64,000 nucleotides of DNA from positions 1 through 64,000 of the forward strand of contig DUBS01000033.1 of assembly GCA_012960225.1 (NCBI GenBank), given 5' to 3'. Both the position numbers and the translations under genes were made by a program. Positions 1-64,000 of this stretch are shown piece after piece (position 1 is the stretch's first letter; each line of letters starts with the position of its first letter). The DNA is from Gemmatimonadota bacterium. GTDB taxonomy: Bacteria > Gemmatimonadota > Gemmatimonadetes > Longimicrobiales > Gaopeijiaceae. Below the pieces are notes generated by a model. It was not told the origin of the DNA and searched no databases. It saw nothing but the letters and a program-made list of their open reading frames with translations.

Positions 1-174
1 TATGCCGAGGTCAGCACCTCTTCGATCAGGATACTCATTCCAGAGCCACACATTTCTGAAGTTTGATCGAAACTCCGGCGCAGTCTCTAAGATGCGCTTT
101 ACTACGAATACAAATCGTTCACCCCGTTCCTGGGGGCTGTCGATCGCACTGAGTTCTGAGAGGATCTTCTTCAT
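1..174 (-). CDS. N-terminus of a restriction-type (ISP-like) DEAD/DEAH helicase, partial
   Basis: This minus-strand gene runs off the left edge, so only 58 residues are visible. The segment VWLWNEYPDRRGADLGI (residues 42-58) matches the start of the Mrr-like nuclease domain in large helicase/restriction proteins, where a V-W-L-W-x-x-W/Y-P core is followed by D-x-G-I-D. An acidic helix precedes it, as usual. The ATG at 172-174 follows an in-frame stop at 196-198 and lies 16 bases after the stop of the upstream deacylase gene, so the two may be co-transcribed. Family assignment rests on this one motif. In known relatives the protein is very large (over 1,000 residues) and acts in DNA restriction or phage defence; none of that part can be seen here. 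Confidence 0.55.
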   Translation of the reverse strand, partial: MKKILSELSAIDSPQERGERFVFVVKRILETAPEFRSNFRNVWLWNEYPDRRGADLGI

Positions 175-190
175 TAGCTCTGGATCTTCT

Positions 191-1795
191 TCAATCTAGG
201 CCGTCGAAAACTTGGCCTGCCCGCATAAGCGGCTTCCCTGCGAGCTCCACGGTAACCTCACCGTCCCGGATCGAGAATACTCCATTCACAAGCACATGCA
301 CCGTGCCTTCTGAGTATTGGTGTGGTGCCTCGTAGGTGGCCATGTCCTGAACTTCGGATAAATCCAGTACAGTGATATCGGCGACCATGCCCTCACGTAA
401 GTAGCCGCGATCTGTCCATCCAAGAAAATCCGCAGCCAACCCTGTCATCGATCTTATTGCGAATGGCAGAGATATAAGTCCGTCATCGATCACGAGCTCC
501 TTCAGTTTCTTCGTGAATGACCCGAACGCTCTTGGATGTGTGATCGGACGTGTGGGACCGGGATCACGGCCGTCGGTGCAGGTCATCATCCAATCGATTT
601 GGGCGAGGTGCCGCGTGTTCTCATCATCGTACAACCTCAGGTTCATCACACCAGCGTTGCCGGCACGAAGAATTTCGCGTGCGGCCTCAGGAGCTGATAA
701 GCGCCGTTCATCTGCCACCTGCATAAGAGTCTTGCCATTCAAGTCAGGCCGTTGGTCCACAAACAGAATGTTGCCTGCCCCTCCCCGGATCTCGAGCATT
801 TCTCGGGTCTGGAGGTCGATGATGGGAAGCGTGTCGGGATCATTGAAGCGACGAACCATCGCGGTGTCACCGCCAGCTACTACCCAGCCAGGGATCGTGT
901 ACGACCGTAGGTTCGATTGAGTCGCTGTATAGGAATGATGTGCGCCTGCGACATCGACGCCCCGCTCTCTTGCCTCTTGGATCAAGGCCGCCCCTTCCGG
1001 GGCACGCCCGTAGTTGTGGGCGCCCTGAGCGTTGAAATGACTGAAGATGACTTTGGTGCCGGCCTCTTCACCTATGCGGATCCCTTCAGCGATTGAGTTC
1101 AGGTATCCGAAGGATGGATACGCTGCACCCAGATCTCTGTCGTGAGTATCGTAGATCGCTCCAGGGTAGGCAGCGGCTACGTGGTTCAGTTCTATCACTT
1201 CCTCTGTTTCGGCGTAGTTACCCGGGAGATAGAAGAGGCCAGAAGAAAGGCCGTATGCACCTTCTTCCATGCCCTTGCGAACGAATGAGCGCATCTCGAT
1301 CAATTCTTCGTTCGTAGGACTTCGGTCCTCCATCCCGATCACAGAACGCCGAGCGGCATTGTGCCCGACGAACAAGAAGGCGTTTACACCGATGCCTTCC
1401 TGAAGCCAGCCTTCCAGCCTGGAGGCGACATCCGACCCACCGCCCCCATCGACGCCAAGTGCAACTGTCGTGATGCCTTGATATAAGAACGCACGTGCGT
1501 CCCGGCCGTGGTCCGCATCCAGTTCAGCGTGCGAGTGCATGTCGATGAAGCCAGGCGTAACTACTAAATCCTCAACCTGCACGGTATCCCTTGCCTGTAT
1601 ACCAGCAGATGCCGCATCACCTAGAAATGAAATGCGTTCTCCGGCAACTGCGAGATCAGCCAGAACTGGTTCGGACCCGGACCCATCAATGACCTGCCCA
1701 CCAATCAGCAACAAGTCAGAGACTGCAGCTTCCTCACGCATGCAAGCTGCACTCAACACACACAGAATAAGAGCAGTTTTGAGGTTTAGTTTCAT
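191..1795 (-). CDS. exported D-aminoacylase / N-acyl-D-amino-acid deacylase family amidohydrolase
   Basis: A 534-residue amidohydrolase-superfamily enzyme that would remove N-acyl groups from D-amino acids or act on related amides. The N-terminus is a signal peptide ending near C18 (LSAAC, an imperfect lipobox), so it is probably envelope-located or a lipoprotein. An N-terminal beta-sandwich strand (residues 26-40) precedes the barrel. The metal-binding H-S-H is at 87-89 after PGFIDM, and the late catalytic Asp lies in the TDGRD motif near residue 408. I chose the ATG at 1793-1795 over the GTG 15 bases upstream because it begins the signal peptide directly. It resembles the exported enzyme at 44919-46520, including the GHN...R..G.E.R.PT segment. 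Exact substrate is not determinable. Confidence 0.85.
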   Translation of the reverse strand: MKLNLKTALILCVLSAACMREEAAVSDLLLIGGQVIDGSGSEPVLADLAVAGERISFLGDAASAGIQARDTVQVEDLVVTPGFIDMHSHAELDADHGRDARAFLYQGITTVALGVDGGGGSDVASRLEGWLQEGIGVNAFLFVGHNAARRSVIGMEDRSPTNEELIEMRSFVRKGMEEGAYGLSSGLFYLPGNYAETEEVIELNHVAAAYPGAIYDTHDRDLGAAYPSFGYLNSIAEGIRIGEEAGTKVIFSHFNAQGAHNYGRAPEGAALIQEARERGVDVAGAHHSYTATQSNLRSYTIPGWVVAGGDTAMVRRFNDPDTLPIIDLQTREMLEIRGGAGNILFVDQRPDLNGKTLMQVADERRLSAPEAAREILRAGNAGVMNLRLYDDENTRHLAQIDWMMTCTDGRDPGPTRPITHPRAFGSFTKKLKELVIDDGLISLPFAIRSMTGLAADFLGWTDRGYLREGMVADITVLDLSEVQDMATYEAPHQYSEGTVHVLVNGVFSIRDGEVTVELAGKPLMRAGQVFDGLD

Positions 1796-1923
1796 ACTTA
1801 GAAATACCACTTCAATCTACCTGGTGAAAAGGAGTGGAGAGCCAGGGGCCTACCGGACGTGATATACACTGCCTGCTGCACCCGAAAAAATGATATCACC
1901 TGCACTTAAAGAGGATTTTCCGG

Positions 1924-1944
1924 TGTCAGGGTAGGACCCTGACA
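1924..1944. repeat. perfect 9-bp palindrome upstream of the deacylase gene
   Basis: TGTCAGGGT, a 3-base loop AGG, then ACCCTGACA: a perfect inverted repeat about 130 bases upstream of the deacylase start and downstream of the terminator at 1979-2017. There is no U-tract on either strand, so an operator or an RNA hairpin in the deacylase leader fits better than a terminator. No further function can be read from the sequence. Confidence 0.5.
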
Positions 1945-1978
1945 GGTTTCTGCCCAAAACAGGCTCATTACCCTAATG

Positions 1979-2017
1979 AAAAAAGTGGCCTCCCACAGTC
2001 TTTCCATAGGAGGCCAC
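1979..2017 (-). terminator. intrinsic terminator of the lipoprotein gene
   Basis: On the minus strand GTGGCCTCC pairs with GGAGGCCAC across a 15-base loop and is followed by TTTTTT. It lies about 40 bases after the stop of the small lipoprotein gene and would separate that unit from the downstream deacylase. Confidence 0.85.
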
Positions 2018-2057
2018 CTATCACTTCTTAGGGTAGGCTAAGCCAACAAACTCGGCC

Positions 2058-2687
2058 TCAGCTTCCTGGAACGTCGAAGTTTGCTATTGGCATCATAAGA
2101 TGAGCAAACGGTGTGTCCTGGAACATGACATAAGGCTCATTCGTCATGTGGTCCGTGTTCAGGCCAGCCAACGTGGTAGCATCAACCGGAAAGACCATGA
2201 CGTGAGGACCTGTGACGATACCATCTGCTTCATTCTCAGGCGGCCCTGCAAAAGGATCCGTATTGCTGTTGTCGTAGGAGCCCATCAGCATATACGAAAG
2301 ACCCATCGCACTCATCTGTGGGTCCTCACCGACCATCCAGTAGCCCACCCATTCCATCGCGGGGCCATCAAAACACATGGGGTCCAAACCAGGCGTGAAA
2401 AAGCGATCCGGGAAACACGTCCAGCCATTGTCTCCTTCTCTGAGCATCCCTGGATCCTCACCGTCAGCAGCTGGCCAGTCGAGCACCGTCGCACCTGAAG
2501 AAACTATGTCGGGCGCAGCGCTCAATGCACTCATGATCTTGTCTTCAGCAGATGACTCAGCAGTGATTATCGGCGAAGCCACTGCAGCCATTTCCTCATC
2601 CCCTCCCATCTCAACCGAGACCCGGTTGCCACACGCAACCAACATCATCGAGATAAGCAAGATTGGGAGTGATTTGGATACTTTCAT
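2058..2687 (-). CDS. small predicted lipoprotein of unknown function
   Basis: A 209-residue protein with a clear lipoprotein signal (LLISMMLVAC, Cys at about residue 19) followed by an acidic, Met-rich mature part that looks soluble and periplasmic. No recognised domain; Trp, Tyr and Met are frequent in the middle (GYWMVGEDPQMSAMGLSYML). The start at 2685-2687 is chosen because GAGGAG lies 8 bases upstream. A longer open frame runs back through tRNA-Cys and is not real. The gene starts 47 bases after the tRNA on the same strand, so it may be read from the tRNA promoter. A strong terminator follows. Confidence 0.75.
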   Translation of the reverse strand: MKVSKSLPILLISMMLVACGNRVSVEMGGDEEMAAVASPIITAESSAEDKIMSALSAAPDIVSSGATVLDWPAADGEDPGMLREGDNGWTCFPDRFFTPGLDPMCFDGPAMEWVGYWMVGEDPQMSAMGLSYMLMGSYDNSNTDPFAGPPENEADGIVTGPHVMVFPVDATTLAGLNTDHMTNEPYVMFQDTPFAHLMMPIANFDVPGS

Positions 2688-2734
2688 CGGACATCTCCTC
2701 GTTTTGTAACATTCCGTGCTTCTCTTACTGAAAG

Positions 2735-2805
2735 AGGCGCCGCCCGGATTCGAACCGGGGATAAAGGATTTGCAGTCCTCTGCCTTACCGCTTGGCCACG
2801 GCGCC
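2735..2805 (-). tRNA. tRNA-Cys (GCA)
   Basis: The minus strand folds as a 71-base tRNA. The acceptor stem is GGCGCCG/CGGCGCC, the D arm is GCCAAGCGGTAAGGC, and the anticodon stem-loop GAGGA-CTGCAAA-TCCTT carries anticodon GCA. The T arm is CCCGG-TTCGAAT-CCGGG. The discriminator base is U, as expected for Cys tRNAs, and CCA is not encoded. Confidence 0.97.
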
Positions 2806-2896
2806 GATGCTGAAAATACAACGTGTGCAATCATTCTTTGCGGGTGAAAGCTAATTCTTAGCTCGTGTGCGACAATACAGACCCAGGTTCACTCAT

Positions 2897-4585
2897 TCAG
2901 TGCTCGCTTGGACCTACCTCCCAAGGAATCAGTGGTGAGCGCCGGAAATTGAGCCCAAGCACCGTCCAACGCGCAGATTGAGCTCCCAAACGCATTCGGT
3001 ATTCCTCCCATTCTCTAAGTGAAGCGGATGTCCAACCAAGTTCTGCAACTCCAGCAAGACGCGGAAACGCCATGTACTCGAAATCCTCAAGCGTTCCGAG
3101 TGTTTCGGACCAAAGCGGCGCTTCTACACCGGCGATTGCACCTTCCGGTAGTGAACTGAACTTGTCTGAGATCTTCCAGTCGTAGGATCCACGCTCGTCG
3201 GGTATACCGGCCCACGTCAGTCCCAAGACGGTAGAAGTGTCGTATTTCATGTCCAGATAGAGTCGATCCGCTGGAGACAAGACCACGGTAGCGCCGGCAT
3301 CGACGGCACGGAGGATACCGGCTTCGAATTCAACTCGGAGCGCCGCTTGAGCAGAATCCATGTCTTCCGTTTCATCTGACGGCCAGTAGGGTCTCCAGAG
3401 TTGCACCACGGATCCTACTTGAAGGTCCGCCAGCGCGATCTCGTCCCAACCAATCATGCGTTTGCCGTGTGAGTTTACGATCGACTGCATCCGTTCGATG
3501 AAAGTGATGTACTCCTCTTCACTCAATTCTTCGACTTCATCACCGCCTACGTGGAAGTACGGGCCCGGAGTACGTGAGGAGATCTCTCGTATGACGTCGT
3601 CCAGGAATTCGTAGGTGATGTCCTTATCCACACACAGCGTGCTAAAGCCGACATTGGTGCCGATGTACAGATCCCGTGCGATGCCATCGCAGTTGAACTC
3701 GGCGTACGAGGCGAGTGCTGCATTCGTGTGCCCGGGCATGTCGATTTCGGGTACGACTGTGACGAAGCGTTCTTGGGCGTACTCTACAAGTTCAGTGTAT
3801 TCATCTGTGCTGTAATAACCGCCAACTCCTCCACCAACCTCAGTTGAACCACCGTGCTCTGTGAGGTTAGGCCATCCCGGGATCTCAACCCGCCATCCTT
3901 GATCATCAGACAGGTGCAGATGGAGGCGGTTCAGTTTGTAGAGGGCGGCAAGATCTATGAAGCGCTTCACATCGTGAAGTGGTAAGAAGTGCCGGGCTAC
4001 ATCGAGCATCGTCCCGCGCCACTGAAATCGTGGTTGATCAGTAATGTGCACGCCAGGCAAGAACAATGGCCGAGGATATGCCGCCGTATACTCCACCACT
4101 GGAGGCAGTAAATGCCGAATTGTCTGAACACCGTAGAACAGTCCAGCGGGCTCCATAGCTCGCACGATCACCTGTGATCCAGTGACCGTCAGTTCGTAGC
4201 CTTCGGATCCGAGTGAAGAACTCGCCCCTTCCCTTGTCAGGTAGATGCCGCCATCAGCAACGTCAGTCGAATACGCCTCAACAGCCGGCATAGTCTCGGT
4301 GCTGTTTCCGATGAGGCCTGAGAGGAACTCACCGATCCGCTCTGCTTCCGTGTCAGTAGAATCAAAGAGAATTCGTGTTTCCTCTGTGAAGTGGAACGTA
4401 TCAGCTACTGTCCATTCTACGGATGCCGGAAGCGGAATGATCGTGTGTTCTGGCTCACCGGAACCTGCTCCGCATCCGACCAAGAACACTGCAAACAACA
4501 AGGCACCCGGGTAGGACAGGAACGGTAGCCCGGGCACGGTCGAGCCAAAGTGATTCTGTGACTTCGCTATGAGTTTCTTATTCAT
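2897..4585 (-). CDS. beta-N-acetylhexosaminidase, GH20 lipoprotein
   Basis: A 562-residue glycoside hydrolase family 20 enzyme that would release terminal N-acetyl-hexosamines from chitin-type or peptidoglycan-type oligosaccharides. A lipoprotein signal ends at C38 (FLVGC). The GH20b domain (about 46-180) precedes the catalytic barrel (about 181-540). Visible family motifs are LHLSDDQGWR (223-232), PEIDMPGH (279-286), and HVGGDE with the catalytic Asp349-Glu350 pair; a late LWSE precedes the C-terminal part. The ATG at 4583-4585 begins the signal peptide. The open frame extends upstream through tRNA-Gly and its terminator, which rules out longer starts. No strong Shine-Dalgarno is visible. 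A weak hairpin at 2849-2863 follows the gene. Confidence 0.93.
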   Translation of the reverse strand: MNKKLIAKSQNHFGSTVPGLPFLSYPGALLFAVFLVGCGAGSGEPEHTIIPLPASVEWTVADTFHFTEETRILFDSTDTEAERIGEFLSGLIGNSTETMPAVEAYSTDVADGGIYLTREGASSSLGSEGYELTVTGSQVIVRAMEPAGLFYGVQTIRHLLPPVVEYTAAYPRPLFLPGVHITDQPRFQWRGTMLDVARHFLPLHDVKRFIDLAALYKLNRLHLHLSDDQGWRVEIPGWPNLTEHGGSTEVGGGVGGYYSTDEYTELVEYAQERFVTVVPEIDMPGHTNAALASYAEFNCDGIARDLYIGTNVGFSTLCVDKDITYEFLDDVIREISSRTPGPYFHVGGDEVEELSEEEYITFIERMQSIVNSHGKRMIGWDEIALADLQVGSVVQLWRPYWPSDETEDMDSAQAALRVEFEAGILRAVDAGATVVLSPADRLYLDMKYDTSTVLGLTWAGIPDERGSYDWKISDKFSSLPEGAIAGVEAPLWSETLGTLEDFEYMAFPRLAGVAELGWTSASLREWEEYRMRLGAQSARWTVLGLNFRRSPLIPWEVGPSEH

Positions 4586-4610
4586 AAATCGGCTTGCTAT
4601 AATGGACGCG

Positions 4611-4643
4611 AAAAACCCGGTAGGACCGCAAGGCCTTACCGGG
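4611..4643 (-). terminator. intrinsic terminator after tRNA-Gly
   Basis: On the minus strand CCCGGTAAGGCC pairs with GGTCCTACCGGG (one G-U and one internal mismatch) around a TTGC loop, followed by TTTTT. It lies just after the tRNA-Gly 3' end and 25 bases before the GH20 start, so it separates the two. Confidence 0.8.
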
Positions 4644-4659
4644 CTTTCCTCGTGTACAG

Positions 4660-4732
4660 AGCGGGAGACCGGACTCGAACCGGCGACAACCACGTTGGCA
4701 ACGTGGAGCTCTACCAACTGAGCTACTCCCGC
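4660..4732 (-). tRNA. tRNA-Gly (GCC)
   Basis: A 73-base cloverleaf on the minus strand. The acceptor stem is GCGGGAG/CTCCCGC, the D arm is GCTCAGTTGGTAGAGC, and the anticodon loop TTGCCAA carries GCC. The T arm is GCCGG-TTCGAGT-CCGGT. The discriminator base is U, normal for Gly. CCA is not encoded. Confidence 0.97.
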
Positions 4733-4890
4733 ATCTATAGTAGTCACGAAGCTAGAATATACGATTTTAGCGGTCAATGCTCCTATGCCCTTCTAACGTG
4801 AGTTCCTCCGTTGCGTATAAACCCTTATGTTTCGCGGTCAATCGGGGCTTTGCTGCCTTCTGGCGCTCTCGCCCACTAACATGGACCTGA

Positions 4891-6504
4891 ATGCGCCGGA
4901 CCCTAGCCTTCTTGCCTGTTCTTCTCGCCCTCAGTACGGGTGAACTGTGCTCTCAAGCACCTAGCCATACGTTGGTCCCTAGGGGTCATGTGAGTGTGCT
5001 TTTTAACCCGTCATTCGACAGTTGGAATAGTCGGTTCGGGAAGCGGCTAGACGGTGCAGTACTTGTGGAGGAAGAGGAACTTCTTGGCCTTGACCTCACA
5101 GATCAGGCGGGAACCTCTCTCTTCCCTGCAATTGGAAAACTCGAAGAACAGATCCGCGCACTGACTGGTGACCCGAGCTATTCAGGGGTCCTCGGCGCGG
5201 CTGACGGCTTGGTGGTACACGACGTCACACGTATCGATATGGGAGCCCATGTGGGTGTGCTCGATTGGCTCACCCTCGGTGTGGTCGCTCCGTTAGTTAA
5301 GAACCGTACGGTGTTTGAGATGAGCTTTCGCCCAGACAGTTTGGGCAGTGACCTTGGGCTCAATCCGAGAATATCGAACGGCACGGAAGTGACTGGCTTC
5401 CTTGATGCTCTCGAATCGGCTTACAACTCGGTGCGAGCCCATGCTGACGCTCTTTGTTCCAACTCTTCAGGGAGCGCTGCTTGCTCACACGCTGAGTCCC
5501 TCGCTGGAAGGTTGCAGAGTTTTCGTGGGGTTACCGAGGAAGCGTACTCTTCATCCGGGTTCTTTCCGATGCAAGGCTCAGCAGTTGCCGCCTCTCTATC
5601 AAGTGCCTTGGCCGCGCTCGACTATGAGATGGTCAGCATCGGACTCAACTCAATCGGATCCAGCCTCGTCTTCGCGACGGACTGGCTCACTGAAGCGGCA
5701 CTTTTCGCTCTACCCACGACGAATGGGATCGGAATAGATGGATTTCCGCTGCAGGACATCGACGGGATCTGGGAACTCGGTGATATCGAGGTGTCTGCAC
5801 TTGTGCGTTTACTAGACGGTGGAGGACCAAGTTCGGGTGAAATCTCACCTTTTGTTCGGTATGGGCTTATGGGGAGCCTCTTGGTGCGCCTTGGGACGGG
5901 GACGGTTGATGCCCACGACATCTTCTTGGATTTACCTACGGGCGATGGGCAAACAGACATCGAAGTAGGCGTTTCAGGATTCTTGGGTATCGGCTCCCGT
6001 ATCGGCGTTCGGAGTTCAGCTCGTTATGGACTACAGATGCCCACCACACTCATGAGAAGGGTCGCTCCACCAGAAATAGTGATGCCCTTAGCATCTACCT
6101 TGCGTGAAGTACGCTGGAGCCCGGCATCGTATATGAGGCTAGAAATCGAACCTTCATGGAATTTCTCACCACAGCTTTACGGGTTCGGTACGTACCACTT
6201 CTACTCCAAAGCTATGGATAGCTACGAACTTACCGGTAACCAGGACAGGAACAGCACCGCACAAGTAGCGCCGGTCTTCGTCGAAGACTTAGAGGATGAA
6301 AGCGGTAGAACGTTTCATCAGCTTGGACTCGGACTCAGGTACTCAACACTTAATGGTCTCGGATCCGCCAGCGAACAACGGCCTGCCGAAGTTCATGGCC
6401 GAGTTATCTACACGCTCGCAGGGAATGGTGGGCACACACCTATCACGACCAGAGTAGAGTTTGGGATCCGTCTCTTCCAACGATTTTGGGGCAGTGCCAA
6501 CTAA
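4891..6504 (+). CDS. exported predicted outer-membrane protein of unknown function
   Basis: A 537-residue protein with a typical Sec signal peptide (residues 1-22, cleavage near CSQA). The mature part has alternating polar and hydrophobic strand-like stretches, for example residues 105-130 and most of 290-530, and ends in the strand-like EFGIRLFQRFWGSAN. This suggests a beta-barrel or a barrel-associated surface protein. No named domain is recognised. It is a single plus-strand gene placed divergently from tRNA-Gly and convergently with nadK, which ends 5 bases after its stop. A middle segment around residues 165-215 with two Cys residues is more soluble-looking. Confidence 0.65.
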   Translation: MRRTLAFLPVLLALSTGELCSQAPSHTLVPRGHVSVLFNPSFDSWNSRFGKRLDGAVLVEEEELLGLDLTDQAGTSLFPAIGKLEEQIRALTGDPSYSGVLGAADGLVVHDVTRIDMGAHVGVLDWLTLGVVAPLVKNRTVFEMSFRPDSLGSDLGLNPRISNGTEVTGFLDALESAYNSVRAHADALCSNSSGSAACSHAESLAGRLQSFRGVTEEAYSSSGFFPMQGSAVAASLSSALAALDYEMVSIGLNSIGSSLVFATDWLTEAALFALPTTNGIGIDGFPLQDIDGIWELGDIEVSALVRLLDGGGPSSGEISPFVRYGLMGSLLVRLGTGTVDAHDIFLDLPTGDGQTDIEVGVSGFLGIGSRIGVRSSARYGLQMPTTLMRRVAPPEIVMPLASTLREVRWSPASYMRLEIEPSWNFSPQLYGFGTYHFYSKAMDSYELTGNQDRNSTAQVAPVFVEDLEDESGRTFHQLGLGLRYSTLNGLGSASEQRPAEVHGRVIYTLAGNGGHTPITTRVEFGIRLFQRFWGSAN

Positions 6505-6508
6505 AGGA

Positions 6509-7423
6509 TTAAGCCCGCTCCGGGGGTCTCGATGCCCAATTCAGTTTCCTGCGCATGGTATCGAGAAATGTCTGACCTTGAAGCTGGATCAGTGAGACCT
6601 CGTGCTCTCCTCTTGAAACCACAACTGTGTCCTGAGAACCAAGCTTGCCTTCGACCTGGCCATCAATGGTAAGTTGTAAATTGTGTCCAGGATCCAGCCC
6701 TGTGACAGCAACCTTTTCTTGAGACCCAACAACCAGTGGGCGAACAGAAAGCGAGTGCGGACAGATCGGCGTGACAACCATACACTCAATGTCTGGAGCC
6801 ACAATCGGACCACCTGCTGAAAGAGAATACGCTGTTGAGCCGGTTGGGGATGCCAAAATCACGCCATCACCCGTGAAGCTCCCGATCTCCTCCTGACCTT
6901 CCGGTCGTTCTACTGTCAGTCTAATCGGAGTCACACGGGCTGCACCCGAATGATGAACAACAACGTCGTTCAATGCGTTGAACGGGCCCAGATTTTCACC
7001 TTCCGCCACTCTTACAATTGCACTTAGAGTGAAACGTCGTTCCACGAGCGCTTGACCATCAAGAACCGCTGTAAGCCCCACTTCGAGCTCTTTTTCCGGA
7101 GTAGTCGTCAAGAAACCCAACCGGCCAGTATTCACGCCGAAAACGGGAAGTCTCGATCCTATGGCAAGTCGTGACGCACGGAGCATGGTACCGTCACCGC
7201 CTAGAGCTAGCAGTAAATCGATTGGCGATTGATCCAAATCGAGTATGTTCGACCCCTCAGGCAGGCCTGGACTCCTAGACTCAAATGCCAACGATACGTC
7301 CCGTGCCTCACACAAATCGATCAAACGATTGATGGCAGTCGAGCCTGCACGGGTTCTACCGCTCAGCACCACACCGATACGTCTGATCAGATCAGTGAGG
7401 GGGAAACTCTGCGAGGAACTCAT
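6509..7423 (-). CDS. nadK: NAD kinase
   Basis: A 304-residue ATP-NAD kinase that makes NADP. The family signature GGDGT is at 75-79, followed by GVNTGRLGFL near 95-104. The second signature SPTGSTAYSLSAGGP lies in the middle of the C-terminal domain. Length and motifs are complete. The start ATG overlaps the dxs stop (ATGA, 7420-7423), so it is translationally coupled and the last gene of the dxs run. It converges with the barrel-protein gene at 4891-6504. Confidence 0.95.
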   Translation of the reverse strand: MSSSQSFPLTDLIRRIGVVLSGRTRAGSTAINRLIDLCEARDVSLAFESRSPGLPEGSNILDLDQSPIDLLLALGGDGTMLRASRLAIGSRLPVFGVNTGRLGFLTTTPEKELEVGLTAVLDGQALVERRFTLSAIVRVAEGENLGPFNALNDVVVHHSGAARVTPIRLTVERPEGQEEIGSFTGDGVILASPTGSTAYSLSAGGPIVAPDIECMVVTPICPHSLSVRPLVVGSQEKVAVTGLDPGHNLQLTIDGQVEGKLGSQDTVVVSRGEHEVSLIQLQGQTFLDTMRRKLNWASRPPERA

Positions 7424-9333
7424 GCAGTCTCCATAAGACTCGCAGATTTCACCCCTGCGAGCGTCCTGATACGTGTGACCATTCCCTCTACATCAAGACC
7501 GATATCAGCCAGAAGATCCTTCCGAGCTCCATGTTCGATGAACGAGTCAGGTAGTCCCATAGCACTCATCTGTGGCGCAGTCTTCAAATTCAATTCATTG
7601 AGTTCCTTCGCCATAAATGCACCGAAACCATTAACCACCTGACCTTCCTCGATGGTTAACACCGTCGGATGATTACGCATGACCTCATTGAAAACTGAGC
7701 GGTCATACGGTTTGAGGAACCTGCAGTTCACCACGGTGCACTTCACGCCTTCTGCGCCTAGCACGTCAGCAGCCTCAAGAGCAGGGAGCACCATGCTGCC
7801 TACGGCGAGAATGGCACAATCGGAGCCCTTCCTCAGGATCTCCCAAGTGTAGGGCTCGACAGGTGCAATCTCATTCAAGTGAGGGACATCTGATGGTACG
7901 GCATCTCTCGGCCAGCGAACGCACCAGGGACCATCATGTTTCTCAGTTGCAAGACGAACGAGAGCGAGCATTTCTGCTCCATCCTTCGGAGCAGTCACAG
8001 TCATCCCCTGAACCGCCAACATATAGGTGATATCAAGCGCACCGTGATGGGTAGGTCCGTCTTCACCAGCCACACCGGCTCGGTCCATACAAAAGACGAC
8101 TGGCAGGTCTTGAAGTGCCACGTCATGCACAATGTTGTCGTACGCACGTTGCAGGAATGTTGAGTAAATCGCTACAACTGGTTTCACACCCTGGGTAGCC
8201 AGGCCTGCCGCAAACGTCACCCCATGTCCTTCTGCGATTCCAACGTCGAAGAACCGGTCCGGGAATCTTTTATCGAACATGTCGGTAGACGTCCCATCCG
8301 GCATGGCGGCCGTTATAGCAACAATCAAGGGATCCGTTTCCGCGAGTTGCACCAACCCCTTACCGAATATTTTTTGATATCGCGGAAGTCCTCCTGGTTT
8401 TTTTATACCGCTCCCGGTCGTTATGTCGAATGGGCCTGATGCGTGCCACGTATAGGGATCGTTTTCGGCCTTTGAAAACCCCTTCCCTTTCTGTGTAAGC
8501 GCGTGAACTAGAATCGGCCCTTTCATCTTACGCACCTTCGACAGGGTTTCCGCCAAGGTTTTCACCTCATGACCATCTACCGGACCAACATATCGGAATC
8601 CGAGTTCCTGAAAAATCAGCCCCGGAGTCAGGAGATGTTTCACGCTTTCATCTAGACGAACGGCAAGTTCTTCCATCACATCCCCAAGCGCAGCCGGGGT
8701 CCGGTGTAATACTTCTTTCACCAAACCTCTCACCTTGTTGTAGGCCGGATTGGTAATCATGCTGGTGAGATATTTGTTCATCGCCCCTACAGCAGGTGCG
8801 ATAGACATATCGTTGTCATTCAAGACGACCACAAAATCTCGGTCGGTATGACCTGCGTTATTCAGCGCTTCGTATGCGAGGCCACATCCCATTGCCCCAT
8901 CCCCTATAACAGCAACCACACTGAAATCCTGTTGAGTCAGATCACGTCCAACAGCCATACCCCAAGCTGCTGAGATCGACGTCGCAGCATGCCCAGCCCC
9001 GAAGGTATCGTACTCCGATTCATCTCTCCTACAGAACGGAGCCAGCCCACCCTGTGTCCGGATGGTGGGTAATTGCTCGTTACGACCTGTCAGAATCTTG
9101 TGGATGTAAGCCTGGTGTCCCGTGTCCCAAACAATCTGGTCACAGGGAGTATCAAAGGCATAGTGAAGCGCAACTGTAAGCTCCGCGACACCAAGGCTTG
9201 CACCGAAATGGCCGCCTTTTTGCGATACAACATCGATATGACGTGTGCGTAGCTCATCAACGAGAGCGGGTAGGTCATCTCGATCAAGGCGTCTGAGATC
9301 TCTTGGATAAGAGATTTCATCCAGTAAGGCCAC
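7420..9333 (-). CDS. dxs: 1-deoxy-D-xylulose-5-phosphate synthase
   Basis: A 637-residue thiamine-diphosphate enzyme joining pyruvate and glyceraldehyde-3-phosphate, the first step of the MEP isoprenoid pathway. The ThDP motif GDG (144-146) is followed by the N-D-N of VVLNDNDMSI (about 168-177), and the transketolase Glu lies in GIAEGHG. A GTG at 9340-9342 opens the frame, but the Shine-Dalgarno AAGGAG overlaps it. The GTG at 9331-9333, 8 bases after AAGGAG, is therefore taken as the start. ispA precedes it, so the pathway entry enzyme and a prenyl elongase are neighbours. Coupled to nadK by a 4-base overlap. Confidence 0.95.
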   Translation of the reverse strand: MALLDEISYPRDLRRLDRDDLPALVDELRTRHIDVVSQKGGHFGASLGVAELTVALHYAFDTPCDQIVWDTGHQAYIHKILTGRNEQLPTIRTQGGLAPFCRRDESEYDTFGAGHAATSISAAWGMAVGRDLTQQDFSVVAVIGDGAMGCGLAYEALNNAGHTDRDFVVVLNDNDMSIAPAVGAMNKYLTSMITNPAYNKVRGLVKEVLHRTPAALGDVMEELAVRLDESVKHLLTPGLIFQELGFRYVGPVDGHEVKTLAETLSKVRKMKGPILVHALTQKGKGFSKAENDPYTWHASGPFDITTGSGIKKPGGLPRYQKIFGKGLVQLAETDPLIVAITAAMPDGTSTDMFDKRFPDRFFDVGIAEGHGVTFAAGLATQGVKPVVAIYSTFLQRAYDNIVHDVALQDLPVVFCMDRAGVAGEDGPTHHGALDITYMLAVQGMTVTAPKDGAEMLALVRLATEKHDGPWCVRWPRDAVPSDVPHLNEIAPVEPYTWEILRKGSDCAILAVGSMVLPALEAADVLGAEGVKCTVVNCRFLKPYDRSVFNEVMRNHPTVLTIEEGQVVNGFGAFMAKELNELNLKTAPQMSAMGLPDSFIEHGARKDLLADIGLDVEGMVTRIRTLAGVKSASLMETA

Positions 9334-9420
9334 AGAATTCACTCCTTCTCTTAGATCCTCTCTAGGCCGACGTCAAAGATAGTTGCACAGACCGTGCCGC
9401 ACAGGCCAAAAGTGTTCGAG

Positions 9421-10323
9421 TTATCTCTCTCGTTCGATTACATAACGAGCTAAAACAGTTAATACAGGGGCATCGATATCGATGCTTTCGAGTGCACCCA
9501 AAGCATCGGCGATGCGTTCACGAGCATGCTCTTTCGCCTGATCAAGTCCGTACAGCCCAACGTATGTGGATTTATCGAGATCAACATCACTAGGATTCTT
9601 TCCTAGTAACTCCGCCGACTGCGTGGCATCGAGCACATCGTCGGTAATCTGAAAGGCAAGACCGATTGAGTGTCCATAGCTCGCCAACGCAGACACTGTC
9701 TCAGTCTCTGCTGCGGCAGCAAGAGCACCCATCACCAGTGATGCAGTGAGTAAGGCTCCCGTCTTCCTCCCATGTAATTCATCTAACTCTTTCGGACTCA
9801 GCGTTTGACCTTCACCCAAGAGATCCAACCACTGTCCCCCCACCATACCTCCTGCTCCGGCAGCCTCGAGGAGTTCCTGCACAACCACTGCTGCACCAGA
9901 GGCCCCACACTCCAGCTTTCGTGCAGACTGTAGGGCCTGGCGAGCGGCAGCAGGGATCAGAGCAGCGGCAGCTCGTATCGTGACATCTTCTCCGAATACG
10001 CTGTGCGTTGTGGCTTGCCCACGCCTGAGTTCTGCATCGTCCATGCACGGTAAGTCGTCATGCATGAGGGAATACGCGTGAATCATCTCAAGAGAAGCCG
10101 AGAGATCATACACGGTTTTTTCAGCTTGGCCTCCGCATTCTCGGTATGCTGTAGTACAGAGAATTGGCCGAAGCCTCTTTCCGTCACTCATTACTCCATG
10201 ACGGATTGCATCTCCGATATCAGATTCCAGTTCGGATTCAATGAACGTTATAGCTTGATCCAGAGCCTTATCGACACAGAGCATCTCAGCCCCGAGATAC
10301 TCCTTAAGCTCGAGGTAGTCCAA
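9421..10323 (-). CDS. ispA: polyprenyl (farnesyl/geranylgeranyl) diphosphate synthase
   Basis: A 300-residue trans-isoprenyl diphosphate synthase. The first Asp-rich motif DDLPCMDD (89-96) has the two-residue insertion typical of bacterial FPP and type II GGPP synthases. The second motif, ITDDVLD, is at about 226-232. Both Mg-diphosphate sites are intact. A TTG at 10321-10323, two bases after the xseB stop, is the most likely start. A later ATG at residue 14 would remove little. Chain length (C15 or C20) cannot be settled by eye. The xseA-xseB-ispA-dxs order matches the usual bacterial cluster. Confidence 0.9.
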   Translation of the reverse strand: MDYLELKEYLGAEMLCVDKALDQAITFIESELESDIGDAIRHGVMSDGKRLRPILCTTAYRECGGQAEKTVYDLSASLEMIHAYSLMHDDLPCMDDAELRRGQATTHSVFGEDVTIRAAAALIPAAARQALQSARKLECGASGAAVVVQELLEAAGAGGMVGGQWLDLLGEGQTLSPKELDELHGRKTGALLTASLVMGALAAAAETETVSALASYGHSIGLAFQITDDVLDATQSAELLGKNPSDVDLDKSTYVGLYGLDQAKEHARERIADALGALESIDIDAPVLTVLARYVIERER

Positions 10324-10325
10324 AC

Positions 10326-10583
10326 CTAATCGAGCTCCATATCCTGAACGTCCCCATCCCCAAGCAGTTCTTGGACTCTAAGCTCGGTCTGAGCAAGAAC
10401 ACGCTCAGCGTCTCGAACATGACTCACACCTTCCTCGAATAGTTCCAGAGCTTCCTCCAAGGCAACGTCGTCCTGCTCTAGCCGTGACAGTATCTCCTCC
10501 AGCCGCCGCAAACGCTCCTCAAGTGAAGGACTTTCAACCTTCGATTCATCCAATTTATCGGGGTTATTCTCTGTTTCGCCCAT
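10326..10583 (-). CDS. xseB: exodeoxyribonuclease VII small subunit
   Basis: An 85-residue, acidic, helical protein with the XseB core LEERLRRLEEILSRLE (about 21-36), followed by a second helix LEEALELFEEGV (about 42-53). Several XseB subunits bind XseA to form exonuclease VII, which degrades single-stranded DNA in mismatch and damage repair. The start overlaps the xseA stop (TAATG), giving translational coupling. The N-terminal 20 residues are a disordered-looking extension. Confidence 0.93.
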   Translation of the reverse strand: MGETENNPDKLDESKVESPSLEERLRRLEEILSRLEQDDVALEEALELFEEGVSHVRDAERVLAQTELRVQELLGDGDVQDMELD

Positions 10584-11857
10584 TATTCTTCTCCCCGTAA
10601 TTCCGTTGTCTCTGCTATAACTTCTCCGTCACTGACGCGAAGCATGAAGCTGTCTCCTTTTACAAAGTCACTCACCGATCTGAGAATCTGACCATCCCCT
10701 GTGCGTGCGACAGAATATCCTCTTTTCAGCGTAGCCAAAGGCGAAAGTGCATCTAATTTTCCCTCCACACCCATAAGGCGCTGCCTACGTAAATCCAGGA
10801 CACCTCGCAGCCCAATTTGTAGTCTACCAAAATCATGATCCAACCTCTGCTGTACAGGTTGTATCTTCCGATCTATATCTAGCCCTAGGCGACTCAAGGC
10901 ATGTTCCATCATAGTTCTTCTGCGTTTAAACATGCCCTTTAGGCCCTTGGCTAACTCCACGGGCATCTGACTCAATCCTTCCCTTATGCCCACTCCGTCC
11001 GGTACGACTTCCTCTGCAGCAGCAGACGGGGTAGGCGCCCTAAGATCAGCTATAAGATCTGAAATGGTGACGTCTATTTCATGTCCCACAGCTGAGACTA
11101 TTGGGATAGTAGATCCCGATATTGCTCTCGCTACTGCTTCTTCGTTGAAAGCCCAAAGATCCTCTATTGAGCCACCACCTCGACCGACGATGACTACTTC
11201 AGGCTCACCAGTGGCTACCAAGTCATTAATCGCCTCAGCAATCTCATCCGCCGCACCCTCTCCTTGTACCCTAGTCCCACGGACAAGGACACGAACCCAT
11301 GGGGCCCTCCTACTCAAGACTGAAATCATATCCCTAAGGGCAGCACCAGTCGTTGATGTCACTATGCCCACCACCGCTGGGTGCTTCGGAATGGGTTGCT
11401 TACGTGCCGGATCAAGCAAGCCTTCTGTTTCGAGTTGACTCCTTAGCTTCTCGAAAGCGATACGCCAAAGTCCTTCCGCACCCTCACTTTCGAGTCGCCT
11501 CACCGACATTTGGTAGGCACCCTTTTTTTCGTACAGAGTCAGATTTCCAAAAACCCGGACCTCCATTCCGTCGTCCGGATCTGTTGGAAGAGCGGCGGCG
11601 TTACGTGCGAACATGACACAGCGGAGTTCTGACCGGTCATCCTTGACCGAGAAGTAACAGTGGCCAGATGGGTAGCGCTTCCAGTTTCCGACCTCACCTC
11701 GCACCCAAAGAGTATCAACGCTGCCTTCGATCAGCTTTCGTATCGCACCGTTTACTTCTGAGACTGACCAAATTCGCTCAGGCGTAGGAGCTGTGGGATC
11801 CATAAACGGCTCTTCATTCAGATCACTGAACAAACCGAGATCCGACTGCTTAGGCAC
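10583..11857 (-). CDS. xseA: exodeoxyribonuclease VII large subunit
   Basis: A 424-residue catalytic subunit. An N-terminal OB-fold (about 28-125) is followed by the exonuclease VII domain with the signature GRGGGSIEDLWAFNEE near residues 225-240 and a C-terminal coiled-coil region for XseB binding. The frame opens with a GTG at 11855-11857. A downstream ATG at residue 19 (before DPTAPTPERIW) is an alternative start closer to the usual family N-terminus. It follows folD by 12 bases. Confidence 0.95.
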   Translation of the reverse strand: MPKQSDLGLFSDLNEEPFMDPTAPTPERIWSVSEVNGAIRKLIEGSVDTLWVRGEVGNWKRYPSGHCYFSVKDDRSELRCVMFARNAAALPTDPDDGMEVRVFGNLTLYEKKGAYQMSVRRLESEGAEGLWRIAFEKLRSQLETEGLLDPARKQPIPKHPAVVGIVTSTTGAALRDMISVLSRRAPWVRVLVRGTRVQGEGAADEIAEAINDLVATGEPEVVIVGRGGGSIEDLWAFNEEAVARAISGSTIPIVSAVGHEIDVTISDLIADLRAPTPSAAAEEVVPDGVGIREGLSQMPVELAKGLKGMFKRRRTMMEHALSRLGLDIDRKIQPVQQRLDHDFGRLQIGLRGVLDLRRQRLMGVEGKLDALSPLATLKRGYSVARTGDGQILRSVSDFVKGDSFMLRVSDGEVIAETTELRGEE

Positions 11858-11869
11858 AAGGAATGCGAC

Positions 11870-12763
11870 TTACCCTGAGGTCGTTCTGAGACTGGCTGCC
11901 TTCACGGTATTGGCGAGTAGCATCGTGATCGTCATAGGTCCGACCCCACCCGGTACAGGAGAGATCGCTTCAGCAACCTCTGCGACTTCATCGAAAAGCA
12001 CGTCACCACACACTCTGTAGCCCTTATCGCGAGAGGGGTCATCTACTCGGTTTGTGCCGACATCAATCACTATGGCTCCTGGAGCAACCATTTCAGCCGT
12101 GATCATCTCCGGTCTTCCCATCGCAACAATTAAGATCTCAGCACTTCGAGTCACAGACCCGAGATCAACCGTAAGAGAATGACAGACCGTTACCGTAGCA
12201 TTTCCCCCGATAGCCTTTCGTAGTAAAAGCGCGGCCAATGGACGACCGACAATGTTCGAGCGCCCCACAACGACAACGTGCTTGCCACTTGGATCATGCC
12301 CACTTCGGGTAAGCATTTCAATCACACCTGCAGGTGTACAAGGTGCGAAAAAATCTCCTGAGTCGGTCGCCAATCGGCCAACATTGATCGGATGGAAGCC
12401 GTCCACATCTTTCGATGGATGTATAGCCTCTAGCACCTTCCCTTCGTCGATATGATCTGGAAGCGGAAGCTGTACTAGGATCCCGTGGATCCCGGGATCA
12501 GCGTTTAGCCCAGAAACCACTCCAAGGAGTTCGTCCTCAGAGGTGTCGACCGAAAGTGTGATCTGACGAGAGTTTATTCCCATATCCGCAGCTGCCTTGT
12601 TCTTCATCCCCACGTACATCTGCGATGCAGGGTTTTCCCCTACCAATACCGTCGCGAGACCAGGCGTTACACCTGACCCTTCCTTCAAGTGTGCAACTCT
12701 ATCCTTGAGCTCTGCTCGGATTTCATCGGCGATGTCCCTACCGGATATGATCTGTGCACCCAT
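11870..12763 (-). CDS. folD: methylenetetrahydrofolate dehydrogenase / cyclohydrolase
   Basis: A 297-residue bifunctional FolD that interconverts methylene-, methenyl- and formyl-tetrahydrofolate with NADP. Visible motifs are YVGMKNKAA (catalytic Tyr and Lys, about 50-58), QLPLP (about 99-103), the nucleotide-binding GRSNIVGRPLA (about 167-177), and the C-terminal PVPGGVGPMT. Complete length. It lies between rny and xseA on the same strand, with 69 bases separating it from rny. Confidence 0.96.
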   Translation of the reverse strand: MGAQIISGRDIADEIRAELKDRVAHLKEGSGVTPGLATVLVGENPASQMYVGMKNKAAADMGINSRQITLSVDTSEDELLGVVSGLNADPGIHGILVQLPLPDHIDEGKVLEAIHPSKDVDGFHPINVGRLATDSGDFFAPCTPAGVIEMLTRSGHDPSGKHVVVVGRSNIVGRPLAALLLRKAIGGNATVTVCHSLTVDLGSVTRSAEILIVAMGRPEMITAEMVAPGAIVIDVGTNRVDDPSRDKGYRVCGDVLFDEVAEVAEAISPVPGGVGPMTITMLLANTVKAASLRTTSG

Positions 12764-12832
12764 GCACTAACCGTGTTAGAAGTACTTAGATAAAGGACAG
12801 GAAAAGTAACACCTCTGAAGCCAGGCTGTTTC

Positions 12833-14404
12833 TTACTTGGCTAAATCAATGGCCCGCGTCTCCCTGATAACAACAACCTTGATCTGCCCAGGGTATTGGA
12901 GTTCACCTTCAATGCGCCTTGCGACAGCCTCAGAAAGCTTAGCCATCTGATCATCTCCTACCTTGTCGGGCTCTACCATGACCCGTAACTCACGACCTGC
13001 CTGGATCGCAAAGCATCGCTCTACTCCCGGGTGTTCCATAGCGAGTTCTTCGAGTTTCTCCAAACGCTTCACATAACCTTCGAACATTTCACGCCGAGCT
13101 CCCGGACGTGATCCACTAATCGCATCTGCGGCCGAAACCAGGAAGGTTTCAGCGAAGTGGTGGGGTTCTTCGTCATGATGGGCTCTGATTGCATTCAGCA
13201 CGATGGGCGCCTCGCCATGCTTCTTACATAGCCGGTAACCAAGTTCGACGTGTGTCCCTTCATGGTCATGTGTCATGCCCTTACCCACGTCATGTAGCAC
13301 GCCTGCACGTTTGGTAATCTGGACGTCGAGTCCAATTTCCGAAGCCATATTTCCAGCGAGTTGCGCTACTTCCTTGGCATGCCGGAGTTGGTTTTGACCA
13401 TAAGAGGTGCGGAAACGGAGGCGACCAAGCGTCTTGACGATCTCAGGATGCACCCCATGGATGCCAAGTTCATAGAGTACTTCCTCCGCAGCATCTAACA
13501 TCTTCTGATCGATCTCCTTTGCCGCCTTTCCAACGATCTCCTCGATGCGCCCAGGATGAATTCTTCCGTCCTCGACCAAGCGTTGGAGAGCAATGCGAGC
13601 AACTTCGCGCCGGACTGGATCGAAGGCCGACAAAACTACTGCTTCGGGTGTATCGTCAATAATCACGTCTACACCCGTCGCCTGTTCAAAGGACCGTATA
13701 TTTCGTCCCTCCCGACCGATAATACGACCCTTCATTTCGTCGGACGGGAGTTGAACAACTGAAACGGTAGTATCAGCTGTTACATCAGCAGCCATACGCT
13801 GAATAGAAAGGGTCAAGATCTTCTTGGCCTCACGGTCCGATTCTTGCTGAGCCTGTTCGCGTATTTCTCTCAGAGCATTGGCGGCCTCGGCCCGGGCCTC
13901 ATCCTTCAGGTCCTCGATTAGATCTTTCTTGGCTTCGTCACTAGTAAGCCCTGCTACTTGCTCGAGACGGTTACGAACCTTTGAGTCTGCTTCACGGAGC
14001 TCAGCATCCCTTCGAGATAACGCAGCTACGCGCTCCTCAAGTTCGGTGTCTCGGTTCTCGAGATCTACTTCTCGCGAACTGAAGTCATCCGACTTTCGAC
14101 TGAGGGCATCGGAGCGCTCCTGGAGTCTGCGTTCCGAGCGTTCAATTTCTTCGCGACGGCGATCCTCTTCCTTCTCCCAGGCTTCACGTAGTCGAGAAGC
14201 TCCTTCGCGACCGGCTAGGTCACCTGCTTTACGAACGCTCTCTGCTTCTTCCTGCGCCCTGTTAAGGATGCGGGAGGCCTCGTCCTTAGACTCTGCCTTC
14301 TCAAGCTCATATAGGGCCTGCGACCGACTCCTCGATACGAGGAATCCGACAAGAACCCCAAAAACGAGGCCAGCCGCCGCCCATAATAATGGCAGGGTGG
14401 CCAT
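12833..14404 (-). CDS. rny: ribonuclease Y
   Basis: A 523-residue membrane-anchored endoribonuclease that starts mRNA decay. One N-terminal membrane segment (5-23) is followed by a long charged coiled coil (about 30-195). A KH domain with GRIIGREGRN (226-235) precedes the HD hydrolase domain, whose HD pair is at 371-372, and a C-terminal domain completes the family layout. The start ATG at 14402-14404 has GGAG 8 bases upstream. That Shine-Dalgarno falls inside the 3' closing strand of the candidate RNA at 14410-14582, so folding there could affect translation. Confidence 0.96.
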   Translation of the reverse strand: MATLPLLWAAAGLVFGVLVGFLVSRSRSQALYELEKAESKDEASRILNRAQEEAESVRKAGDLAGREGASRLREAWEKEEDRRREEIERSERRLQERSDALSRKSDDFSSREVDLENRDTELEERVAALSRRDAELREADSKVRNRLEQVAGLTSDEAKKDLIEDLKDEARAEAANALREIREQAQQESDREAKKILTLSIQRMAADVTADTTVSVVQLPSDEMKGRIIGREGRNIRSFEQATGVDVIIDDTPEAVVLSAFDPVRREVARIALQRLVEDGRIHPGRIEEIVGKAAKEIDQKMLDAAEEVLYELGIHGVHPEIVKTLGRLRFRTSYGQNQLRHAKEVAQLAGNMASEIGLDVQITKRAGVLHDVGKGMTHDHEGTHVELGYRLCKKHGEAPIVLNAIRAHHDEEPHHFAETFLVSAADAISGSRPGARREMFEGYVKRLEKLEELAMEHPGVERCFAIQAGRELRVMVEPDKVGDDQMAKLSEAVARRIEGELQYPGQIKVVVIRETRAIDLAK

Positions 14405-14409
14405 TTATT

Positions 14410-14582
14410 GACTCCGGAATCGACACGAGTAACGTGTCGAGAATGAGTAATCTGGAACTCAACCGCATTACAAACACGGGCGAGTCTTTCTATCGCTTCA
14501 GAATAGAGGACAGGTTAACCGGGACGCAAGCTAGGAGCAGGCGGGTTAGAGATGGTAGTGATCGTGTATCTACTTCAGAGTC
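14410..14582 (-). ncRNA. candidate 6S-like RNA between zapA and rny
   Basis: The 167 bases between zapA and rny can fold, on the minus strand, into a long irregular hairpin of about 173 bases, close to the usual 6S RNA size. Closing pairs are GACTC/GAGTC, GAA/TTC and ACACGA/TCGTGT. AACC(C)GC pairs with GCGGTT, and an apical TCTAT...ATAGA stem closes the top. The 3' side can instead form a perfect local hairpin TCGACACG-TTACT-CGTGTCGA (about 14422-14442), which excludes the ACACGA pairing. Such a 3' rearrangement is known in 6S RNA after pRNA synthesis. The zapA neighbourhood is a known 6S location in many bacteria. I cannot align it to the family, and it overlaps the zapA stop and the rny Shine-Dalgarno. 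Confidence 0.4.
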
Positions 14583-14895
14583 CTAGCTCGAGGTCGGGAA
14601 TCAGATTGGGAATATCATCTTCGATACGACGCGCCAATTTCTCTGCTCTACCAGCAATTTCACTACGCAGCTCTTCAATCTCCTCTCGCGCCTGAAAGTA
14701 CTCATCGGTGATCGAGAGAGCCGCAAGTATCGCTGCCTTGTCACCGTCCACTAGCCCGGTCTGGACATTGATCTCGTGAATTCGGTCGTCCACCATCTTT
14801 GCACAACGCTTGGTATGCTCAGGCTCCACGTCCGCTCGGATCGTATGTTCTTCACCCGCTATTCGGACTGTGACCGCAATCTTTGAGGGAGTCAT
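14575..14895 (-). CDS. zapA: cell division protein ZapA
   Basis: A 106-residue ZapA that cross-links FtsZ filaments at the division site. An N-terminal globular part (VTVRIAGEEHTIRA, residues 8-21) is followed by the conserved D-D-R-I-x-E-I segment and a C-terminal coiled coil (about 60-95), as in the family. Its start overlaps the stop of the upstream coiled-coil gene (ATGA, 14892-14895). Family length is typical. Confidence 0.9.
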   Translation of the reverse strand: MTPSKIAVTVRIAGEEHTIRADVEPEHTKRCAKMVDDRIHEINVQTGLVDGDKAAILAALSITDEYFQAREEIEELRSEIAGRAEKLARRIEDDIPNLIPDLELGL

Positions 14896-15203
14896 TGTCC
14901 TTCCTCCACAAAGCGTATCTTCGCTATCAATTTATTGACGCTAACCTGACCTGCCTCTAATCGGGAACGCATTTCCTCGTTGTCCTCCTCTAGTTGAGCA
15001 AGCCGATGGAGTACTTGGCCAGCGTCACCTTCATCACCCGCAAAACGTTTGATGAGTGTTTCGAATTCCGCGTTCCTATCTTCTGCCATCTCAGCGCGGA
15101 GGGTCACCTCTGCTAGATGTCGAAGGGCCGCCTCAACAATCTTCTCCAACTCGACGAAGGCAGTTTGCTCTGGCCCTTCTCCGTTACCCTCGGGGTTCGA
15201 CAT
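14892..15203 (-). CDS. small coiled-coil protein coupled to zapA
   Basis: A 103-residue, acidic, almost fully helical protein. A disordered N-terminus (1-14) leads into coiled-coil stretches at about 15-50 and 62-88, and there are no Cys residues or membrane segments. It overlaps pheT by 20 bases and zapA by 4 bases, so it is translationally coupled to zapA. This position, size and shape suggest a ZapB-like or other divisome accessory protein, but I do not recognise a named family. It could also be a scaffold unrelated to division. Confidence 0.7.
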   Translation of the reverse strand: MSNPEGNGEGPEQTAFVELEKIVEAALRHLAEVTLRAEMAEDRNAEFETLIKRFAGDEGDAGQVLHRLAQLEEDNEEMRSRLEAGQVSVNKLIAKIRFVEEGQ

Positions 15204-17592
15204 CCAATTCCTCCTTGAGCCTACGGAGAATCAAGTCCACAGACTTGTCCACTTCCTTGTCCTTTAGGGTTCGATCTGCAGATCGGAAGCGTAGCCGGAA
15301 TGCTAGTGACCGAACGCCATTGTCATTTTCGGGGTCAAAATACAGATCAAACATTTCTAGAGACTCAAGTAACTCTCCCCCAGAGTTTCTTATCAACAAG
15401 TCGAGCTCGGCCGCAGTGTGATCTATCGGCACAACGAGTGCTAAATCACGTTCGATAGCTGGAAAAGTCGGGAGAGGTACATGCTCAGGGGTGGGCAATC
15501 TCAGGGGGTTCGACGGAAGTGTGATCTCGAATCCCCAAATATCTCCGGCCCAGACGGGAGCGTCGATCTCGCTAGACAAGACTAGCCCGCCGTGACCCAC
15601 ACTCAGGTCCGTTCCGTCAATTACAGCAAAACCGGTTCCCTCATGGAAGGGCGCCACAACGTCAGCCTCGATAGTGACTTCAGCTGCGCCAGCATATGAG
15701 ATGCGCGCCACTGTCTCGAGCAACGCCTTTAGGTCCCAGACCGCTATAAATTCATCCTGCCTAGACCAATGAGAGGGTTCACGTCTACCGGTCATGACTA
15801 CAGCAAGATGTGTCTCTTCACGAGGAGGCTCCCCCGTTCCAGTCTTCCGAAATGAAGTCGCGATCTCGAAAAGCCGGACGTCCCGATTGCCATGAGCAAA
15901 ATTGTGCTCAACCCTGCGGAGCAGAGAAGGTAGGATCGCTCTCCGTACAAAGGGTTCTGTGGATGTAAGCGGATTCGCTACCTGCACGTCACCTTCTGAT
16001 TTTGGAACAAATGCGGGTGTTTGAGCTTCGAACAACCCTCTACTTGCCAAGACCCTACGAAGCTCGTCTTCTAGCTCAAATATAGGGTGATCCGGAACGT
16101 TACTCGGCCTGTAAGGACGCATCTCTGCCGGGAACTTGTCATAGCCGTGCGTGCGTGCAATCTCCTCGATCAAGTCAATCTCACGTGTTACGTCATAGGA
16201 TCGGAATCCCGGAATTCTCACATTGACAACTCCTTCATCCTCATCAGCCAACTGGAATCCCAACGGCTCTAATAGACTTCGGACCTCTAGACTGGTGAAG
16301 CCTACCCCGAGAACATGCTCTATTCGCGAAAGTCTGAGTGATACCACATCCGCTTCAAACTTGACTGGACAGCAATCAAGGACTGGGCCATCAATCACCC
16401 CACCCGCAGTCGATAGGATCAACGCGGCGGCTCTGGACACAGCTAGTTCGATCCCTTCAGGGTCAACCCCTCTCTCGAACCTGTACGACGCATCAGTCGA
16501 TAGGCCTAATTTCTTGCGAGTAGCACGAATTGACTGAGGATTGAAGAGCGCGCCCTCAAGAAGCACATCCACCGTATCATTTGTGACTTCCGATTCAAGC
16601 CCACCCATAACCCCGCCGATTGCAACGGGCTTCTGTAGATCACAGATCATAAGCATGTCAGATGACAAAGCGCGGTGTTCTTCATCGAGCGTGGCGAATC
16701 TGCTCTCCTTCTCTCCGGCTCGCCGAACTACGATCGAAGTCCCTTCTAGCTTGTTCAGGTCGAAGGCGTGAAGTGGTTGGCCCAACTCCAACATTACATA
16801 GTTGGTGGCATCAACTACGTTGTTGATCGGACGGGCACCGGCCCCTCGAAGTCTCTGTTGTAGCCATGCCGGAGACTCGCCCACCGATACCCCCCGAATG
16901 ACAGCCCCAAGGTACCGACTACATAGGTCCGGATCCTCAATTCGTATACCAACAGCACCAAGACGCGCTTCCTCCAGATCTCGCTCAAAGGTAAGTGAAA
17001 TCTTGGGATCATCAGGGAAATCGGGAACTAGCACAGTTCCTCTACCAGCGTGAGCGAGCTCCCTTGCAATACCCAGGTGCGATAGCAGATCACCGCGGTT
17101 TGCAGTGATCTCTACATCCATCGTGACATCGTCCAGCCCCATGGCCTCTATAAACGACTCTCCTGGTATAAATTCACCATGGATTTGATAGATTCCTCCA
17201 TGATCAGTTCCTAGACCTAACTCTTTTGCAGAACATAACATACCATGGGATACCTCACCTCGAATCTTAACTTTTTTCAGCTTCAAGTCTCCCGGAAGAA
17301 CCGCTCCTACAGGGGCAAACGGATACCAGGCCCCCTCCAGAACGTTTGGAGCTCCACACACAACGGATACAACCCCCTTTCCGCTATCGACTTCGCACAG
17401 TGTTAGCCTATCAGCGTTAGGGTGTTTCTCGGCACTGACTACTCGACCCACGACGACATCTTCAAGTCCTCTTCCCGGAGAAACTGTTCCATCAAGAGGT
17501 GCTCCGCGCAAAGCAAGATGTTCACCAATTTCCTCTGGTGTGAGCTGTAGCCCTGGTACGCAGTCTAAGAGCCATCGATAGGAGGCATTCAC
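15184..17592 (-). CDS. pheT: phenylalanine--tRNA ligase beta subunit
   Basis: An 802-residue PheT. The EMAP/tRNA-binding domain (about 42-150, with HPNADRLTLC) comes first, followed by B3/B4 editing and B5 domains. The C-terminus is the anticodon-binding FDX-ACB domain (about 705-800, FPAIERDLALVVP onward). It forms the alpha2-beta2 synthetase with PheS. The start ATG overlaps the pheS stop (ATGA, 17589-17592). The C-terminal end overlaps the downstream coiled-coil gene by 20 bases. Confidence 0.97.
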   Translation of the reverse strand: MNASYRWLLDCVPGLQLTPEEIGEHLALRGAPLDGTVSPGRGLEDVVVGRVVSAEKHPNADRLTLCEVDSGKGVVSVVCGAPNVLEGAWYPFAPVGAVLPGDLKLKKVKIRGEVSHGMLCSAKELGLGTDHGGIYQIHGEFIPGESFIEAMGLDDVTMDVEITANRGDLLSHLGIARELAHAGRGTVLVPDFPDDPKISLTFERDLEEARLGAVGIRIEDPDLCSRYLGAVIRGVSVGESPAWLQQRLRGAGARPINNVVDATNYVMLELGQPLHAFDLNKLEGTSIVVRRAGEKESRFATLDEEHRALSSDMLMICDLQKPVAIGGVMGGLESEVTNDTVDVLLEGALFNPQSIRATRKKLGLSTDASYRFERGVDPEGIELAVSRAAALILSTAGGVIDGPVLDCCPVKFEADVVSLRLSRIEHVLGVGFTSLEVRSLLEPLGFQLADEDEGVVNVRIPGFRSYDVTREIDLIEEIARTHGYDKFPAEMRPYRPSNVPDHPIFELEDELRRVLASRGLFEAQTPAFVPKSEGDVQVANPLTSTEPFVRRAILPSLLRRVEHNFAHGNRDVRLFEIATSFRKTGTGEPPREETHLAVVMTGRREPSHWSRQDEFIAVWDLKALLETVARISYAGAAEVTIEADVVAPFHEGTGFAVIDGTDLSVGHGGLVLSSEIDAPVWAGDIWGFEITLPSNPLRLPTPEHVPLPTFPAIERDLALVVPIDHTAAELDLLIRNSGGELLESLEMFDLYFDPENDNGVRSLAFRLRFRSADRTLKDKEVDKSVDLILRRLKEELDVEPRG

Positions 17593-18611
17593 GACGTAAA
17601 CTGTCCTAGGAAACGGACGTCATTCTCAAAGAAACGTCTCAAATCATTAACGCCATGCTTGATCATGGCGATCCTTCCTGGACCCATTCCGAATGCGAAA
17701 CCGGTATAACGTTCTGGGTCGTACCCCGCATTCTCGATTACTGCAGGATCAACCATTCCTGCACCCATAATCTCCAACCATTCCATTTCCTCCCGCATCC
17801 CATCCTGCCGTGTGATAACACGCTTAACGTCAACTTCGGCACTGGGTTCCGTGAATGGGAAGAACGAAGGGCGAAAACGAACTTCTGTGTCAGGGCCCCA
17901 ATAACGCCGAGCGAATTCAGCCAGTGTGGCCTTGAAATCCACAAACGTGATACCCTCGTCGATAACGAGACCCTCTACTTGCATAAAGGCCGGTGTGTGT
18001 GTCGCATCATAGGTATCCCTGCGGTAGACCCAACCGGGGGCGATAATCCGGATTGGCGGATCGTGTTTCTCCATCGTTCGCATCTGCACAGGAGAAGTGT
18101 GACTCCTCAGGAGAACCGAGTCCGTGAGATATAGCGTATCCTGTTCGTCTGCAGCCGGATGATCCAGCGGAGTATTCAATGCCTCGAAGTTGTACCACTC
18201 AGTATCCGCCTCTGGGCCACGCGCCCGTGTAAATCCCAGATCCCGAAAGATTTTTGAAATCTCATCTACAGCTTGGGTAATAGGATGGATCGCACCTTCC
18301 CAAGTTGGCCGCGAAGGAAGAGTCAGGTCTTCATGACTAATGCTCATATCCTCGATGAACGAGTTTTCACGTTCGACGAGCGCCCCGCTCAATACTTTTT
18401 TTACTCGATTTGCTTCTTGGCCCACAGTTGGACGCTCATCTGGCGGCACATTACTCAACCCCCGGAGCACTACAGAAATGCTGCCTTCCTTACGTCCGAG
18501 TAACTCTACCCGCACCTTTTCTAGGGCACCTAGGTCAGATGCGTCCCGAACGGCGGCCAGACCCTCAGTCTCGAGCTTCTTGAGAACGGCGATCAGACTC
18601 TTATCGGTCAT
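17589..18611 (-). CDS. pheS: phenylalanine--tRNA ligase alpha subunit
   Basis: A 340-residue PheS with an N-terminal coiled coil (1-90) and the class II catalytic domain. Visible motifs are the motif 2 region RIIAPGWVYRRDTYDATHTPAF (about 185-206), FFPFTEPSAEVDV, and the motif 3 region GFAFGMGPGRIAM near 305-317. Complete. It begins a unit after the rplT terminator and a roughly 100-base leader. No T-box or Phe-rich leader peptide was seen in that leader. Confidence 0.97.
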   Translation of the reverse strand: MTDKSLIAVLKKLETEGLAAVRDASDLGALEKVRVELLGRKEGSISVVLRGLSNVPPDERPTVGQEANRVKKVLSGALVERENSFIEDMSISHEDLTLPSRPTWEGAIHPITQAVDEISKIFRDLGFTRARGPEADTEWYNFEALNTPLDHPAADEQDTLYLTDSVLLRSHTSPVQMRTMEKHDPPIRIIAPGWVYRRDTYDATHTPAFMQVEGLVIDEGITFVDFKATLAEFARRYWGPDTEVRFRPSFFPFTEPSAEVDVKRVITRQDGMREEMEWLEIMGAGMVDPAVIENAGYDPERYTGFAFGMGPGRIAMIKHGVNDLRRFFENDVRFLGQFTS

Positions 18612-18710
18612 TCGAGATCCCGTGTAAATACGCTGCCTGAATAGTGGCGAAAGCTATCAGCGGTGTATTCGGTCGCAATCCCACACCGGCCATACAAAAT
18701 GACTCACTGG

Positions 18711-18739
18711 AAAAAGACCCCGCAGCCTAAGCAGCGGAG
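18711..18739 (-). terminator. intrinsic terminator of infC-rpmI-rplT
   Basis: On the minus strand CTCCGC-T-GC-TTAG-GC-T-GCGGGG forms a stem with one T-T mismatch and one U-G pair, followed by TCTTTTT. It lies about 43 bases after the rplT stop and separates the ribosomal unit from pheST. Confidence 0.8.
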
Positions 18740-18781
18740 CCATATTTAGATCAACCCTAGAAACTCAGGTCCCCTATCCCA

Positions 18782-19150
18782 TCATCCCGTCTTAGCCGCT
18801 AAGCCCGTCTTGGCCCGATCGACAACATGTTCAAATGCTTCAGGGTTATGTACTGCAAGGTCAGCAAGCGCCTTGCGGTCAAGCTCAACTCCAGCCTCCT
18901 TCAGTCCGTTAATAAACCGAGAATATGATAGATCATGCTCTCTCACGGCCGCATTGATACGTGCAATCCAGAGGCGTCGGAAGGTTCTTTTCTTTTTTCT
19001 CCGATCCCTGTACGCGTGCTCCCAACCCTTCTCCACTGCGTCTTTCGCAGTACGATATAAATTTTTCCTACCCCCGAAGTAGCCTTTAGCTACCTTCAGG
19101 ACCTTTTTCTTTCGCTTATTACGCGCGACAGCAGAGGTCACTCTGGGCAT
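18782..19150 (-). CDS. rplT: 50S ribosomal protein L20
   Basis: A 122-residue basic protein that binds 23S rRNA early in 50S assembly. The family start [15 protein letters not shown] and the [21 protein letters not shown] region are intact. In many bacteria L20 represses its own operon by binding the leader mRNA. Third gene of infC-rpmI-rplT, with 10 bases to rpmI and a terminator downstream. Confidence 0.97.
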
Positions 19151-19160
19151 GATTAACTCC

Positions 19161-19361
19161 TCAGGATCCGTAGGGTAGCATTCGCTTCATGCGCTTAAGG
19201 TCTGCGCTTGACACGAGATCAGACTTGCGAAGCCTACGCTTCCGCTTCCTGTCTTTCTTTGTCAAGATATGGGACTTGAACGCCTTCATCCGCTTAAGCT
19301 TGCCCCCTGCAGTTCTCTTTATGCGCTTAGCGGCTCCACGGTGCGTTTTCATCTTTGGCAT
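19161..19361 (-). CDS. rpmI: 50S ribosomal protein L35
   Basis: A 66-residue, very basic L35. [17 protein letters not shown] at the N-terminus and LPYGS at the end are typical. The frame is open 10 codons upstream ([10 protein letters not shown]), but the ATG at 19359-19361 matches the universal family start. Lies between infC and rplT. Confidence 0.96.
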
Positions 19362-19408
19362 ATCGACCTCCGTCTTCCCCGGACCAATCAATCCAGGGCC
19401 CGGTTCCG

Positions 19409-19927
19409 CTATTTAGTGTTCAACGGCGCTACAATCGTTGACATCAACCGTCCTTCCATACTCGGGCTCGTCTCAAGTTTCCCCAAGTCTTCCAAGTCAC
19501 CTGCAACCCGAATAAGCACTTCGCGTCCAATCTCAGGGTGTGTCACCTGCCGACCACGGAACATCATCGTCAGTTTGACCTTGTTACCCTCTTCAAGAAA
19601 ACGCCGAGCATGGCGCAACTTGAATTTATAATCATGATCTTCAATACCGGGTCTAAACTTAACCTCTTTAACCTGGATGACATGCTGCTTTTTTCTCGAT
19701 TCTCGAGCAGCCCTTGCAGCTTCGTACCTGTACTTACCGTAGTCCATCATCTTGACTACAGGCGGTCGAGCTTCCGGTGCAACCTCTACCAGATCCATCC
19801 CTCTTTCAGCCGCGCGCTCACGGGCTTCATCCATCGAAACAATACCAATTTGTTCGTTATCATCCTGAATGAGCCGCACTGGGCTGATCCTAATCTGCTC
19901 GTTTACACGACTACGTTCTTTGCTGAT
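19409..19927 (-). CDS. infC: translation initiation factor IF-3, non-canonical AUC start
   Basis: A 172-residue IF-3 that prevents premature 50S joining and proofreads the start codon. Family segments are VNEQIRI at the N-terminus, MDYGKYRYE in the linker region and [11 protein letters not shown] in the C-terminal domain. No ATG, GTG or TTG fits the N-terminus. The only well-placed start is ATC at 19925-19927, 8 bases after GGAGGT, giving [10 protein letters not shown] as residues 2-11. Rare AUU/AUC/AUA starts are known for infC and let IF-3 repress itself. A longer frame to 20014 would cross the terminator hairpin at 19960-19985 and lacks homology. Confidence 0.9.
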
Positions 19928-19959
19928 TTCTGTTGACCTCCAATCAATCCGTTGTATAG

Positions 19960-19985
19960 AAAAGGCCCGAGACAAGTCTCGAGCC
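19960..19985 (-). terminator. terminator / attenuator hairpin in the infC leader
   Basis: On the minus strand GGCTCGAGA-CTTG-TCTCGGGCC is a perfect 9-bp stem (one U-G pair) followed by TTTTCT. It lies 25 bases upstream of the infC Shine-Dalgarno and 250 bases after the thrS stop. It may end thrS transcripts, attenuate the infC-rpmI-rplT operon, or do both. Confidence 0.75.
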
Positions 19986-20129
19986 GCGACCACAGGATGC
20001 GATTCTTGGAACAATCCAAGTATCGACCTTCGCGACCCTCACGTCAGCTCTCTAGGAGCCCTGAAGGCGGGACCGCCGGTCACTGCGATCCACTTCTTGG
20101 CTGTGACCCGCTGCAAGCAGCGGAATGAG

Positions 20130-20158
20130 AATCTGTGAGAAGTCAGATGCCAGGTCAA
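20130..20158 (-). promoter_or_regulatory. possible infC operon promoter
   Basis: TTGACC (20153-20158), a 17-base spacer and CAGATT (20130-20135). The -35 is good and the -10 is weak. It would give a leader of roughly 195 bases containing a CCGCTG-CTTG-CAGCGG hairpin (20108-20123, near the start site), a CGAT..CTTGG/CCAAG..ATCG hairpin around 20000-20026 and the terminator at 19960-19985. Confidence 0.3.
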
Positions 20159-20237
20159 CGGCCTCCCTCGTCCGAAGCACATATGGATAGATCTTCCGCC
20201 ACCTTTGGAGTTCCTGGTCTAGTAACTAGGGTAATAT

Positions 20238-22154
20238 CTAGCCAAGAGACTTGCTTTGAATCTCGTCTGATACCCTGTCAATGAAGCTGCCCCTGTCCAT
20301 CACTTCTTGCTTCTTTCCCATTCCACGTCTTCGTACTGCAACCGTGCCGTTAGTTGCCTCACGTTCTCCGATAACTCCCATATACGGGATCTTCAATGTC
20401 TCTGCATCACGAATTCGGTATCCGAGAGTATCTCGTGCTTCTAGAGACGAACGTATGCCCGCCTGTTCCAAATCTTGTGCAAACTCACGAGCACTCTCAT
20501 TCCACTGCTCGCCCACGGGAAGAACTCGGACCTGCTCGGGCGCCATCCACGTGGGGAACGCACCACCATAATGCTCTATCAATCCGCCGATGAATCGCTC
20601 CATAGAGCCGAGCAAGGTTCTATGGATTACGACTGCCTCGTGGGGTTTATTATCGGCACCGATATATTCAAGCCCGAACCGATGGGGCATCTGGAAGTCT
20701 AGCTGGAACGTACCTCCCTGCCATTCTCGACCAATCGCATCAACGAGATTCACGTCAATCTTGGGTCCGTAGAAGGCGCCTCCACCCTCATCTAAGATGT
20801 AGTCCGCTCCTCGCCTCTCTAATACTCCTCGCAATGTCTCAGTGGCCTGGTCATATACCTCGGGATCACCAATTGCTTTTTCTGGGCGGCTAGAAAGGGC
20901 AAGGTGATATTCGTAACCAAAGATCTTCAATAGGTAGTCCGCCAGATCCAGAAGGCGATCGTATTCCTCAGCGATTTGGTCAGGTCTCACAAATATATGG
21001 GCATCGTCCTGAGTGAAGCAGCGCACGCGAAGCATGCCGTGTAGGGTCCCGGAACGTTCGTAACGGTAGCAAGTTCCAAGTTCAGCAAAGCGCAGTGGAA
21101 GGTCGCGATATGAGCGAGTCTGCGTCTTGTAGATCATAAAGTGATGAGGGCAATTCATAGGTTTCATACGAAAACGCGCGCCACCATCTTCCATGGCCGG
21201 GAACATATTTTCCTCAAACACCTCGAGGTGTCCACTCATCCGATAGAGCTCCTCGCTAGCAACCTGAGGAGTAAACACAAGTTCGTATTCGTGCTTGAGA
21301 AGCGTTTCTTTTAGGAATTCCTCAACCGTGTGACGGATGATACCACCCCGGGGGTGCCACAGGATGAGGCCAGAGCCGACCTCTTCCTGGATACTAAAGA
21401 GATCTAGTTCTTTTCCTATGACTCGGTGATCTCTCTTCTTTGCTTCTTCAAGCCGATCTAAGTGTTCATCCAGCTCTGGGCGACTATGGAATGCAGTCCC
21501 ATAAATCCGCTGGAGCATTTGACGTTTTTCATCCCCGCGCCAATAGGCACCTGCACCAGAAAGAAGCTTGAAATGTTCAAGTTTTCCCGTGCTCGGCACA
21601 TGAGGACCTTTGCACAAGTCTAGAAATGGTCCGTTCTGGTATACGGTGATTACCTCATCGTCCCCGAATTCTTCTAAGCGCTCAAGTTTGAGTGGATCAT
21701 CCTCGAAAAGCTGGCGAGCCTCATCCTTTGTCACTTGCCGCCTCTCAAACGGTTGGTCGGCTACAGTGACCTCGGCCATTCTCTTCTCAAATGCTTCTAG
21801 ATCATCCGGCGTGAACGGTGTATCTACGTCAAAGTCGTAGTAGAAGCCTTCCTCAATAGCTGGGCCAAAGCCAATCCCAGCACTTGGAAGTAACTCTCGG
21901 ACCGCAGTCGCGAGCACATGAGCTGCAGAGTGTCTTAGTACGGGAAGTGATTCAGGGTCCTTCAACGTCAAGATCCGAATGTCTGCATCACTCTCAAGAG
22001 GATCCATTAGGCCTACTGTTTCCCCATCGACTACTGCGGCAAGGGCTGCCTTAGCTAAACCAGGACCGATCGAGCTAGCGACTTCGCCCGGTGTGACACC
22101 ACGCTCCATCGTCAGGACATCCCCGTTCGGCAGGGTTAATTGAATTTGTTCCAT
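20238..22154 (-). CDS. thrS: threonine--tRNA ligase
   Basis: A 638-residue class II synthetase. Domain order: TGS (about 1-62), editing domain with HSAAHVLATAV and CKGPHVPS, catalytic core with MNCPHHFMIYK and RYERSGTLHGMLRVRCFTQDD, then the anticodon-binding domain (about 535-638). Zn ligands look intact. The frame opens with a GTG at 22164, directly after the upstream stop, but AGGTG lies 9 bases before the ATG at 22152-22154, which I take as the start. It abuts the BNR protein gene, so the two are probably co-transcribed. Confidence 0.96.
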   Translation of the reverse strand: MEQIQLTLPNGDVLTMERGVTPGEVASSIGPGLAKAALAAVVDGETVGLMDPLESDADIRILTLKDPESLPVLRHSAAHVLATAVRELLPSAGIGFGPAIEEGFYYDFDVDTPFTPDDLEAFEKRMAEVTVADQPFERRQVTKDEARQLFEDDPLKLERLEEFGDDEVITVYQNGPFLDLCKGPHVPSTGKLEHFKLLSGAGAYWRGDEKRQMLQRIYGTAFHSRPELDEHLDRLEEAKKRDHRVIGKELDLFSIQEEVGSGLILWHPRGGIIRHTVEEFLKETLLKHEYELVFTPQVASEELYRMSGHLEVFEENMFPAMEDGGARFRMKPMNCPHHFMIYKTQTRSYRDLPLRFAELGTCYRYERSGTLHGMLRVRCFTQDDAHIFVRPDQIAEEYDRLLDLADYLLKIFGYEYHLALSSRPEKAIGDPEVYDQATETLRGVLERRGADYILDEGGGAFYGPKIDVNLVDAIGREWQGGTFQLDFQMPHRFGLEYIGADNKPHEAVVIHRTLLGSMERFIGGLIEHYGGAFPTWMAPEQVRVLPVGEQWNESAREFAQDLEQAGIRSSLEARDTLGYRIRDAETLKIPYMGVIGEREATNGTVAVRRRGMGKKQEVMDRGSFIDRVSDEIQSKSLG

Positions 22155-22166
22155 ATTCGTCATCAC

Positions 22167-25100
22167 CTAGCGCCGTCGCCTTGGCATTTCAATCACAGAC
22201 CCAGGGTTCGGGCGAATACCCGCATCATCAAGTCGTGCATAAAGAGCCGGAACTTCAGAAGTGATTAAGATGTTCAGTCTATCAATAAACGCGGGAATTT
22301 CATCCCATGATTCTTCAATTTGAAGCAACTGATTGGCAGTTGGAGCGCCAGTAACTCCTTCGATTTGACTAACCATGTTTGCACCCCTGCCCCCTTCTCC
22401 TAGATCATTTTCAATCTGACCAACCTCTCCTAGGAGACGCTCAATCTCGGTCTTCAGGTCCTCACTTTCTGGGCTCACTTCATCTAGTAAGCCCAAGGCA
22501 TCTTCAAGCTGTACCTCCAGTTCTCCCAGGGCAGAGTTAGCCTCGGAAACCACCCCAGATAAGCGGTATGAAGAAATCATCGCATCCTGACGTGCCAGTA
22601 GCACGGGTTGACTAATAGTGACGCGGGGATCTAAGTGAACTGAAAACTCACCTTCAAGGACACTGTTTCCTGCTTCAAGGTGCACCAAATATGTCCCCGG
22701 GAGCACCCTTGGCCCCGAATTCATTACATCATCGCCAGAATTCTCTTCTTGAATCCTCAAGTCCCAGATCACTTCGTTTAGGCCTGCATTTCCTGTGCCC
22801 TCCAACCTGCGGATCGACTGCCCTCTCAGGTCCGTGATCGATAGAGACACTTCGTCTATATCTTCCGCCAAGTGATACCTCATGCGTACACCCATCGGTG
22901 GATTGGGGACAGAGAAGATGCCTGGTGTCCATCCTTGAGGTGTGTACCGATTGTATGAGATCGCTGGCTGAATCCCGAAAAGATGAGCCTCTGCCGTAAT
23001 CGCTTCGGCAGTGAGCTCTTCAAGCGGAGTGATATCATCCATAATCCAAATACCCCGCCCGTGCGTTCCTATCACTAAATCGTTTTCTCGGGGCTCAATC
23101 TTGATATCATCTACCGGCACAGTCGGAAGCCCATTGTCGAGTCGGACCCACTGGCCCCCGGCATTGACCGATACGTACACCCCAATTTCGTTTCCAACAA
23201 AAATCAAATTCGGATTGCGTGGGTGTTGAGTAAGAGCATTGAGAGAAGACTGAGGTAAGCCGCTCACCCTCGCACGCCATTCATTTCCGAAATCTGTACT
23301 AACGAAGAGATATGGAGCAAAATCATCGGAACGATGATTGTCAAAAGCTATGTAGACCGTTCCCGCATCCGCATGTGATGCGACGATGCGTGTCACATAC
23401 ACATTGTCTGGAAGACCCTCAATATTTTCCGTAAGATCAGTCCAAGTATTGCCAGCATCTTGTGTAAGCTGAACCCGCCCATCGTCTGCGCCAGTGTATA
23501 TAACTTGACTATTCATTGGCGATTCCCCGATCGAGGTAAGATTCCCGTAGCTAGATTGACCGTCGTTCAAGGACATCTGAGGCTCTGAACCAAGAACACC
23601 CATAATCGAGAGGGAATCCCGACTGATTTCATAAGTAAGGTCAGGGCTTATCGGGTCCCATGTTTGTCCTAGATCCTGAGATCTGAAGAGAACGTTAGCG
23701 CCAGCATAGATGGTGTTTTCATCATGAGCAGACAACAGGATCGGGGAGTCCCAATTCCAGCGCAGATCTGGTTGTTCGCCATCTTCGTTCGATTGACCAA
23801 TTGGGCGTATTCGTGACCGCTCCATCGTCGTGAGATCCAAACGAGTCAGGTTACCACCCTGAGATTCAGCAAACATGACGTTCGAGTTTACCGGATGCAT
23901 TACGGTAAAAAACCCATCTCCACTTCCAACATTATACCAGTCTCGAGTACGGATGCCCTGATCTGACCATGTATCTGATGGTGCACACCAGGAACCATTA
24001 TCCTGGAGCCCGCCACACACATGGTAGGGAACCCTACTATCTATACCAATTTCATAGAACTGCGAGATCGGTAGGTTTCTGAACTGATACCAATTATCTG
24101 AACGGTCCCAACTCACGCTCAGACCACCGTCACTTCCTAGCAGTAGATGATCAGAATTATTTGGATCTATCCAAAGCGCGTGATGATCGAGATGCACTCC
24201 TGCTGCCGCGTCATTTGTGAAACTTCTTCCCCCGTCAGAAGAACGGTAAAGATCTGATCCACCCAGGTATATCCGTTCTGCGTCATTCGGGTCGATCCGG
24301 ATCTGTGAGTAGTACATCGGACGATTGTTCGTAGGCGAAATCTGTTGCCAGTTGTCACCACGATCTCTTGAACAATACACCCCGTTCTTCTGTTCACTCG
24401 GGGCAGGGCCACCACCCCGACCTTGACCTGGTGTCCGAGCATCCGCTTCAAGTAGAGCACAAACGAGATTCCCGTTGCCTCTGTAGACATCCAGACCAAT
24501 CCTACCCTTATCTCCCTGGGGGAGCCCATCAGTTAGTTCTATCCAGGAAGTCCCGCCATCTACCGTTCGATAAATTCCGCTACCAGGTCCACCTCCATTA
24601 AAGCCCCAGGCCCGACGTTGTCTCTGGTACATCGCAGCAAACAGTGTCATCGGATCATTGCGATCCATTACTAAGTCGATCGCGCCCGTATGTTCATCAA
24701 CGAACAAAACATGCTCCCAGGTCTGTCCTCCATCTGTTGTCTTGTAGACTCCTCGTTCTGTATTCGAACCCCATAGGTGTCCCACAGCTGCAACATATGC
24801 GACCTCCGGATCCATGGGGTGCACCTCGATCCTGGATATGTGATGCGTGTTTTCCAGGCCAACATGGGTCCAAGACGCACCTGCATCAGTCGAGCGGTAT
24901 ACCCCATTCCCCCAGGGGGAAGATTGGCGATTCTGGGGTTCACCTGTGCCAGTCCAAATAACGTTCGGGTTCGATGGTGAAACCGTCACATCACCGATGG
25001 AGGAAGTCTTCTCTCGTTGGAAAAGTGGCTCAAAAGTCGTGCCTGCATTCTCAGTCTTCCAGATTCCACCTGTCGCTGTGCCCACATAGAAAGTGCTCGG

Positions 25101-25277
25101 ATCCGATTCGACGACAGCGATATCTGAAATGCGGCCACTCATAATCGTTGGGCCTATTTCGCGCCACTTAAGCACCTGCTTAGCAGCTGATAGTTCCCCA
25201 TTTGTTATCTGTGCGCTCGCTGGAACAACTGTGAGAGCCACACTAACCATTCCGAAAATAAACCAACGACAGTGCAT
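22167..25277 (-). CDS. exported VPS10/sortilin-type BNR-repeat beta-propeller protein
   Basis: A 1,036-residue secreted protein. A signal peptide (1-23, ending ASAQ) is followed by about ten or eleven Asp-box (BNR) repeats of the form S/T-x-D-x-G-x-x-W, from near residue 80 to about 720 (for example STDAGASWTHV, TTDGGQTWEHV, TQDAGNTWTDL). A C-terminal part follows with a FlgD-like beta domain and a coiled coil at about 930-990. It belongs to the WD40/YVTN/VPS10 group often annotated as glycosyl hydrolase or sialidase-like. No catalytic site can be assigned, so a binding or scaffold role is as likely. The ATG at 25275-25277 begins the signal peptide. Next gene: thrS, directly abutting. The 215 bases upstream hold several short hairpins but no clear terminator. 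Confidence 0.85.
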   Translation of the reverse strand: MHCRWFIFGMVSVALTVVPASAQITNGELSAAKQVLKWREIGPTIMSGRISDIAVVESDPSTFYVGTATGGIWKTENAGTTFEPLFQREKTSSIGDVTVSPSNPNVIWTGTGEPQNRQSSPWGNGVYRSTDAGASWTHVGLENTHHISRIEVHPMDPEVAYVAAVGHLWGSNTERGVYKTTDGGQTWEHVLFVDEHTGAIDLVMDRNDPMTLFAAMYQRQRRAWGFNGGGPGSGIYRTVDGGTSWIELTDGLPQGDKGRIGLDVYRGNGNLVCALLEADARTPGQGRGGGPAPSEQKNGVYCSRDRGDNWQQISPTNNRPMYYSQIRIDPNDAERIYLGGSDLYRSSDGGRSFTNDAAAGVHLDHHALWIDPNNSDHLLLGSDGGLSVSWDRSDNWYQFRNLPISQFYEIGIDSRVPYHVCGGLQDNGSWCAPSDTWSDQGIRTRDWYNVGSGDGFFTVMHPVNSNVMFAESQGGNLTRLDLTTMERSRIRPIGQSNEDGEQPDLRWNWDSPILLSAHDENTIYAGANVLFRSQDLGQTWDPISPDLTYEISRDSLSIMGVLGSEPQMSLNDGQSSYGNLTSIGESPMNSQVIYTGADDGRVQLTQDAGNTWTDLTENIEGLPDNVYVTRIVASHADAGTVYIAFDNHRSDDFAPYLFVSTDFGNEWRARVSGLPQSSLNALTQHPRNPNLIFVGNEIGVYVSVNAGGQWVRLDNGLPTVPVDDIKIEPRENDLVIGTHGRGIWIMDDITPLEELTAEAITAEAHLFGIQPAISYNRYTPQGWTPGIFSVPNPPMGVRMRYHLAEDIDEVSLSITDLRGQSIRRLEGTGNAGLNEVIWDLRIQEENSGDDVMNSGPRVLPGTYLVHLEAGNSVLEGEFSVHLDPRVTISQPVLLARQDAMISSYRLSGVVSEANSALGELEVQLEDALGLLDEVSPESEDLKTEIERLLGEVGQIENDLGEGGRGANMVSQIEGVTGAPTANQLLQIEESWDEIPAFIDRLNILITSEVPALYARLDDAGIRPNPGSVIEMPRRRR

Positions 25278-25492
25278 CTGTGTAACCTCAAAGTAGGAGT
25301 ATTTCCACGTTGCAACGGTACACATCAATATCCGGACTGACCAGGAAAAGGGCACTGTTTGATGCCGGGTAAAACCAGTCTATTCAGTCGAGTTAGAGTG
25401 GCTAATCCTCGGTACCTCGGCTCCCAATCGTATTGGGGACTCCCTCGTAAGAGGCCCGTAGGGATGCGATCCCCATCATTGCTCTTCTTAGG

Positions 25493-27256
25493 TCAGCAAG
25501 CCACGCAGTTATGGTTATTCTGAGAACCAAGTCCTTCCAGGAGCGCTACCGTAGAAAGAAACGGAATGATCCTCTGAACCGGACCATTCGCCATATCTGC
25601 AACCGTTTGACCTCTGCGACTAACTACTGAGACATCGGCTCCCTGCGACACCAGATAAAGAATCAACTCGTTATCTCCCCGAGCTGCTGCGTGATGCAAA
25701 GCTGTGTACCCATTATGGTCTCTGGCATTGACATCAGCCCCGAGCTCTTCGATCAGGTAGCGCACTGAAGAAACCCAACTCTCTGGCACGTGCCTATGGA
25801 TGTTCGCAGCAAACCCTTCGCCGTATCCTATCCCTGACGCCGCATGAATTGGCCAGGCGCCAGGACCTCCAACGGGCACAGGAGGAAGTCCAGAAGGATC
25901 CAGCACGTCAGATTGGACCTCACCCCCTCCACGATAACTTCTCCCGGCAGTTTTCTGCGTCGGGATATTCGGATCAGCTCCGTACTCTATCAGTAACCTC
26001 ATGGCCCTAAGGTCCAAGCCGTACGCAGCTCGCCAGAATGGAGTCGCCCCAGTCCTATTGGTCCTTAGGTAGTCATCACCAAATGTGGTGTACCAAAGCT
26101 GCTTCGTGAGCCTCGCATTAGGGTCCACTCCTGCTTCCAAGAATATCTTCATCAGATCCAGGTATGTAATTTCCTGTTGAAGACGGTGTGTAGGCTGGGG
26201 ATGCCGTGATTTAGGGATCCACTCTGTGTTCAATACTATGTATAGTGGTGTTGCACCAGCATCGCTTGCGATCGTTGGGTCAGCACCACGGTTGAAAAGT
26301 TCCATCGCTAGACCGAAGTGGCCATTAATAAGCGCCATGAGGAGAGGAGAAGTGTGATCCCCTGCACTCACCTGATCGATTTCCACTCCATGATCCAGAA
26401 GAGCGAAGGCTGTTGAGGTATGGCCATCGCGAACAGCCATTAAAAGAGCAGTCATCCCACCGTATCCTCCCACTAGTTGAGCGTGAGAGAGTGGTTGATT
26501 GACCCTGTCCCTTTGCTGGACCAGTAACAGCTCTCGTTCACTCTGAGCTTCTCCGGAACTAGAGGCGGGTCGTCTTTCTTCAGTAACTCCTTGCCTTACT
26601 TCTCCTGTTCGACCAACTGTTTGTTCAGTCTCCGCCAGCCGCGCACGCCGAGCCTGTTGATCCTGGCGATCGAACTCATCACGTGATGGCATATCGATCA
26701 CCGTAGCTGTCAAAGCCGGGTCGGCTCCAACTTGAAGAAGCAATCGGATGACCTCTGTGCGTCCAGTTGCTGCGGCAAACATTAGAGGAGTCTGACCCCA
26801 TATTGACTCTCTCGCATCAAGCTCGACACCATGATCGATCAGCGCTTGGACTGATGCTGCCTTTCCGGACGCGGCGGCAAAATGGAGCGGTGTCACGCCC
26901 CCTGTCGCACTCTCGGCCTCAGGATCTGCTGACGCATCCAGCAGAAGCTGAATGACTGACGCATCTCCCCGGCGAGCTGCAAGATGAAGCGGGCGGTACG
27001 CCCCGAGCCGTGTTACGGCCTCAACATCTGCTCCAGATTCCAGAAGGATGCTCGCAATTTCAGGATTCCCATTCTCAGCAGCCCAGTGAAGACCAGTCAT
27101 GCCATCTCCGTGAGCGGCATTCAGTTCCGCACCGTTCGCTACTAATAACCTCACTTGAGCCACATCATTGCGCATGGATGCATCTGCAATGGGGGCATCT
27201 GCCGGAACGGCTGCAAACAGGAAAAAGCAGAGGCCCATAGAGACCCAAGCCCTCAC
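25493..27256 (-). CDS. exported ankyrin-repeat protein, third gene of the DUF1592/DUF1552 set
   Basis: A 587-residue protein with a signal peptide (about 1-21, FFLFAAVPADA) and about ten ankyrin repeats. Four clear repeats precede residue 165. A charged, Arg/Glu/Gln-rich insert (about 170-225) is followed by more repeats from 232 on, two of them in the last 90 residues (TALHHAAARGDNELILYLV). The last four residues are CVAC, a striking C-terminal CxxC. Starts are uncertain: GTG at 27254-27256 has AGGAAG upstream and gives a short signal n-region; TTG at 27293-27295 follows AAGGGGGG. It begins about 50 bases after the DUF1552 stop, so one operon is likely. Partner unknown. Confidence 0.85.
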   Translation of the reverse strand: MRAWVSMGLCFFLFAAVPADAPIADASMRNDVAQVRLLVANGAELNAAHGDGMTGLHWAAENGNPEIASILLESGADVEAVTRLGAYRPLHLAARRGDASVIQLLLDASADPEAESATGGVTPLHFAAASGKAASVQALIDHGVELDARESIWGQTPLMFAAATGRTEVIRLLLQVGADPALTATVIDMPSRDEFDRQDQQARRARLAETEQTVGRTGEVRQGVTEERRPASSSGEAQSERELLLVQQRDRVNQPLSHAQLVGGYGGMTALLMAVRDGHTSTAFALLDHGVEIDQVSAGDHTSPLLMALINGHFGLAMELFNRGADPTIASDAGATPLYIVLNTEWIPKSRHPQPTHRLQQEITYLDLMKIFLEAGVDPNARLTKQLWYTTFGDDYLRTNRTGATPFWRAAYGLDLRAMRLLIEYGADPNIPTQKTAGRSYRGGGEVQSDVLDPSGLPPVPVGGPGAWPIHAASGIGYGEGFAANIHRHVPESWVSSVRYLIEELGADVNARDHNGYTALHHAAARGDNELILYLVSQGADVSVVSRRGQTVADMANGPVQRIIPFLSTVALLEGLGSQNNHNCVAC

Positions 27257-27305
27257 TGATAACTTCCTGGAAGCGTGGTCTGCACTTAGTCCCAAAATGC
27301 CCCCC

Positions 27306-28709
27306 TTAACCCTTGCTCGTGGGTGCCGTGAGTGACAGCTCTCCAGTACTATCCCCGAAACCCTCAACGTCACCCATACCAAGCTTATGCATCAGCGTTA
27401 ACATAGCATTTGCCATAGGGGTACCATCTGGTGCCCTCACGTGGAGGTTATTGTCAAGCTCCCCATTCGCACCACCAAGAGTAATCAAGGGACATCGGCG
27501 ATGGTTGTGAAGGTTCCCGTCTGCCATTGGTGAACCATAGATAATCATCGTCTTATCAAGCAGATGAGTATCACCCTCGTAGACCTCGCTCAACTTATCC
27601 ATGAGATAAGGAAGCATGCCAACATGGTACTTATTGATCGTCGCAAAATCCAATACTGCTTCCTCTCTCCCACCATGATGTGATCCTGGATGGAACGGGG
27701 TGTCAGTTCCGCTCTCTGGATATACACGTGACGAGGCATCCCTACCAAGCTTAAGTGAGAAAACCCTGGTCATATCGGATGCGAATGCGAGAGCTTGGAG
27801 GTCAAACATCAACCGAACATGCTCACTGAAGGAATCGGGGACACCCGCCGGTGCCTCTGGAAGTTCACGGACCTCCCCGGAACGGTTTTTTACTTCGACA
27901 CCTTCAATTCGTCGTTCAAGCTCCCTGACATTCTCGAGATACCGATCCAATCGGATCTGATCATTAGGGCCAAGTGTGCGCTTTAGGTCAGCTATATCTT
28001 CAGTAATCCAGTCGAGAATACTCTGACTTGTGCGACGGCGGGCCGCTCGAGCTTCCGGACTTCCACCAGCCCCGAAAAGACGATCGAACGCGATCCTCGG
28101 ATCACGGATCATTGGTAGCGGATCAGAAGCAGAACCCCAACTAATCGTGTCCGTATACACACATGCATATCCGTAGGCACACCCCCCTGCTTGATCAACA
28201 TTTTCGATGCAGAGTTGCATAGACGGAATGGGAGTATCCTGCCCGAAGCGAGTCGCATAAATCTGATCCAATGACGCTCCTACATATACATCAGAACTCT
28301 CGGTCTGCTTGGGGTGAGCTTGCGTCAGGAATACGGCACTGGATCTGAAATGGTCACCCCCAATCTCCTTGGGCTTAGATGCCTCAGCTTGGCGGACGTC
28401 AGTATTACTGATGATGGTCAGATATTCGCGGTAATCCTCCAGCGGCAGGAGCGAACTAGGAGTCAGGTCGAATTCCCGACCAGCCTCAGCTGGTGACCAG
28501 AGATCCTGAGTAGCTCCCCACTCATTGCTTCCCGCAGCGCCATGGACAATTTCGATAGCAATCAGACGTGTCGGATCAGCGAGTGCTTGGGAACCAGATA
28601 ATACTCGACCCGCAGGAACCATCGCATCCAAAAAGGGGAGTGCCACGGTAGAACCTACCCCGCGCAAGAACGTTCGTCTTCCGATCTGCTTACCCGTAAT
28701 AAAGTTCAT
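27306..28709 (-). CDS. DUF1552 protein with Tat signal
   Basis: A 467-residue DUF1552 family protein. The twin-arginine signal GRRTFLRGVGSTVALPFLD (about 10-28) indicates folded export, often implying a bound metal or cofactor. The mature part has the family features HGAAGSNEWG, GGDHFRSSAVFLT and a late HHRRCPLITLGG with several His, comparable to alkaline-phosphatase-like or DUF1501 folds. Function is unknown; in Planctomycetota and Acidobacteriota it is usually encoded next to DUF1592 proteins, as here. The ATG at 28707-28709 has GGAG upstream and lies 16 bases after the DUF1592 stop. Confidence 0.88.
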   Translation of the reverse strand: MNFITGKQIGRRTFLRGVGSTVALPFLDAMVPAGRVLSGSQALADPTRLIAIEIVHGAAGSNEWGATQDLWSPAEAGREFDLTPSSLLPLEDYREYLTIISNTDVRQAEASKPKEIGGDHFRSSAVFLTQAHPKQTESSDVYVGASLDQIYATRFGQDTPIPSMQLCIENVDQAGGCAYGYACVYTDTISWGSASDPLPMIRDPRIAFDRLFGAGGSPEARAARRRTSQSILDWITEDIADLKRTLGPNDQIRLDRYLENVRELERRIEGVEVKNRSGEVRELPEAPAGVPDSFSEHVRLMFDLQALAFASDMTRVFSLKLGRDASSRVYPESGTDTPFHPGSHHGGREEAVLDFATINKYHVGMLPYLMDKLSEVYEGDTHLLDKTMIIYGSPMADGNLHNHRRCPLITLGGANGELDNNLHVRAPDGTPMANAMLTLMHKLGMGDVEGFGDSTGELSLTAPTSKG

Positions 28710-28725
28710 ATTCTCGCTAATCTCC

Positions 28726-31209
28726 TCAGTGGCTCTCTTGTTCACCCAAAGGAACCTGGACGCTCCCCCCTGCTCTTTGCATCTGGAAAGCATCGCTTTT
28801 CACGATCCCAAGGATAAACGATGAGAGGCGATAGCTATTCACTTCAGCCTGATTCGTGATATCCCTAACAGTCGGTTGATCGTAGTACTCTAGGCGCCGA
28901 CCAAGCGCATACGCCATGAGGTTTTCAGTAAAATTCCTTACCAGAGGTATGGGTCGATCTAACAAAGCCCGGGTTAAGTCACCAGGAGTCTCAATGGGGG
29001 TGCCGTCGTAAAGCTCGCTTCTCGTATCGAGTGCTGTTCCGTTTTCGCGGGCTCGCCACTTCCCACTTACGCCAAAATTATCTAATACCAGGCCTATGGG
29101 ATCCATGAAACGATGACATGAGTTGCAGGACGGATTTTCCCGGTGGAGAGCCATCCTTTCCCTCGTCGTAAGCAGCCTCCCATTTTCGCTGCCTTCTGTC
29201 TCTTCCAGATCTGGGATTCCAGGTGGCGGTGGAGGTGGCGGAGTACCCAACAAGACTTCCATCACCCACTTACCGCGCAGTACCGGTGACGTTCGGCCCG
29301 CATGCGATGTCAAAGTCAGAATGCTGCCATGTCCAAAGACACCACGCCTGCTATCATCTGGGTAAGTGAAGCGTTGAAATTCCTCCCCTGTAACTCCCGA
29401 AAATCCGTAGTGTTTGGCAAGTCGTTCATTAACAAAAGTGTAGTCTGCTTCATAGAGATCAAAGATACTTCGGTCCTCAGCTATAAGACTATTGAACAGA
29501 AGTTCTGTCTCACGCCGCATCGCATCTGCTAATTGCTGATGAAAGTCAGGATCAAGTCGAACGTCGGGGTGGACTTTGTCCAAATCTTGGAGCCTCAACC
29601 ACTGCGCTGCAAATCGAGGTCCAAGCGCCGCCGATCTACTATCTGAAAGCATACGATAAACCTGAGCTTCAAGTGTCTCCGGATCTGAAAGACTCTCTTC
29701 CTCTGCTAGAGTACGCAGTTCAGCGTCAGGCGGGGCCCCCCAAACGAAGTAAGAAAGTCTACTTGCTAGATCTAGATCACTAATCCTGTAGCTCTCGCCT
29801 GCAGCTACCGGTCCAGGTGGTTCTTCAAAACGAAAAACGAAATGAGGACTAGCTAGTATCGCTTCTAGTCCTGTGCGCACACCAATCTCGAACCCTCCGG
29901 CAGAAGCTCCCTGTTCATAGAACAGCATCAGAGCTTCACGATCTCCATCCGTAAGAGGGCGTCGGAATGCCCGAGTCCCCAAACCTGAAAGGATACTTTT
30001 TGCGCACGTGCGCTCTTCAAGAGCCGTCGACGGTTGGCATGTGAAGACCTGAGTGCGTGTCTTGGTCTCCGATACGCCGGTAACGTTAAAAGGACCAGAG
30101 ATAACGAAGTCTCGCATATGCGGCAGAGAATTGACACCGTACGTGCCCGCAATGGCAGTACTGGCTAATGACCAATCGTGAGGGGATACCAGATCCTGGA
30201 CTGGCCCTTCAGCACGTCGAATAAATGCCGCCGCTACGCCATGTGTTCCAGCTTTTATGAAAATCGGTTCCGTTCGTATTTCAACACTAGTTGGATCCGA
30301 CACGTGCATCCAACGGTCCATCTCAAGCAGCGCTACCGGCTCACCGTCGACCGATACCTCTATCTGCTCTGGAGCATAGGCCGTGTGCAAAGCAGACCGA
30401 CCATTGCCTACAGCAGTGCCAGTCGTTTCATGATGGAAAGACATACGGAATACGTACTCTCCATCCGCTGAAAAATGGTGCTCGGTTGCCGTTCCACCCC
30501 GAGTCCCGAAAGGCGCACCATCAACCCGGTCAAGTTGTGAGGCCCACCTTGGAATCCGGTATTGAGTCTCACTCGGAGTTGCTTCCGCATCTCCCACTGC
30601 TAAGCGGCTAATTTCAGCTGCAGCATGTAAGTAGGCATCCAAAAGCGTCGGAGAGACCATTTGGACGTCAGCAATATTATCGAAATTGGCACTCTTGGTA
30701 TCGAGAGGAAGGTAATTCCCCGCATCGATTCTCAGACCGAGGAGGTCCTCAATCGAGCTTTGATACTCGGCTCGATTTAATCGCTGAAACGTGCGCCCAC
30801 CAGGGTTCGGAGCCTTAGCAGCTGCCATATCCATTGAGGATTCCAAGCTTTGCACAAGCATTACGAGCGTATCCCCAGCGGGACGCCGGGCCCCAGGCGG
30901 AGGCATCATGCCCGCTCGAAGCTTTCGGATCATCTTCTCAGTGGTCTCACCCTCCTCATGAGAAGCCGACATTCGGAAGTCTTCAAGGGACAGATTCCCG
31001 CGTAGCATCCTTTCATTATGGCAACGTACACAGTAAGCCTGAATAATCTCGTCATTCGTTGACTCACTGTCGGACCCAACTATTTCAGCATAACCTGACA
31101 CTAGCAGAGTTGGATCAGTGGTCTGGGTTTGACTCAACTGCCCACCACCACTGCCCCACAAGAGCAGTGCAAGGCCTCCAGTAAGCAACGTTGAGGAGAA
31201 TTGGTTCAT
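28726..31209 (-). CDS. DUF1587/1595/1592/1588/1585 multi-domain cytochrome-like protein
   Basis: An 827-residue exported protein of the planctomycete-type cytochrome family. A signal peptide (1-24) leads to a cytochrome c-like start with CVRCH at 60-64, then the DUF1587, carbohydrate-binding-like, DUF1595, DUF1592, DUF1588 and DUF1585 regions in the usual order. A second motif, CNSCH, lies at 695-699 in the DUF1588 part. Both could bind haem c covalently. Role unproven; degradation or oxidation of extracellular polymers has been suggested for such systems. First gene of a three-gene unit with DUF1552 and ankyrin proteins, preceded by a 270-base region with palindromes. Confidence 0.88.
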   Translation of the reverse strand: MNQFSSTLLTGGLALLLWGSGGGQLSQTQTTDPTLLVSGYAEIVGSDSESTNDEIIQAYCVRCHNERMLRGNLSLEDFRMSASHEEGETTEKMIRKLRAGMMPPPGARRPAGDTLVMLVQSLESSMDMAAAKAPNPGGRTFQRLNRAEYQSSIEDLLGLRIDAGNYLPLDTKSANFDNIADVQMVSPTLLDAYLHAAAEISRLAVGDAEATPSETQYRIPRWASQLDRVDGAPFGTRGGTATEHHFSADGEYVFRMSFHHETTGTAVGNGRSALHTAYAPEQIEVSVDGEPVALLEMDRWMHVSDPTSVEIRTEPIFIKAGTHGVAAAFIRRAEGPVQDLVSPHDWSLASTAIAGTYGVNSLPHMRDFVISGPFNVTGVSETKTRTQVFTCQPSTALEERTCAKSILSGLGTRAFRRPLTDGDREALMLFYEQGASAGGFEIGVRTGLEAILASPHFVFRFEEPPGPVAAGESYRISDLDLASRLSYFVWGAPPDAELRTLAEEESLSDPETLEAQVYRMLSDSRSAALGPRFAAQWLRLQDLDKVHPDVRLDPDFHQQLADAMRRETELLFNSLIAEDRSIFDLYEADYTFVNERLAKHYGFSGVTGEEFQRFTYPDDSRRGVFGHGSILTLTSHAGRTSPVLRGKWVMEVLLGTPPPPPPPGIPDLEETEGSENGRLLTTRERMALHRENPSCNSCHRFMDPIGLVLDNFGVSGKWRARENGTALDTRSELYDGTPIETPGDLTRALLDRPIPLVRNFTENLMAYALGRRLEYYDQPTVRDITNQAEVNSYRLSSFILGIVKSDAFQMQRAGGSVQVPLGEQESH

Positions 31210-31283
31210 CTGGCAGAAGTGGTATCGAGGGACACTGCAATCTCACTTAGCTCTGACAAACAAAGATAGGCCAACTATCCCTT

Positions 31284-31319
31284 ACAGGATAGGAAATCGT
31301 TTTGTAATTCCTGTCCTGT
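31284..31319. repeat. 12-bp palindrome upstream of the DUF1592 operon
   Basis: ACAGGATAGGAA and TTCCTGTCCTGT are inverted around a 12-base AT-rich centre, with one non-matching pair (a G-U in plus-strand RNA). A shorter palindrome GATAG-GCCAA-CTATC lies beside it at 31265-31279. The pair sits 75-110 bases upstream of the DUF1592 start, where an operator would be expected. The rest of the 31210-31480 interval shows no convincing gene. Confidence 0.5.
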
Positions 31320-31481
31320 TGCTACCGAAGCACAGCCAATCTTATACAGATCCATCCTGTGATAAAATCTCAGGCGATTCAGAGACACCCAAATCAATGT
31401 CTAGCTGTAACTCAAGAGCTTGTGCAAACGCAATCAGTCTCTGCAGTAGCAAGCGCCAACGGTAAGTCGGAATCCCGTGAC

Positions 31482-31518
31482 AAAAAACGGCCCAGCCACT
31501 GAAACAGTGACCGGGCCG
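31482..31518 (-). terminator. intrinsic terminator of groESL
   Basis: On the minus strand CGGCCCGGTCACTG pairs with CAGTGGCTGGGCCG across a TTT loop, followed by TTTTTT. It starts 22 bases after the groEL stop codon. Very strong. Confidence 0.92.
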
Positions 31519-31540
31519 CATTTCTCTATGAAGACTTGGT

Positions 31541-33175
31541 CTAGTACATCCCACCCATGTCTCCACCACCAGGCATTGCTGGCGGTCCTGCTTCGTCCTG
31601 AGGCTGATCCACTACTACCGCTTCAGTCGTGAGAAGTAACCCTGCGATTGATGCGGCATTCTGGAGTGCGGTACGCACAACCTTTGTCGGGTCAATAACC
31701 CCCGCGCTCACAAGGTCTTCATACTCGTCCGACTGAGCATTGTAGCCAAACCCATCACTACCGGCCCGGACACGCTCGACTACGATGCTACCTTCACTAC
31801 CAGCGTTCTCTGCAATTTGCCGTATCGGCTGCTCAAGAGCACGGGAGAGGATCTGCACTCCGATCATCTCATCCTCGAGCTCAAGTTCAGCATCGGCGAG
31901 TACCGCCTGTGCGCGAAGCAGAGCAACACCACCACCTGGAACGATGCCTTCTTCGACAGCGGCCCGAGTCGCGTGTAGTGCATCCTCTACGAGTGCCTTC
32001 TTTTCTTTCATTTCGGTCTCTGTCGGCGCACCGACACTGATGACCGCAACACCACCTGCGAGTTTCGCAAGGCGCTCTTGAAGCTTTTCACTATCGTAGT
32101 CAGAGGTGCTCTTGTCGATTGAGACACGAATCTCGTCGATCCGCCCCTTAATCTTGTCCGCTTCCCCAGCACCATCAATCAGCGTCGTATTGTCCTTGTC
32201 AATTATGACACTTTTTGCGCTCCCAAGGTCGCTCGCCACCGCATTCTCTAGCTTAAAGCCAACCTCTTCCGAGATCACCTGTCCACCTGTGAGAATCGCG
32301 ATGTCTTGGAGCATAGCTTTCCGACGATCACCGAAGCCCGGCGCTTTCACGGCCGCTACCTTCAGCGTACCCCGAAGCTTATTGACGACCAGAGTCGCAA
32401 GAGCCTCACCCTCAACATCCTCGGACACAATCAAGAGTGGCTTACCCATCTGTGCCACTTTTTCAAGAATTGGCAATAGATCCTTCATCGCCGAAATCTT
32501 CTTATCATAGATTAGGATCATCGGATCTTCGAGCGCTGCCTCCATCCTCTCCGGATCTGTTACGAAATATGGAGAGAGATAGCCGCGATCAAACTGCATA
32601 CCGTCAACAGTATCAAGTGTGGTTTCAAGGCCACGAGCCTCTTCGACCGTAATCACCCCATCTTTCCCAACCTTTTCCATTGCATCTGAAATAAGGTCGC
32701 CGATCTCAGCATTATTGTTTGCGCTGATCGCTCCAACCTGAGCTATTTCAGTCTTACCCTGTGTGTCAGTTGAAATTCTTTTCAGCTCTTCAACTACGAG
32801 ACCCACACCCTGATCGATCCCACGGCGTATACCCATGGGATCTGTCCCTGCCGTAACGTTCTTAAGGCCTTCGCCGAAAATTGCCTGAGCAAGAACAGTC
32901 GCGGTGGTGGTTCCATCACCTGCAACATCGGAAGTCTTAGTCGCGACTTCCTTGACCATCTGTGCGCCCATGTTCTCAACTGCGTCTTCGAGCTCCACCT
33001 CTTTGGCAACCGATACACCATCCTTGGTCACCGTCGGGGAGCCGAACTTCCGATCCAGCACCACATTTCGACCCTTAGGGCCGAGTGTCACTTTTACGGC
33101 TTGGGCGAGCTTATCGACGCCTTTTTTGAGGCGCGCACGCGCCTCAACGTCAAACCAGAGCTCTTTGGCTGCCAT
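31541..33175 (-). CDS. groL: chaperonin GroEL
   Basis: A 544-residue 60-kDa chaperonin subunit. The nucleotide-binding TLGPKGRNV and [11 protein letters not shown], the [23 protein letters not shown] segment and the C-terminal GGM-type tail ([10 protein letters not shown]) are all present. It forms the double-ring folding machine with GroES. Start codon is preceded by AGGAG. It follows groES by 34 bases and is regulated with it through CIRCE. Confidence 0.98.
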
Positions 33176-33209
33176 GATTCGTATCTCCTAGTTCGTCAAT
33201 TGCGTTGCG

Positions 33210-33512
33210 CTAAGAAACGATCGCGAGGATGTCTGATTCTCTCAGAATCAGATACTCGTCACCGTCCAGCGTGACGTCCGTACCGCTGTACTTCCCGTAA
33301 AGAACCTTATCCCCGACTGTTACGTCAGGCTCAATCCGTGCACCCTCATCAGACATCTTGCCAGGTCCGACCGCAATGATCTCTCCTTGCGACGGTTTCT
33401 CCTTAGCAGTGTCCGGGATGTAGATACTACCCTTCATCTGTTCTGCTTCTTCAAGTGGCTTTACCACGACGCGGTCAGACAGCGGCCTGACATTGCTTGC
33501 GCCATTACCCAT
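33210..33512 (-). CDS. groS: co-chaperonin GroES
   Basis: A 100-residue co-chaperonin. [15 protein letters not shown] and the mobile-loop [15 protein letters not shown] lie near the N-terminus, and [14 protein letters not shown] follows. The ATG at 33510-33512 has GGAGGAGG upstream; the frame opens 6 codons earlier without a better signal. First gene of groESL. Its leader contains the CIRCE operator. Confidence 0.97.
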
Positions 33513-33578
33513 CTGGCCTCCTCCTAACAACGTGGAAATGGGCCTTAAACTGATTAGATCAGTTCTTGGCTTAGCACT

Positions 33579-33605
33579 TTAGCACTCTAATAAGGAGAGT
33601 GCTAA
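33579..33605 (-). promoter_or_regulatory. CIRCE operator (HrcA site)
   Basis: TTAGCACTC, a 9-base spacer, GAGTGCTAA: a perfect copy of the CIRCE consensus. It lies about 67 bases upstream of groES, at the expected transcription start. HrcA bound here would repress groESL until heat stress. An extra copy of most of a half-site (TTAGCACTT, 33571-33579) adjoins it on the groES side. hrcA is not in this window. Confidence 0.97.
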
Positions 33606-33613
33606 GAGCGAGG

Positions 33614-33642
33614 TAAGATCGAAAATAGAGCCAGGGTGTCAA
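33614..33642 (-). promoter_or_regulatory. groESL promoter
   Basis: A consensus -35 TTGACA (33637-33642) and a weak -10 ATCTTA (33614-33619) separated by 17 bases. Transcription would start at about 33607, right at the edge of CIRCE, which is the classic arrangement for HrcA repression. Confidence 0.6.
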
Positions 33643-33706
33643 GCGCTAGCGTTCTCGAATCGCTGCCTATGACTCCAACGATACCAAATTCGACATTCAC
33701 AGCTGG

Positions 33707-34783
33707 CTAACCGCCGGTAACCAGTACCTCCATACGCAGAACACCGTCGAGACCGACAATGGCGTGCACAACCTGTTCCGCAAGTGATGGATCGAACCAG
33801 TAGCCCAAGTCTGCGAGCCCCATGAATGCTGCTCTTGCTTCGCAATAGGCGATGTCGAGTACTAAGCCAGCCGAATTCAAAAATAGAGATTCGACAAGAC
33901 CCTCAGACACTCCTTCACCCGCCCGCAATTTGGCCAGAGCCGCTTTCTCTTTTTCCGATCCGTGGTGGTGAATCTGCGAGACAAGCAGATTATTACTCCG
34001 TCGGCCAACATCAACCTCGAAGTCAGTAAGGTCATCAACGATTTGGAATGCCGTGCCAAGTTGTGCAACCGAGTACTCTGCTGCAGACAACTTCTCACTC
34101 AATCCGCCTTCTTCTAGCACCTCCGGTGCTGCAAACGCGAGTGCGAAGAGGTCACCCCCACGAATGCGGTGAACACTGTCAAGCATTACTTCTGGCCTAG
34201 CGATTTCTTCGACACCCTCCTCTTCCGATCCCTCTAGCCTACCGATCAAGGCCATGCGATCAAGCAATTCGCGCTGTATCGCATCACACTGAGTTCCATT
34301 GACAATCTCCTTGACTCGTCCCCTTTCAAGTGCCCTTCGTAACAAGCGTTCGAATGACATCAATTGAAGAATTGACATGAAGCGGGCGCCCGTGTTAGGT
34401 GCAAGGGGCAAAAGAGTCTTGGCCTGGTCATCAAAAATGTTGTCAGCCGCGGTTATCGTTCCCTTGATGCAAAAATTCAGTTCCGTATAGAGCGTCAAGC
34501 GCGCCTCCGGAACACCTATCGTGGCAAAGATGGACCGGAAAAGAATGAGGAAAAAATATTCCTGAAGAAAACGAAGCCCTTCTGGAGTCGTAGCTTCGGC
34601 TGCCGATGGAACGTGCGGCGCTTTGGTAAGGAATTGTTCCGCAATCAGCGTTCGGAGATCTGCTTGCACAATCCGCACCGCTTCTGCCTGAGCTTCCATA
34701 TCACTCTCAAGACGAGTCCATACACCGTGTTTCTCTAACAGGCCCACCGCGTCCTGGGATCGGAATACAGGGGATAGAGTCAT
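33707..34783 (-). CDS. divergent class I isoprenoid synthase-like protein
   Basis: A 358-residue, mostly helical protein related to trans-isoprenyl diphosphate synthases. The first Asp motif appears as DNIFDD near residues 113-118 instead of a plain DDxxD. The second is intact as DDLTDF around 250-255, inside FQIVDDLTDFEVDVG. The Lys/Arg-rich diphosphate site after the first motif is not the standard R-R. It may be a modified prenyl synthase, a regulatory subunit or an enzyme on another diphosphate. It is clearly different from the normal ispA at 9421-10323. It lies between coaX and groES on the same strand. Confidence 0.65.
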   Translation of the reverse strand: MTLSPVFRSQDAVGLLEKHGVWTRLESDMEAQAEAVRIVQADLRTLIAEQFLTKAPHVPSAAEATTPEGLRFLQEYFFLILFRSIFATIGVPEARLTLYTELNFCIKGTITAADNIFDDQAKTLLPLAPNTGARFMSILQLMSFERLLRRALERGRVKEIVNGTQCDAIQRELLDRMALIGRLEGSEEEGVEEIARPEVMLDSVHRIRGGDLFALAFAAPEVLEEGGLSEKLSAAEYSVAQLGTAFQIVDDLTDFEVDVGRRSNNLLVSQIHHHGSEKEKAALAKLRAGEGVSEGLVESLFLNSAGLVLDIAYCEARAAFMGLADLGYWFDPSLAEQVVHAIVGLDGVLRMEVLVTGG

Positions 34784-34823
34784 GGGGTTCGAGGCCAGAG
34801 TCGGAGTGAATTCAAGTTCAAAT

Positions 34824-35597
34824 CTACCCCTCTAAATACTCGCCAGCCATCGCTAGACCGAAGAGAGTGAGAAACGGTTCAATCCTGTCGATCGTTGCCA
34901 AATGTGGCCCGATAGTATTGGCGAAACCTCCGGTAGCTACTACATATGCGTCCGGGCGATCCCATTCCTCTCTCAACCGTTGAACCATACCATCTATAGA
35001 GTCGATCGCTTGATAAAAAATGCCGCTTTGGATACAAGTTTCAGTCCTTCGGCCAATCACCGCAGGTGGGGGGGTCAGCTCAACGCGCGGTAACTTCGCC
35101 GTTCTTGAAGCGAGCCAGTCGATGCCTGTCAGGAGTCCCGGAGAGATCACTCCTCCTTTGAAGACTCCTTCCTTTGTTATGCAATCGAAAGTCGTAGCTG
35201 TGCCTAGATCCACAACGATCGTGTCACGATGGTATAATTCACGGGCAGCAAGAGTGTTGACGATCCGATCTGCCCCAACCGACATCGGCTCTTCTACATC
35301 AAGCTTGATTGGAAGATCAGATCGTGGATCTATTACCAGCACCTCTCCCGTCACAATTCTCCGTAGCGTCTTCGTCCATACTCTGTTGGCGGCAGGAACG
35401 ACTGAGCCGACTACTCCTCTCGTAATCTTGGAATCGCCCAAAGCATTATTAGATAAGAACGCACGAACCAATACTGTCATCTCATCAATCGTCCGAGACA
35501 CACTTGAGCTGATCCGCCAGTGGCCGGCCAATTCTCTCTTACCTGAAGCCAGTCCAATCACGGTTTCAGTATTTCCTACATCAACAACCAGCTGCAT
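34824..35597 (-). CDS. coaX: type III pantothenate kinase
   Basis: A 257-residue CoaX, first enzyme of coenzyme A synthesis, of the type insensitive to CoA feedback. The phosphate-binding DVGNTETVIG (6-15) and the VDLGTATTFD segment (about 128-137) with its catalytic Asp are present, as is GGVISPGL. The start has GAGAGGTG a few bases upstream. It follows birA by 39 bases, the common bacterial birA-coaX pairing. Confidence 0.95.
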   Translation of the reverse strand: MQLVVDVGNTETVIGLASGKRELAGHWRISSSVSRTIDEMTVLVRAFLSNNALGDSKITRGVVGSVVPAANRVWTKTLRRIVTGEVLVIDPRSDLPIKLDVEEPMSVGADRIVNTLAARELYHRDTIVVDLGTATTFDCITKEGVFKGGVISPGLLTGIDWLASRTAKLPRVELTPPPAVIGRRTETCIQSGIFYQAIDSIDGMVQRLREEWDRPDAYVVATGGFANTIGPHLATIDRIEPFLTLFGLAMAGEYLEG

Positions 35598-35636
35598 ATC
35601 ACCTCTCTAAGCAAGATCTGCTTTGGGCGCCCAGGG

Positions 35637-36413
35637 TTAACTCGGAGTCACACTTCCTGATACTACCCGTACCCGGGAACTGTCTTCGCGCTCCAGTATG
35701 AGTGCGCCTTGTTCGTCGATGCCACGTGCCACACCACCTCCCTCCTGCTCTGTCGTCACCTCTGACCCGAAAAGTGCATCTCGGCTCAAGAGTTCTTCAT
35801 GAAGTCCAGAAGGCAACTGATCAAGATACCGAGGATCATCAAATACCGGCTCAACCTTGTGTAATTCAGAAATCAAAGCTTCTGCAACGTAGCTGGGTTC
35901 CAGGGTCAACTGGCAAGTCTCCTCAAGTGAAGAAGTACGGCCTGTGGATTCTGGTGGGAACCCAGTTACCGGAGTCCGGATGTTCACACCTACCCCTGTA
36001 ACTATCCACTCACCGGCTGACTCACAAAGGATTCCGGCAACCTTACCCCCTTCGAGAAGAACATCATTGGGCCATTTAATTTGAGTGGAGAAACCATCAG
36101 CCAAAACCTCTATAGCTCGGGCAACCGCAACTCCTACTATCAGAGGGACAAACAGTTGGGGGGGTGACAAGGCTGGTAGAAGAACAGACATCAAGAGTCC
36201 TGCCCCATCCGGTGAGTACCATTTACTCCCAGCGCGTCCACGTCCTGCTGTCTGTTCATCTGCAATCACCACGCTGAATGAAACCGGTTCAGCTTCAGTC
36301 AGGTCGATCAGACGGTCATTAGTGGAGCTAATACGGCGGTATATCTCCAGAGACGGGATACCCCATATTTCAGCCCATTCTGAGACTGGGCGACCCTGCC
36401 AGTGGTTCAACAC
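35637..36413 (-). CDS. birA: biotin--[acetyl-CoA-carboxylase] ligase
   Basis: A 258-residue biotin protein ligase. The biotinyl-AMP motif GRGRAGSKW (about 57-65) and IKWPNDVLL (about 110-118) are intact, followed by KVAGILCE and the C-terminal SH3-like domain. There is no N-terminal helix-turn-helix, so it is a monofunctional ligase, not the repressor type. Start is probably GTG at 36411-36413; a TTG is the next codon. It lies between uppP and coaX. Confidence 0.93.
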   Translation of the reverse strand: MLNHWQGRPVSEWAEIWGIPSLEIYRRISSTNDRLIDLTEAEPVSFSVVIADEQTAGRGRAGSKWYSPDGAGLLMSVLLPALSPPQLFVPLIVGVAVARAIEVLADGFSTQIKWPNDVLLEGGKVAGILCESAGEWIVTGVGVNIRTPVTGFPPESTGRTSSLEETCQLTLEPSYVAEALISELHKVEPVFDDPRYLDQLPSGLHEELLSRDALFGSEVTTEQEGGGVARGIDEQGALILEREDSSRVRVVSGSVTPS

Positions 36414-36442
36414 CTAGCAATACACATATCTAGGTCAGCTCC

Positions 36443-37225
36443 CTATTTCACCCACAAGTAGGAGAGAAAGAGCGCTCCTATAATCCAGCAATAAATGCCA
36501 AACAAATGAAGGGAGCCCTTTCCAAGAGTGGTGATAAAGGTTCGGATCGCCAGAACACCTGTGAAAGCTGCAGCCGCACCGGCCAATAAGAGTGTCAGAG
36601 TTGGAAGCGACTGTGACGCTCCGATCTCGGGCAACTGAAGGAGAGTAGCTCCGAGGATCACAGGTATAGCCATAAGGAAAGAAAAAGCTGCTGCATCCTC
36701 GGCCTTTAGGCCCAACCACAGCGCCGCGACCACCGTTGTCCCGGAGCGGGAGATACCGGGAATCAGGGCGAACGCCTGGGCCAAGCCGATTACTAGTGCA
36801 CCAATCCACCGAGGACGATCTTCCACGGAAGAGATAGAGACTCCCCGGCTCGTCCAAAGGACTCCTCCTGTCACCAGAAGAGCAACCCCGGGAATCACAG
36901 GATTATCAAACATCACCTTCACCAGATCACCAAGAAAAAGGCCTGCAACAACGGCAGGAAGGGTTGCCAACCCAATCAAGCCCATGTACTCAAGGGCGCT
37001 GCGATCTTTACCCAGAATCCCTCTTGATAACTCAGCTATTCGGTTCCGATAAATCAGGAGGATCGATAGCAACGTGGCCATGTGCACCCAAACTTCGAAG
37101 AGAACACCGGGCACTTCGATGTCTAGAATTGCTTGCGCTATAACCAGGTGGCCAGAGCTGGAGATGGGCAAAAATTCAGTAACTCCCTGAAGTATCCCAA
37201 GCACGAGTGCTTCCAGGATTGTCAT
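36443..37225 (-). CDS. uppP: undecaprenyl-diphosphatase
   Basis: A 260-residue BacA/UppP membrane phosphatase that recycles the lipid carrier for cell-wall synthesis. The active-site segments EFLPISSSGHL (about 17-27) and PGISRSGTT (about 155-163) are intact, and about eight membrane segments are visible. The ATG at 37223-37225 overlaps the bshA stop by 4 bases and gives the family N-terminus TILEALVLGILQGVTEFLP. The longer frame to 37282 lies inside bshA. Confidence 0.95.
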   Translation of the reverse strand: MTILEALVLGILQGVTEFLPISSSGHLVIAQAILDIEVPGVLFEVWVHMATLLSILLIYRNRIAELSRGILGKDRSALEYMGLIGLATLPAVVAGLFLGDLVKVMFDNPVIPGVALLVTGGVLWTSRGVSISSVEDRPRWIGALVIGLAQAFALIPGISRSGTTVVAALWLGLKAEDAAAFSFLMAIPVILGATLLQLPEIGASQSLPTLTLLLAGAAAAFTGVLAIRTFITTLGKGSLHLFGIYCWIIGALFLSYLWVK

Positions 37226-38358
37226 GAAGACCGAGATCCCAGGATTCGCCGATAATATTCTTCGTATTGAGGCACAATGCATTCAGAGGAGAAACGCTTC
37301 ACCGCGAGAGCGCGTCCAGCATCGGATAGCTCCTGGCGGTGCTTGTCGTCACTCAAAATCTTGATGCTAGCGGCTGCCATTTCATCGATGTCACCAGCCT
37401 CACATAAGTATCCGGTTTCTCCATCTATGACCACCTCGGGCAAGCCACCCACGCGAGATGCAACTACCGGTGATCCGCACGCCATTGCCTCTAACGCAGC
37501 CAACCCGAACGATTCGCTCCTGGAGGGCAGGAGGAATAAGTCCGAGCATGATAGTAATTCTTGCACGGGTGTGTACTCCCCAAGGAACACGACCCTGTCG
37601 CGGATCCCCAGTTCCTCGACTCTTACGCGTGCACGTGGAAGATCCGGACCATCACCTACGAGAACTAATCGGGATGGAATCTCTCCCAAAACACGTGCGA
37701 ATATCTCTACTACATCCTCCACTCGCTTAACAGGTCGGAAGTTCGAGATATGCATGACGATTCTTTCATCGTCAGGGGCGAGTGTGGCCCGATGGCAGGG
37801 CTCTAGGCCCGGTCGATAAATCCTTGTATCGACAAAATTTGGTACTACTTCGATACGGCTTTCTGGCACTGAGAAGTCACGCACAGTCTCTCGCTTTAGA
37901 AAGTCCGAAACAGCGGTTAAGCCATGTGAGCGAAGAATCGAAAACTGTGTGATGGCTTGGAACGAGGGGTGAAGACCAACCAGCGTGATATCGGTGCCAT
38001 GTAATGTCGTCACGATCTTCAGGTCCCTCTCGCCTTCGAGCATCTCACAGGCCACCCAGGCAGACGTAGCATGCGGTATCGCGTAGTGCACATGAACAAG
38101 GTCAAGTTCATATTTTCGAACTGCGTCATGCAGAGCAACTGCCAGAGCCAATGAATAAGGAGGGTGCTTGAACAGGGGATAATCTTCCATTTCGACTTCA
38201 TGGAAGAAGATGCGTTCATGAAAATGCGCCAAACGGAAGGGCTGAGCGTATGATATGAAGTGCACCTCGTGGCCTCTCTCTGCCAGTTCAAGGCCAAGAT
38301 GTGTAGCTACAGCCCCAGATCCCCCATAAGTCGGATAGCAGGTGATTCCAATCTTCAT
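37222..38358 (-). CDS. bshA: N-acetyl-alpha-D-glucosaminyl L-malate synthase (bacillithiol)
   Basis: A 378-residue GT4 glycosyltransferase that joins GlcNAc to L-malate, the first step of bacillithiol synthesis. The BshA N-terminus MKIGITCYPTYGGSGAVATH is characteristic, as are VHYAIPHATSA, LHGTDITLVG and the late E-S-F-G-L-A-A-L-E-A-M-A-C-G donor site. bshB and bshC are not in this window. It overlaps miaA and uppP by 4 bases each, so it is in the middle of a coupled run. Confidence 0.93.
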   Translation of the reverse strand: MKIGITCYPTYGGSGAVATHLGLELAERGHEVHFISYAQPFRLAHFHERIFFHEVEMEDYPLFKHPPYSLALAVALHDAVRKYELDLVHVHYAIPHATSAWVACEMLEGERDLKIVTTLHGTDITLVGLHPSFQAITQFSILRSHGLTAVSDFLKRETVRDFSVPESRIEVVPNFVDTRIYRPGLEPCHRATLAPDDERIVMHISNFRPVKRVEDVVEIFARVLGEIPSRLVLVGDGPDLPRARVRVEELGIRDRVVFLGEYTPVQELLSCSDLFLLPSRSESFGLAALEAMACGSPVVASRVGGLPEVVIDGETGYLCEAGDIDEMAAASIKILSDDKHRQELSDAGRALAVKRFSSECIVPQYEEYYRRILGSRSS

Positions 38359-39341
38359 AAGCTGGGCTCATCGCCTCGGATCTGAGGGCCCGTCTGTTCA
38401 TGAACCTCAACCCACGCATCAAGCACTGCCGTGGCCTGAAAATCTTTGGAGGCTGTGGCATCAATGATGCGAGCTGATGACGGAAGTTGATTACGGAACC
38501 AGGTAAGCTGTCTTCTAGCATAATGTCGTGTATTCCTGCGTATCTCTTCCATGGCTTCTTCAAGCGTCTGATCACCCTCCAAGTACTGCGCTATTTCACG
38601 ATAACCAGTTGCAGTCATTCCCGGATCATCAAAAGTATAACCGGCTTCAAGCAAGCTGCGCACCTCACTGACCAAGCCTCGCTCTACCATATATGTCACA
38701 CGCTTATTGATTCTCTTATCCATCTCTTCGCGAGAAAGCTCAAGCTGAATTATGAGGCCGGTAAGTGCAGCAGCATCTAGAGGTGACTCCCTATGCCAAC
38801 TGGAAAGAGGGCACCCCGTTAACAAAGCCACTTCGATAGTGCGACTCATACGCTGAGGACCACCATCAATCGCCAAAGAAGCCCTCTCTGGATCCAATTT
38901 TTCAACCCATTTAGCAAGTGCTCTGTGGTCAATGGTACTTAAGTACCGGCGAAGCATTTTGAGGCGTGCTGAATCTATTGGAGGTTCAGCAAAAATTGGC
39001 TCTGTGATCGCTTTGAGGAAGAAGCCGGTACCACCTGCGAGTACCGGCACCCGATCGCGCTTGATGATCTCTCTTATCCAGACACGTGCATCACGTGCGA
39101 ATTGTCCGGCCGAGTACCGCTCATTTGGCTGAACCAGATCAAGCCCATGATGCCGGACCTTTGTCCTTACATCAGCAGGCAGCTTGTCAGTACCGATATC
39201 CATCCCCTTGTATACCTGTCGGGAATCCATTGAGATGATCTCGATTTCAAGGATCTGAGCAAGTGCACAGGAAAGTTGTGTCTTGCCTGAAGTTGTCGGT
39301 CCCGTCAGTGCAATGAAGGTCGGCTTGAGTTCGGAGATCAT
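38355..39341 (-). CDS. miaA: tRNA dimethylallyltransferase
   Basis: A 328-residue MiaA that prenylates A37 of tRNAs reading U-starting codons. The P-loop GPTTSGKT is at 14-21, followed by SMDSRQVYKGMDIGT and AGGTGFFLKA (family GGTGLY). The substrate DMAPP comes from the MEP pathway whose first gene, dxs, is also in this window. Overlaps mutL and bshA by 4 bases each. Confidence 0.95.
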   Translation of the reverse strand: MISELKPTFIALTGPTTSGKTQLSCALAQILEIEIISMDSRQVYKGMDIGTDKLPADVRTKVRHHGLDLVQPNERYSAGQFARDARVWIREIIKRDRVPVLAGGTGFFLKAITEPIFAEPPIDSARLKMLRRYLSTIDHRALAKWVEKLDPERASLAIDGGPQRMSRTIEVALLTGCPLSSWHRESPLDAAALTGLIIQLELSREEMDKRINKRVTYMVERGLVSEVRSLLEAGYTFDDPGMTATGYREIAQYLEGDQTLEEAMEEIRRNTRHYARRQLTWFRNQLPSSARIIDATASKDFQATAVLDAWVEVHEQTGPQIRGDEPSL

Positions 39342-41074
39342 CGCCCAAATTTCCTCGCAAGCTCCGTACCTGAAAGCCGAATAATCGTCGGACGACCATG
39401 AACGTCATGATGCGGGAGGTCAGTAGAAAATAATTGATCAAAAAGCTCTTGCATCTCGATATCGGCCAGCTGCTGACCGGCTTTGATTGAGCCCTTACAG
39501 GCAAATGTCATCGCGATCTTTTCATGCTGATTCTTCGCTGAGCGGACTAAGTCGGAACCGTGGGTTAGCTCATCGATCATCTCCCGAAACGCACGTTCGG
39601 CATTGAAGTAAGGATGCGGGTTAGGTACTGCCCTCAAGATCACCGTGTCACCACCAAATGGTTCAACCTCGAAACCAGATCGATCAAGTAATCCGCGAAG
39701 TTCTTCTACCAAGTTCAACTCTGGAGTTGTCAATCGGATCGTTAGGGGGAAAAGAAGCTTTTGTCCGTCCCGCCCACCCGCTTCAAACGCGTCCATCAGT
39801 CTCTGGAATAGCACGCGCTCATGAGCTGAGTGTTGGTCTATTATCAGGAGGCCGTCTCGTGTCTCAGCAAGAATGTAGGTGTTGAGAATCTGCCAAAGAT
39901 TTGGTCGCGACTCCTCAGGCTTACTCACTAACTGTCCCTCAGTAAGATCCCCAACCTCAGAGCCTGCCAGAAATAAAGCCATTTGAGCGTCCGTAGGCGG
40001 ATCGCTCAGCTCTAGACTTTCCTGTGGTTCATGAACAAGCAAGCGGGGAGTTTCGAGCTCTCTATCGAACGTTGCAGAGCTCTTTTCATCCTCCAACGCA
40101 GACCGCACCGCTCTTTCCACTAGATCCTCTATCTGAGAATCTTGAGCGAACCGTACTTCAGCTTTAGTTGGATGCACATTGACGTCTACGACACCGGGAG
40201 AGACTTGGAGGTAAAGGAACATCCAGGGTCGTGCTGTCTGTGGGATGGTAGTGCTGTACCCCCGCTCCACCGCCTGAACAAGTTTCGGAGCCTTGAATGG
40301 GCGCCCGTTCACGAACAAGTAACGCCTCCCGCGACCAGGTTTCGCTGCATCAGGGCGCTGAATCAGACCTTTGACCTCGAGACCTGAGCCTTCAGCTCTC
40401 GCGAGAATCAGTGTGCCTCCCTGATCTGAACCCCAAACTTGACTTACCCGTGCAGCAGCATCATCCACTGCAGGAAGGTCAAGTAGACTCCTCTTATTAG
40501 ATGTGAGAGAAAAGCTGACTCGTGGGTTTGCTAATGCGAGTCCCGTCAGGACGTCGCTAGCTATTCGAACTTCAACGCTCACCGATTTCAAGAACTTGGC
40601 ACGGGCAGGAGCATTAAAGAATAAATTCCTAACCTCAACCGTAGTCCCTCTCTGGCGAGCGCTATCTTCGACCGTATCGATACGCCCACCATTCACCACC
40701 ACCTGGGTACCTACTCCCTGATCAGCTTCCCGAGTATCGAGATTGAGTCGACTTACCGCAGCAATCGAGGGCAGTGCTTCACCACGGAATCCGAAGGTAC
40801 GCACGCTAGCTAGATCTGAGGATGATGAAATCTTACTCGTAGCGTGGCGGTCAAGACTTAGCAGCGCGTCTTCGCGACCCATACCAATTCCGTCGTCACT
40901 GACGCGTATCTCACCTTTCCCGCCTCGTAACAGGGAAACTTCAACCCGCGAGGCACGAGCATCGAGAGAGTTCTCGACCAATTCTTTAACTATAGATGCA
41001 GGTCGCTCAACGACCTCCCCTGCCGCGATTTGATTCGCGACCACATCAGTTAACACATTGATCCGTCTAGTCAT
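39338..41074 (-). CDS. mutL: DNA mismatch repair protein MutL
   Basis: A 578-residue MutL. The GHKL ATPase motifs are intact: ENSLDA (35-40), DDGIGM (60-65) and FGFRGEALPSI. The C-terminal dimerisation domain (about 385-578) carries a degenerate nuclease site: DQHSAHERVLFQ (413-424) has Gln where the endonuclease motif has its last Glu, and the CPHGRP-type end reads DVHGRP (557-562) without the Cys. ACKGSIKAG (525-533) is kept. The ATG at 41072-41074 matches the family start; an upstream frame to 41125 is inside the spacer and tatD. Confidence 0.95.
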   Translation of the reverse strand: MTRRINVLTDVVANQIAAGEVVERPASIVKELVENSLDARASRVEVSLLRGGKGEIRVSDDGIGMGREDALLSLDRHATSKISSSSDLASVRTFGFRGEALPSIAAVSRLNLDTREADQGVGTQVVVNGGRIDTVEDSARQRGTTVEVRNLFFNAPARAKFLKSVSVEVRIASDVLTGLALANPRVSFSLTSNKRSLLDLPAVDDAAARVSQVWGSDQGGTLILARAEGSGLEVKGLIQRPDAAKPGRGRRYLFVNGRPFKAPKLVQAVERGYSTTIPQTARPWMFLYLQVSPGVVDVNVHPTKAEVRFAQDSQIEDLVERAVRSALEDEKSSATFDRELETPRLLVHEPQESLELSDPPTDAQMALFLAGSEVGDLTEGQLVSKPEESRPNLWQILNTYILAETRDGLLIIDQHSAHERVLFQRLMDAFEAGGRDGQKLLFPLTIRLTTPELNLVEELRGLLDRSGFEVEPFGGDTVILRAVPNPHPYFNAERAFREMIDELTHGSDLVRSAKNQHEKIAMTFACKGSIKAGQQLADIEMQELFDQLFSTDLPHHDVHGRPTIIRLSGTELARKFGR

Positions 41075-41090
41075 CGTGGAGTTTATCCCC

Positions 41091-41861
41091 CTACCGCACG
41101 CCGTAGAAGCGACAGGCGTTCTCACTTGTTAAACGCCCGATTTCAAGAGGGTCAGACTTCAGGTGGTAAGCAACTGCCTGAGCTACATATGGTACGTATG
41201 CTGGCTCATTCCGTTTCCCGCGTTGTGGTACAGGAGCGAGATATGGAGAATCCGTCTCAATCAGTAATCGGTCTTTCGGAACAGTTCGAAGTAATTCCAC
41301 AGCTTCGAAGCTCTTGAACGAAGCGATACCTGAGAATGAGACGTACCAATCCGCTTCTAGAGCCTCTTGAAAAGCGAGATTCCCTCCAGTAAAGCAGTGC
41401 AGGACTCCGGATGTTCCAGGTGGCATAGATCTCAGGGCTTCTGCTATATCGCCATCAGCGGCACGAGCGTGAACAACAACTGGAAGATCGAGTTCGGATC
41501 CAAGTGCAAGGTGCGCTGCAAAAAGCCGTCTCTGAACATCCCTAGGAGCATTGTCGTAGTAAAAATCTAGTCCGGTCTCTCCGATCGCTACTATTTTTTC
41601 TTGAGTAGAAGCCAGTTTTCGAATCCGCTCGATAACATCCTCTGGTGCTTCGCCTGCCTCATGAGGATGTACCCCCGCTGTTGACCATGCGCCTGGCCGA
41701 TCTTTTACGAGAGCAAGTGCTTCCTGGGTATCCTCAAGATTCGAGGCAATGGTGACCCATCGGGTTACGCCATTCTCTAGAGCCCGGAGAAGTGTCTCGT
41801 CTAAGTCCCGGTGAAAAGCAGAGGCGGTTAGGTGACAGTGACTGTCGAAGTACTCAGACAA
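41091..41861 (-). CDS. tatD: TatD family metal-dependent DNase
   Basis: A 256-residue TIM-barrel hydrolase. Metal-site motifs DSHCHL (5-10), GETGLDFYY (about 92-100), VVVHAR, HCFTGG and ETDSPYLAP are all present. TatD-type enzymes act on DNA 3' ends and damaged or free nucleic acids. It lies between secF and mutL, 10 and 16 bases from them. Confidence 0.94.
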   Translation of the reverse strand: MSEYFDSHCHLTASAFHRDLDETLLRALENGVTRWVTIASNLEDTQEALALVKDRPGAWSTAGVHPHEAGEAPEDVIERIRKLASTQEKIVAIGETGLDFYYDNAPRDVQRRLFAAHLALGSELDLPVVVHARAADGDIAEALRSMPPGTSGVLHCFTGGNLAFQEALEADWYVSFSGIASFKSFEAVELLRTVPKDRLLIETDSPYLAPVPQRGKRNEPAYVPYVAQAVAYHLKSDPLEIGRLTSENACRFYGVR

Positions 41862-41870
41862 CGTCCTCGG

Positions 41871-42827
41871 TCACACCGTCGCAGGCTGCGGCCTCTTCTT
41901 CTTCTCACCGACCCTTCCCAACCCCCAACGATTCTGGATTTCAATCAGCGCTGGAGAAGCAACGAAAATCGAGGAGTAGGTACCGATGATCACACCCAAA
42001 ATAAGTACCACAGTGAAATCAAAGATCACGGGACCGCCAAGAACAAGGAGCGCTAAGAGCACTGCCAGAGTCGTACCAGATGTGAGGACTGTACGCGGGA
42101 GAGTCTCATTAATCGATTGGTTGACTAGGTCAACTGGATTACGCTTCCGCGCACCCTTCGTATGCATGTTCTCACGAATGCGGTCAAAGACCACAATCGT
42201 GTCATTTAAAGAATATCCCAGGATAGTGAGGATCGCCGCGACGGTAGGTAATGCAATCTCGACATGAAAAGCAGCGAGAAAGCCGAGGGTGATCAGTATA
42301 TCGTGCAGTGTAGCGATCACCGCTGCCATACCAAAGCGAAGCTCGAAGCGGATGGCCAGATAAATGAGGGTAAGCAGGAATGAGAAGAGAATCGCATACA
42401 AAGCTTTCAATTGCAGTTCTCCCCCTACCTTAGCACCGACCTGTTCAGTCCGGACCACCTCGAAGGCGTCCTGACCAAAAGCAGCCGCGAGTTGCGCTTC
42501 AATAGTATCAGCAACCGCACCTATTGATCCGTCCTCCGCTACAGGGGCTCGCACAACAAATTCGCTCTCTTCACCGAAGCGTGTGATCGGCGGCGAATCT
42601 GCCCCACCGAGCGCATCACGAAGATCCCCAGCAGTCAGGTTCTCATCCACCTGGATTTGGATCAGTGATCCGCCTGTAAAATCAACTCCATAGTTCTGCC
42701 AGCTTCCAGTGTTCACGACATTTAAGGTCATAAACACAATGCCTACCCCTAGGGCTATGCCGGAAGCAAAGTATGCCTTACGTCGAGCCTCAATGAACCT
42801 GTAGGATGCGTTATGAAAGAGTCGCAT
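41871..42827 (-). CDS. secF: protein translocase subunit SecF
   Basis: A 318-residue inner-membrane protein with six membrane segments. VDFTGGSLIQIQV (about 49-61) starts the periplasmic domain, and the conserved GYSLNDTIVVFDRIREN (about 205-221) lies in the membrane core. SecDF uses the proton gradient to help pull secreted proteins out. The start has AAGGAAAGG upstream, 9 bases after the secD stop. Confidence 0.97.
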   Translation of the reverse strand: MRLFHNASYRFIEARRKAYFASGIALGVGIVFMTLNVVNTGSWQNYGVDFTGGSLIQIQVDENLTAGDLRDALGGADSPPITRFGEESEFVVRAPVAEDGSIGAVADTIEAQLAAAFGQDAFEVVRTEQVGAKVGGELQLKALYAILFSFLLTLIYLAIRFELRFGMAAVIATLHDILITLGFLAAFHVEIALPTVAAILTILGYSLNDTIVVFDRIRENMHTKGARKRNPVDLVNQSINETLPRTVLTSGTTLAVLLALLVLGGPVIFDFTVVLILGVIIGTYSSIFVASPALIEIQNRWGLGRVGEKKKRPQPATV

Positions 42828-42836
42828 CGCCTTTCC

Positions 42837-44468
42837 TTAGACGCTAATCGGGTCAGACGCTTTCTTCCCCTGCAGATACAGGAGGAAGAAGGAGCGCGTA
42901 ACAAACAGGGCGGAGAAAAACGATGCAACGATGCCGATTGAGAGCGTTACTGCAAAACCACGTACAGGGCCAGTCCCGAATTGGAAAAGGATTAGAGCCG
43001 TGATAAGCGTGGTCAAGTTTGCGTCCACGATGGCGGATTTTGCGTGTTGGAAACCCTCTTCTACCGCGGTTCTGGTTGCCCGACCAACAGCTAACTCCTC
43101 ACGGATCCTCTCAAAGATTAGGACGTTGGCATCCACAGCCATCCCAACTGAAAGGATTAGGCCGGCTATACCTGGAACCGTTAGCACCGCGCCTAAAGTT
43201 GCAAGGCCACCAAGCACAAGTACCACGTAGACCCCCAGAGCTCCCACAGCCAGCATCCCGGCGACCCGGTAATAAGTCAGCATCACAAGCACGACCAAGG
43301 CAATCCCCAGCATCCCGGCGATTTTCCCAGCGTCGACAGAGTCTTGGCCCAATGACGGCCCAACAGTTCTCTCTTCTATAATGTTGATCTTCGCAGGCAG
43401 TGCTCCAGCTCGTAGGACGAGCGCTAGATCGGAAGCTTCCTCAAGCGGTGTCCCAGAACCCATATCGATCTGACCACGGGCACCAATCCGGTCTCGGATA
43501 ACAGGTGCACTCTGGACCAGACCATCGAGCACAATGGCAAGATTATCCCCAATATGCTGGCCCGTGAACTGCCCAAAAGTCCGCCCACCGGCGCGACTAA
43601 GTTCAAACTGAACCTGTGATTGATTGAACTGAGGATCACGGCCCGCGGTTGCCGTTTCTAATCTATCTCCCGTTAGGAATGGGTCTTCCTCAAGTACCCA
43701 TAAATATTTATAGGTACGGGCGCCTCGGCCCACGAGCTCCATACCCCATTGTAGAGCTTGGTCACGAGGCAACGCGCGCTGTACCTCGTCCATGGCGAGG
43801 AATAATTCAACTGTCGGTATATCTTCAAGGGCGATGAGGTACGTTCCCGGGATGTCGCCCATATTGAGCTTCGATGAGAATGGCTGGAAGCTATCGAGCG
43901 GGTCTTCTTCCTCTGGTGCCTCTTCGACGACTCCAGCGGTGTCGACTTGCTCTGCAGTCACTGTCGTGTCCCCACCACCAAACAGGAGATCTACAATCTC
44001 CGATTGTTCCGAGGCGACCACGTCCGCTCCCAAAGCTCTAATCGAATCGATCCCAAGTGCCGCCACGACGCTTCGGTCGATCCTGCTCAACGCGGCCGTC
44101 ATGTCGGTCGTCAGCAAAACGAGTTTGAATTCAAGGAAAGCGTTTCGCTGAACGATCTCTTTTGCGCGATCTTGGTCTGAGATCCCGGCAAGCTCAACAA
44201 TTAACCGCTCACCCCCAACCTTCTGGATAAGCGGTTCTTCCACACCAAATTCGTCGATGCGCGTCCGAATGATACGATCGACCCTATCGATCATGTCGGC
44301 CTTAGCCTCAACCGTCATGGTTTCCTCAGGGTCATCTACCTCCAGCACCAAGTGCATACCACCCTGGAGATCAAGCCCGAGCTTAAGGCCTTCACTATAT
44401 AGCTGCCAGCCAAATATCCCGGTTATTAGAATAATCAGGATAAGCCGGCTTCGTGGTGTCTTGAACAT
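42837..44468 (-). CDS. secD: protein translocase subunit SecD
   Basis: A 543-residue SecD. One N-terminal membrane segment and LGLDLQGGMHLVLEV (about 31-45) lead to the large periplasmic P1 domain (about 60-350). Five more membrane segments follow with GMAVDANVLIFERIREE near 465-481. An acidic insert (about 175-195, EEAPEEEDP) lies in P1. No yajC precedes it. The only weak Shine-Dalgarno and an intrinsic terminator 20 bases upstream of the start suggest regulation in the leader. First gene of a run reaching at least uppP. Confidence 0.96.
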   Translation of the reverse strand: MFKTPRSRLILIILITGIFGWQLYSEGLKLGLDLQGGMHLVLEVDDPEETMTVEAKADMIDRVDRIIRTRIDEFGVEEPLIQKVGGERLIVELAGISDQDRAKEIVQRNAFLEFKLVLLTTDMTAALSRIDRSVVAALGIDSIRALGADVVASEQSEIVDLLFGGGDTTVTAEQVDTAGVVEEAPEEEDPLDSFQPFSSKLNMGDIPGTYLIALEDIPTVELFLAMDEVQRALPRDQALQWGMELVGRGARTYKYLWVLEEDPFLTGDRLETATAGRDPQFNQSQVQFELSRAGGRTFGQFTGQHIGDNLAIVLDGLVQSAPVIRDRIGARGQIDMGSGTPLEEASDLALVLRAGALPAKINIIEERTVGPSLGQDSVDAGKIAGMLGIALVVLVMLTYYRVAGMLAVGALGVYVVLVLGGLATLGAVLTVPGIAGLILSVGMAVDANVLIFERIREELAVGRATRTAVEEGFQHAKSAIVDANLTTLITALILFQFGTGPVRGFAVTLSIGIVASFFSALFVTRSFFLLYLQGKKASDPISV

Positions 44469-44487
44469 GCATTACCGCGGGCTCAAG

Positions 44488-44508
44488 AAAATGGCCCCTC
44501 ATGGGGCC
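44488..44508 (-). terminator. intrinsic terminator just upstream of secD
   Basis: On the minus strand GGCCCC-ATGA-GGGGCC is followed by ATTTTC, and a GCGGTCAG-A-CTGACCGC hairpin lies just before it (44512-44528). It ends 20 bases before the secD ATG, in the same direction. It must either end a small RNA made upstream or attenuate secD, since the next gene upstream is divergent. Confidence 0.7.
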
Positions 44509-44740
44509 TTTGCGGTCAGTCTGACCGCGTCTAGACGAGCCGTAAAGCTGCCGATGGTGTCCGAATGTGTCAATCGGAGCTGGGGTGCCCTCTTTCCCGG
44601 AAAATGCAAAGTCAGGAACGGGAACAGGATCCTGACGAGAGCACCCAAGCGGGGCAAGTCTACTGCTTAGAGGCCCTTGGGAAGCTCTCTCAATTCACCC
44701 CTATCTAGGAGATCTGTGGGGTCATTGTATGACTTATAAC
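44488..44740 (-). ncRNA. candidate structured RNA or attenuated leader upstream of secD
   Basis: This non-coding minus-strand region contains a chain of stem-loops. ACCCC..ATCT/AGAT..GGGGT comes first. An extended hairpin with GAGAGC/GCTCTC and CCCAAG/CTTGGG follows, then GTCAGGA/TCCTGAC, GCTCCGAT/ATCGG(C)AGC and GCGGTCAG/CTGACCGC, ending in the terminator at 44488-44508. GGGTGCTCTC can instead pair with GAGGGCACCC over 10 bp (44583-44592 with 44637-44646), which excludes the GAGAGC/GCTCTC pairing. A TATAAT at 44743-44748 sits in a very AT-rich tract upstream. It may be a stand-alone RNA or a switch controlling secDF. It matches no RNA family I recognise, and I saw no leader peptide with a signal sequence. 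Confidence 0.45.
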
Positions 44741-44800
44741 CTATTATATATCAATAGCTTATACATCTATATATACAGTATATTCTTATATCTGTGATAT
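44725..44800. promoter_or_regulatory. AT-rich divergent promoter region
   Basis: About 75 bases of nearly pure A/T, in sharp contrast to the rest of the window, lie between the minus-strand structured region and the plus-strand deacylase gene. It holds a minus-strand TATAAT (44743-44748) and a palindrome ATATAC-A-GTATAT. It probably contains promoters in both directions, but no good -35 was found. Confidence 0.45.
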
Positions 44801-44918
44801 GCCATCCCTCTCAGTGTTTTTCAGAGATCGAATACCAGTCACCCAGAATAACATGAGGGTAGCGGGACGCTACTTGAGACGACACCTTGGGCATTCAACG
44901 CACTCATGGAGGAAAGAG

Positions 44919-46520
44919 ATGCGGTTCGCCGTACTAGTGTTGGTTTTCGCTAACCCAGTCCTCTTCCACCCGTCCCTCGCATTAGGACAAGCAAACACGA
45001 ACGACTGGGACCTACTCATTCGCAGTGGTACTGTGATAGATGGTAGTGGAGGACCTGCTTTCCGAGCTGACGTGGCAATTCAAGGAGATCGGATAGTAGC
45101 GGTATCGGAAGCCAGCTTGGATCCAGATCGTGCTAGTTATGTTATTGATGCTACCGGGATGGTTGTCAGCCCGGGATTCGTTGACCTCCACGCACACCTT
45201 GATCCTCTTCTCCGCCTTCCGGGCTCAGAAAGTCATGTCAGGCAAGGGGTGACAACCGCACTTGGTGGTCCGGACGGTGGTGGTCCCTGGCCCTTCGAGG
45301 CACATCTAGAGGCGATAGAACAGATTTCGGTAGGAATGAACGTTGGATTCCTAGTCGGGCACAATACAGTACGACAGACTGTCATGGGACTCGAAAATCG
45401 TGCTCCAACCCCATCTGAATTAGACCGCATGAAGAGTATGGTAGCAAAGGCAATGGAAGAGGGTGCCTGGGGTATTTCGACCGGACTGAAATACCTACCT
45501 GGGGCGTTCTCGGAACTTGAGGAGGTAATCGCGCTTGCAGAGATCGCAGGTCGAGAGGGAGGGTTTTATACCTCACATCTTAGGGAAGAAGGACTCGGGC
45601 TTCTGGATGGTGTTAGCGAAGCTCTCGAAATCGGGAAGCGCGCACAGCTACCGATCGTGCTTACTCACCATAAGGTGGTCGGACAACCAATGTGGGGGGC
45701 ATCGATCCGCACGCTCGCTATGGTTGACTCTGCTAGGGAAGCCGGCACCGATGCGATGATCGATCAATACCCCTATACCGCCAGCTATACGGGAATCGGA
45801 ATCCTTATTCCAGCTTGGGCAATGGCGGGAGGAGATGCGGCCCTCCTAGCTCGAATGAATGACTCAACCTTAGCCGACAGCATTCTCAACGGCATCGCAT
45901 TCAACATCATAAATGATCGCGGTGGCAATGACTTACGTCGTGTGCAATTTGCTCTCGTAGGCTGGGATAGAACTCTGGAAGGGAAAACACTGCATGATTG
46001 GGCCCTGAGGGAGAGTCTACCTTCCACGCCAGAGACTGGAGCCAGACTCGTCATTGAAGCAGTACGCCGAGGAGGAGCAAGTGCGATTTTTCATGCAATG
46101 AGTGAAGAAGATGTGGAGCGGATCATGGCCCATCCCTTCACGATGATCGCGTCCGATGGCCGTCTCACCCAACCTGGTGAAGGCCATCCACATCCGCGCT
46201 GGTACGGTACTTTCCCCCGAGTTTTAGGTCATTATGTACGTGATAAAAAGACCCTCTCAATGGTCGAGGCAGTTCGGAAAATGACCGCCTTACCGGCGGA
46301 ACGACTTGGTCTCAACATGCGCGGTCAAATCCAAGAGGGATGGTTCGCAGATGTCGTCGTATTCAATCCAGTAATCGTTAAGGACCAGGCAACATTCGAG
46401 CAACCTCATCAGTATCCGGTCGGAATCGACTGGGTGGTTATCAACGGGAAAATCACCGTCGAAGAGAGTTCATTCAGAGACGTTCGAGCAGGCCGAGTTC
46501 TCAGGCGACATCTAAACTGA
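44919..46520 (+). CDS. exported D-aminoacylase / N-acyl-D-amino-acid deacylase family amidohydrolase
   Basis: A 533-residue exported amidohydrolase. The signal peptide is residues 1-24 (ending ALGQA). The metal motif HAHLD follows GFVDL at about 92-96; GHNTVRQTVMGLENR, TSHLREEG, THHKVVGQ and the late ASDGRL carry the other ligands expected for the family. The ATG at 44919 is chosen because GGAGGA precedes it by about 5 bases; the open frame reaches 44799 without homology. It is a paralogue of the enzyme at 191-1795 but lacks a lipobox. Its 3' end overlaps the convergent DinB-like gene by 9 bases. Confidence 0.88.
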   Translation: MRFAVLVLVFANPVLFHPSLALGQANTNDWDLLIRSGTVIDGSGGPAFRADVAIQGDRIVAVSEASLDPDRASYVIDATGMVVSPGFVDLHAHLDPLLRLPGSESHVRQGVTTALGGPDGGGPWPFEAHLEAIEQISVGMNVGFLVGHNTVRQTVMGLENRAPTPSELDRMKSMVAKAMEEGAWGISTGLKYLPGAFSELEEVIALAEIAGREGGFYTSHLREEGLGLLDGVSEALEIGKRAQLPIVLTHHKVVGQPMWGASIRTLAMVDSAREAGTDAMIDQYPYTASYTGIGILIPAWAMAGGDAALLARMNDSTLADSILNGIAFNIINDRGGNDLRRVQFALVGWDRTLEGKTLHDWALRESLPSTPETGARLVIEAVRRGGASAIFHAMSEEDVERIMAHPFTMIASDGRLTQPGEGHPHPRWYGTFPRVLGHYVRDKKTLSMVEAVRKMTALPAERLGLNMRGQIQEGWFADVVVFNPVIVKDQATFEQPHQYPVGIDWVVINGKITVEESSFRDVRAGRVLRRHLN

Positions 46521-46985
46521 TTCTGTCTGGCCTCCACCCCCAAGCCTGTGATAGTAGATCTGCCCGAGATGCCAGCCCAAATGCCAAATCAGATGTAGCA
46601 GGAAGGCACGTGAACAAATCCTTCCCATCCGCTCTGGTGCTTTCGCTGGATAAATCTCGTCTAGCATTGAATCGTCTAGAGTCTCAAGCACGGCAGCAAC
46701 GGCCATCTTACACGCACGGATACGCTTAATGAGTTCAACGCGAGTAACGCGCTCAGAGAATTCAGTCCCACGATCCCTGATGTAACCGGAATTTCCGAGA
46801 CCCTCTGCTATGTAGTGCATCAAGTTGCCACACACATGCAGTGCGAGGTTGCCTGAAGAGTTCTTCTGATTCCCCAAAACAGTCCACAGTTTTGACTCAT
46901 TCGAGTACTGCGCTATCTCACCTTCAAGCCGGTCTAATTCATGATCGAAGAGGGTTGCAAAATCCCTACATTCCTGACTACTCAT
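46512..46985 (-). CDS. DinB-like (YfiT/DUF1572-type) protein
   Basis: A 157-residue four-helix-bundle protein of the DinB superfamily. The first His lies in HVCGNLMHYI (about 50-59); the C-terminal pair lies in HLIWHLGWHLGQIYYHRL (about 130-147). These would form the usual metal site. Such proteins include metal-dependent thiol transferases, among them bacillithiol transferases, which is of interest because bshA is in this window; the link is only suggestive. Single gene, convergent with the deacylase gene. Confidence 0.75.
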   Translation of the reverse strand: MSSQECRDFATLFDHELDRLEGEIAQYSNESKLWTVLGNQKNSSGNLALHVCGNLMHYIAEGLGNSGYIRDRGTEFSERVTRVELIKRIRACKMAVAAVLETLDDSMLDEIYPAKAPERMGRICSRAFLLHLIWHLGWHLGQIYYHRLGGGGQTESV

Positions 46986-47131
46986 ACATTTTGGCCCCAA
47001 ACTTGTATTGGTGTCACTCTGAAGACCGGCAAGCTACCAGTCCCTCAAAACCACGGCTATCTTTGAGGTGCACTGCCATACCCTTCGCCGGATGCTGACC
47101 ACAGTTTGTATCCTGAAAAGGTCTACCCAGT

Positions 47132-48079
47132 ATGACATCGAGCCTCGATTTCCTTAAGGCCCTCCGTGGGACACTGAGTGAAGAACGCCTAGAACTCGAT
47201 GTACCACTCGCCCCTCTGACGACCTTCAGAATCGGGGGACCAGCAGACCTCCTATACCGAGCACGTACCCCTAGCGAGTTGGCTGAGGCCGTGCTCGCAG
47301 CAAAAGCAGCAGGAGTGCCCTACTTCCTGCTGGGGCGGGGCGCGAACATCCTATTTGGTGACAAGGGATTCCGCGGCTTAGTCATCCGAAGCGAGGTCGG
47401 GGGAATAGAGTTTCTCGACAATGTCACCGTTAAGGCAGGTGCAGGTGTAGAAACATTTCCGGACCTAATTGATGCCACTGTAGCCCGAAATCTCGGCGGC
47501 CTCCACCATTTCGTCGGAATTCCGAGTACCGTAGGCGGCGCACTCTGGCAAAATCTCCACTTCCTCTCCCCTGCACCGAAACGTGAGCGCACGCTGTTCA
47601 TCGAAGAAGTCTTGGAGTCGGCAGAAGTCCTCACGGAAGAAGGCGAACTCAAAACAGTGAGTGTTGACTATTTCGAATTCGGTTACGATGAGAGTATCCT
47701 GCAGACCAAAAGCGACATCGTATTATCAGCGACATTCCGGCTAGAGGTTACTCCACTTGCTGACCTCAGGCGCGTCATGCGTGAAAACCTTGAATGGCGC
47801 GACACAAGACATCCTGATCTTTGGCTTTACCCCTGTGTTGGTTCAATCTTCCGGAAAGTTGATGGCATCGGAGCTGGTCGGCTAATCGACAAATGTGGAC
47901 TTAAGGGGCGAACTTACGGGGCCGCTGGGATTTTTCATAAACACGCAAATATTATCGTGAACCTTGGTGGCGCTACGGCTAACGAAGTCTGCTATCTGAT
48001 TAATCTGGCGCGGGACACTGTCGCTCGTGAGACCGGCCACGAATTGATCCAAGAGATCACTTTTGTAGGTGACTTCTAG
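47132..48079 (+). CDS. murB: MurB-type FAD-dependent reductase, atypical
   Basis: A 315-residue UDP-N-acetylenolpyruvoylglucosamine reductase homologue. TTFRIGGPADLL (about 30-41) and LGRGANILFGDKGFRG (67-82) mark the FAD domain; the catalytic-Ser region is CVGSIFRK (235-242) and the acidic end is QEITFVG. The usual N-A-G-A-Y-G segment after GGALWQN is replaced by LHFLSPAPKRER, and residues 222-233 differ from normal MurB. It is far from any cell-wall gene cluster. It may be the true MurB or a paralogue with another substrate. Confidence 0.75.
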   Translation: MTSSLDFLKALRGTLSEERLELDVPLAPLTTFRIGGPADLLYRARTPSELAEAVLAAKAAGVPYFLLGRGANILFGDKGFRGLVIRSEVGGIEFLDNVTVKAGAGVETFPDLIDATVARNLGGLHHFVGIPSTVGGALWQNLHFLSPAPKRERTLFIEEVLESAEVLTEEGELKTVSVDYFEFGYDESILQTKSDIVLSATFRLEVTPLADLRRVMRENLEWRDTRHPDLWLYPCVGSIFRKVDGIGAGRLIDKCGLKGRTYGAAGIFHKHANIIVNLGGATANEVCYLINLARDTVARETGHELIQEITFVGDF

Positions 48080-48116
48080 TCTCTGCCCATATCAAAGAGT
48101 TCCACCCGTTCTTTGC

Positions 48117-48158
48117 CCCAGTCCCACGTCGAAGCTATCGAAATATACTAGGACTGGG
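48117..48158. repeat. inverted repeat between convergent genes
   Basis: CCCAGTCC and GGACTGGG, 26 bases apart, lie between the murB stop and the end of the convergent esterase gene, partly inside the latter's last codons. It could act as a two-way terminator although no U-tract follows. Confidence 0.35.
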
Positions 48159-48807
48159 TCGCAAGTTGGCTCAGGGGCTGCGGATCAATCTCATGCCCAC
48201 CTGAATAAACGAGAACCTGATAAGTAATCCCGGCACTCTGGAGCCGCTCTTCTTCTTTCATTTTAGATTCTTCATCGAGAGCGGGGTCATCATTGCCCCT
48301 GACAATGATGAGTTCGGTATCCTTAAGGGTGCTACTTGCTAGCTCCATGTCTAAATCTGGAGGGAGATAATCTCCCCACAGAATCAACCGATCTGGTTGA
48401 ATCCTACCGAGAACAACCCATCGCACAGCAGTGGCAACACCCTGAGAGAAACCAAGCACGGTTGTGGAAGGGACAGGACCGATATCTTCCACGACAGTAT
48501 CTAGGTAACGCACGTAATCCTGGATCTCAAACTCCCGATCTTCGCGAGTCATCCAAGTGGCACCAACGATGGACTCAGGCCCGTGGCGCCCTGGCTCTTT
48601 ATCCAGATAGAAACGATTTAGTGCCTCTGGGGCCACAACCATTCTCGATTCATTCGCTAATGTTGTGAAACGATTCAGGAATCTAGAAGCTGTCTGTCTA
48701 TATCCGTGAAGCACGTACCAAAGTTCTCCTTCTTGATCGCAGTGTCCCACCCGGTAGTACCGTGCTGTGCGGGTCACCTCTAAGTGGTGCTCAGTCACCT
48801 CTGTCAT
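48148..48807 (-). CDS. phospholipase/carboxylesterase-like alpha/beta hydrolase
   Basis: A 219-residue cytoplasmic alpha/beta hydrolase of the carboxylesterase/YpfH type. The oxyanion region is LHGYRQTA (33-40), the nucleophile Ser121 lies in GFSQG, an Asp is likely in RGNDDPA, and His is in GGHEID near the end. No signal peptide. The substrate is unknown; an ester or lysolipid is typical. Single gene, convergent with murB. Confidence 0.85.
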   Translation of the reverse strand: MTEVTEHHLEVTRTARYYRVGHCDQEGELWYVLHGYRQTASRFLNRFTTLANESRMVVAPEALNRFYLDKEPGRHGPESIVGATWMTREDREFEIQDYVRYLDTVVEDIGPVPSTTVLGFSQGVATAVRWVVLGRIQPDRLILWGDYLPPDLDMELASSTLKDTELIIVRGNDDPALDEESKMKEEERLQSAGITYQVLVYSGGHEIDPQPLSQLATQS

Positions 48808-48938
48808 ACTAGCCCCTATAGGTCAACAGCTTCGTTAGCACAATCAACTAATATGCTCATCTTCAGTCCACGCGTTGCCGAACCGATGCGTACCCCCGAA
48901 GATAAGCGCCTTCTCTGAGAACCTTAACTCCCCACTGG

Positions 48939-49439
48939 ATGGCACGAACTCAAGAGTCTCCCGGTACGCAACTCCGGATCCTATGGGTGCGCCTTTTACG
49001 TTTCCCCGGAGGACGCTGGATCTTCAACAAGATCCTGGGATGGAAAATACCCTATACGGGGAAGCTTGGAGCAACAATCCTGATGCTTGAGCCAGGCCAT
49101 GTGAAAGCCCAACTCCGTGAACGCCGGGCTGTTCGAAATCATCTTCAGTCAATTCACGCAATTGCACTCGCGAATCTGGGAGAACTAACCACCGGACTCG
49201 CCCTGGTAGGAGCACTACCCGAATCCATTCGCGGAATTCTCGTCGGGCTGGACGTGTCCTATATGAAGAAAGCTCGTGGCACTATTGAATCAGAGGCGAC
49301 TTGTGAAATCCCCGAGGTGTATGAGCCGATGGATTACTGGGTTGACGCCAGGATCCGTGATAGCTCCGGAGACATGGTGGCTGAAGTCCGTGCACACTGG
49401 CGGCTTGGTCCCGTCCCGGAGAAGCAGAGTACTAAATGA
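48939..49439 (+). CDS. DUF4442 hotdog-fold thioesterase-like protein
   Basis: A 166-residue protein of the DUF4442/PaaI-like hotdog group. The core NHLQSIHAIALANLGELTTG (about 68-87) is the typical family segment that would hold an acyl-CoA, followed by the beta sheet ending VRAHWRLGP. The visible N-terminal region is helical. No strong Shine-Dalgarno, so the start is less sure. Its stop overlaps the next gene by 4 bases, so it is coupled to the nitronate monooxygenase-like enzyme. Confidence 0.75.
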   Translation: MARTQESPGTQLRILWVRLLRFPGGRWIFNKILGWKIPYTGKLGATILMLEPGHVKAQLRERRAVRNHLQSIHAIALANLGELTTGLALVGALPESIRGILVGLDVSYMKKARGTIESEATCEIPEVYEPMDYWVDARIRDSSGDMVAEVRAHWRLGPVPEKQSTK

Positions 49440-50419
49440 AACATGACACCCCTCTAACTCATCACGCGGCAATTCAGATCCCACTCATCTGTGGTCCGAT
49501 GTACCCATGTTCAAACCCAGAACTTGTGGCTGCCGCCTCAGATGCTGGAGCGATCGGTGTGGTGCAGCCTTCGTCACTGACTTATGTACATGGGCACGAT
49601 TTCAGGGAAGGCCTCAGGCTAATAAAATCAATTACTGACCGCCCGATCGGAATGAACGCACTCATTGAAGCCTCGTCCAAGATCTATCACAATAGAATGG
49701 TTAAGTGGATCGACATCGCTCTTGAGGAAGGCATCCGCTTCTTTATCACATCCCTTGGCAAGCCTCGCTGGGTGGTTGACCGCGTATCATCCGTGGGGGG
49801 AGTGGTTTATCACGACATCACCGAGCGCAAATGGGCTCTGAAAGCTGTGGACTCTGGCGTCCACGGCCTAATCGCGGTGAACAGGAGAGCGGGTGGCCAC
49901 GCGGGAGCTCTAGGACAAGCTCCTCTTCTTGAAGAGATCAGTGATTTGGGCCTTCCCGTGGTATGTGCTGGAGGAATCGGCACACCGGAACAATTCGTAG
50001 AGGCGCTCGGACTCGGATATGCTGGCGTGCAAATGGGCACGCGTTTCATCGCTACCACTGAATGTCGGGCAAGCACACCTTACAAACAGTCTATCCTGGA
50101 CGCTGAAGAAGACGACATAGTTTTGACTGAGCGGCTCAGCGGCATCCCTGTGGCTGTGATCAACACGCCCTATGTGCAGCGTCAAGGGACCAAGTCAGGC
50201 TTACTAGCACGGTGGATGCTCCGAGGTCGACGAACAAAACACCTTATGCGGACGATTTACGCCCTAAAATCTACATTCGAACTCAAGCGTACTTCACTTG
50301 ATGAGCAAGGCACTAAAGACTATTGGCAAGCCGGTTGCTCAGTATCTGGAATCGATGAAATCCTTTCAGCTCGTGAAGTCGTAAAACGTTGTGCTGATGC
50401 ACTCACGGCAGCGCCCTGA
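49436..50419 (+). CDS. nitronate monooxygenase family flavoprotein
   Basis: A 327-residue FMN-binding TIM-barrel enzyme of the NMO/2-nitropropane-dioxygenase family. The N-terminal PLICGPMYPCSNPEL (16-30), NRRAGGHAG with the catalytic-type His (149-157) and the phosphate-binding CAGGIGTPEQ and GVQMGTRF segments are intact. Such enzymes oxidise nitronates or reduce enoyl groups (FabK-like). Next to an acyl-CoA-type hotdog protein, a lipid-related or detoxifying role is possible. Overlaps the upstream gene (ATGA); 13 bases before the M55 peptidase. Confidence 0.85.
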   Translation: MKHDTPLTHHAAIQIPLICGPMYPCSNPELVAAASDAGAIGVVQPSSLTYVHGHDFREGLRLIKSITDRPIGMNALIEASSKIYHNRMVKWIDIALEEGIRFFITSLGKPRWVVDRVSSVGGVVYHDITERKWALKAVDSGVHGLIAVNRRAGGHAGALGQAPLLEEISDLGLPVVCAGGIGTPEQFVEALGLGYAGVQMGTRFIATTECRASTPYKQSILDAEEDDIVLTERLSGIPVAVINTPYVQRQGTKSGLLARWMLRGRRTKHLMRTIYALKSTFELKRTSLDEQGTKDYWQAGCSVSGIDEILSAREVVKRCADALTAAP

Positions 50420-50432
50420 TATTGGAGGTACA

Positions 50433-51341
50433 ATGAATAGAACCAAGATGCTTGCCCTTTCGATCGTGCTTATGGGGCTCATATCTCCAGATGTCATTGT
50501 TGCCCAAGACAATGGCCTGAAAATCTATATCTCAGCCGACATGGAGGGACTGGTTGGTGCGGTGACCTCTGATCAACTCGGGCCAAGCGGTTTCGAGTAT
50601 CAGAGGTTTCGCCAAATCATGACCAATGAAGTAAACGCTGCGATTGAAGCCGCTAGAGAGATGGGTGCTACCGAAATCCTGATTTCCGATTCTCACGGGA
50701 ATGGGGAGAACCTGCTCATCGAACAACTGCCCGATGATATCCAACTCATCCGTTCTTGGCCCCGCCCCCTGATGATGATGGAGGGTATCGATGAAACCTT
50801 TGATGCCGTGATCTTCATCGGATATCACTCCAGTACAACGAACACTAAAGGAGTTCGAGCGCACACTATTTCGAGCGCCAATCTTACAGCAATTCGGTTG
50901 AACGGGATTGAGATGCTCGAGGCCAGCATCAACGCTGCTATTGCAGGAGATTTCGGGGTCCCGGTAGTGATGATCTCGGGAGACGACGCAGTCGTTGAAG
51001 AAGCCCATCGCGTAGTGGGAGACATGGAAGGAGCTATAGTCAAATGGGCTCTTGGTTTTCACTCAGCCCGCACACTGATGCCTGAAGCTGCCTACGAGGT
51101 CATTCGTAACCATGTCAGGGCGGCACTCAGCCGTGTGGAGGATTTCGAGCCCTATATTTTGGAAGGTCCTATTGAGCTCGAAATCTCATTCAAGAACTAT
51201 CTACCAGCTGAGGTTATGGCCTACCTCCCTAACGTGAATCGGGTAGATGCTCACACAATCCGTTTTATAGGAAATGACATGACGGAGGTGAGTAAGTTCA
51301 TCGCGTTCACTACCCGTTACGCTGTCGACATCACACCCTAA
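50433..51341 (+). CDS. exported M55 family D-aminopeptidase (DppA-like)
   Basis: A 302-residue M55 peptidase that would release D-amino acids from peptides, with zinc bound in the D-M-E-G (36-39) and D-S-H-G-N (86-90) motifs; GYHS is also present. Unlike cytosolic DppA it carries a signal peptide (about 1-25, ending VIVAQ), so it acts in the envelope. The ATG at 50433 has GGAGGT upstream. Third gene of a three-gene plus-strand unit. The presence of D-aminoacylases in the same window suggests the cell uses D-amino acid material, for instance from peptidoglycan. Confidence 0.9.
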   Translation: MNRTKMLALSIVLMGLISPDVIVAQDNGLKIYISADMEGLVGAVTSDQLGPSGFEYQRFRQIMTNEVNAAIEAAREMGATEILISDSHGNGENLLIEQLPDDIQLIRSWPRPLMMMEGIDETFDAVIFIGYHSSTTNTKGVRAHTISSANLTAIRLNGIEMLEASINAAIAGDFGVPVVMISGDDAVVEEAHRVVGDMEGAIVKWALGFHSARTLMPEAAYEVIRNHVRAALSRVEDFEPYILEGPIELEISFKNYLPAEVMAYLPNVNRVDAHTIRFIGNDMTEVSKFIAFTTRYAVDITP

Positions 51342-51361
51342 TAATGCTCAGGAGATTCCTG

Positions 51362-51428
51362 GTCTGGTTACTCAGTCTTTTCCAAGGAACACCGGGGACG
51401 GACTATTCACCCGTAGAAAAGACCAGAC
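51362..51428. repeat. long interrupted hairpin between convergent genes
   Basis: GTCTGG (51362-51367) pairs with CCAGAC (51423-51428), and TCTTTTC (51376-51382) with GAAAAGA (51416-51422), leaving an 8-base bulge and a 33-base loop. It lies between the M55 stop and the stop of the convergent membrane-protein gene. It may be a two-way terminator or an RNA structure. Confidence 0.4.
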
Positions 51429-51477
51429 AAAGAGAAGAGTAAGGCTCAATTAAATCTTCAATAGCCATAACCACATG

Positions 51478-51747
51478 CTAGCCCTCTGTATGGCTTTCGC
51501 TAACAAGAGTATTCACACTGTGCTCATCCGGCTGCGAACCACCACTCAACCCAATCTTTGGGTATATCCACGCGACAGTGATCGAAATCGGTACTCCAAG
51601 AATCAAGCCGATAAGTAGTGCGCGGGGAAAGAGGTCAGGCAACGCCAAAATTCTGGATAACACCGATGCGCTTAGAAAAACAATTACTGATCCAACAGCA
51701 TAGCTTAAAAGAACTATGACGACCCTTCTGACTTTGCCCTTACTCAC
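51478..51747 (-). CDS. small two-span membrane protein
   Basis: An 89-residue protein with two membrane segments (about 8-30 and 42-64) and a hydrophilic tail. Its layout, RRVVIVLLSYAVG...LPDLFPR...GVPISITVAWIYP, resembles the N-terminal membrane anchor found on many bacterial TPR and adenylate-cyclase-like proteins, which ends in F/LPxALVLAW. Here the anchor stands alone. It overlaps the upstream hydrolase gene by 4 bases (51744-51747). Confidence 0.65.
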   Translation of the reverse strand: MSKGKVRRVVIVLLSYAVGSVIVFLSASVLSRILALPDLFPRALLIGLILGVPISITVAWIYPKIGLSGGSQPDEHSVNTLVSESHTEG

Positions 51748-52709
51748 CTTGGTAACTCTGCTAAGAATTTTGCTAGAGTAGATACCAGTCCCGCCTGGTC
51801 CTCTACATAGGGAAAATGTCCGCTCTCGAGCACAGCCAGAAAACCTAAGGGAAGCGTATCTGCAAGAGCTCGCGACATCGCTACCGGCGGAATATCGTAA
51901 CGACCATGCACAATTAGGGTGGGTACTTCAATCTCAGGAAGTCGGCCCCACCAATCGATTGCATCTAGGTCCTCGCCAAGGAGTCTCGCTACCTCCTGAC
52001 CATTCTGGGCAGTCCTGACAGAAAGGTTCAAGTCTAGCTCATCGACCAACTCCCTATCCCGAAACATACTCCTGAAAGATGCACGATAAACTTGGCTAAT
52101 AGTTACAGGATCCTGAGCCCGGAAACCTTCGGAAGCCATAAGTCTTTCTAGTTCGGTAACATCTTGCTCACTCTGAGCAGCAGATTGCCGCGTTGCAGTA
52201 GCACCTGAAAATTTCTTCCCAGGTTCTACGGGATTCATTAAAACAAGCCCATTCACATTGAGCGGATACTTGATCGCGTAGCCTAACGCGATCAGGGCTC
52301 CGAACGAGTGGGCAAGTAATGTGACCTTCTCATACTCAAGCGTCTGTCGGAGAACATCGACATCGTCTACAAACGTATCGAGGCTTATAACATCCGGGGC
52401 TAGTGTAGCCTCGGATCGTCCTGTACCTCGTTGATCGTAGTACACGAGAGTATTTCGGCTAGCAAGGATATCGAGGCCGGGCTGAAGGTAGTTATGGTCT
52501 AACCCTGGTCCGCCATGAATAACGACTATTGGAGAACCCGACCCGATTACTTCATAGAAGATCTGGCCATCCTCCAGGCTGAGAAGTCCTTGCTTGGATG
52601 TTTGCGCTGAAAGAGAGATGGCCGAGAAAGTCGCTGCCATGGATGTCATCCACACCGCCCGGGCGACACTTCTCCTAAGAGGCGCAACATTGACAGCTAA
52701 ATGAGTCAC
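51744..52709 (-). CDS. exported S33-type alpha/beta hydrolase (proline iminopeptidase-like)
   Basis: A 321-residue alpha/beta hydrolase with a signal peptide (about 1-36, RRSVARAVW...SLSAQ). The oxyanion motif HGGPG is at 65-69, YYDQRGTGRS at about 90-99, and the nucleophile Ser135 lies in A-H-S-F-G. The Asp is in GRYDIPP, and His is in SGHFPY. This layout is typical of S33 prolyl aminopeptidases, epoxide hydrolases and related esterases; the precise substrate is open. It lies 87 bases after the RND pump gene and may be in the same unit, coupled to the small membrane protein. Confidence 0.85.
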   Translation of the reverse strand: MTHLAVNVAPLRRSVARAVWMTSMAATFSAISLSAQTSKQGLLSLEDGQIFYEVIGSGSPIVVIHGGPGLDHNYLQPGLDILASRNTLVYYDQRGTGRSEATLAPDVISLDTFVDDVDVLRQTLEYEKVTLLAHSFGALIALGYAIKYPLNVNGLVLMNPVEPGKKFSGATATRQSAAQSEQDVTELERLMASEGFRAQDPVTISQVYRASFRSMFRDRELVDELDLNLSVRTAQNGQEVARLLGEDLDAIDWWGRLPEIEVPTLIVHGRYDIPPVAMSRALADTLPLGFLAVLESGHFPYVEDQAGLVSTLAKFLAELPR

Positions 52710-52796
52710 TTCATACCCCAGTCGAACAACGGCATAAGAGTCGTCTGTATTGACTCCGGGTCAGATCTCGCCGTGGGACGAAGCAGCCTGCTCCTA

Positions 52797-55700
52797 TCAA
52801 GTCGGCATCCCTGCCGGATCCGGAGAAGCAAAAGGTGGAACCTGTCCTTGCTTGGGCACACCCCCATCCTGAGTCAATTCAGACTCTTCAGCATGAAGGA
52901 AATGGAGCTTCAAGAAACTCTCCAACTCATCAACCAGAGAGTACATGACTGGAACTAAGATCAGAGTGAGAAATGTCGCAAATAGAATCCCCGAGATGAT
53001 CGCTACAGCCATAGAACCCCACCAAGCCACCTGTTCTCCTCCCCAATAAAAATCCGGGTCTAAGGACCCGTAGAGTCCGAAGAAGTCAAAGTTCAATCCG
53101 ATGGCAAGAGGTACCAAACCTAAAGCTGTAGTTAATGCAGTAAGAACAACCGGTCGGAAGCGGGTTTTTCCACCCCTCACGAGTGCATCCTGAAGATCCA
53201 TGTCATCGCGCTCTCGCAGGACATCAATGTAGTCGATCAAAATTATCGCGTTGTTTACCACAATCCCCGCAAGCGAGATGATGCCCACACCCGTATTGAT
53301 GATCCCAAACGGCATCCGGAATATCATGAGTCCGAGCAACACACCAATCGTGGACATAATTACTGAAGTCAGGATGATGAGGGGCTTAACGATTGAATTG
53401 AACTGGCTAATGAGAATGAACCCTATCAGCATCAAGGCGGTTAGGAACGCTCCACTCAGAAATGCCTGTGCTTCATCCTGCTCTTGGGATTGACCGGTAT
53501 AACGCATGGTATACCCAGGAGTAAGGCGGCCCTCAAACTCGGTCAGTGTTTCTCTTACCTCTTCCATTACTGCATTATTCGTATAGCCAGCTGCCACATC
53601 TGAGGTGATCGTCGCCATACGTTCCTGATTTTTTCGGCGAATCGCGCCTGCCCCACCCTCAACACTCCAGGTCGCCATTGATACGAGCGGAATTTGGATT
53701 CCTCCCTCTGCCATCACCGTAAGTTCGCGGAGACCCTCCAGCTCATTCCGATAAGGGTCCGCAAGCCTAACTATGATGTCATATTCATCATTACCAGTTC
53801 GATATTTAGCCGCTTCGGTACCGTTGATCGCACCACGAATGGCATTCCCTACCCTCGAAGTATTCAAGTCGTAGAGAGCTGCCTTCTCTCGATCTATTGC
53901 TACAGCTAGCTCTGGGCGTGCTTCATTAAAGTCACTCTCTAGACCAACCAGTTTTGGGTATACCGGCGCACCTTCAAGGATACCCAGTAGTTCATCGGAT
54001 AACTCCTTAAGTTCATCAGGGTTCTCACCGACAATCTCTATATTTACCGGTAGTCCCTGGGGTGGACCCTCTACTATCTTATCGACTGTTATCGTAGCGC
54101 CAGCGATTTGCTTACCAACTGTTGCCTGCATTTCAGCCAAGGTCTCGAAGGCATCACGTTGTCGATCTTGAAAATCGACTAGGGATACACTTAAGCGACC
54201 ACCCTCCGGCCCTGTTGGACCACCCCCTCTTGGATTTCCGCCCCCTCGACCACCACCACTTCCGGTAACCGACACGACCGACACCCAATCTGAACGCCCA
54301 CCGATCCCATTGAGTTCTTGTTCAAGTTCACGAACAAATGCGTCCGTTACCTCTGCCCTTGTTCCAACAGGTGTTTCAACCTCAACCACCATTTCCCCTG
54401 GAGGCATCGACTCTGGGAAGAACTCCGTGCCCAATCCGAATAACCAATAGCCCACACCAGTCGCTAGGAAGACAACGAAAGTACCAGTTAGCATCTTAGC
54501 ACGGTGTGAAAGCGCCCACCGAAGTTGGCGCTCATACACTTTCATTACGTTCGGTAGGAAGTTGTTCTGGAAACTCCGGGCTAACCGTTCCAAGATGAAA
54601 CGGTAAAGGCCCCACAGAGCTACGATCGTGATTGATAGCAGCACAGCAGAGAGCGAATTCACACCAACAGAGATAAAGAGTAGGGTTGCCAGGGTCGCAC
54701 CAATTAATGTCCAACGCATAGCCCGCCGCATCCTCCTGCGTGGCACACCATCAAGCTGCATAAACATGGCGCTCAATGTTGGGACGATGACTATAGCTAC
54801 AAAAAGAGAGCTGGTTAGCGTGATGATCAGCGTCTTAGGGAGGTAGCCCATGAAGCTACCTATCTCACCAGGCCAAAATAGAAGCGGTGTGAAAGCTGCT
54901 AGCGTGGTCGCTGTCGCGGCGATAATCGGTCCAGCAACCTCCCCGGTTGCCTTCTTCGCAGCCAATGTTCGATCCCACCCTTCTTCCAAGAATCGGTAAA
55001 TATTCTCGACAACCACGATCGCGTTATCGACGAGCATACCCAGGGCAAGGATCAAGCTAAAGAGCACAATCATGTTCATCGAGATACCCAGGATATTGAG
55101 CATCATGAACGAAAGGAACATTGACGCAGGAATCGAGATCGCGACGAACACTGAAGTCCCCGCACCAAGGAAGAAAAGAAGTATAGCTACGATCAAAATG
55201 AGCCCTGACACAATGTTGTTTTCGAGGCTGGACACCATCTGATCGATTTCGCCGGACATATCCGAGGTAAATGTGACCTTGGTCGTAGGTGGAAAGAGTG
55301 ATTCCATCGCTGCGACCTCAGCCTTCACTCCTTCAGCCGTTTCGATGATGTTCTCACCGGACCGCTTGATAACATCAAGAGTGATGACTGAGACACCATC
55401 CATGCGAGCGAAATTTTCTCGCTCAGCAAAACCGAAATCTACAGTTGCCACATCCCTCACGTAGATTGGTCGCCCTTCCTCAATAAGGACGACTATGTCC
55501 TCTATTAGGGTGGGTTCATCGAACTCTCCGTCTACACGTATCAGGTATTTAGTATCACCAACATCTATGGAACCGCCTGGAATATTTACGTTCTCATTCC
55601 GGATCGCGTCGATTACATCGCTGAGCGCAATGCCATAGAATTGCAGTTTTCCAAGGTCGACATCCACCTTGACCTCCCGTTCCAACCCACCGCGGAGATC

Positions 55701-56333
55701 CGCTCGTAGAACCGGCGGCAGCGCTTCTAGTCGGTCCTGAAGTTCCTCAGCTAATTCCTTCAAACGCACCAATCCATATTCGCCAGCCAAGTTGACCTGC
55801 ATAACCGGCATTTCTGAGAAACTAAACTCAAGGATCGAAGGTTCTTCCGCGTCCTGAGGCAAATCTGACTTCGCTAGATCCACCTTTTCTCTAACCTTTT
55901 GTAACGCGTCATCCAGATCGATAGATGCCTCAAATTCTGCCACTATACTTGAGTAACCTTCTACCGATGTGGACGATAATTCTTTGAGTTCGCTGATGGT
56001 GGAAAGCTCTTCCTCCAACACTCTAGTTACTTGGCTCTCGACGTCACCCGGGGACACACCACTGTAGACTGTATTTACAGCAAGCATCGATATCGGAATC
56101 TGTGGAAAAGACTCTTTGGGAGTTGCCTGGTACGATAAGGCACCCATGACACCAATGATCACCAACAATATGACAACAGAAGTTCTGTGCTCGATCGCAA
56201 AACTCGTTGGGAAGAACTCCTTGTATCGTGCTAAGGAGTCAGAACCCGATCTACGCACATCGGATTCTGACACTCCCGTTCTCTGATGGGTTTTCTTGTC
56301 TTCACGCACGCCTCTACCGCCTCCCTCCGACAA
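52797..56333 (-). CDS. RND efflux transporter, inner-membrane pump
   Basis: A 1,178-residue RND pump, longer than the usual 1,020-1,050. Membrane segment 4 has LVDNAIVVVENI (434-445); the proton-relay Asp-Asp of AcrB reads Asp-Asn here, a variant common in the LVDN subgroup. Extra length comes from a cytoplasmic N-terminus (about 45 residues), two additional hydrophobic segments at about 541-582, and a Gly-rich stretch at 691-712 in the second porter domain. Substrate unknown; drug or lipid efflux is typical. Its start overlaps the adaptor stop by 20 bases. Confidence 0.93.
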   Translation of the reverse strand: MSEGGGRGVREDKKTHQRTGVSESDVRRSGSDSLARYKEFFPTSFAIEHRTSVVILLVIIGVMGALSYQATPKESFPQIPISMLAVNTVYSGVSPGDVESQVTRVLEEELSTISELKELSSTSVEGYSSIVAEFEASIDLDDALQKVREKVDLAKSDLPQDAEEPSILEFSFSEMPVMQVNLAGEYGLVRLKELAEELQDRLEALPPVLRADLRGGLEREVKVDVDLGKLQFYGIALSDVIDAIRNENVNIPGGSIDVGDTKYLIRVDGEFDEPTLIEDIVVLIEEGRPIYVRDVATVDFGFAERENFARMDGVSVITLDVIKRSGENIIETAEGVKAEVAAMESLFPPTTKVTFTSDMSGEIDQMVSSLENNIVSGLILIVAILLFFLGAGTSVFVAISIPASMFLSFMMLNILGISMNMIVLFSLILALGMLVDNAIVVVENIYRFLEEGWDRTLAAKKATGEVAGPIIAATATTLAAFTPLLFWPGEIGSFMGYLPKTLIITLTSSLFVAIVIVPTLSAMFMQLDGVPRRRMRRAMRWTLIGATLATLLFISVGVNSLSAVLLSITIVALWGLYRFILERLARSFQNNFLPNVMKVYERQLRWALSHRAKMLTGTFVVFLATGVGYWLFGLGTEFFPESMPPGEMVVEVETPVGTRAEVTDAFVRELEQELNGIGGRSDWVSVVSVTGSGGGRGGGNPRGGGPTGPEGGRLSVSLVDFQDRQRDAFETLAEMQATVGKQIAGATITVDKIVEGPPQGLPVNIEIVGENPDELKELSDELLGILEGAPVYPKLVGLESDFNEARPELAVAIDREKAALYDLNTSRVGNAIRGAINGTEAAKYRTGNDEYDIIVRLADPYRNELEGLRELTVMAEGGIQIPLVSMATWSVEGGAGAIRRKNQERMATITSDVAAGYTNNAVMEEVRETLTEFEGRLTPGYTMRYTGQSQEQDEAQAFLSGAFLTALMLIGFILISQFNSIVKPLIILTSVIMSTIGVLLGLMIFRMPFGIINTGVGIISLAGIVVNNAIILIDYIDVLRERDDMDLQDALVRGGKTRFRPVVLTALTTALGLVPLAIGLNFDFFGLYGSLDPDFYWGGEQVAWWGSMAVAIISGILFATFLTLILVPVMYSLVDELESFLKLHFLHAEESELTQDGGVPKQGQVPPFASPDPAGMPT

Positions 56334-57396
56334 TGTTCACCCTGTCACCGTCTGCTACAGATTTTTGACCTACAACGATCAACTCTTCCCCAGGAGCAAG
56401 ACCTGATTCGACGACTACAAGATTACGGCGTGTCGGTCCTAGGGTGATTGAGCGGACTTCAGCCACCGTTCCCTCACTTCGCTCAGCTATCACAAACACG
56501 ACGTAACCATCCTCAACTCGCACAAGCACGTCTTGGGGCACGACAATCGCCTCCTCAACTTCCTGGCGAGTTACCGCCATATTAGCGACCATCTCAGGCT
56601 TAATACGTCTACTGGGATTGGGCACCATGACCTCAATTGAAAACGTCCGATTTCGAGGGTTCACAGTAGAACCCACATAACGGATCGGAGCAGTAAATCG
56701 TTCCCCAGCGAATACGTCAAAAGCGAGAGTCGCCTCTGCACCGACCCAAACGTCCGGGACGTATCTTTCAGGCACACCCGCGACCACTCTTACTGGATCG
56801 AGATCAATGAGCCGCCCCACTGATTGTCCCGGAGCCACCATCGATCCAATTTCTACGTGGCGCTCATCCCAAATCCCTGAGAACGGGGCCCGAATCGTTG
56901 TCCGAGCTAGCCGTTCCTCAAGACCCCTGAGTGCGGCCATGCTCTGCTCCGCACCAAACCGAGCCTCTAGATAGGTGATCTCAGAGCCTATCCGATCTTC
57001 TTCCCATAACCGTTTGCGTCGCTCCCAAGTCTGTCCCGCTAGCTCCGCGACAGCGCGAGCCTGCTCCACTTGTGCTGTGAGTATACGATCATCGATCTTG
57101 GCAAGTGGCGCGCCACTTTCAACTTGTGCCCCCTTATCAACGAAAATTTCTCGGATCACTCCGCTTTCCTCAGCCGAGACCATCACGTCTTGATTGGCCA
57201 CAGCTGCAGCTGTCAACCTGATCTCTTCTATAAATTTCTCGGTCTCAATCCGCGATACCTCGACATTGATGATACGAACAAATTCCTCGGAATCCGTTCC
57301 ATCTATCCCATCTGCCTGAGCAGTTCCACATCCACTAACTGCAAGTGCGGCTATAAGAGATAGCACTCCTCGCTTCCTAGTGTCCGAGTTCTTCAT
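56314..57396 (-). CDS. RND periplasmic adaptor (membrane fusion lipoprotein)
   Basis: A 360-residue membrane fusion protein. A lipoprotein signal ends in VSGC (C23). A helical hairpin (about 105-155) is flanked by two lipoyl half-motifs, and beta-barrel and membrane-proximal domains follow. It would join the RND pump to the TolC-type channel. ATGA overlap with the tolC-like gene and a 20-base overlap with the pump gene show a tightly coupled unit. Confidence 0.93.
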   Translation of the reverse strand: MKNSDTRKRGVLSLIAALAVSGCGTAQADGIDGTDSEEFVRIINVEVSRIETEKFIEEIRLTAAAVANQDVMVSAEESGVIREIFVDKGAQVESGAPLAKIDDRILTAQVEQARAVAELAGQTWERRKRLWEEDRIGSEITYLEARFGAEQSMAALRGLEERLARTTIRAPFSGIWDERHVEIGSMVAPGQSVGRLIDLDPVRVVAGVPERYVPDVWVGAEATLAFDVFAGERFTAPIRYVGSTVNPRNRTFSIEVMVPNPSRRIKPEMVANMAVTRQEVEEAIVVPQDVLVRVEDGYVVFVIAERSEGTVAEVRSITLGPTRRNLVVVESGLAPGEELIVVGQKSVADGDRVNIVGGRR

Positions 57397-58895
57397 GGTA
57401 ATTCGTAACCCTCTTCAGCTGTTTGGATTGCTTCTTGATCGACCAATGGAACCAACCCAGTCGCCTCATCTAATTGTGCACGTGCGACCAGGTAATCGAA
57501 GACGGCCTGCGCATAATTAAATTCACTCTGACGCAGCGCCACCTCCGCATCTATAAGCTCAAACTGGCTTCCGAGTCCCTCTCGATACCGCGCGCTCGCT
57601 ATTTCAAAGCCTCTAGTTGCCTGCTGTACCGCCAGCCTTTGAGCCCGAGCTCGTAACAATGTTTCTACAGACAACTCCAAGAGGCTCTTCACCTCGGCCT
57701 GGGCCATATCACGCCCGCGTTGAGACTGGACCTCTGCGGATCGAAGTGCTGCTCGCTTCTGACCGATTCGAGACACCCGTCTGAAGCCCTGAAACACTGG
57801 CAGGCTCACTCTGACGCCAACAATGCGAGAGTACGCCCTCTGCCCGTCGCCGCGGGCGAAGAAGTTCGGACTCCCATTGTCCTGAGCATTAATGATATAG
57901 TTGCCGAACAGTGTCACCTCCGGGAAGTAGCTTGCTTGCTCTAATCTCACTTCACTCTGCCTTAAATCCCGATTTAACTCCAGCTGTCTCAGGTCAGATC
58001 TCAATTCACTTGCCATCCGAAGAGCACGTTCCGATAGTTCCAAATCTCCTGCTTGGAATCCCATGAATTCTAGGATCTCACGGTTATCTGCATCATTATT
58101 CTCAAGATTGTCCAAATCCATGTTGGCCAACGCCCCCGTCACCGTGATCTCCTCTTGGTCGGACACGTCTAGCTCAATTGCCAACTGACGGCGGACTTCA
58201 CGAATGCTATTCTCTGCCCGCCTGAGGTTTGGCTCTAGATTCGCCAGCTCTACCTCAAGCCGCAGTAAATCGTAGTCTGAAGCAAGCCCGGCCTCGTTCC
58301 TCACTCTTGTTTCGCGAACAGATTCACGTACTCGTCGTACAGAGTTCTCTGTTAGTCGCAGCTGTTCACTCGAGAGCAGGAGTTGGTAGTAGGATAGTCG
58401 CACCCGAGTCGCGACTGCATGAGATTGACCGCGAACTGCCTCTGATTGGAGTTGCTCAAAGCGGGACGCAGCTCCCACTCCCACGAAAACCGAGGGGCGT
58501 AGAAGTGGTTGTTCTACAGAGATAGTTGAGGCCCATTGATTGTCAGCCCCAAACCGAACAGGTAGGTAGTCGTCTGGCCCCGCGGTAGGATCGAAGATCG
58601 ACGCAGGAAGAAAATTGACAGTAGGTGAAATGTTTCTCGAGTAGCTGGCGTTCAGATCTACGCTCGGGTAGATCTCACTCCACGCCTCCGAGACACGCTC
58701 CTCTGCCTCAGCGAGCCCGAGACGCGCCGCCACAACATCAGGGTTCGCTCCTAACGCAGTTCGAACAGCGTCCTCTATCCCGAAAACTACCCGGTTAACT
58801 TGGGCTTCTACCTCAGTTGAACCCAGTCCAACCCCTAGGACCAAGCATACAGGAACGATACCGAGAACGTTCTTCCAGGATTGTATCCGTATCAT
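57393..58895 (-). CDS. TolC-family outer-membrane channel
   Basis: A 500-residue outer-membrane efflux protein. The signal peptide spans about 1-31 (STEVEAQ). Two repeats of the OEP family with long helices (about 45-270 and 290-480) carry the usual internal similarity (ALGANPDVVAARLGLAEAE, then later SARYREGLGSQFELIDAE). It forms the outer-membrane exit duct of the adjacent RND system. It begins 22 bases after the tetR stop, indicating co-transcription with its regulator. Confidence 0.92.
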   Translation of the reverse strand: MIRIQSWKNVLGIVPVCLVLGVGLGSTEVEAQVNRVVFGIEDAVRTALGANPDVVAARLGLAEAEERVSEAWSEIYPSVDLNASYSRNISPTVNFLPASIFDPTAGPDDYLPVRFGADNQWASTISVEQPLLRPSVFVGVGAASRFEQLQSEAVRGQSHAVATRVRLSYYQLLLSSEQLRLTENSVRRVRESVRETRVRNEAGLASDYDLLRLEVELANLEPNLRRAENSIREVRRQLAIELDVSDQEEITVTGALANMDLDNLENNDADNREILEFMGFQAGDLELSERALRMASELRSDLRQLELNRDLRQSEVRLEQASYFPEVTLFGNYIINAQDNGSPNFFARGDGQRAYSRIVGVRVSLPVFQGFRRVSRIGQKRAALRSAEVQSQRGRDMAQAEVKSLLELSVETLLRARAQRLAVQQATRGFEIASARYREGLGSQFELIDAEVALRQSEFNYAQAVFDYLVARAQLDEATGLVPLVDQEAIQTAEEGYELP

Positions 58896-58917
58896 TATTT
58901 CCTCTTCCTATTCGATC

Positions 58918-59556
58918 TCACGCCAAAGGCGCTGCTTGACCTCGTATATAGAGTTTCTCTAGTTGAGCTGCGAAGCTGGGGGTGGCGAAGCCGCTCATCA
59001 TTCGAGCACCCGATTGCTCGAATAGTGATTGGAATTCCTCTCGGTCCATTGGGAAGATGCCTTGGTGGTAAAGCAGAACCATCCCATGCGCATGAGCCCA
59101 CATCGTCAATGAGGTTTGGAGTGGATCAGACTCTTTGAGGAGGCCGACCTGCATACATTCGCGAACTCGGTCTACCCAAAACTGATGGACTCCCAACCCC
59201 ATTGCTTCTATGTCATCCGGAAGCTCCTTCATTCCAAGGCGTTCCGGGCCAGAAAACATGATCTTGTACCAACGGGGGTGTTCAAGTGCGAAATCGAGAT
59301 ACCCTTCACCCGCCTGGAAAAAACGCTCTATCGGTGTGGGCGCCTGTAGTGCCCGGTATACGTATCCCTGGTAAGCATGGTACGCTTCCCTAACAACATC
59401 ACCGAGTACCTCTTCTTTACCGTCATAGTGTCGGTAAAGGGCCGGGGCGGTAACACCAACATTCTTTGCGAGTTTTCTCATTGAGAAACCGGATAAGCCA
59501 GTCTCTAAATAGAGTTCACACGCACACGCAAGTATCTTGTCTCTTTGAGTCCCCAT
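58918..59556 (-). CDS. TetR/AcrR family repressor of the efflux operon
   Basis: A 212-residue regulator. The N-terminal helix-turn-helix spans about 21-50 (GFSMRKLAKNVGVTAPALYRHY), with a WHG-type ligand domain after it. Start ATG at 59554-59556 has no Shine-Dalgarno and coincides with the predicted transcription start, so the mRNA looks leaderless. It is the first gene of tetR-tolC-adaptor-RND. An operator-like palindrome covers its own start, so it probably represses the whole operon including itself until a pump substrate binds. Confidence 0.92.
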   Translation of the reverse strand: MGTQRDKILACACELYLETGLSGFSMRKLAKNVGVTAPALYRHYDGKEEVLGDVVREAYHAYQGYVYRALQAPTPIERFFQAGEGYLDFALEHPRWYKIMFSGPERLGMKELPDDIEAMGLGVHQFWVDRVRECMQVGLLKESDPLQTSLTMWAHAHGMVLLYHQGIFPMDREEFQSLFEQSGARMMSGFATPSFAAQLEKLYIRGQAAPLA

Positions 59557-59573
59557 GTTAACACTGTAAACAT
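59555..59573. promoter_or_regulatory. TetR operator 1
   Basis: ATGTTAACACTGTAAACAT is a 19-base palindrome with 8 of 9 pairs matching. It covers the tetR start codon and the -10 box of its promoter, so a bound repressor would block transcription. It shares the pattern ATGYTAACACYGTWWA with operator 2. Confidence 0.75.
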
Positions 59574-59591
59574 GGAACCTGAATCAGTCAA
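59563..59591 (-). promoter_or_regulatory. promoter of the tetR-tolC-adaptor-RND operon
   Basis: TTGACT (59586-59591), a 17-base spacer and TACAGT (59563-59568) on the minus strand. The predicted start is at about 59556, the first base of the tetR ATG. Confidence 0.6.
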
Positions 59592-59612
59592 TAATTTAAG
59601 GAGAATACATGC

Positions 59613-59630
59613 TAACACCGTTTAGTGTTA
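59613..59630. promoter_or_regulatory. TetR operator 2
   Basis: TAACAC, a 6-base spacer, GTGTTA: perfect 6-bp arms. Aligned with operator 1 through ATGYTAACACYGTWWA, the two copies start 54 bases apart (about five helical turns), upstream of the -35. This would allow two repressor dimers on the same DNA face. Confidence 0.6.
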
Positions 59631-59653
59631 AAAGGTGCAATGGGAACAGCTCA

Positions 59654-59676
59654 CTTACTGGGTACCACCCAGTAAG
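59654..59676. repeat. perfect 10-bp hairpin after the HEAT/cyclophilin gene
   Basis: CTTACTGGGT-ACC-ACCCAGTAAG, with a further GCTCA/TGAGC outer pair. It lies 17-39 bases after the stop of the upstream gene. No U-tract follows, but such a strong hairpin may still end or protect that transcript before the efflux operon promoter. Confidence 0.5.
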
Positions 59677-59692
59677 GCCTAGAATGAGCAGT

Positions 59693-61810
59693 TCAGTCCC
59701 TTACTTCGACCTTCGCGCTGAGAATAAGGTCGTCCTGAGTTATACGGTCCACGATGTCCATTCCCTCAACAACCCATCCGAACACAGTATACCCACCGTC
59801 TAAGTGTGGAAGCATTGTATGAGCGATGAAAAATTGTGAACCCTCAGTATCTTTCCCGAGCCTTGCCATACCCACAGACCCTCTTTGGAAAGGTATCCCG
59901 TTTAACTCGGTTGTAATCTCAAATCCTGGGCCACCCATACCAGAAAAACCCTCCACGTCCCCCCCCTGAACTACAAAATTCGGGATGACTCTGTGAAAGG
60001 CCACACCATCATAACGTCCTTCTTCACTGAGTCGGGCAATTGTTTGAACGGTATGAGGTGCATGCTCCGTAAACATTCTGATTCTAATTCGTCCCCGAGT
60101 CGTCTCAGCCACCAACTCAGGAGCTTCACCAAGCCGTCCCAAGTAGCCCCAGTCGATTTGGGTCGGATCGTAGCTTGGCGGCGCAGGCAATACTTCAGGA
60201 GGTAACTCCAAGCCATCATCAACTCCGATATCAACAGTTGAAGCCTCTCCCGTCAGTCGTTCAAGTTCCATAGCCGCGGTCCGCCTTATTGGACCAATTT
60301 GGTGTCCCAGTGCTTCTCGGAGAATCAAGTGAGCATCCGGATCACCTGTAATCGCTATCAAACCCAAGATTTCGACAGCCTCTCGGATCTCTGATCCAGC
60401 CGCAAATTCCCGGTATACATCACCCAGGACTCCAGCACTACCGAACTCACCGAAGAGAGGGTCAGTAAGCATCTCTAACCCAGTCCTGTAGACGCTAGCA
60501 TCGTCGCTCTGTACTGCACCCGAAAAAATTTCGTAATAGACTCGTCTGAGATCAGGATTCTGCCTATCCCCAGACCAGCGACTCGCTAAAGATTGAACCG
60601 CGGCAGTGTTGACCTCTGGATAAGAGGACCGAGCTGCCTCACTGAGCCTCTGGAGCGCCTCTGTCCCTCTGATTTGACTAAGGGCGGCTACACCTATTTT
60701 CCAACCTGCCGAGTCATCCGAGTTCAGTGAATCCAACCAATTGAATACAAATGGGCCTTCATTCTGTCGACCTAATAGTCGCAAAAGTGGTCCGGTTACA
60801 CTTCCACGTTCTAGATCAGAATCAATCCAACTCTTAATACGCGTAATGATTTCAGGAGAGTGGTCTACTCTCGCAACACTACTTGCCGCCCTGGCAGCCA
60901 CATGCTCGGAAGAGTCTTCAAGGCCATTCAATAGAACCTCGAGCACCTCCGGTTGAGATTCTCGCCCAGTGAGGCCTGCTAGTGCTTCAGCCCGCGCGCG
61001 CCAGTCCTGAGCTGCACCAGCCCATCGGGTTAGCCGTCCGACATCTGAATCATCTCCTAGCCGACCAAGGGCCACGATAAGATGCAGGGCAGCCGGGTCA
61101 TCTTCCGCAAACAGATCCAGAACCTCTCGGAGACGTAACACTCTCGATGACCACAGGGATGTGTCTGTTACACGCCCAAAATAGTATGCCGCAGCGACTC
61201 TAATATCCGGGCTGGAATCATCTAATTTACTGAATAGCAAGTCACGGCTGTCCGCATGATTCACGTTAAAGACTGCTCCATTCACTGCGAGCGCAAGGAC
61301 TCTCAGGGGTTCTTCGTCCGTTAGTACATCGGCCGAGAGAAGTGCCTTAGATGCCGAAACAGCCCCGATCTTACCTAGAGCTTCTAGGATTCGATACCTG
61401 ACGTCGCGCTGTGTTTCTCGTGTGAGTAACTCTACTAGAACAGGGACTGAGGACTCATTGTTAAGCTGGCCAATCGCGAACACGATATCCCGTCGTACTG
61501 CCGCGTCCTCTTCACTTTGTAGCCTGGACACCAGGACCGAAAATGTGGAGGGCTCTTGAATAGATCCAAGAGCGAATGCCGCTCTAGCTCTCAGAGTAGG
61601 GTCCGTTGCAAAAAGCGTTTCAGCTAGACCCAGTGCGTCTCGGTTTACTTGGAGATCGACAATAGCTTGAAGTCTAGAATTTCGGAGCAACCCATCGCTC
61701 GTGCGCACGGATATCGCGTCGTCCCCTTCGATTGTCGAAGTGCTAATCTGACACCCCAAGCAAGAGCAAAGAGTGACGAAAACCAATGCGAACCGGCACA
61801 AGCTGGACAT
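59693..61810 (-). CDS. HEAT-repeat protein fused to a cyclophilin-type prolyl isomerase, lipoprotein
   Basis: A 705-residue exported protein. A signal peptide with a Cys-rich end (SCLGC, about 15-19) suggests a lipoprotein. Residues about 50-540 are HEAT/PBS-lyase-like helical repeats (for example LRARAAFALGSIQEPS, AVRRDIVFAIGQLNNES). The C-terminal 150 residues are a complete cyclophilin domain: FHRVIPNFVVQGGD starts at 605 with the catalytic Arg607, and GSQFFI and LDGGYTVFG follow. The ATG at 61808-61810 begins the signal peptide. It follows the D15-type barrel gene by 112 bases on the same strand, so it may help fold outer-membrane proteins. Confidence 0.85.
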   Translation of the reverse strand: MSSLCRFALVFVTLCSCLGCQISTSTIEGDDAISVRTSDGLLRNSRLQAIVDLQVNRDALGLAETLFATDPTLRARAAFALGSIQEPSTFSVLVSRLQSEEDAAVRRDIVFAIGQLNNESSVPVLVELLTRETQRDVRYRILEALGKIGAVSASKALLSADVLTDEEPLRVLALAVNGAVFNVNHADSRDLLFSKLDDSSPDIRVAAAYYFGRVTDTSLWSSRVLRLREVLDLFAEDDPAALHLIVALGRLGDDSDVGRLTRWAGAAQDWRARAEALAGLTGRESQPEVLEVLLNGLEDSSEHVAARAASSVARVDHSPEIITRIKSWIDSDLERGSVTGPLLRLLGRQNEGPFVFNWLDSLNSDDSAGWKIGVAALSQIRGTEALQRLSEAARSSYPEVNTAAVQSLASRWSGDRQNPDLRRVYYEIFSGAVQSDDASVYRTGLEMLTDPLFGEFGSAGVLGDVYREFAAGSEIREAVEILGLIAITGDPDAHLILREALGHQIGPIRRTAAMELERLTGEASTVDIGVDDGLELPPEVLPAPPSYDPTQIDWGYLGRLGEAPELVAETTRGRIRIRMFTEHAPHTVQTIARLSEEGRYDGVAFHRVIPNFVVQGGDVEGFSGMGGPGFEITTELNGIPFQRGSVGMARLGKDTEGSQFFIAHTMLPHLDGGYTVFGWVVEGMDIVDRITQDDLILSAKVEVRD

Positions 61811-61922
61811 GCTATACCCGCCTAATCCTTGAGCATTACTTTGGCATCTAACTGCGCATCTATCCCTAATCCTAATTAAGGGACCCGGCATTCTGTCCCC
61901 AGATAGCAGCATTGTCTAGAAA

Positions 61923-63065
61923 CTAGAAAGGCACGAGGTCTAGGTATGCGTCGAACCTTACAGAGGATAGAAGGAAGTATCGCAGGTTCCAGGACACGTC
62001 CAAATGGACCAACTGATCAAGGATAGACAAGCCAGATCCCGCGGAAAAAAGAGTTTCATGATTGTCTGTCTCCCCGTCAAAATGGTGGTCATAAGGCACC
62101 CAAGCCCCGTCTGTGAAAAGGGAGAGATCACCAATAGAGAAGGATCGAGCGATTTCTCCTCGAACACGGGCAAACTGTGCTCCTCCAAGAACTCGCGGTG
62201 GAAAACCGCGCAGTGTGCTTGGTCCACCAAGATACCAACCACGCTGTAGTGGAAGATCACCAACACTTGTGCCAACCCCAGCCTCTAAACTGATCCGCAT
62301 GTCAGGGACGATCGGAATATCCAGGCTACCAAGTAAGTTCGCGCGCGCATATTCCGCTGTCCCTGCCCCACCCTCTAGGGACGCCAACATTACACCGTGA
62401 GGGGAAAAAGGATCTGAGCCCCATTTGGAAGTAACCTCTACTGAACTTCCTAGAAACCATCCGGTGTCCACCCCTACGTTAGACCGCCACTCTGACTTCT
62501 CATTAATAAGTCCCCAAATAGTGAAGTCCGACTCGACTTTTGCGGGGCGATGATACTCGCTAAACACACGGATCCGAAAAGAGCTCTGCTCCATTGAGGA
62601 ACGTGCCCATTCCAGAGACGCGCCAGACCGTCGGTAGTAGTCACCATCGTCCCGTCCAGCAATAAGAGCAGTTATCGAGTTCCCAAGCCTTAAGTGTCCC
62701 GCGCGCTCATCGATGGCAGTAAGTTCATGAAACCCACTGAATGTGATCCTGTCTTGTAGCGTTTCTCGGGTAAAGTCCAATCTCAAATTTGGCTTCAGGT
62801 TCGCTAGCCCGAGACTAGCCGTCCCTGTAACTGAAATTGGACCCAGTGGACTTTGTGGTCGAAATTGGGCCCGAACGCCTGGTGAGAATCCCTCCACTCT
62901 GTTGTACCTGAAGAGATCTGGACGTTGGAAAACCCATCTGATCGTCCTCGGGATACCCGAAACTTCTTCTCCTGAGTACCAATTCTGGCTGAATGGAACC
63001 GTATCCCCAGGAGAATAAATAGGGAGTGTACAGCACAAAATAAACTTCAGTGTCACGGCACTCAT
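61923..63065 (-). CDS. D15/Omp85-like outer-membrane barrel protein without POTRA domains
   Basis: A 380-residue predicted beta-barrel. RYNRVEGFSPGVR (53-65) and the surface-antigen (D15) signature GGPSTLRGF (280-288) with a following E-x-A-R strand are visible, and the chain ends in Phe (DLVPF) as in assembled barrels. No POTRA domains precede the barrel, so it is more like the barrel half of patatin/ShlB-type proteins. The signal sequence is weak. The ATG at 63063-63065 follows AGGA by 7 bases; an in-frame stop lies shortly upstream. Divergent from the yheT-like gene. Confidence 0.75.
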   Translation of the reverse strand: MSAVTLKFILCCTLPIYSPGDTVPFSQNWYSGEEVSGIPRTIRWVFQRPDLFRYNRVEGFSPGVRAQFRPQSPLGPISVTGTASLGLANLKPNLRLDFTRETLQDRITFSGFHELTAIDERAGHLRLGNSITALIAGRDDGDYYRRSGASLEWARSSMEQSSFRIRVFSEYHRPAKVESDFTIWGLINEKSEWRSNVGVDTGWFLGSSVEVTSKWGSDPFSPHGVMLASLEGGAGTAEYARANLLGSLDIPIVPDMRISLEAGVGTSVGDLPLQRGWYLGGPSTLRGFPPRVLGGAQFARVRGEIARSFSIGDLSLFTDGAWVPYDHHFDGETDNHETLFSAGSGLSILDQLVHLDVSWNLRYFLLSSVRFDAYLDLVPF

Positions 63066-63100
63066 CAAGTTCCTCGCGATGCACCCATTTAGTTACTATA

Positions 63101-63155
63101 GAGGTTACCACGTCACTGCACCTTGATTTGGTTCACTCACCGAAGCGGTAACCTC
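63101..63155. repeat. inverted repeat in the divergent promoter region
   Basis: GAGGTTACC (63101-63109) and GGTAACCTC (63147-63155), perfect 9-bp arms 37 bases apart, lie between two divergent genes. Each arm could be half of a dimer site or a separate binding site for one regulator. Confidence 0.4.
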
Positions 63156-63162
63156 ATCCCTA

Positions 63163-63186
63163 TGATACTAACGTAGACCAGTATCA
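63163..63186. promoter_or_regulatory. operator-like palindrome before the yheT-like gene
   Basis: TGATACT, 10 bases, AGTATCA: perfect 7-bp arms, centred about 45 bases upstream of the yheT-like start. Spacing and size fit a dimeric repressor site. Confidence 0.4.
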
Positions 63187-63218
63187 CTTCGAATCACCAA
63201 ATTGGGAGTTGTCAGTAA

Positions 63219-64000
63219 GTGGATGAATTGAACTTTAAGCCCGCTCCATTCTGTGCTGCTCGCTGGGCACGCGGATGTCACGCCCAAACCCTCATGGCCA
63301 GAATATTGAGATCTCAGAATGGCCCAGCATATCGTCGCGAACGGCTGGATACACCTGATGGAGATTTCCTCGACTTGGATTGGGGGCCGGAGCCTTCGTC
63401 GGATTCACCAATCGCACTGGTACTACATGGCCTCGAGGGTTCTAGCTCCAGGGGGTACGTCCGGAACATCTGCCGGGAGCTTTTCGTTCGGGGTATTTGG
63501 CCAGTCGCTCTGAATTTCAGAGGCTGTAGCGGTGAAGCCAACCGGAGACCTCGCTACTACCACTCGGGTGAAACTAGCGACCCTCAATTCATAATCGAGC
63601 TTCTTCGTCACCGCTTCCCGGGCAGGCCTATAGGTGCTCTCGGATTTTCGCTCGGAGGAAACATCCTGCTCAAGCTCCTAGGTGAAGAATCTTCCGGTAT
63701 CAAGGGGACACTTGACTCTGCAGTAGCGATTTCAGTTCCCTATGATCTCGCCGCTGGCTCTCAATTTCTGGAACAGTCCCGGATGGGGCGCTTTTATGCT
63801 GCTTACTTTCTACGATCACTAAAGCATAAAGTCCGCCTAAAACAAGAACTTCTTAGCCCAGTACTTGATTTGAATATCGTGCTAAAGTCCCAAACGATTT
63901 GGGAATTCGATGACGTTGCCACCGCACCATTGGGTGGATTCGAAAATGCAGCTACTTACTACGCAGAATCCAGTAGCTTCAAGTTCTTGGGAGACATCGG
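63219..64000 (+). CDS. YheT family alpha/beta hydrolase, partial (runs off right edge)
   Basis: The first 260 residues of a YheT/UPF0017 (ABHD1/3-like) hydrolase; the stop codon is outside the window. Family features are F-K-P and RGCHAQTL at the N-terminus (18-25), RRERLDTPDGDFLDLDW (39-55), LHGLEGSSSRGY (69-80), the nucleophile Ser144 in G-F-S-L-G-G-N, and the late EFDDVATAPLGGF segment. The start is GTG at 63219-63221, directly after an in-frame TAA, with GGGAG upstream; the ATG at 63294 would remove the conserved HAQTL region. Relatives are esterases or lipases. The expected Asp and His lie mostly beyond the edge. Confidence 0.9.
   Translation, partial: MDELNFKPAPFCAARWARGCHAQTLMARILRSQNGPAYRRERLDTPDGDFLDLDWGPEPSSDSPIALVLHGLEGSSSRGYVRNICRELFVRGIWPVALNFRGCSGEANRRPRYYHSGETSDPQFIIELLRHRFPGRPIGALGFSLGGNILLKLLGEESSGIKGTLDSAVAISVPYDLAAGSQFLEQSRMGRFYAAYFLRSLKHKVRLKQELLSPVLDLNIVLKSQTIWEFDDVATAPLGGFENAATYYAESSSFKFLGDI

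Follow-up and report, generated by a model that had tools for sequence, protein, structure and literature searches.

Candidate cis-acting RNA leader with covarying hairpins upstream of secDF in one lineage of Gemmatimonadota

In Vibrio, secD2F2 is controlled in cis by translation arrest on VemP, a secreted arrest peptide encoded upstream (PMC11470409, PMC5449182). In the papers that we found, RNA-level control of secDF is described as arrest peptides such as VemP, and our literature search returned no paper on secD leaders in Gemmatimonadota. Here we describe a short leader in front of secD and secF that resembles VemP–secD2F2 in its predicted cis control of the two genes from an upstream position, but in which RNA hairpins stand in the place of a peptide and no leader ORF is conserved. 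Its layout, namely a promoter, a short untranslated leader, a GC hairpin with a U tract, and then the gene, is also that of the general class of attenuator leaders built on intrinsic terminators, although no conserved antiterminator and no leader peptide were found here and termination is predicted only. A covarying terminator-type secD leader, present as a single copy and in one lineage, would be another route of secDF control.

The locus belongs to Gemmatimonadota bacterium GCA_012960225.1 (Longimicrobiales, Gaopeijiaceae) and lies in a stretch of 64,000 nt of contig DUBS01000033.1, which was analyzed as a whole and is called the window below; secD, secF, and the leader elements all lie on its minus strand. 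The secD gene (42837–44468) matches TIGR01129 (secD) with 423 bits against a cut-off of 244, and secF (41871–42827) matches TIGR00966 (transloc_SecF) with 284 bits against a cut-off of 160 (NCBIfam). The secD ATG is at 44468 and the gene 5′ of secD is a divergent amidohydrolase, a divergent neighbor having already been noted in an earlier, sequence-only reading of this DNA. That reading had called one structured RNA at 44488–44740, either a new cis-acting switch or a stand-alone small RNA, with a terminator shortly before secD. The minus-strand motifs that it named are present (GGGTGCTCTC at 44646–44637 and GAGGGCACCC at 44592–44583), and so is the terminator shape, a hairpin GGCCCCATGAGGGGCC-ATTTTCTT at 44508–44485 that ends about 16–20 nt 5′ of the ATG. 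What our analysis retained is a 3′ leader of about 70 nt with covariation, hence a cis-acting structured leader in kind; the single 250-nt RNA did not hold, its 5′ part folding as expected by chance, and the small RNA appears less likely.

The predicted secD promoter (44575–44543) is composed of GATTGACAC (TTG at 44573–44571) and CAGCTTTA (44550–44543), which together follow a TTG-N20-nAnnTTT pattern of the Bacteroidetes type. All 22 loci of the initial comparison carry TTGACAC 5′ of secD, and 18 of them share an invariant GATTGACAC and an invariant CAnnTTT at a distance of 16 nt. In a phylum-wide Gemmatimonadota search, which gave 99 distinct secD upstream regions, TTG-N19..21-nAnnTT occurred in 86, versus 0.6 in dinucleotide shuffles, with spacings of 20–21, or at the widest 19–22, only. 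The same test was positive for 27/28 secG and 5/20 tmRNA upstream regions, and the spacing peaks at 20 in the secD, secG, and tmRNA sets. The secG promoter in the relatives (L096–L125), GTTGACACC-N-GACGTTTA, is very conserved (27/28). In the window itself, TTGAC-N..-TAGCTT lies at 4749–4777 (minus strand), about 17 nt 5′ of a tRNA-Gly gene (4659–4732, minus strand), and this putative tRNA-Gly promoter is independent support for the promoter consensus in Gemmatimonadota. Elsewhere in the genome, the pattern precedes tRNA-Met as well as genes resembling rpsL and purA, the latter two recognized by eye from their first residues.

Bacteroidetes sigma-ABfr promoters carry TTTG at −33 and TAnnTTTG at −7 (PMC7366714). 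The TTG-N20-nAnnTTT found here before secD, secG, tmRNA, and tRNAs is similar, but the −33 box is GATTGACAC instead of TTTG and the −7 box opens with G or C before secG and secD and with T before tmRNA. Taken together, the predicted secD promoter is a Bacteroidetes-type housekeeping promoter that points into secD. Our literature search found no mapped promoters for Gemmatimonadota, and TTG-N20-nAnnTTT should be a usable promoter consensus for this phylum; it is not novel in kind, being Bacteroidetes-like. A Sec-specific sigma factor had been considered because the initial pattern, among plausible genes, returned secD and secG alone; it was rejected since a relaxed version also stands in front of tRNA-Gly, tRNA-Met and, as judged by eye, purA and rpsL.

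Based on the distance between the −7 box and the start in Bacteroides (PMC7366714), transcription would begin within 44541–44536, which would leave a 5′ UTR of about 68–73 nt. With the promoter at 44575–44543, only sequence downstream of ~44541 belongs to the conserved transcript. The conserved promoter is not the TATAAT tract pointed out in the sequence-only reading; it lies inside the region called as RNA. The putative first transcribed bases, GGCT(G/T) (44541–44536), are a conserved feature 5′ of secD in much of the phylum, whether or not hairpins follow; start-site context and a GC-rich discriminator are possible causes.

Two hairpins lie downstream of this start zone. Hairpin A (44512–44528) reads GCGGTCA-GAC-TGACCGC. 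Hairpin B (44493–44508) is a terminator-type stem, GGCCCC-ATGA-GGGGCC, with six GC pairs and a loop of 4, and it is directly followed by the U tract ATTTTCTT (TTTTCTT at 44485–44491), which is only moderately strong in the window genus. A terminator scan returned hairpin B and its U tract (44508–44485) as the sole terminator-like site in the region. The U tract is T-rich in most members of the clade and interrupted in L013, L134 (=L015), L160, and L025, that is, in about 4 of the 20 hairpin-bearing species. Immediately 3′ lies a conserved element (44479–44487) that reads CTTGAGCCC here and CG(T/C)(T/C)GAACCC elsewhere. The sequence TTTTCGTYGAACC is essentially single copy per genome, with 10 of its 12 matches in 16 genomes located at secD; the two copies not before secD are in L238 (G158:C16) and L240 (G003:C40:115677).

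Nearly every genus has its own hairpin A letters, such as GCGGTC/GACCGC, CGGGGA/TCCCCG, TGCGGG/CCCGCA, and ACGGCG/CGCCGT. Misalignment of hairpin A left RNAalifold on a plain MAFFT alignment with hardly any structure, and this approach was replaced by per-species z-scores and by arm-anchored counting. The first of these tests is independent of any chosen alignment and free of own-fold bias. The segment containing hairpin A has a mean z of −2.09 in 20 species (Stouffer −9.3, with species treated as independent) versus −0.15 for a control segment of these species located 5′ of the −35; the z-scores of L131, L138, L144, L025, and L026 are individually not significant. All six counted pairs of hairpin A are changed on both sides, and 92% of its cells are paired. 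The stem of hairpin A is therefore under clear selection, with unrelated letters across about 20 species. Hairpin B is more uniform: its stem reads GGCCC/GGGCC, which in three species becomes AGCCC/GGGCT. A C-G to G-C change also occurs at pair 6, and two of the six pairs of B are doubly changed among 19 leaders.

For the leader as a whole, 19 distinct sequences with their arms in register gave 90.8% paired cells versus 68.9% in shuffles, a percentage that is biased upward because the fold of each individual sequence supplied its arms, with N substituted for the loops. Doubly changed cells numbered 48 versus 17.3 in shuffles, and the covariation score of the whole structure was 0.571 versus 0.181 in shuffled and at most 0.143 in slid versions. 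No Rfam family matched the region or any of 16 related loci at the gathering threshold. The leader is thus, as far as can be judged from comparative evidence, a real, covarying, short (~70 nt) element of a known general kind without an Rfam entry. An asX1 match (20.7 bits against a threshold of 70) was attributed to chance, as were other weak matches. The 6S, tmRNA, and RNase P RNAs had been named beforehand as possible matches for this non-coding strip, but none was matched by Rfam here; 6S RNA had no match in the region or the genome, and tmRNA and RNase P RNA are located elsewhere in the same genome.

A terminator-like hairpin was detected in 22 of the 99 secD leaders versus 3.9 expected, and 16 of these are in the lineage nearest the window. 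On the SecD tree, the two-hairpin state requires two changes, a value as low as this being reached in 0 of 500 shuffles, and outside the lineage the promoter is followed in most of the phylum by short leaders without hairpins. The predicted two-hairpin leader is therefore lineage-specific: it was found in roughly two dozen genomes sampled from a single lineage, and most of the hairpin-bearing genomes are metagenome assemblies. In three more distant family members, L166, L200, and L204, the secD leader contains a GC hairpin that differs from this one and is accompanied by a U tract; these may be independent gains of a terminator-like leader.

Our preferred reading, to which we give about an even chance, is that of a lineage-specific cis-acting secDF leader whose most likely role is transcription attenuation. 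The housekeeping promoter at 44575–44543 would start the secD–secF mRNA at about 44541–44536, and the first 70 nt would run from hairpin A through hairpin B and the U tract, which have the anatomy of an intrinsic terminator, and on through a conserved CGTTGAACCC-type segment to the start of secD. The promoter, hairpin B (44508–44493), and the ATG stand in this order, which is kept in relatives, and no second promoter fits between hairpin B and secD; consequently, all secD transcripts from the conserved promoter pass the terminator shape. Hairpin B would then stop a fraction of the transcripts at a length of about 50 nt and in this way set or regulate SecDF output. That hairpin B really terminates is suggested by its anatomy, and this termination may in turn be regulated.

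It is also possible, although somewhat unlikely in our judgment, that hairpins A and B act on the finished mRNA, through protection of the 5′ end or through opening and closing of the start-codon region, and affect secD translation or mRNA life without termination. Indeed, both hairpins persist in the species in which the U tract is broken (L013, L134, L160, and L025). With the tract interrupted in about 4 of 20 hairpin-bearing species, termination cannot account for the entire function throughout this set, and the retention of both hairpins despite a poor U tract speaks for at least some action on the mRNA. The conserved unpaired CGTTGAACCC between hairpin B and the AUG, 3′ of the U tract and thus in the read-through RNA, points in the same direction, as does the location of the AUG within a predicted helix (44459–44488, TCTTGAGC/GTTCAAGA) that is strong in the window genus (−11.7 kcal/mol). 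However, this start-codon helix is mostly at −2 to −6 kcal/mol elsewhere, where T-to-C changes break its pairs, and we rejected it as a conserved element. Moreover, most leaders keep a terminator-grade U tract right after hairpin B, which would be needless for a pure stability hairpin.

An unregulated role for hairpin B, either as a constitutive partial terminator that lowers SecDF output or as an insulator that stops upstream transcripts, seems improbable to us. The terminator shape without a conserved competing structure and the lack of a leader peptide would fit such a role, and the upstream gene has the same direction as secD in many relatives. However, an insulator is expected upstream of the promoter and not between promoter and gene, and hairpin A, whose stem lacks its own U tract yet is under clear selection, would be left unexplained.

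Within the attenuator reading, how the stop at hairpin B might be controlled was approached through searches for competing structures and leader peptides. Pairing of the 5′ GGCU with the 5′ arm of hairpin B (4–8 bp) gave a mean z of −1.07 against shuffles and −0.35 against the targets of other species; this pairing is strong only in L013 and L130, and is best in L013. A conserved antiterminator is thus unsupported, because the match within a species is no better than the match between species. Factor-dependent attenuators need no competing structure. No leader ORF with a signal sequence was found on the minus strand between 44800 and 44468, in agreement with the lack of a VemP-type leader peptide that had been reported for this region, and no leader ORF is conserved; L128 and L129 lack the ATG that lies in the hairpin B loop. 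A protein-free RNA switch, in which hairpin A and the 5′ end would control the stop at hairpin B and one Gemmatimonadota lineage would tune export by attenuation without an arrest peptide, is a doubtful refinement in our estimate.

We consider it quite improbable that the secD promoter produces an independent small RNA, about 50 nt long and ended by hairpin B, that acts in trans. The anatomy of a promoter with an intrinsic terminator is compatible with such a product, and small RNAs derived from 5′ UTRs exist in Bacteroides (PMC7366714). However, the terminated part has no conserved unpaired seed except for the initial GGCTG, which is also present in hairpin-less leaders, and the letters of hairpin A vary freely while those past the U tract are conserved. 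Since the conserved unpaired letters sit past the U tract and the terminated part has none beyond its first bases, a cis-acting leader is likelier than a small RNA.

The weakest of the alternatives, a single 250-nt structured RNA that starts at the TATAAT tract and contains mutually exclusive helices, is largely refuted and very improbable. The whole 253-nt stretch is more stable than its shuffles (z −3.58), but this value arises because the excess stability sits in the last 70 nt: the segment 44470–44540 by itself has a z of −3.51, whereas 44580–44729 folds no better than chance (z −0.83) and the matching 5′ stretch in the congeners L007 and L008 (SecD identity to the window 96% and 95%) has z-scores of +1.47 and +0.61. 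The GGGTGCTCTC arm is absent in these two closest relatives. The arm GGGTGCTCTCGTCAGGATCC, needed for both the long helix and its alternative, does not occur in L007 or L008, and these two genomes also lack the letters on which the proposed GGGCC antiterminator depends. In a third congener, L009, the interval 44600–44855 including the AT-rich tract is missing, and with it the whole 5′ part of the proposed RNA. The 250-nt structure of the sequence-only reading is thus mostly chance. Because of the chance-level fold and the loss in congeners, the 5′ two thirds (44583–44740) are best described as a genus-specific spacer upstream of the promoter and not as a conserved RNA.

In L009, the divergent amidohydrolase region abuts the secD promoter region, with the junction around L009 1322–1369. 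The AT-rich tract at 44730–44800, between the amidohydrolase gene and secD, is kept in L007 and L008 only; its conservation there was the other point in favor of the longer RNA, and the tract may hold the promoter of the divergent gene.
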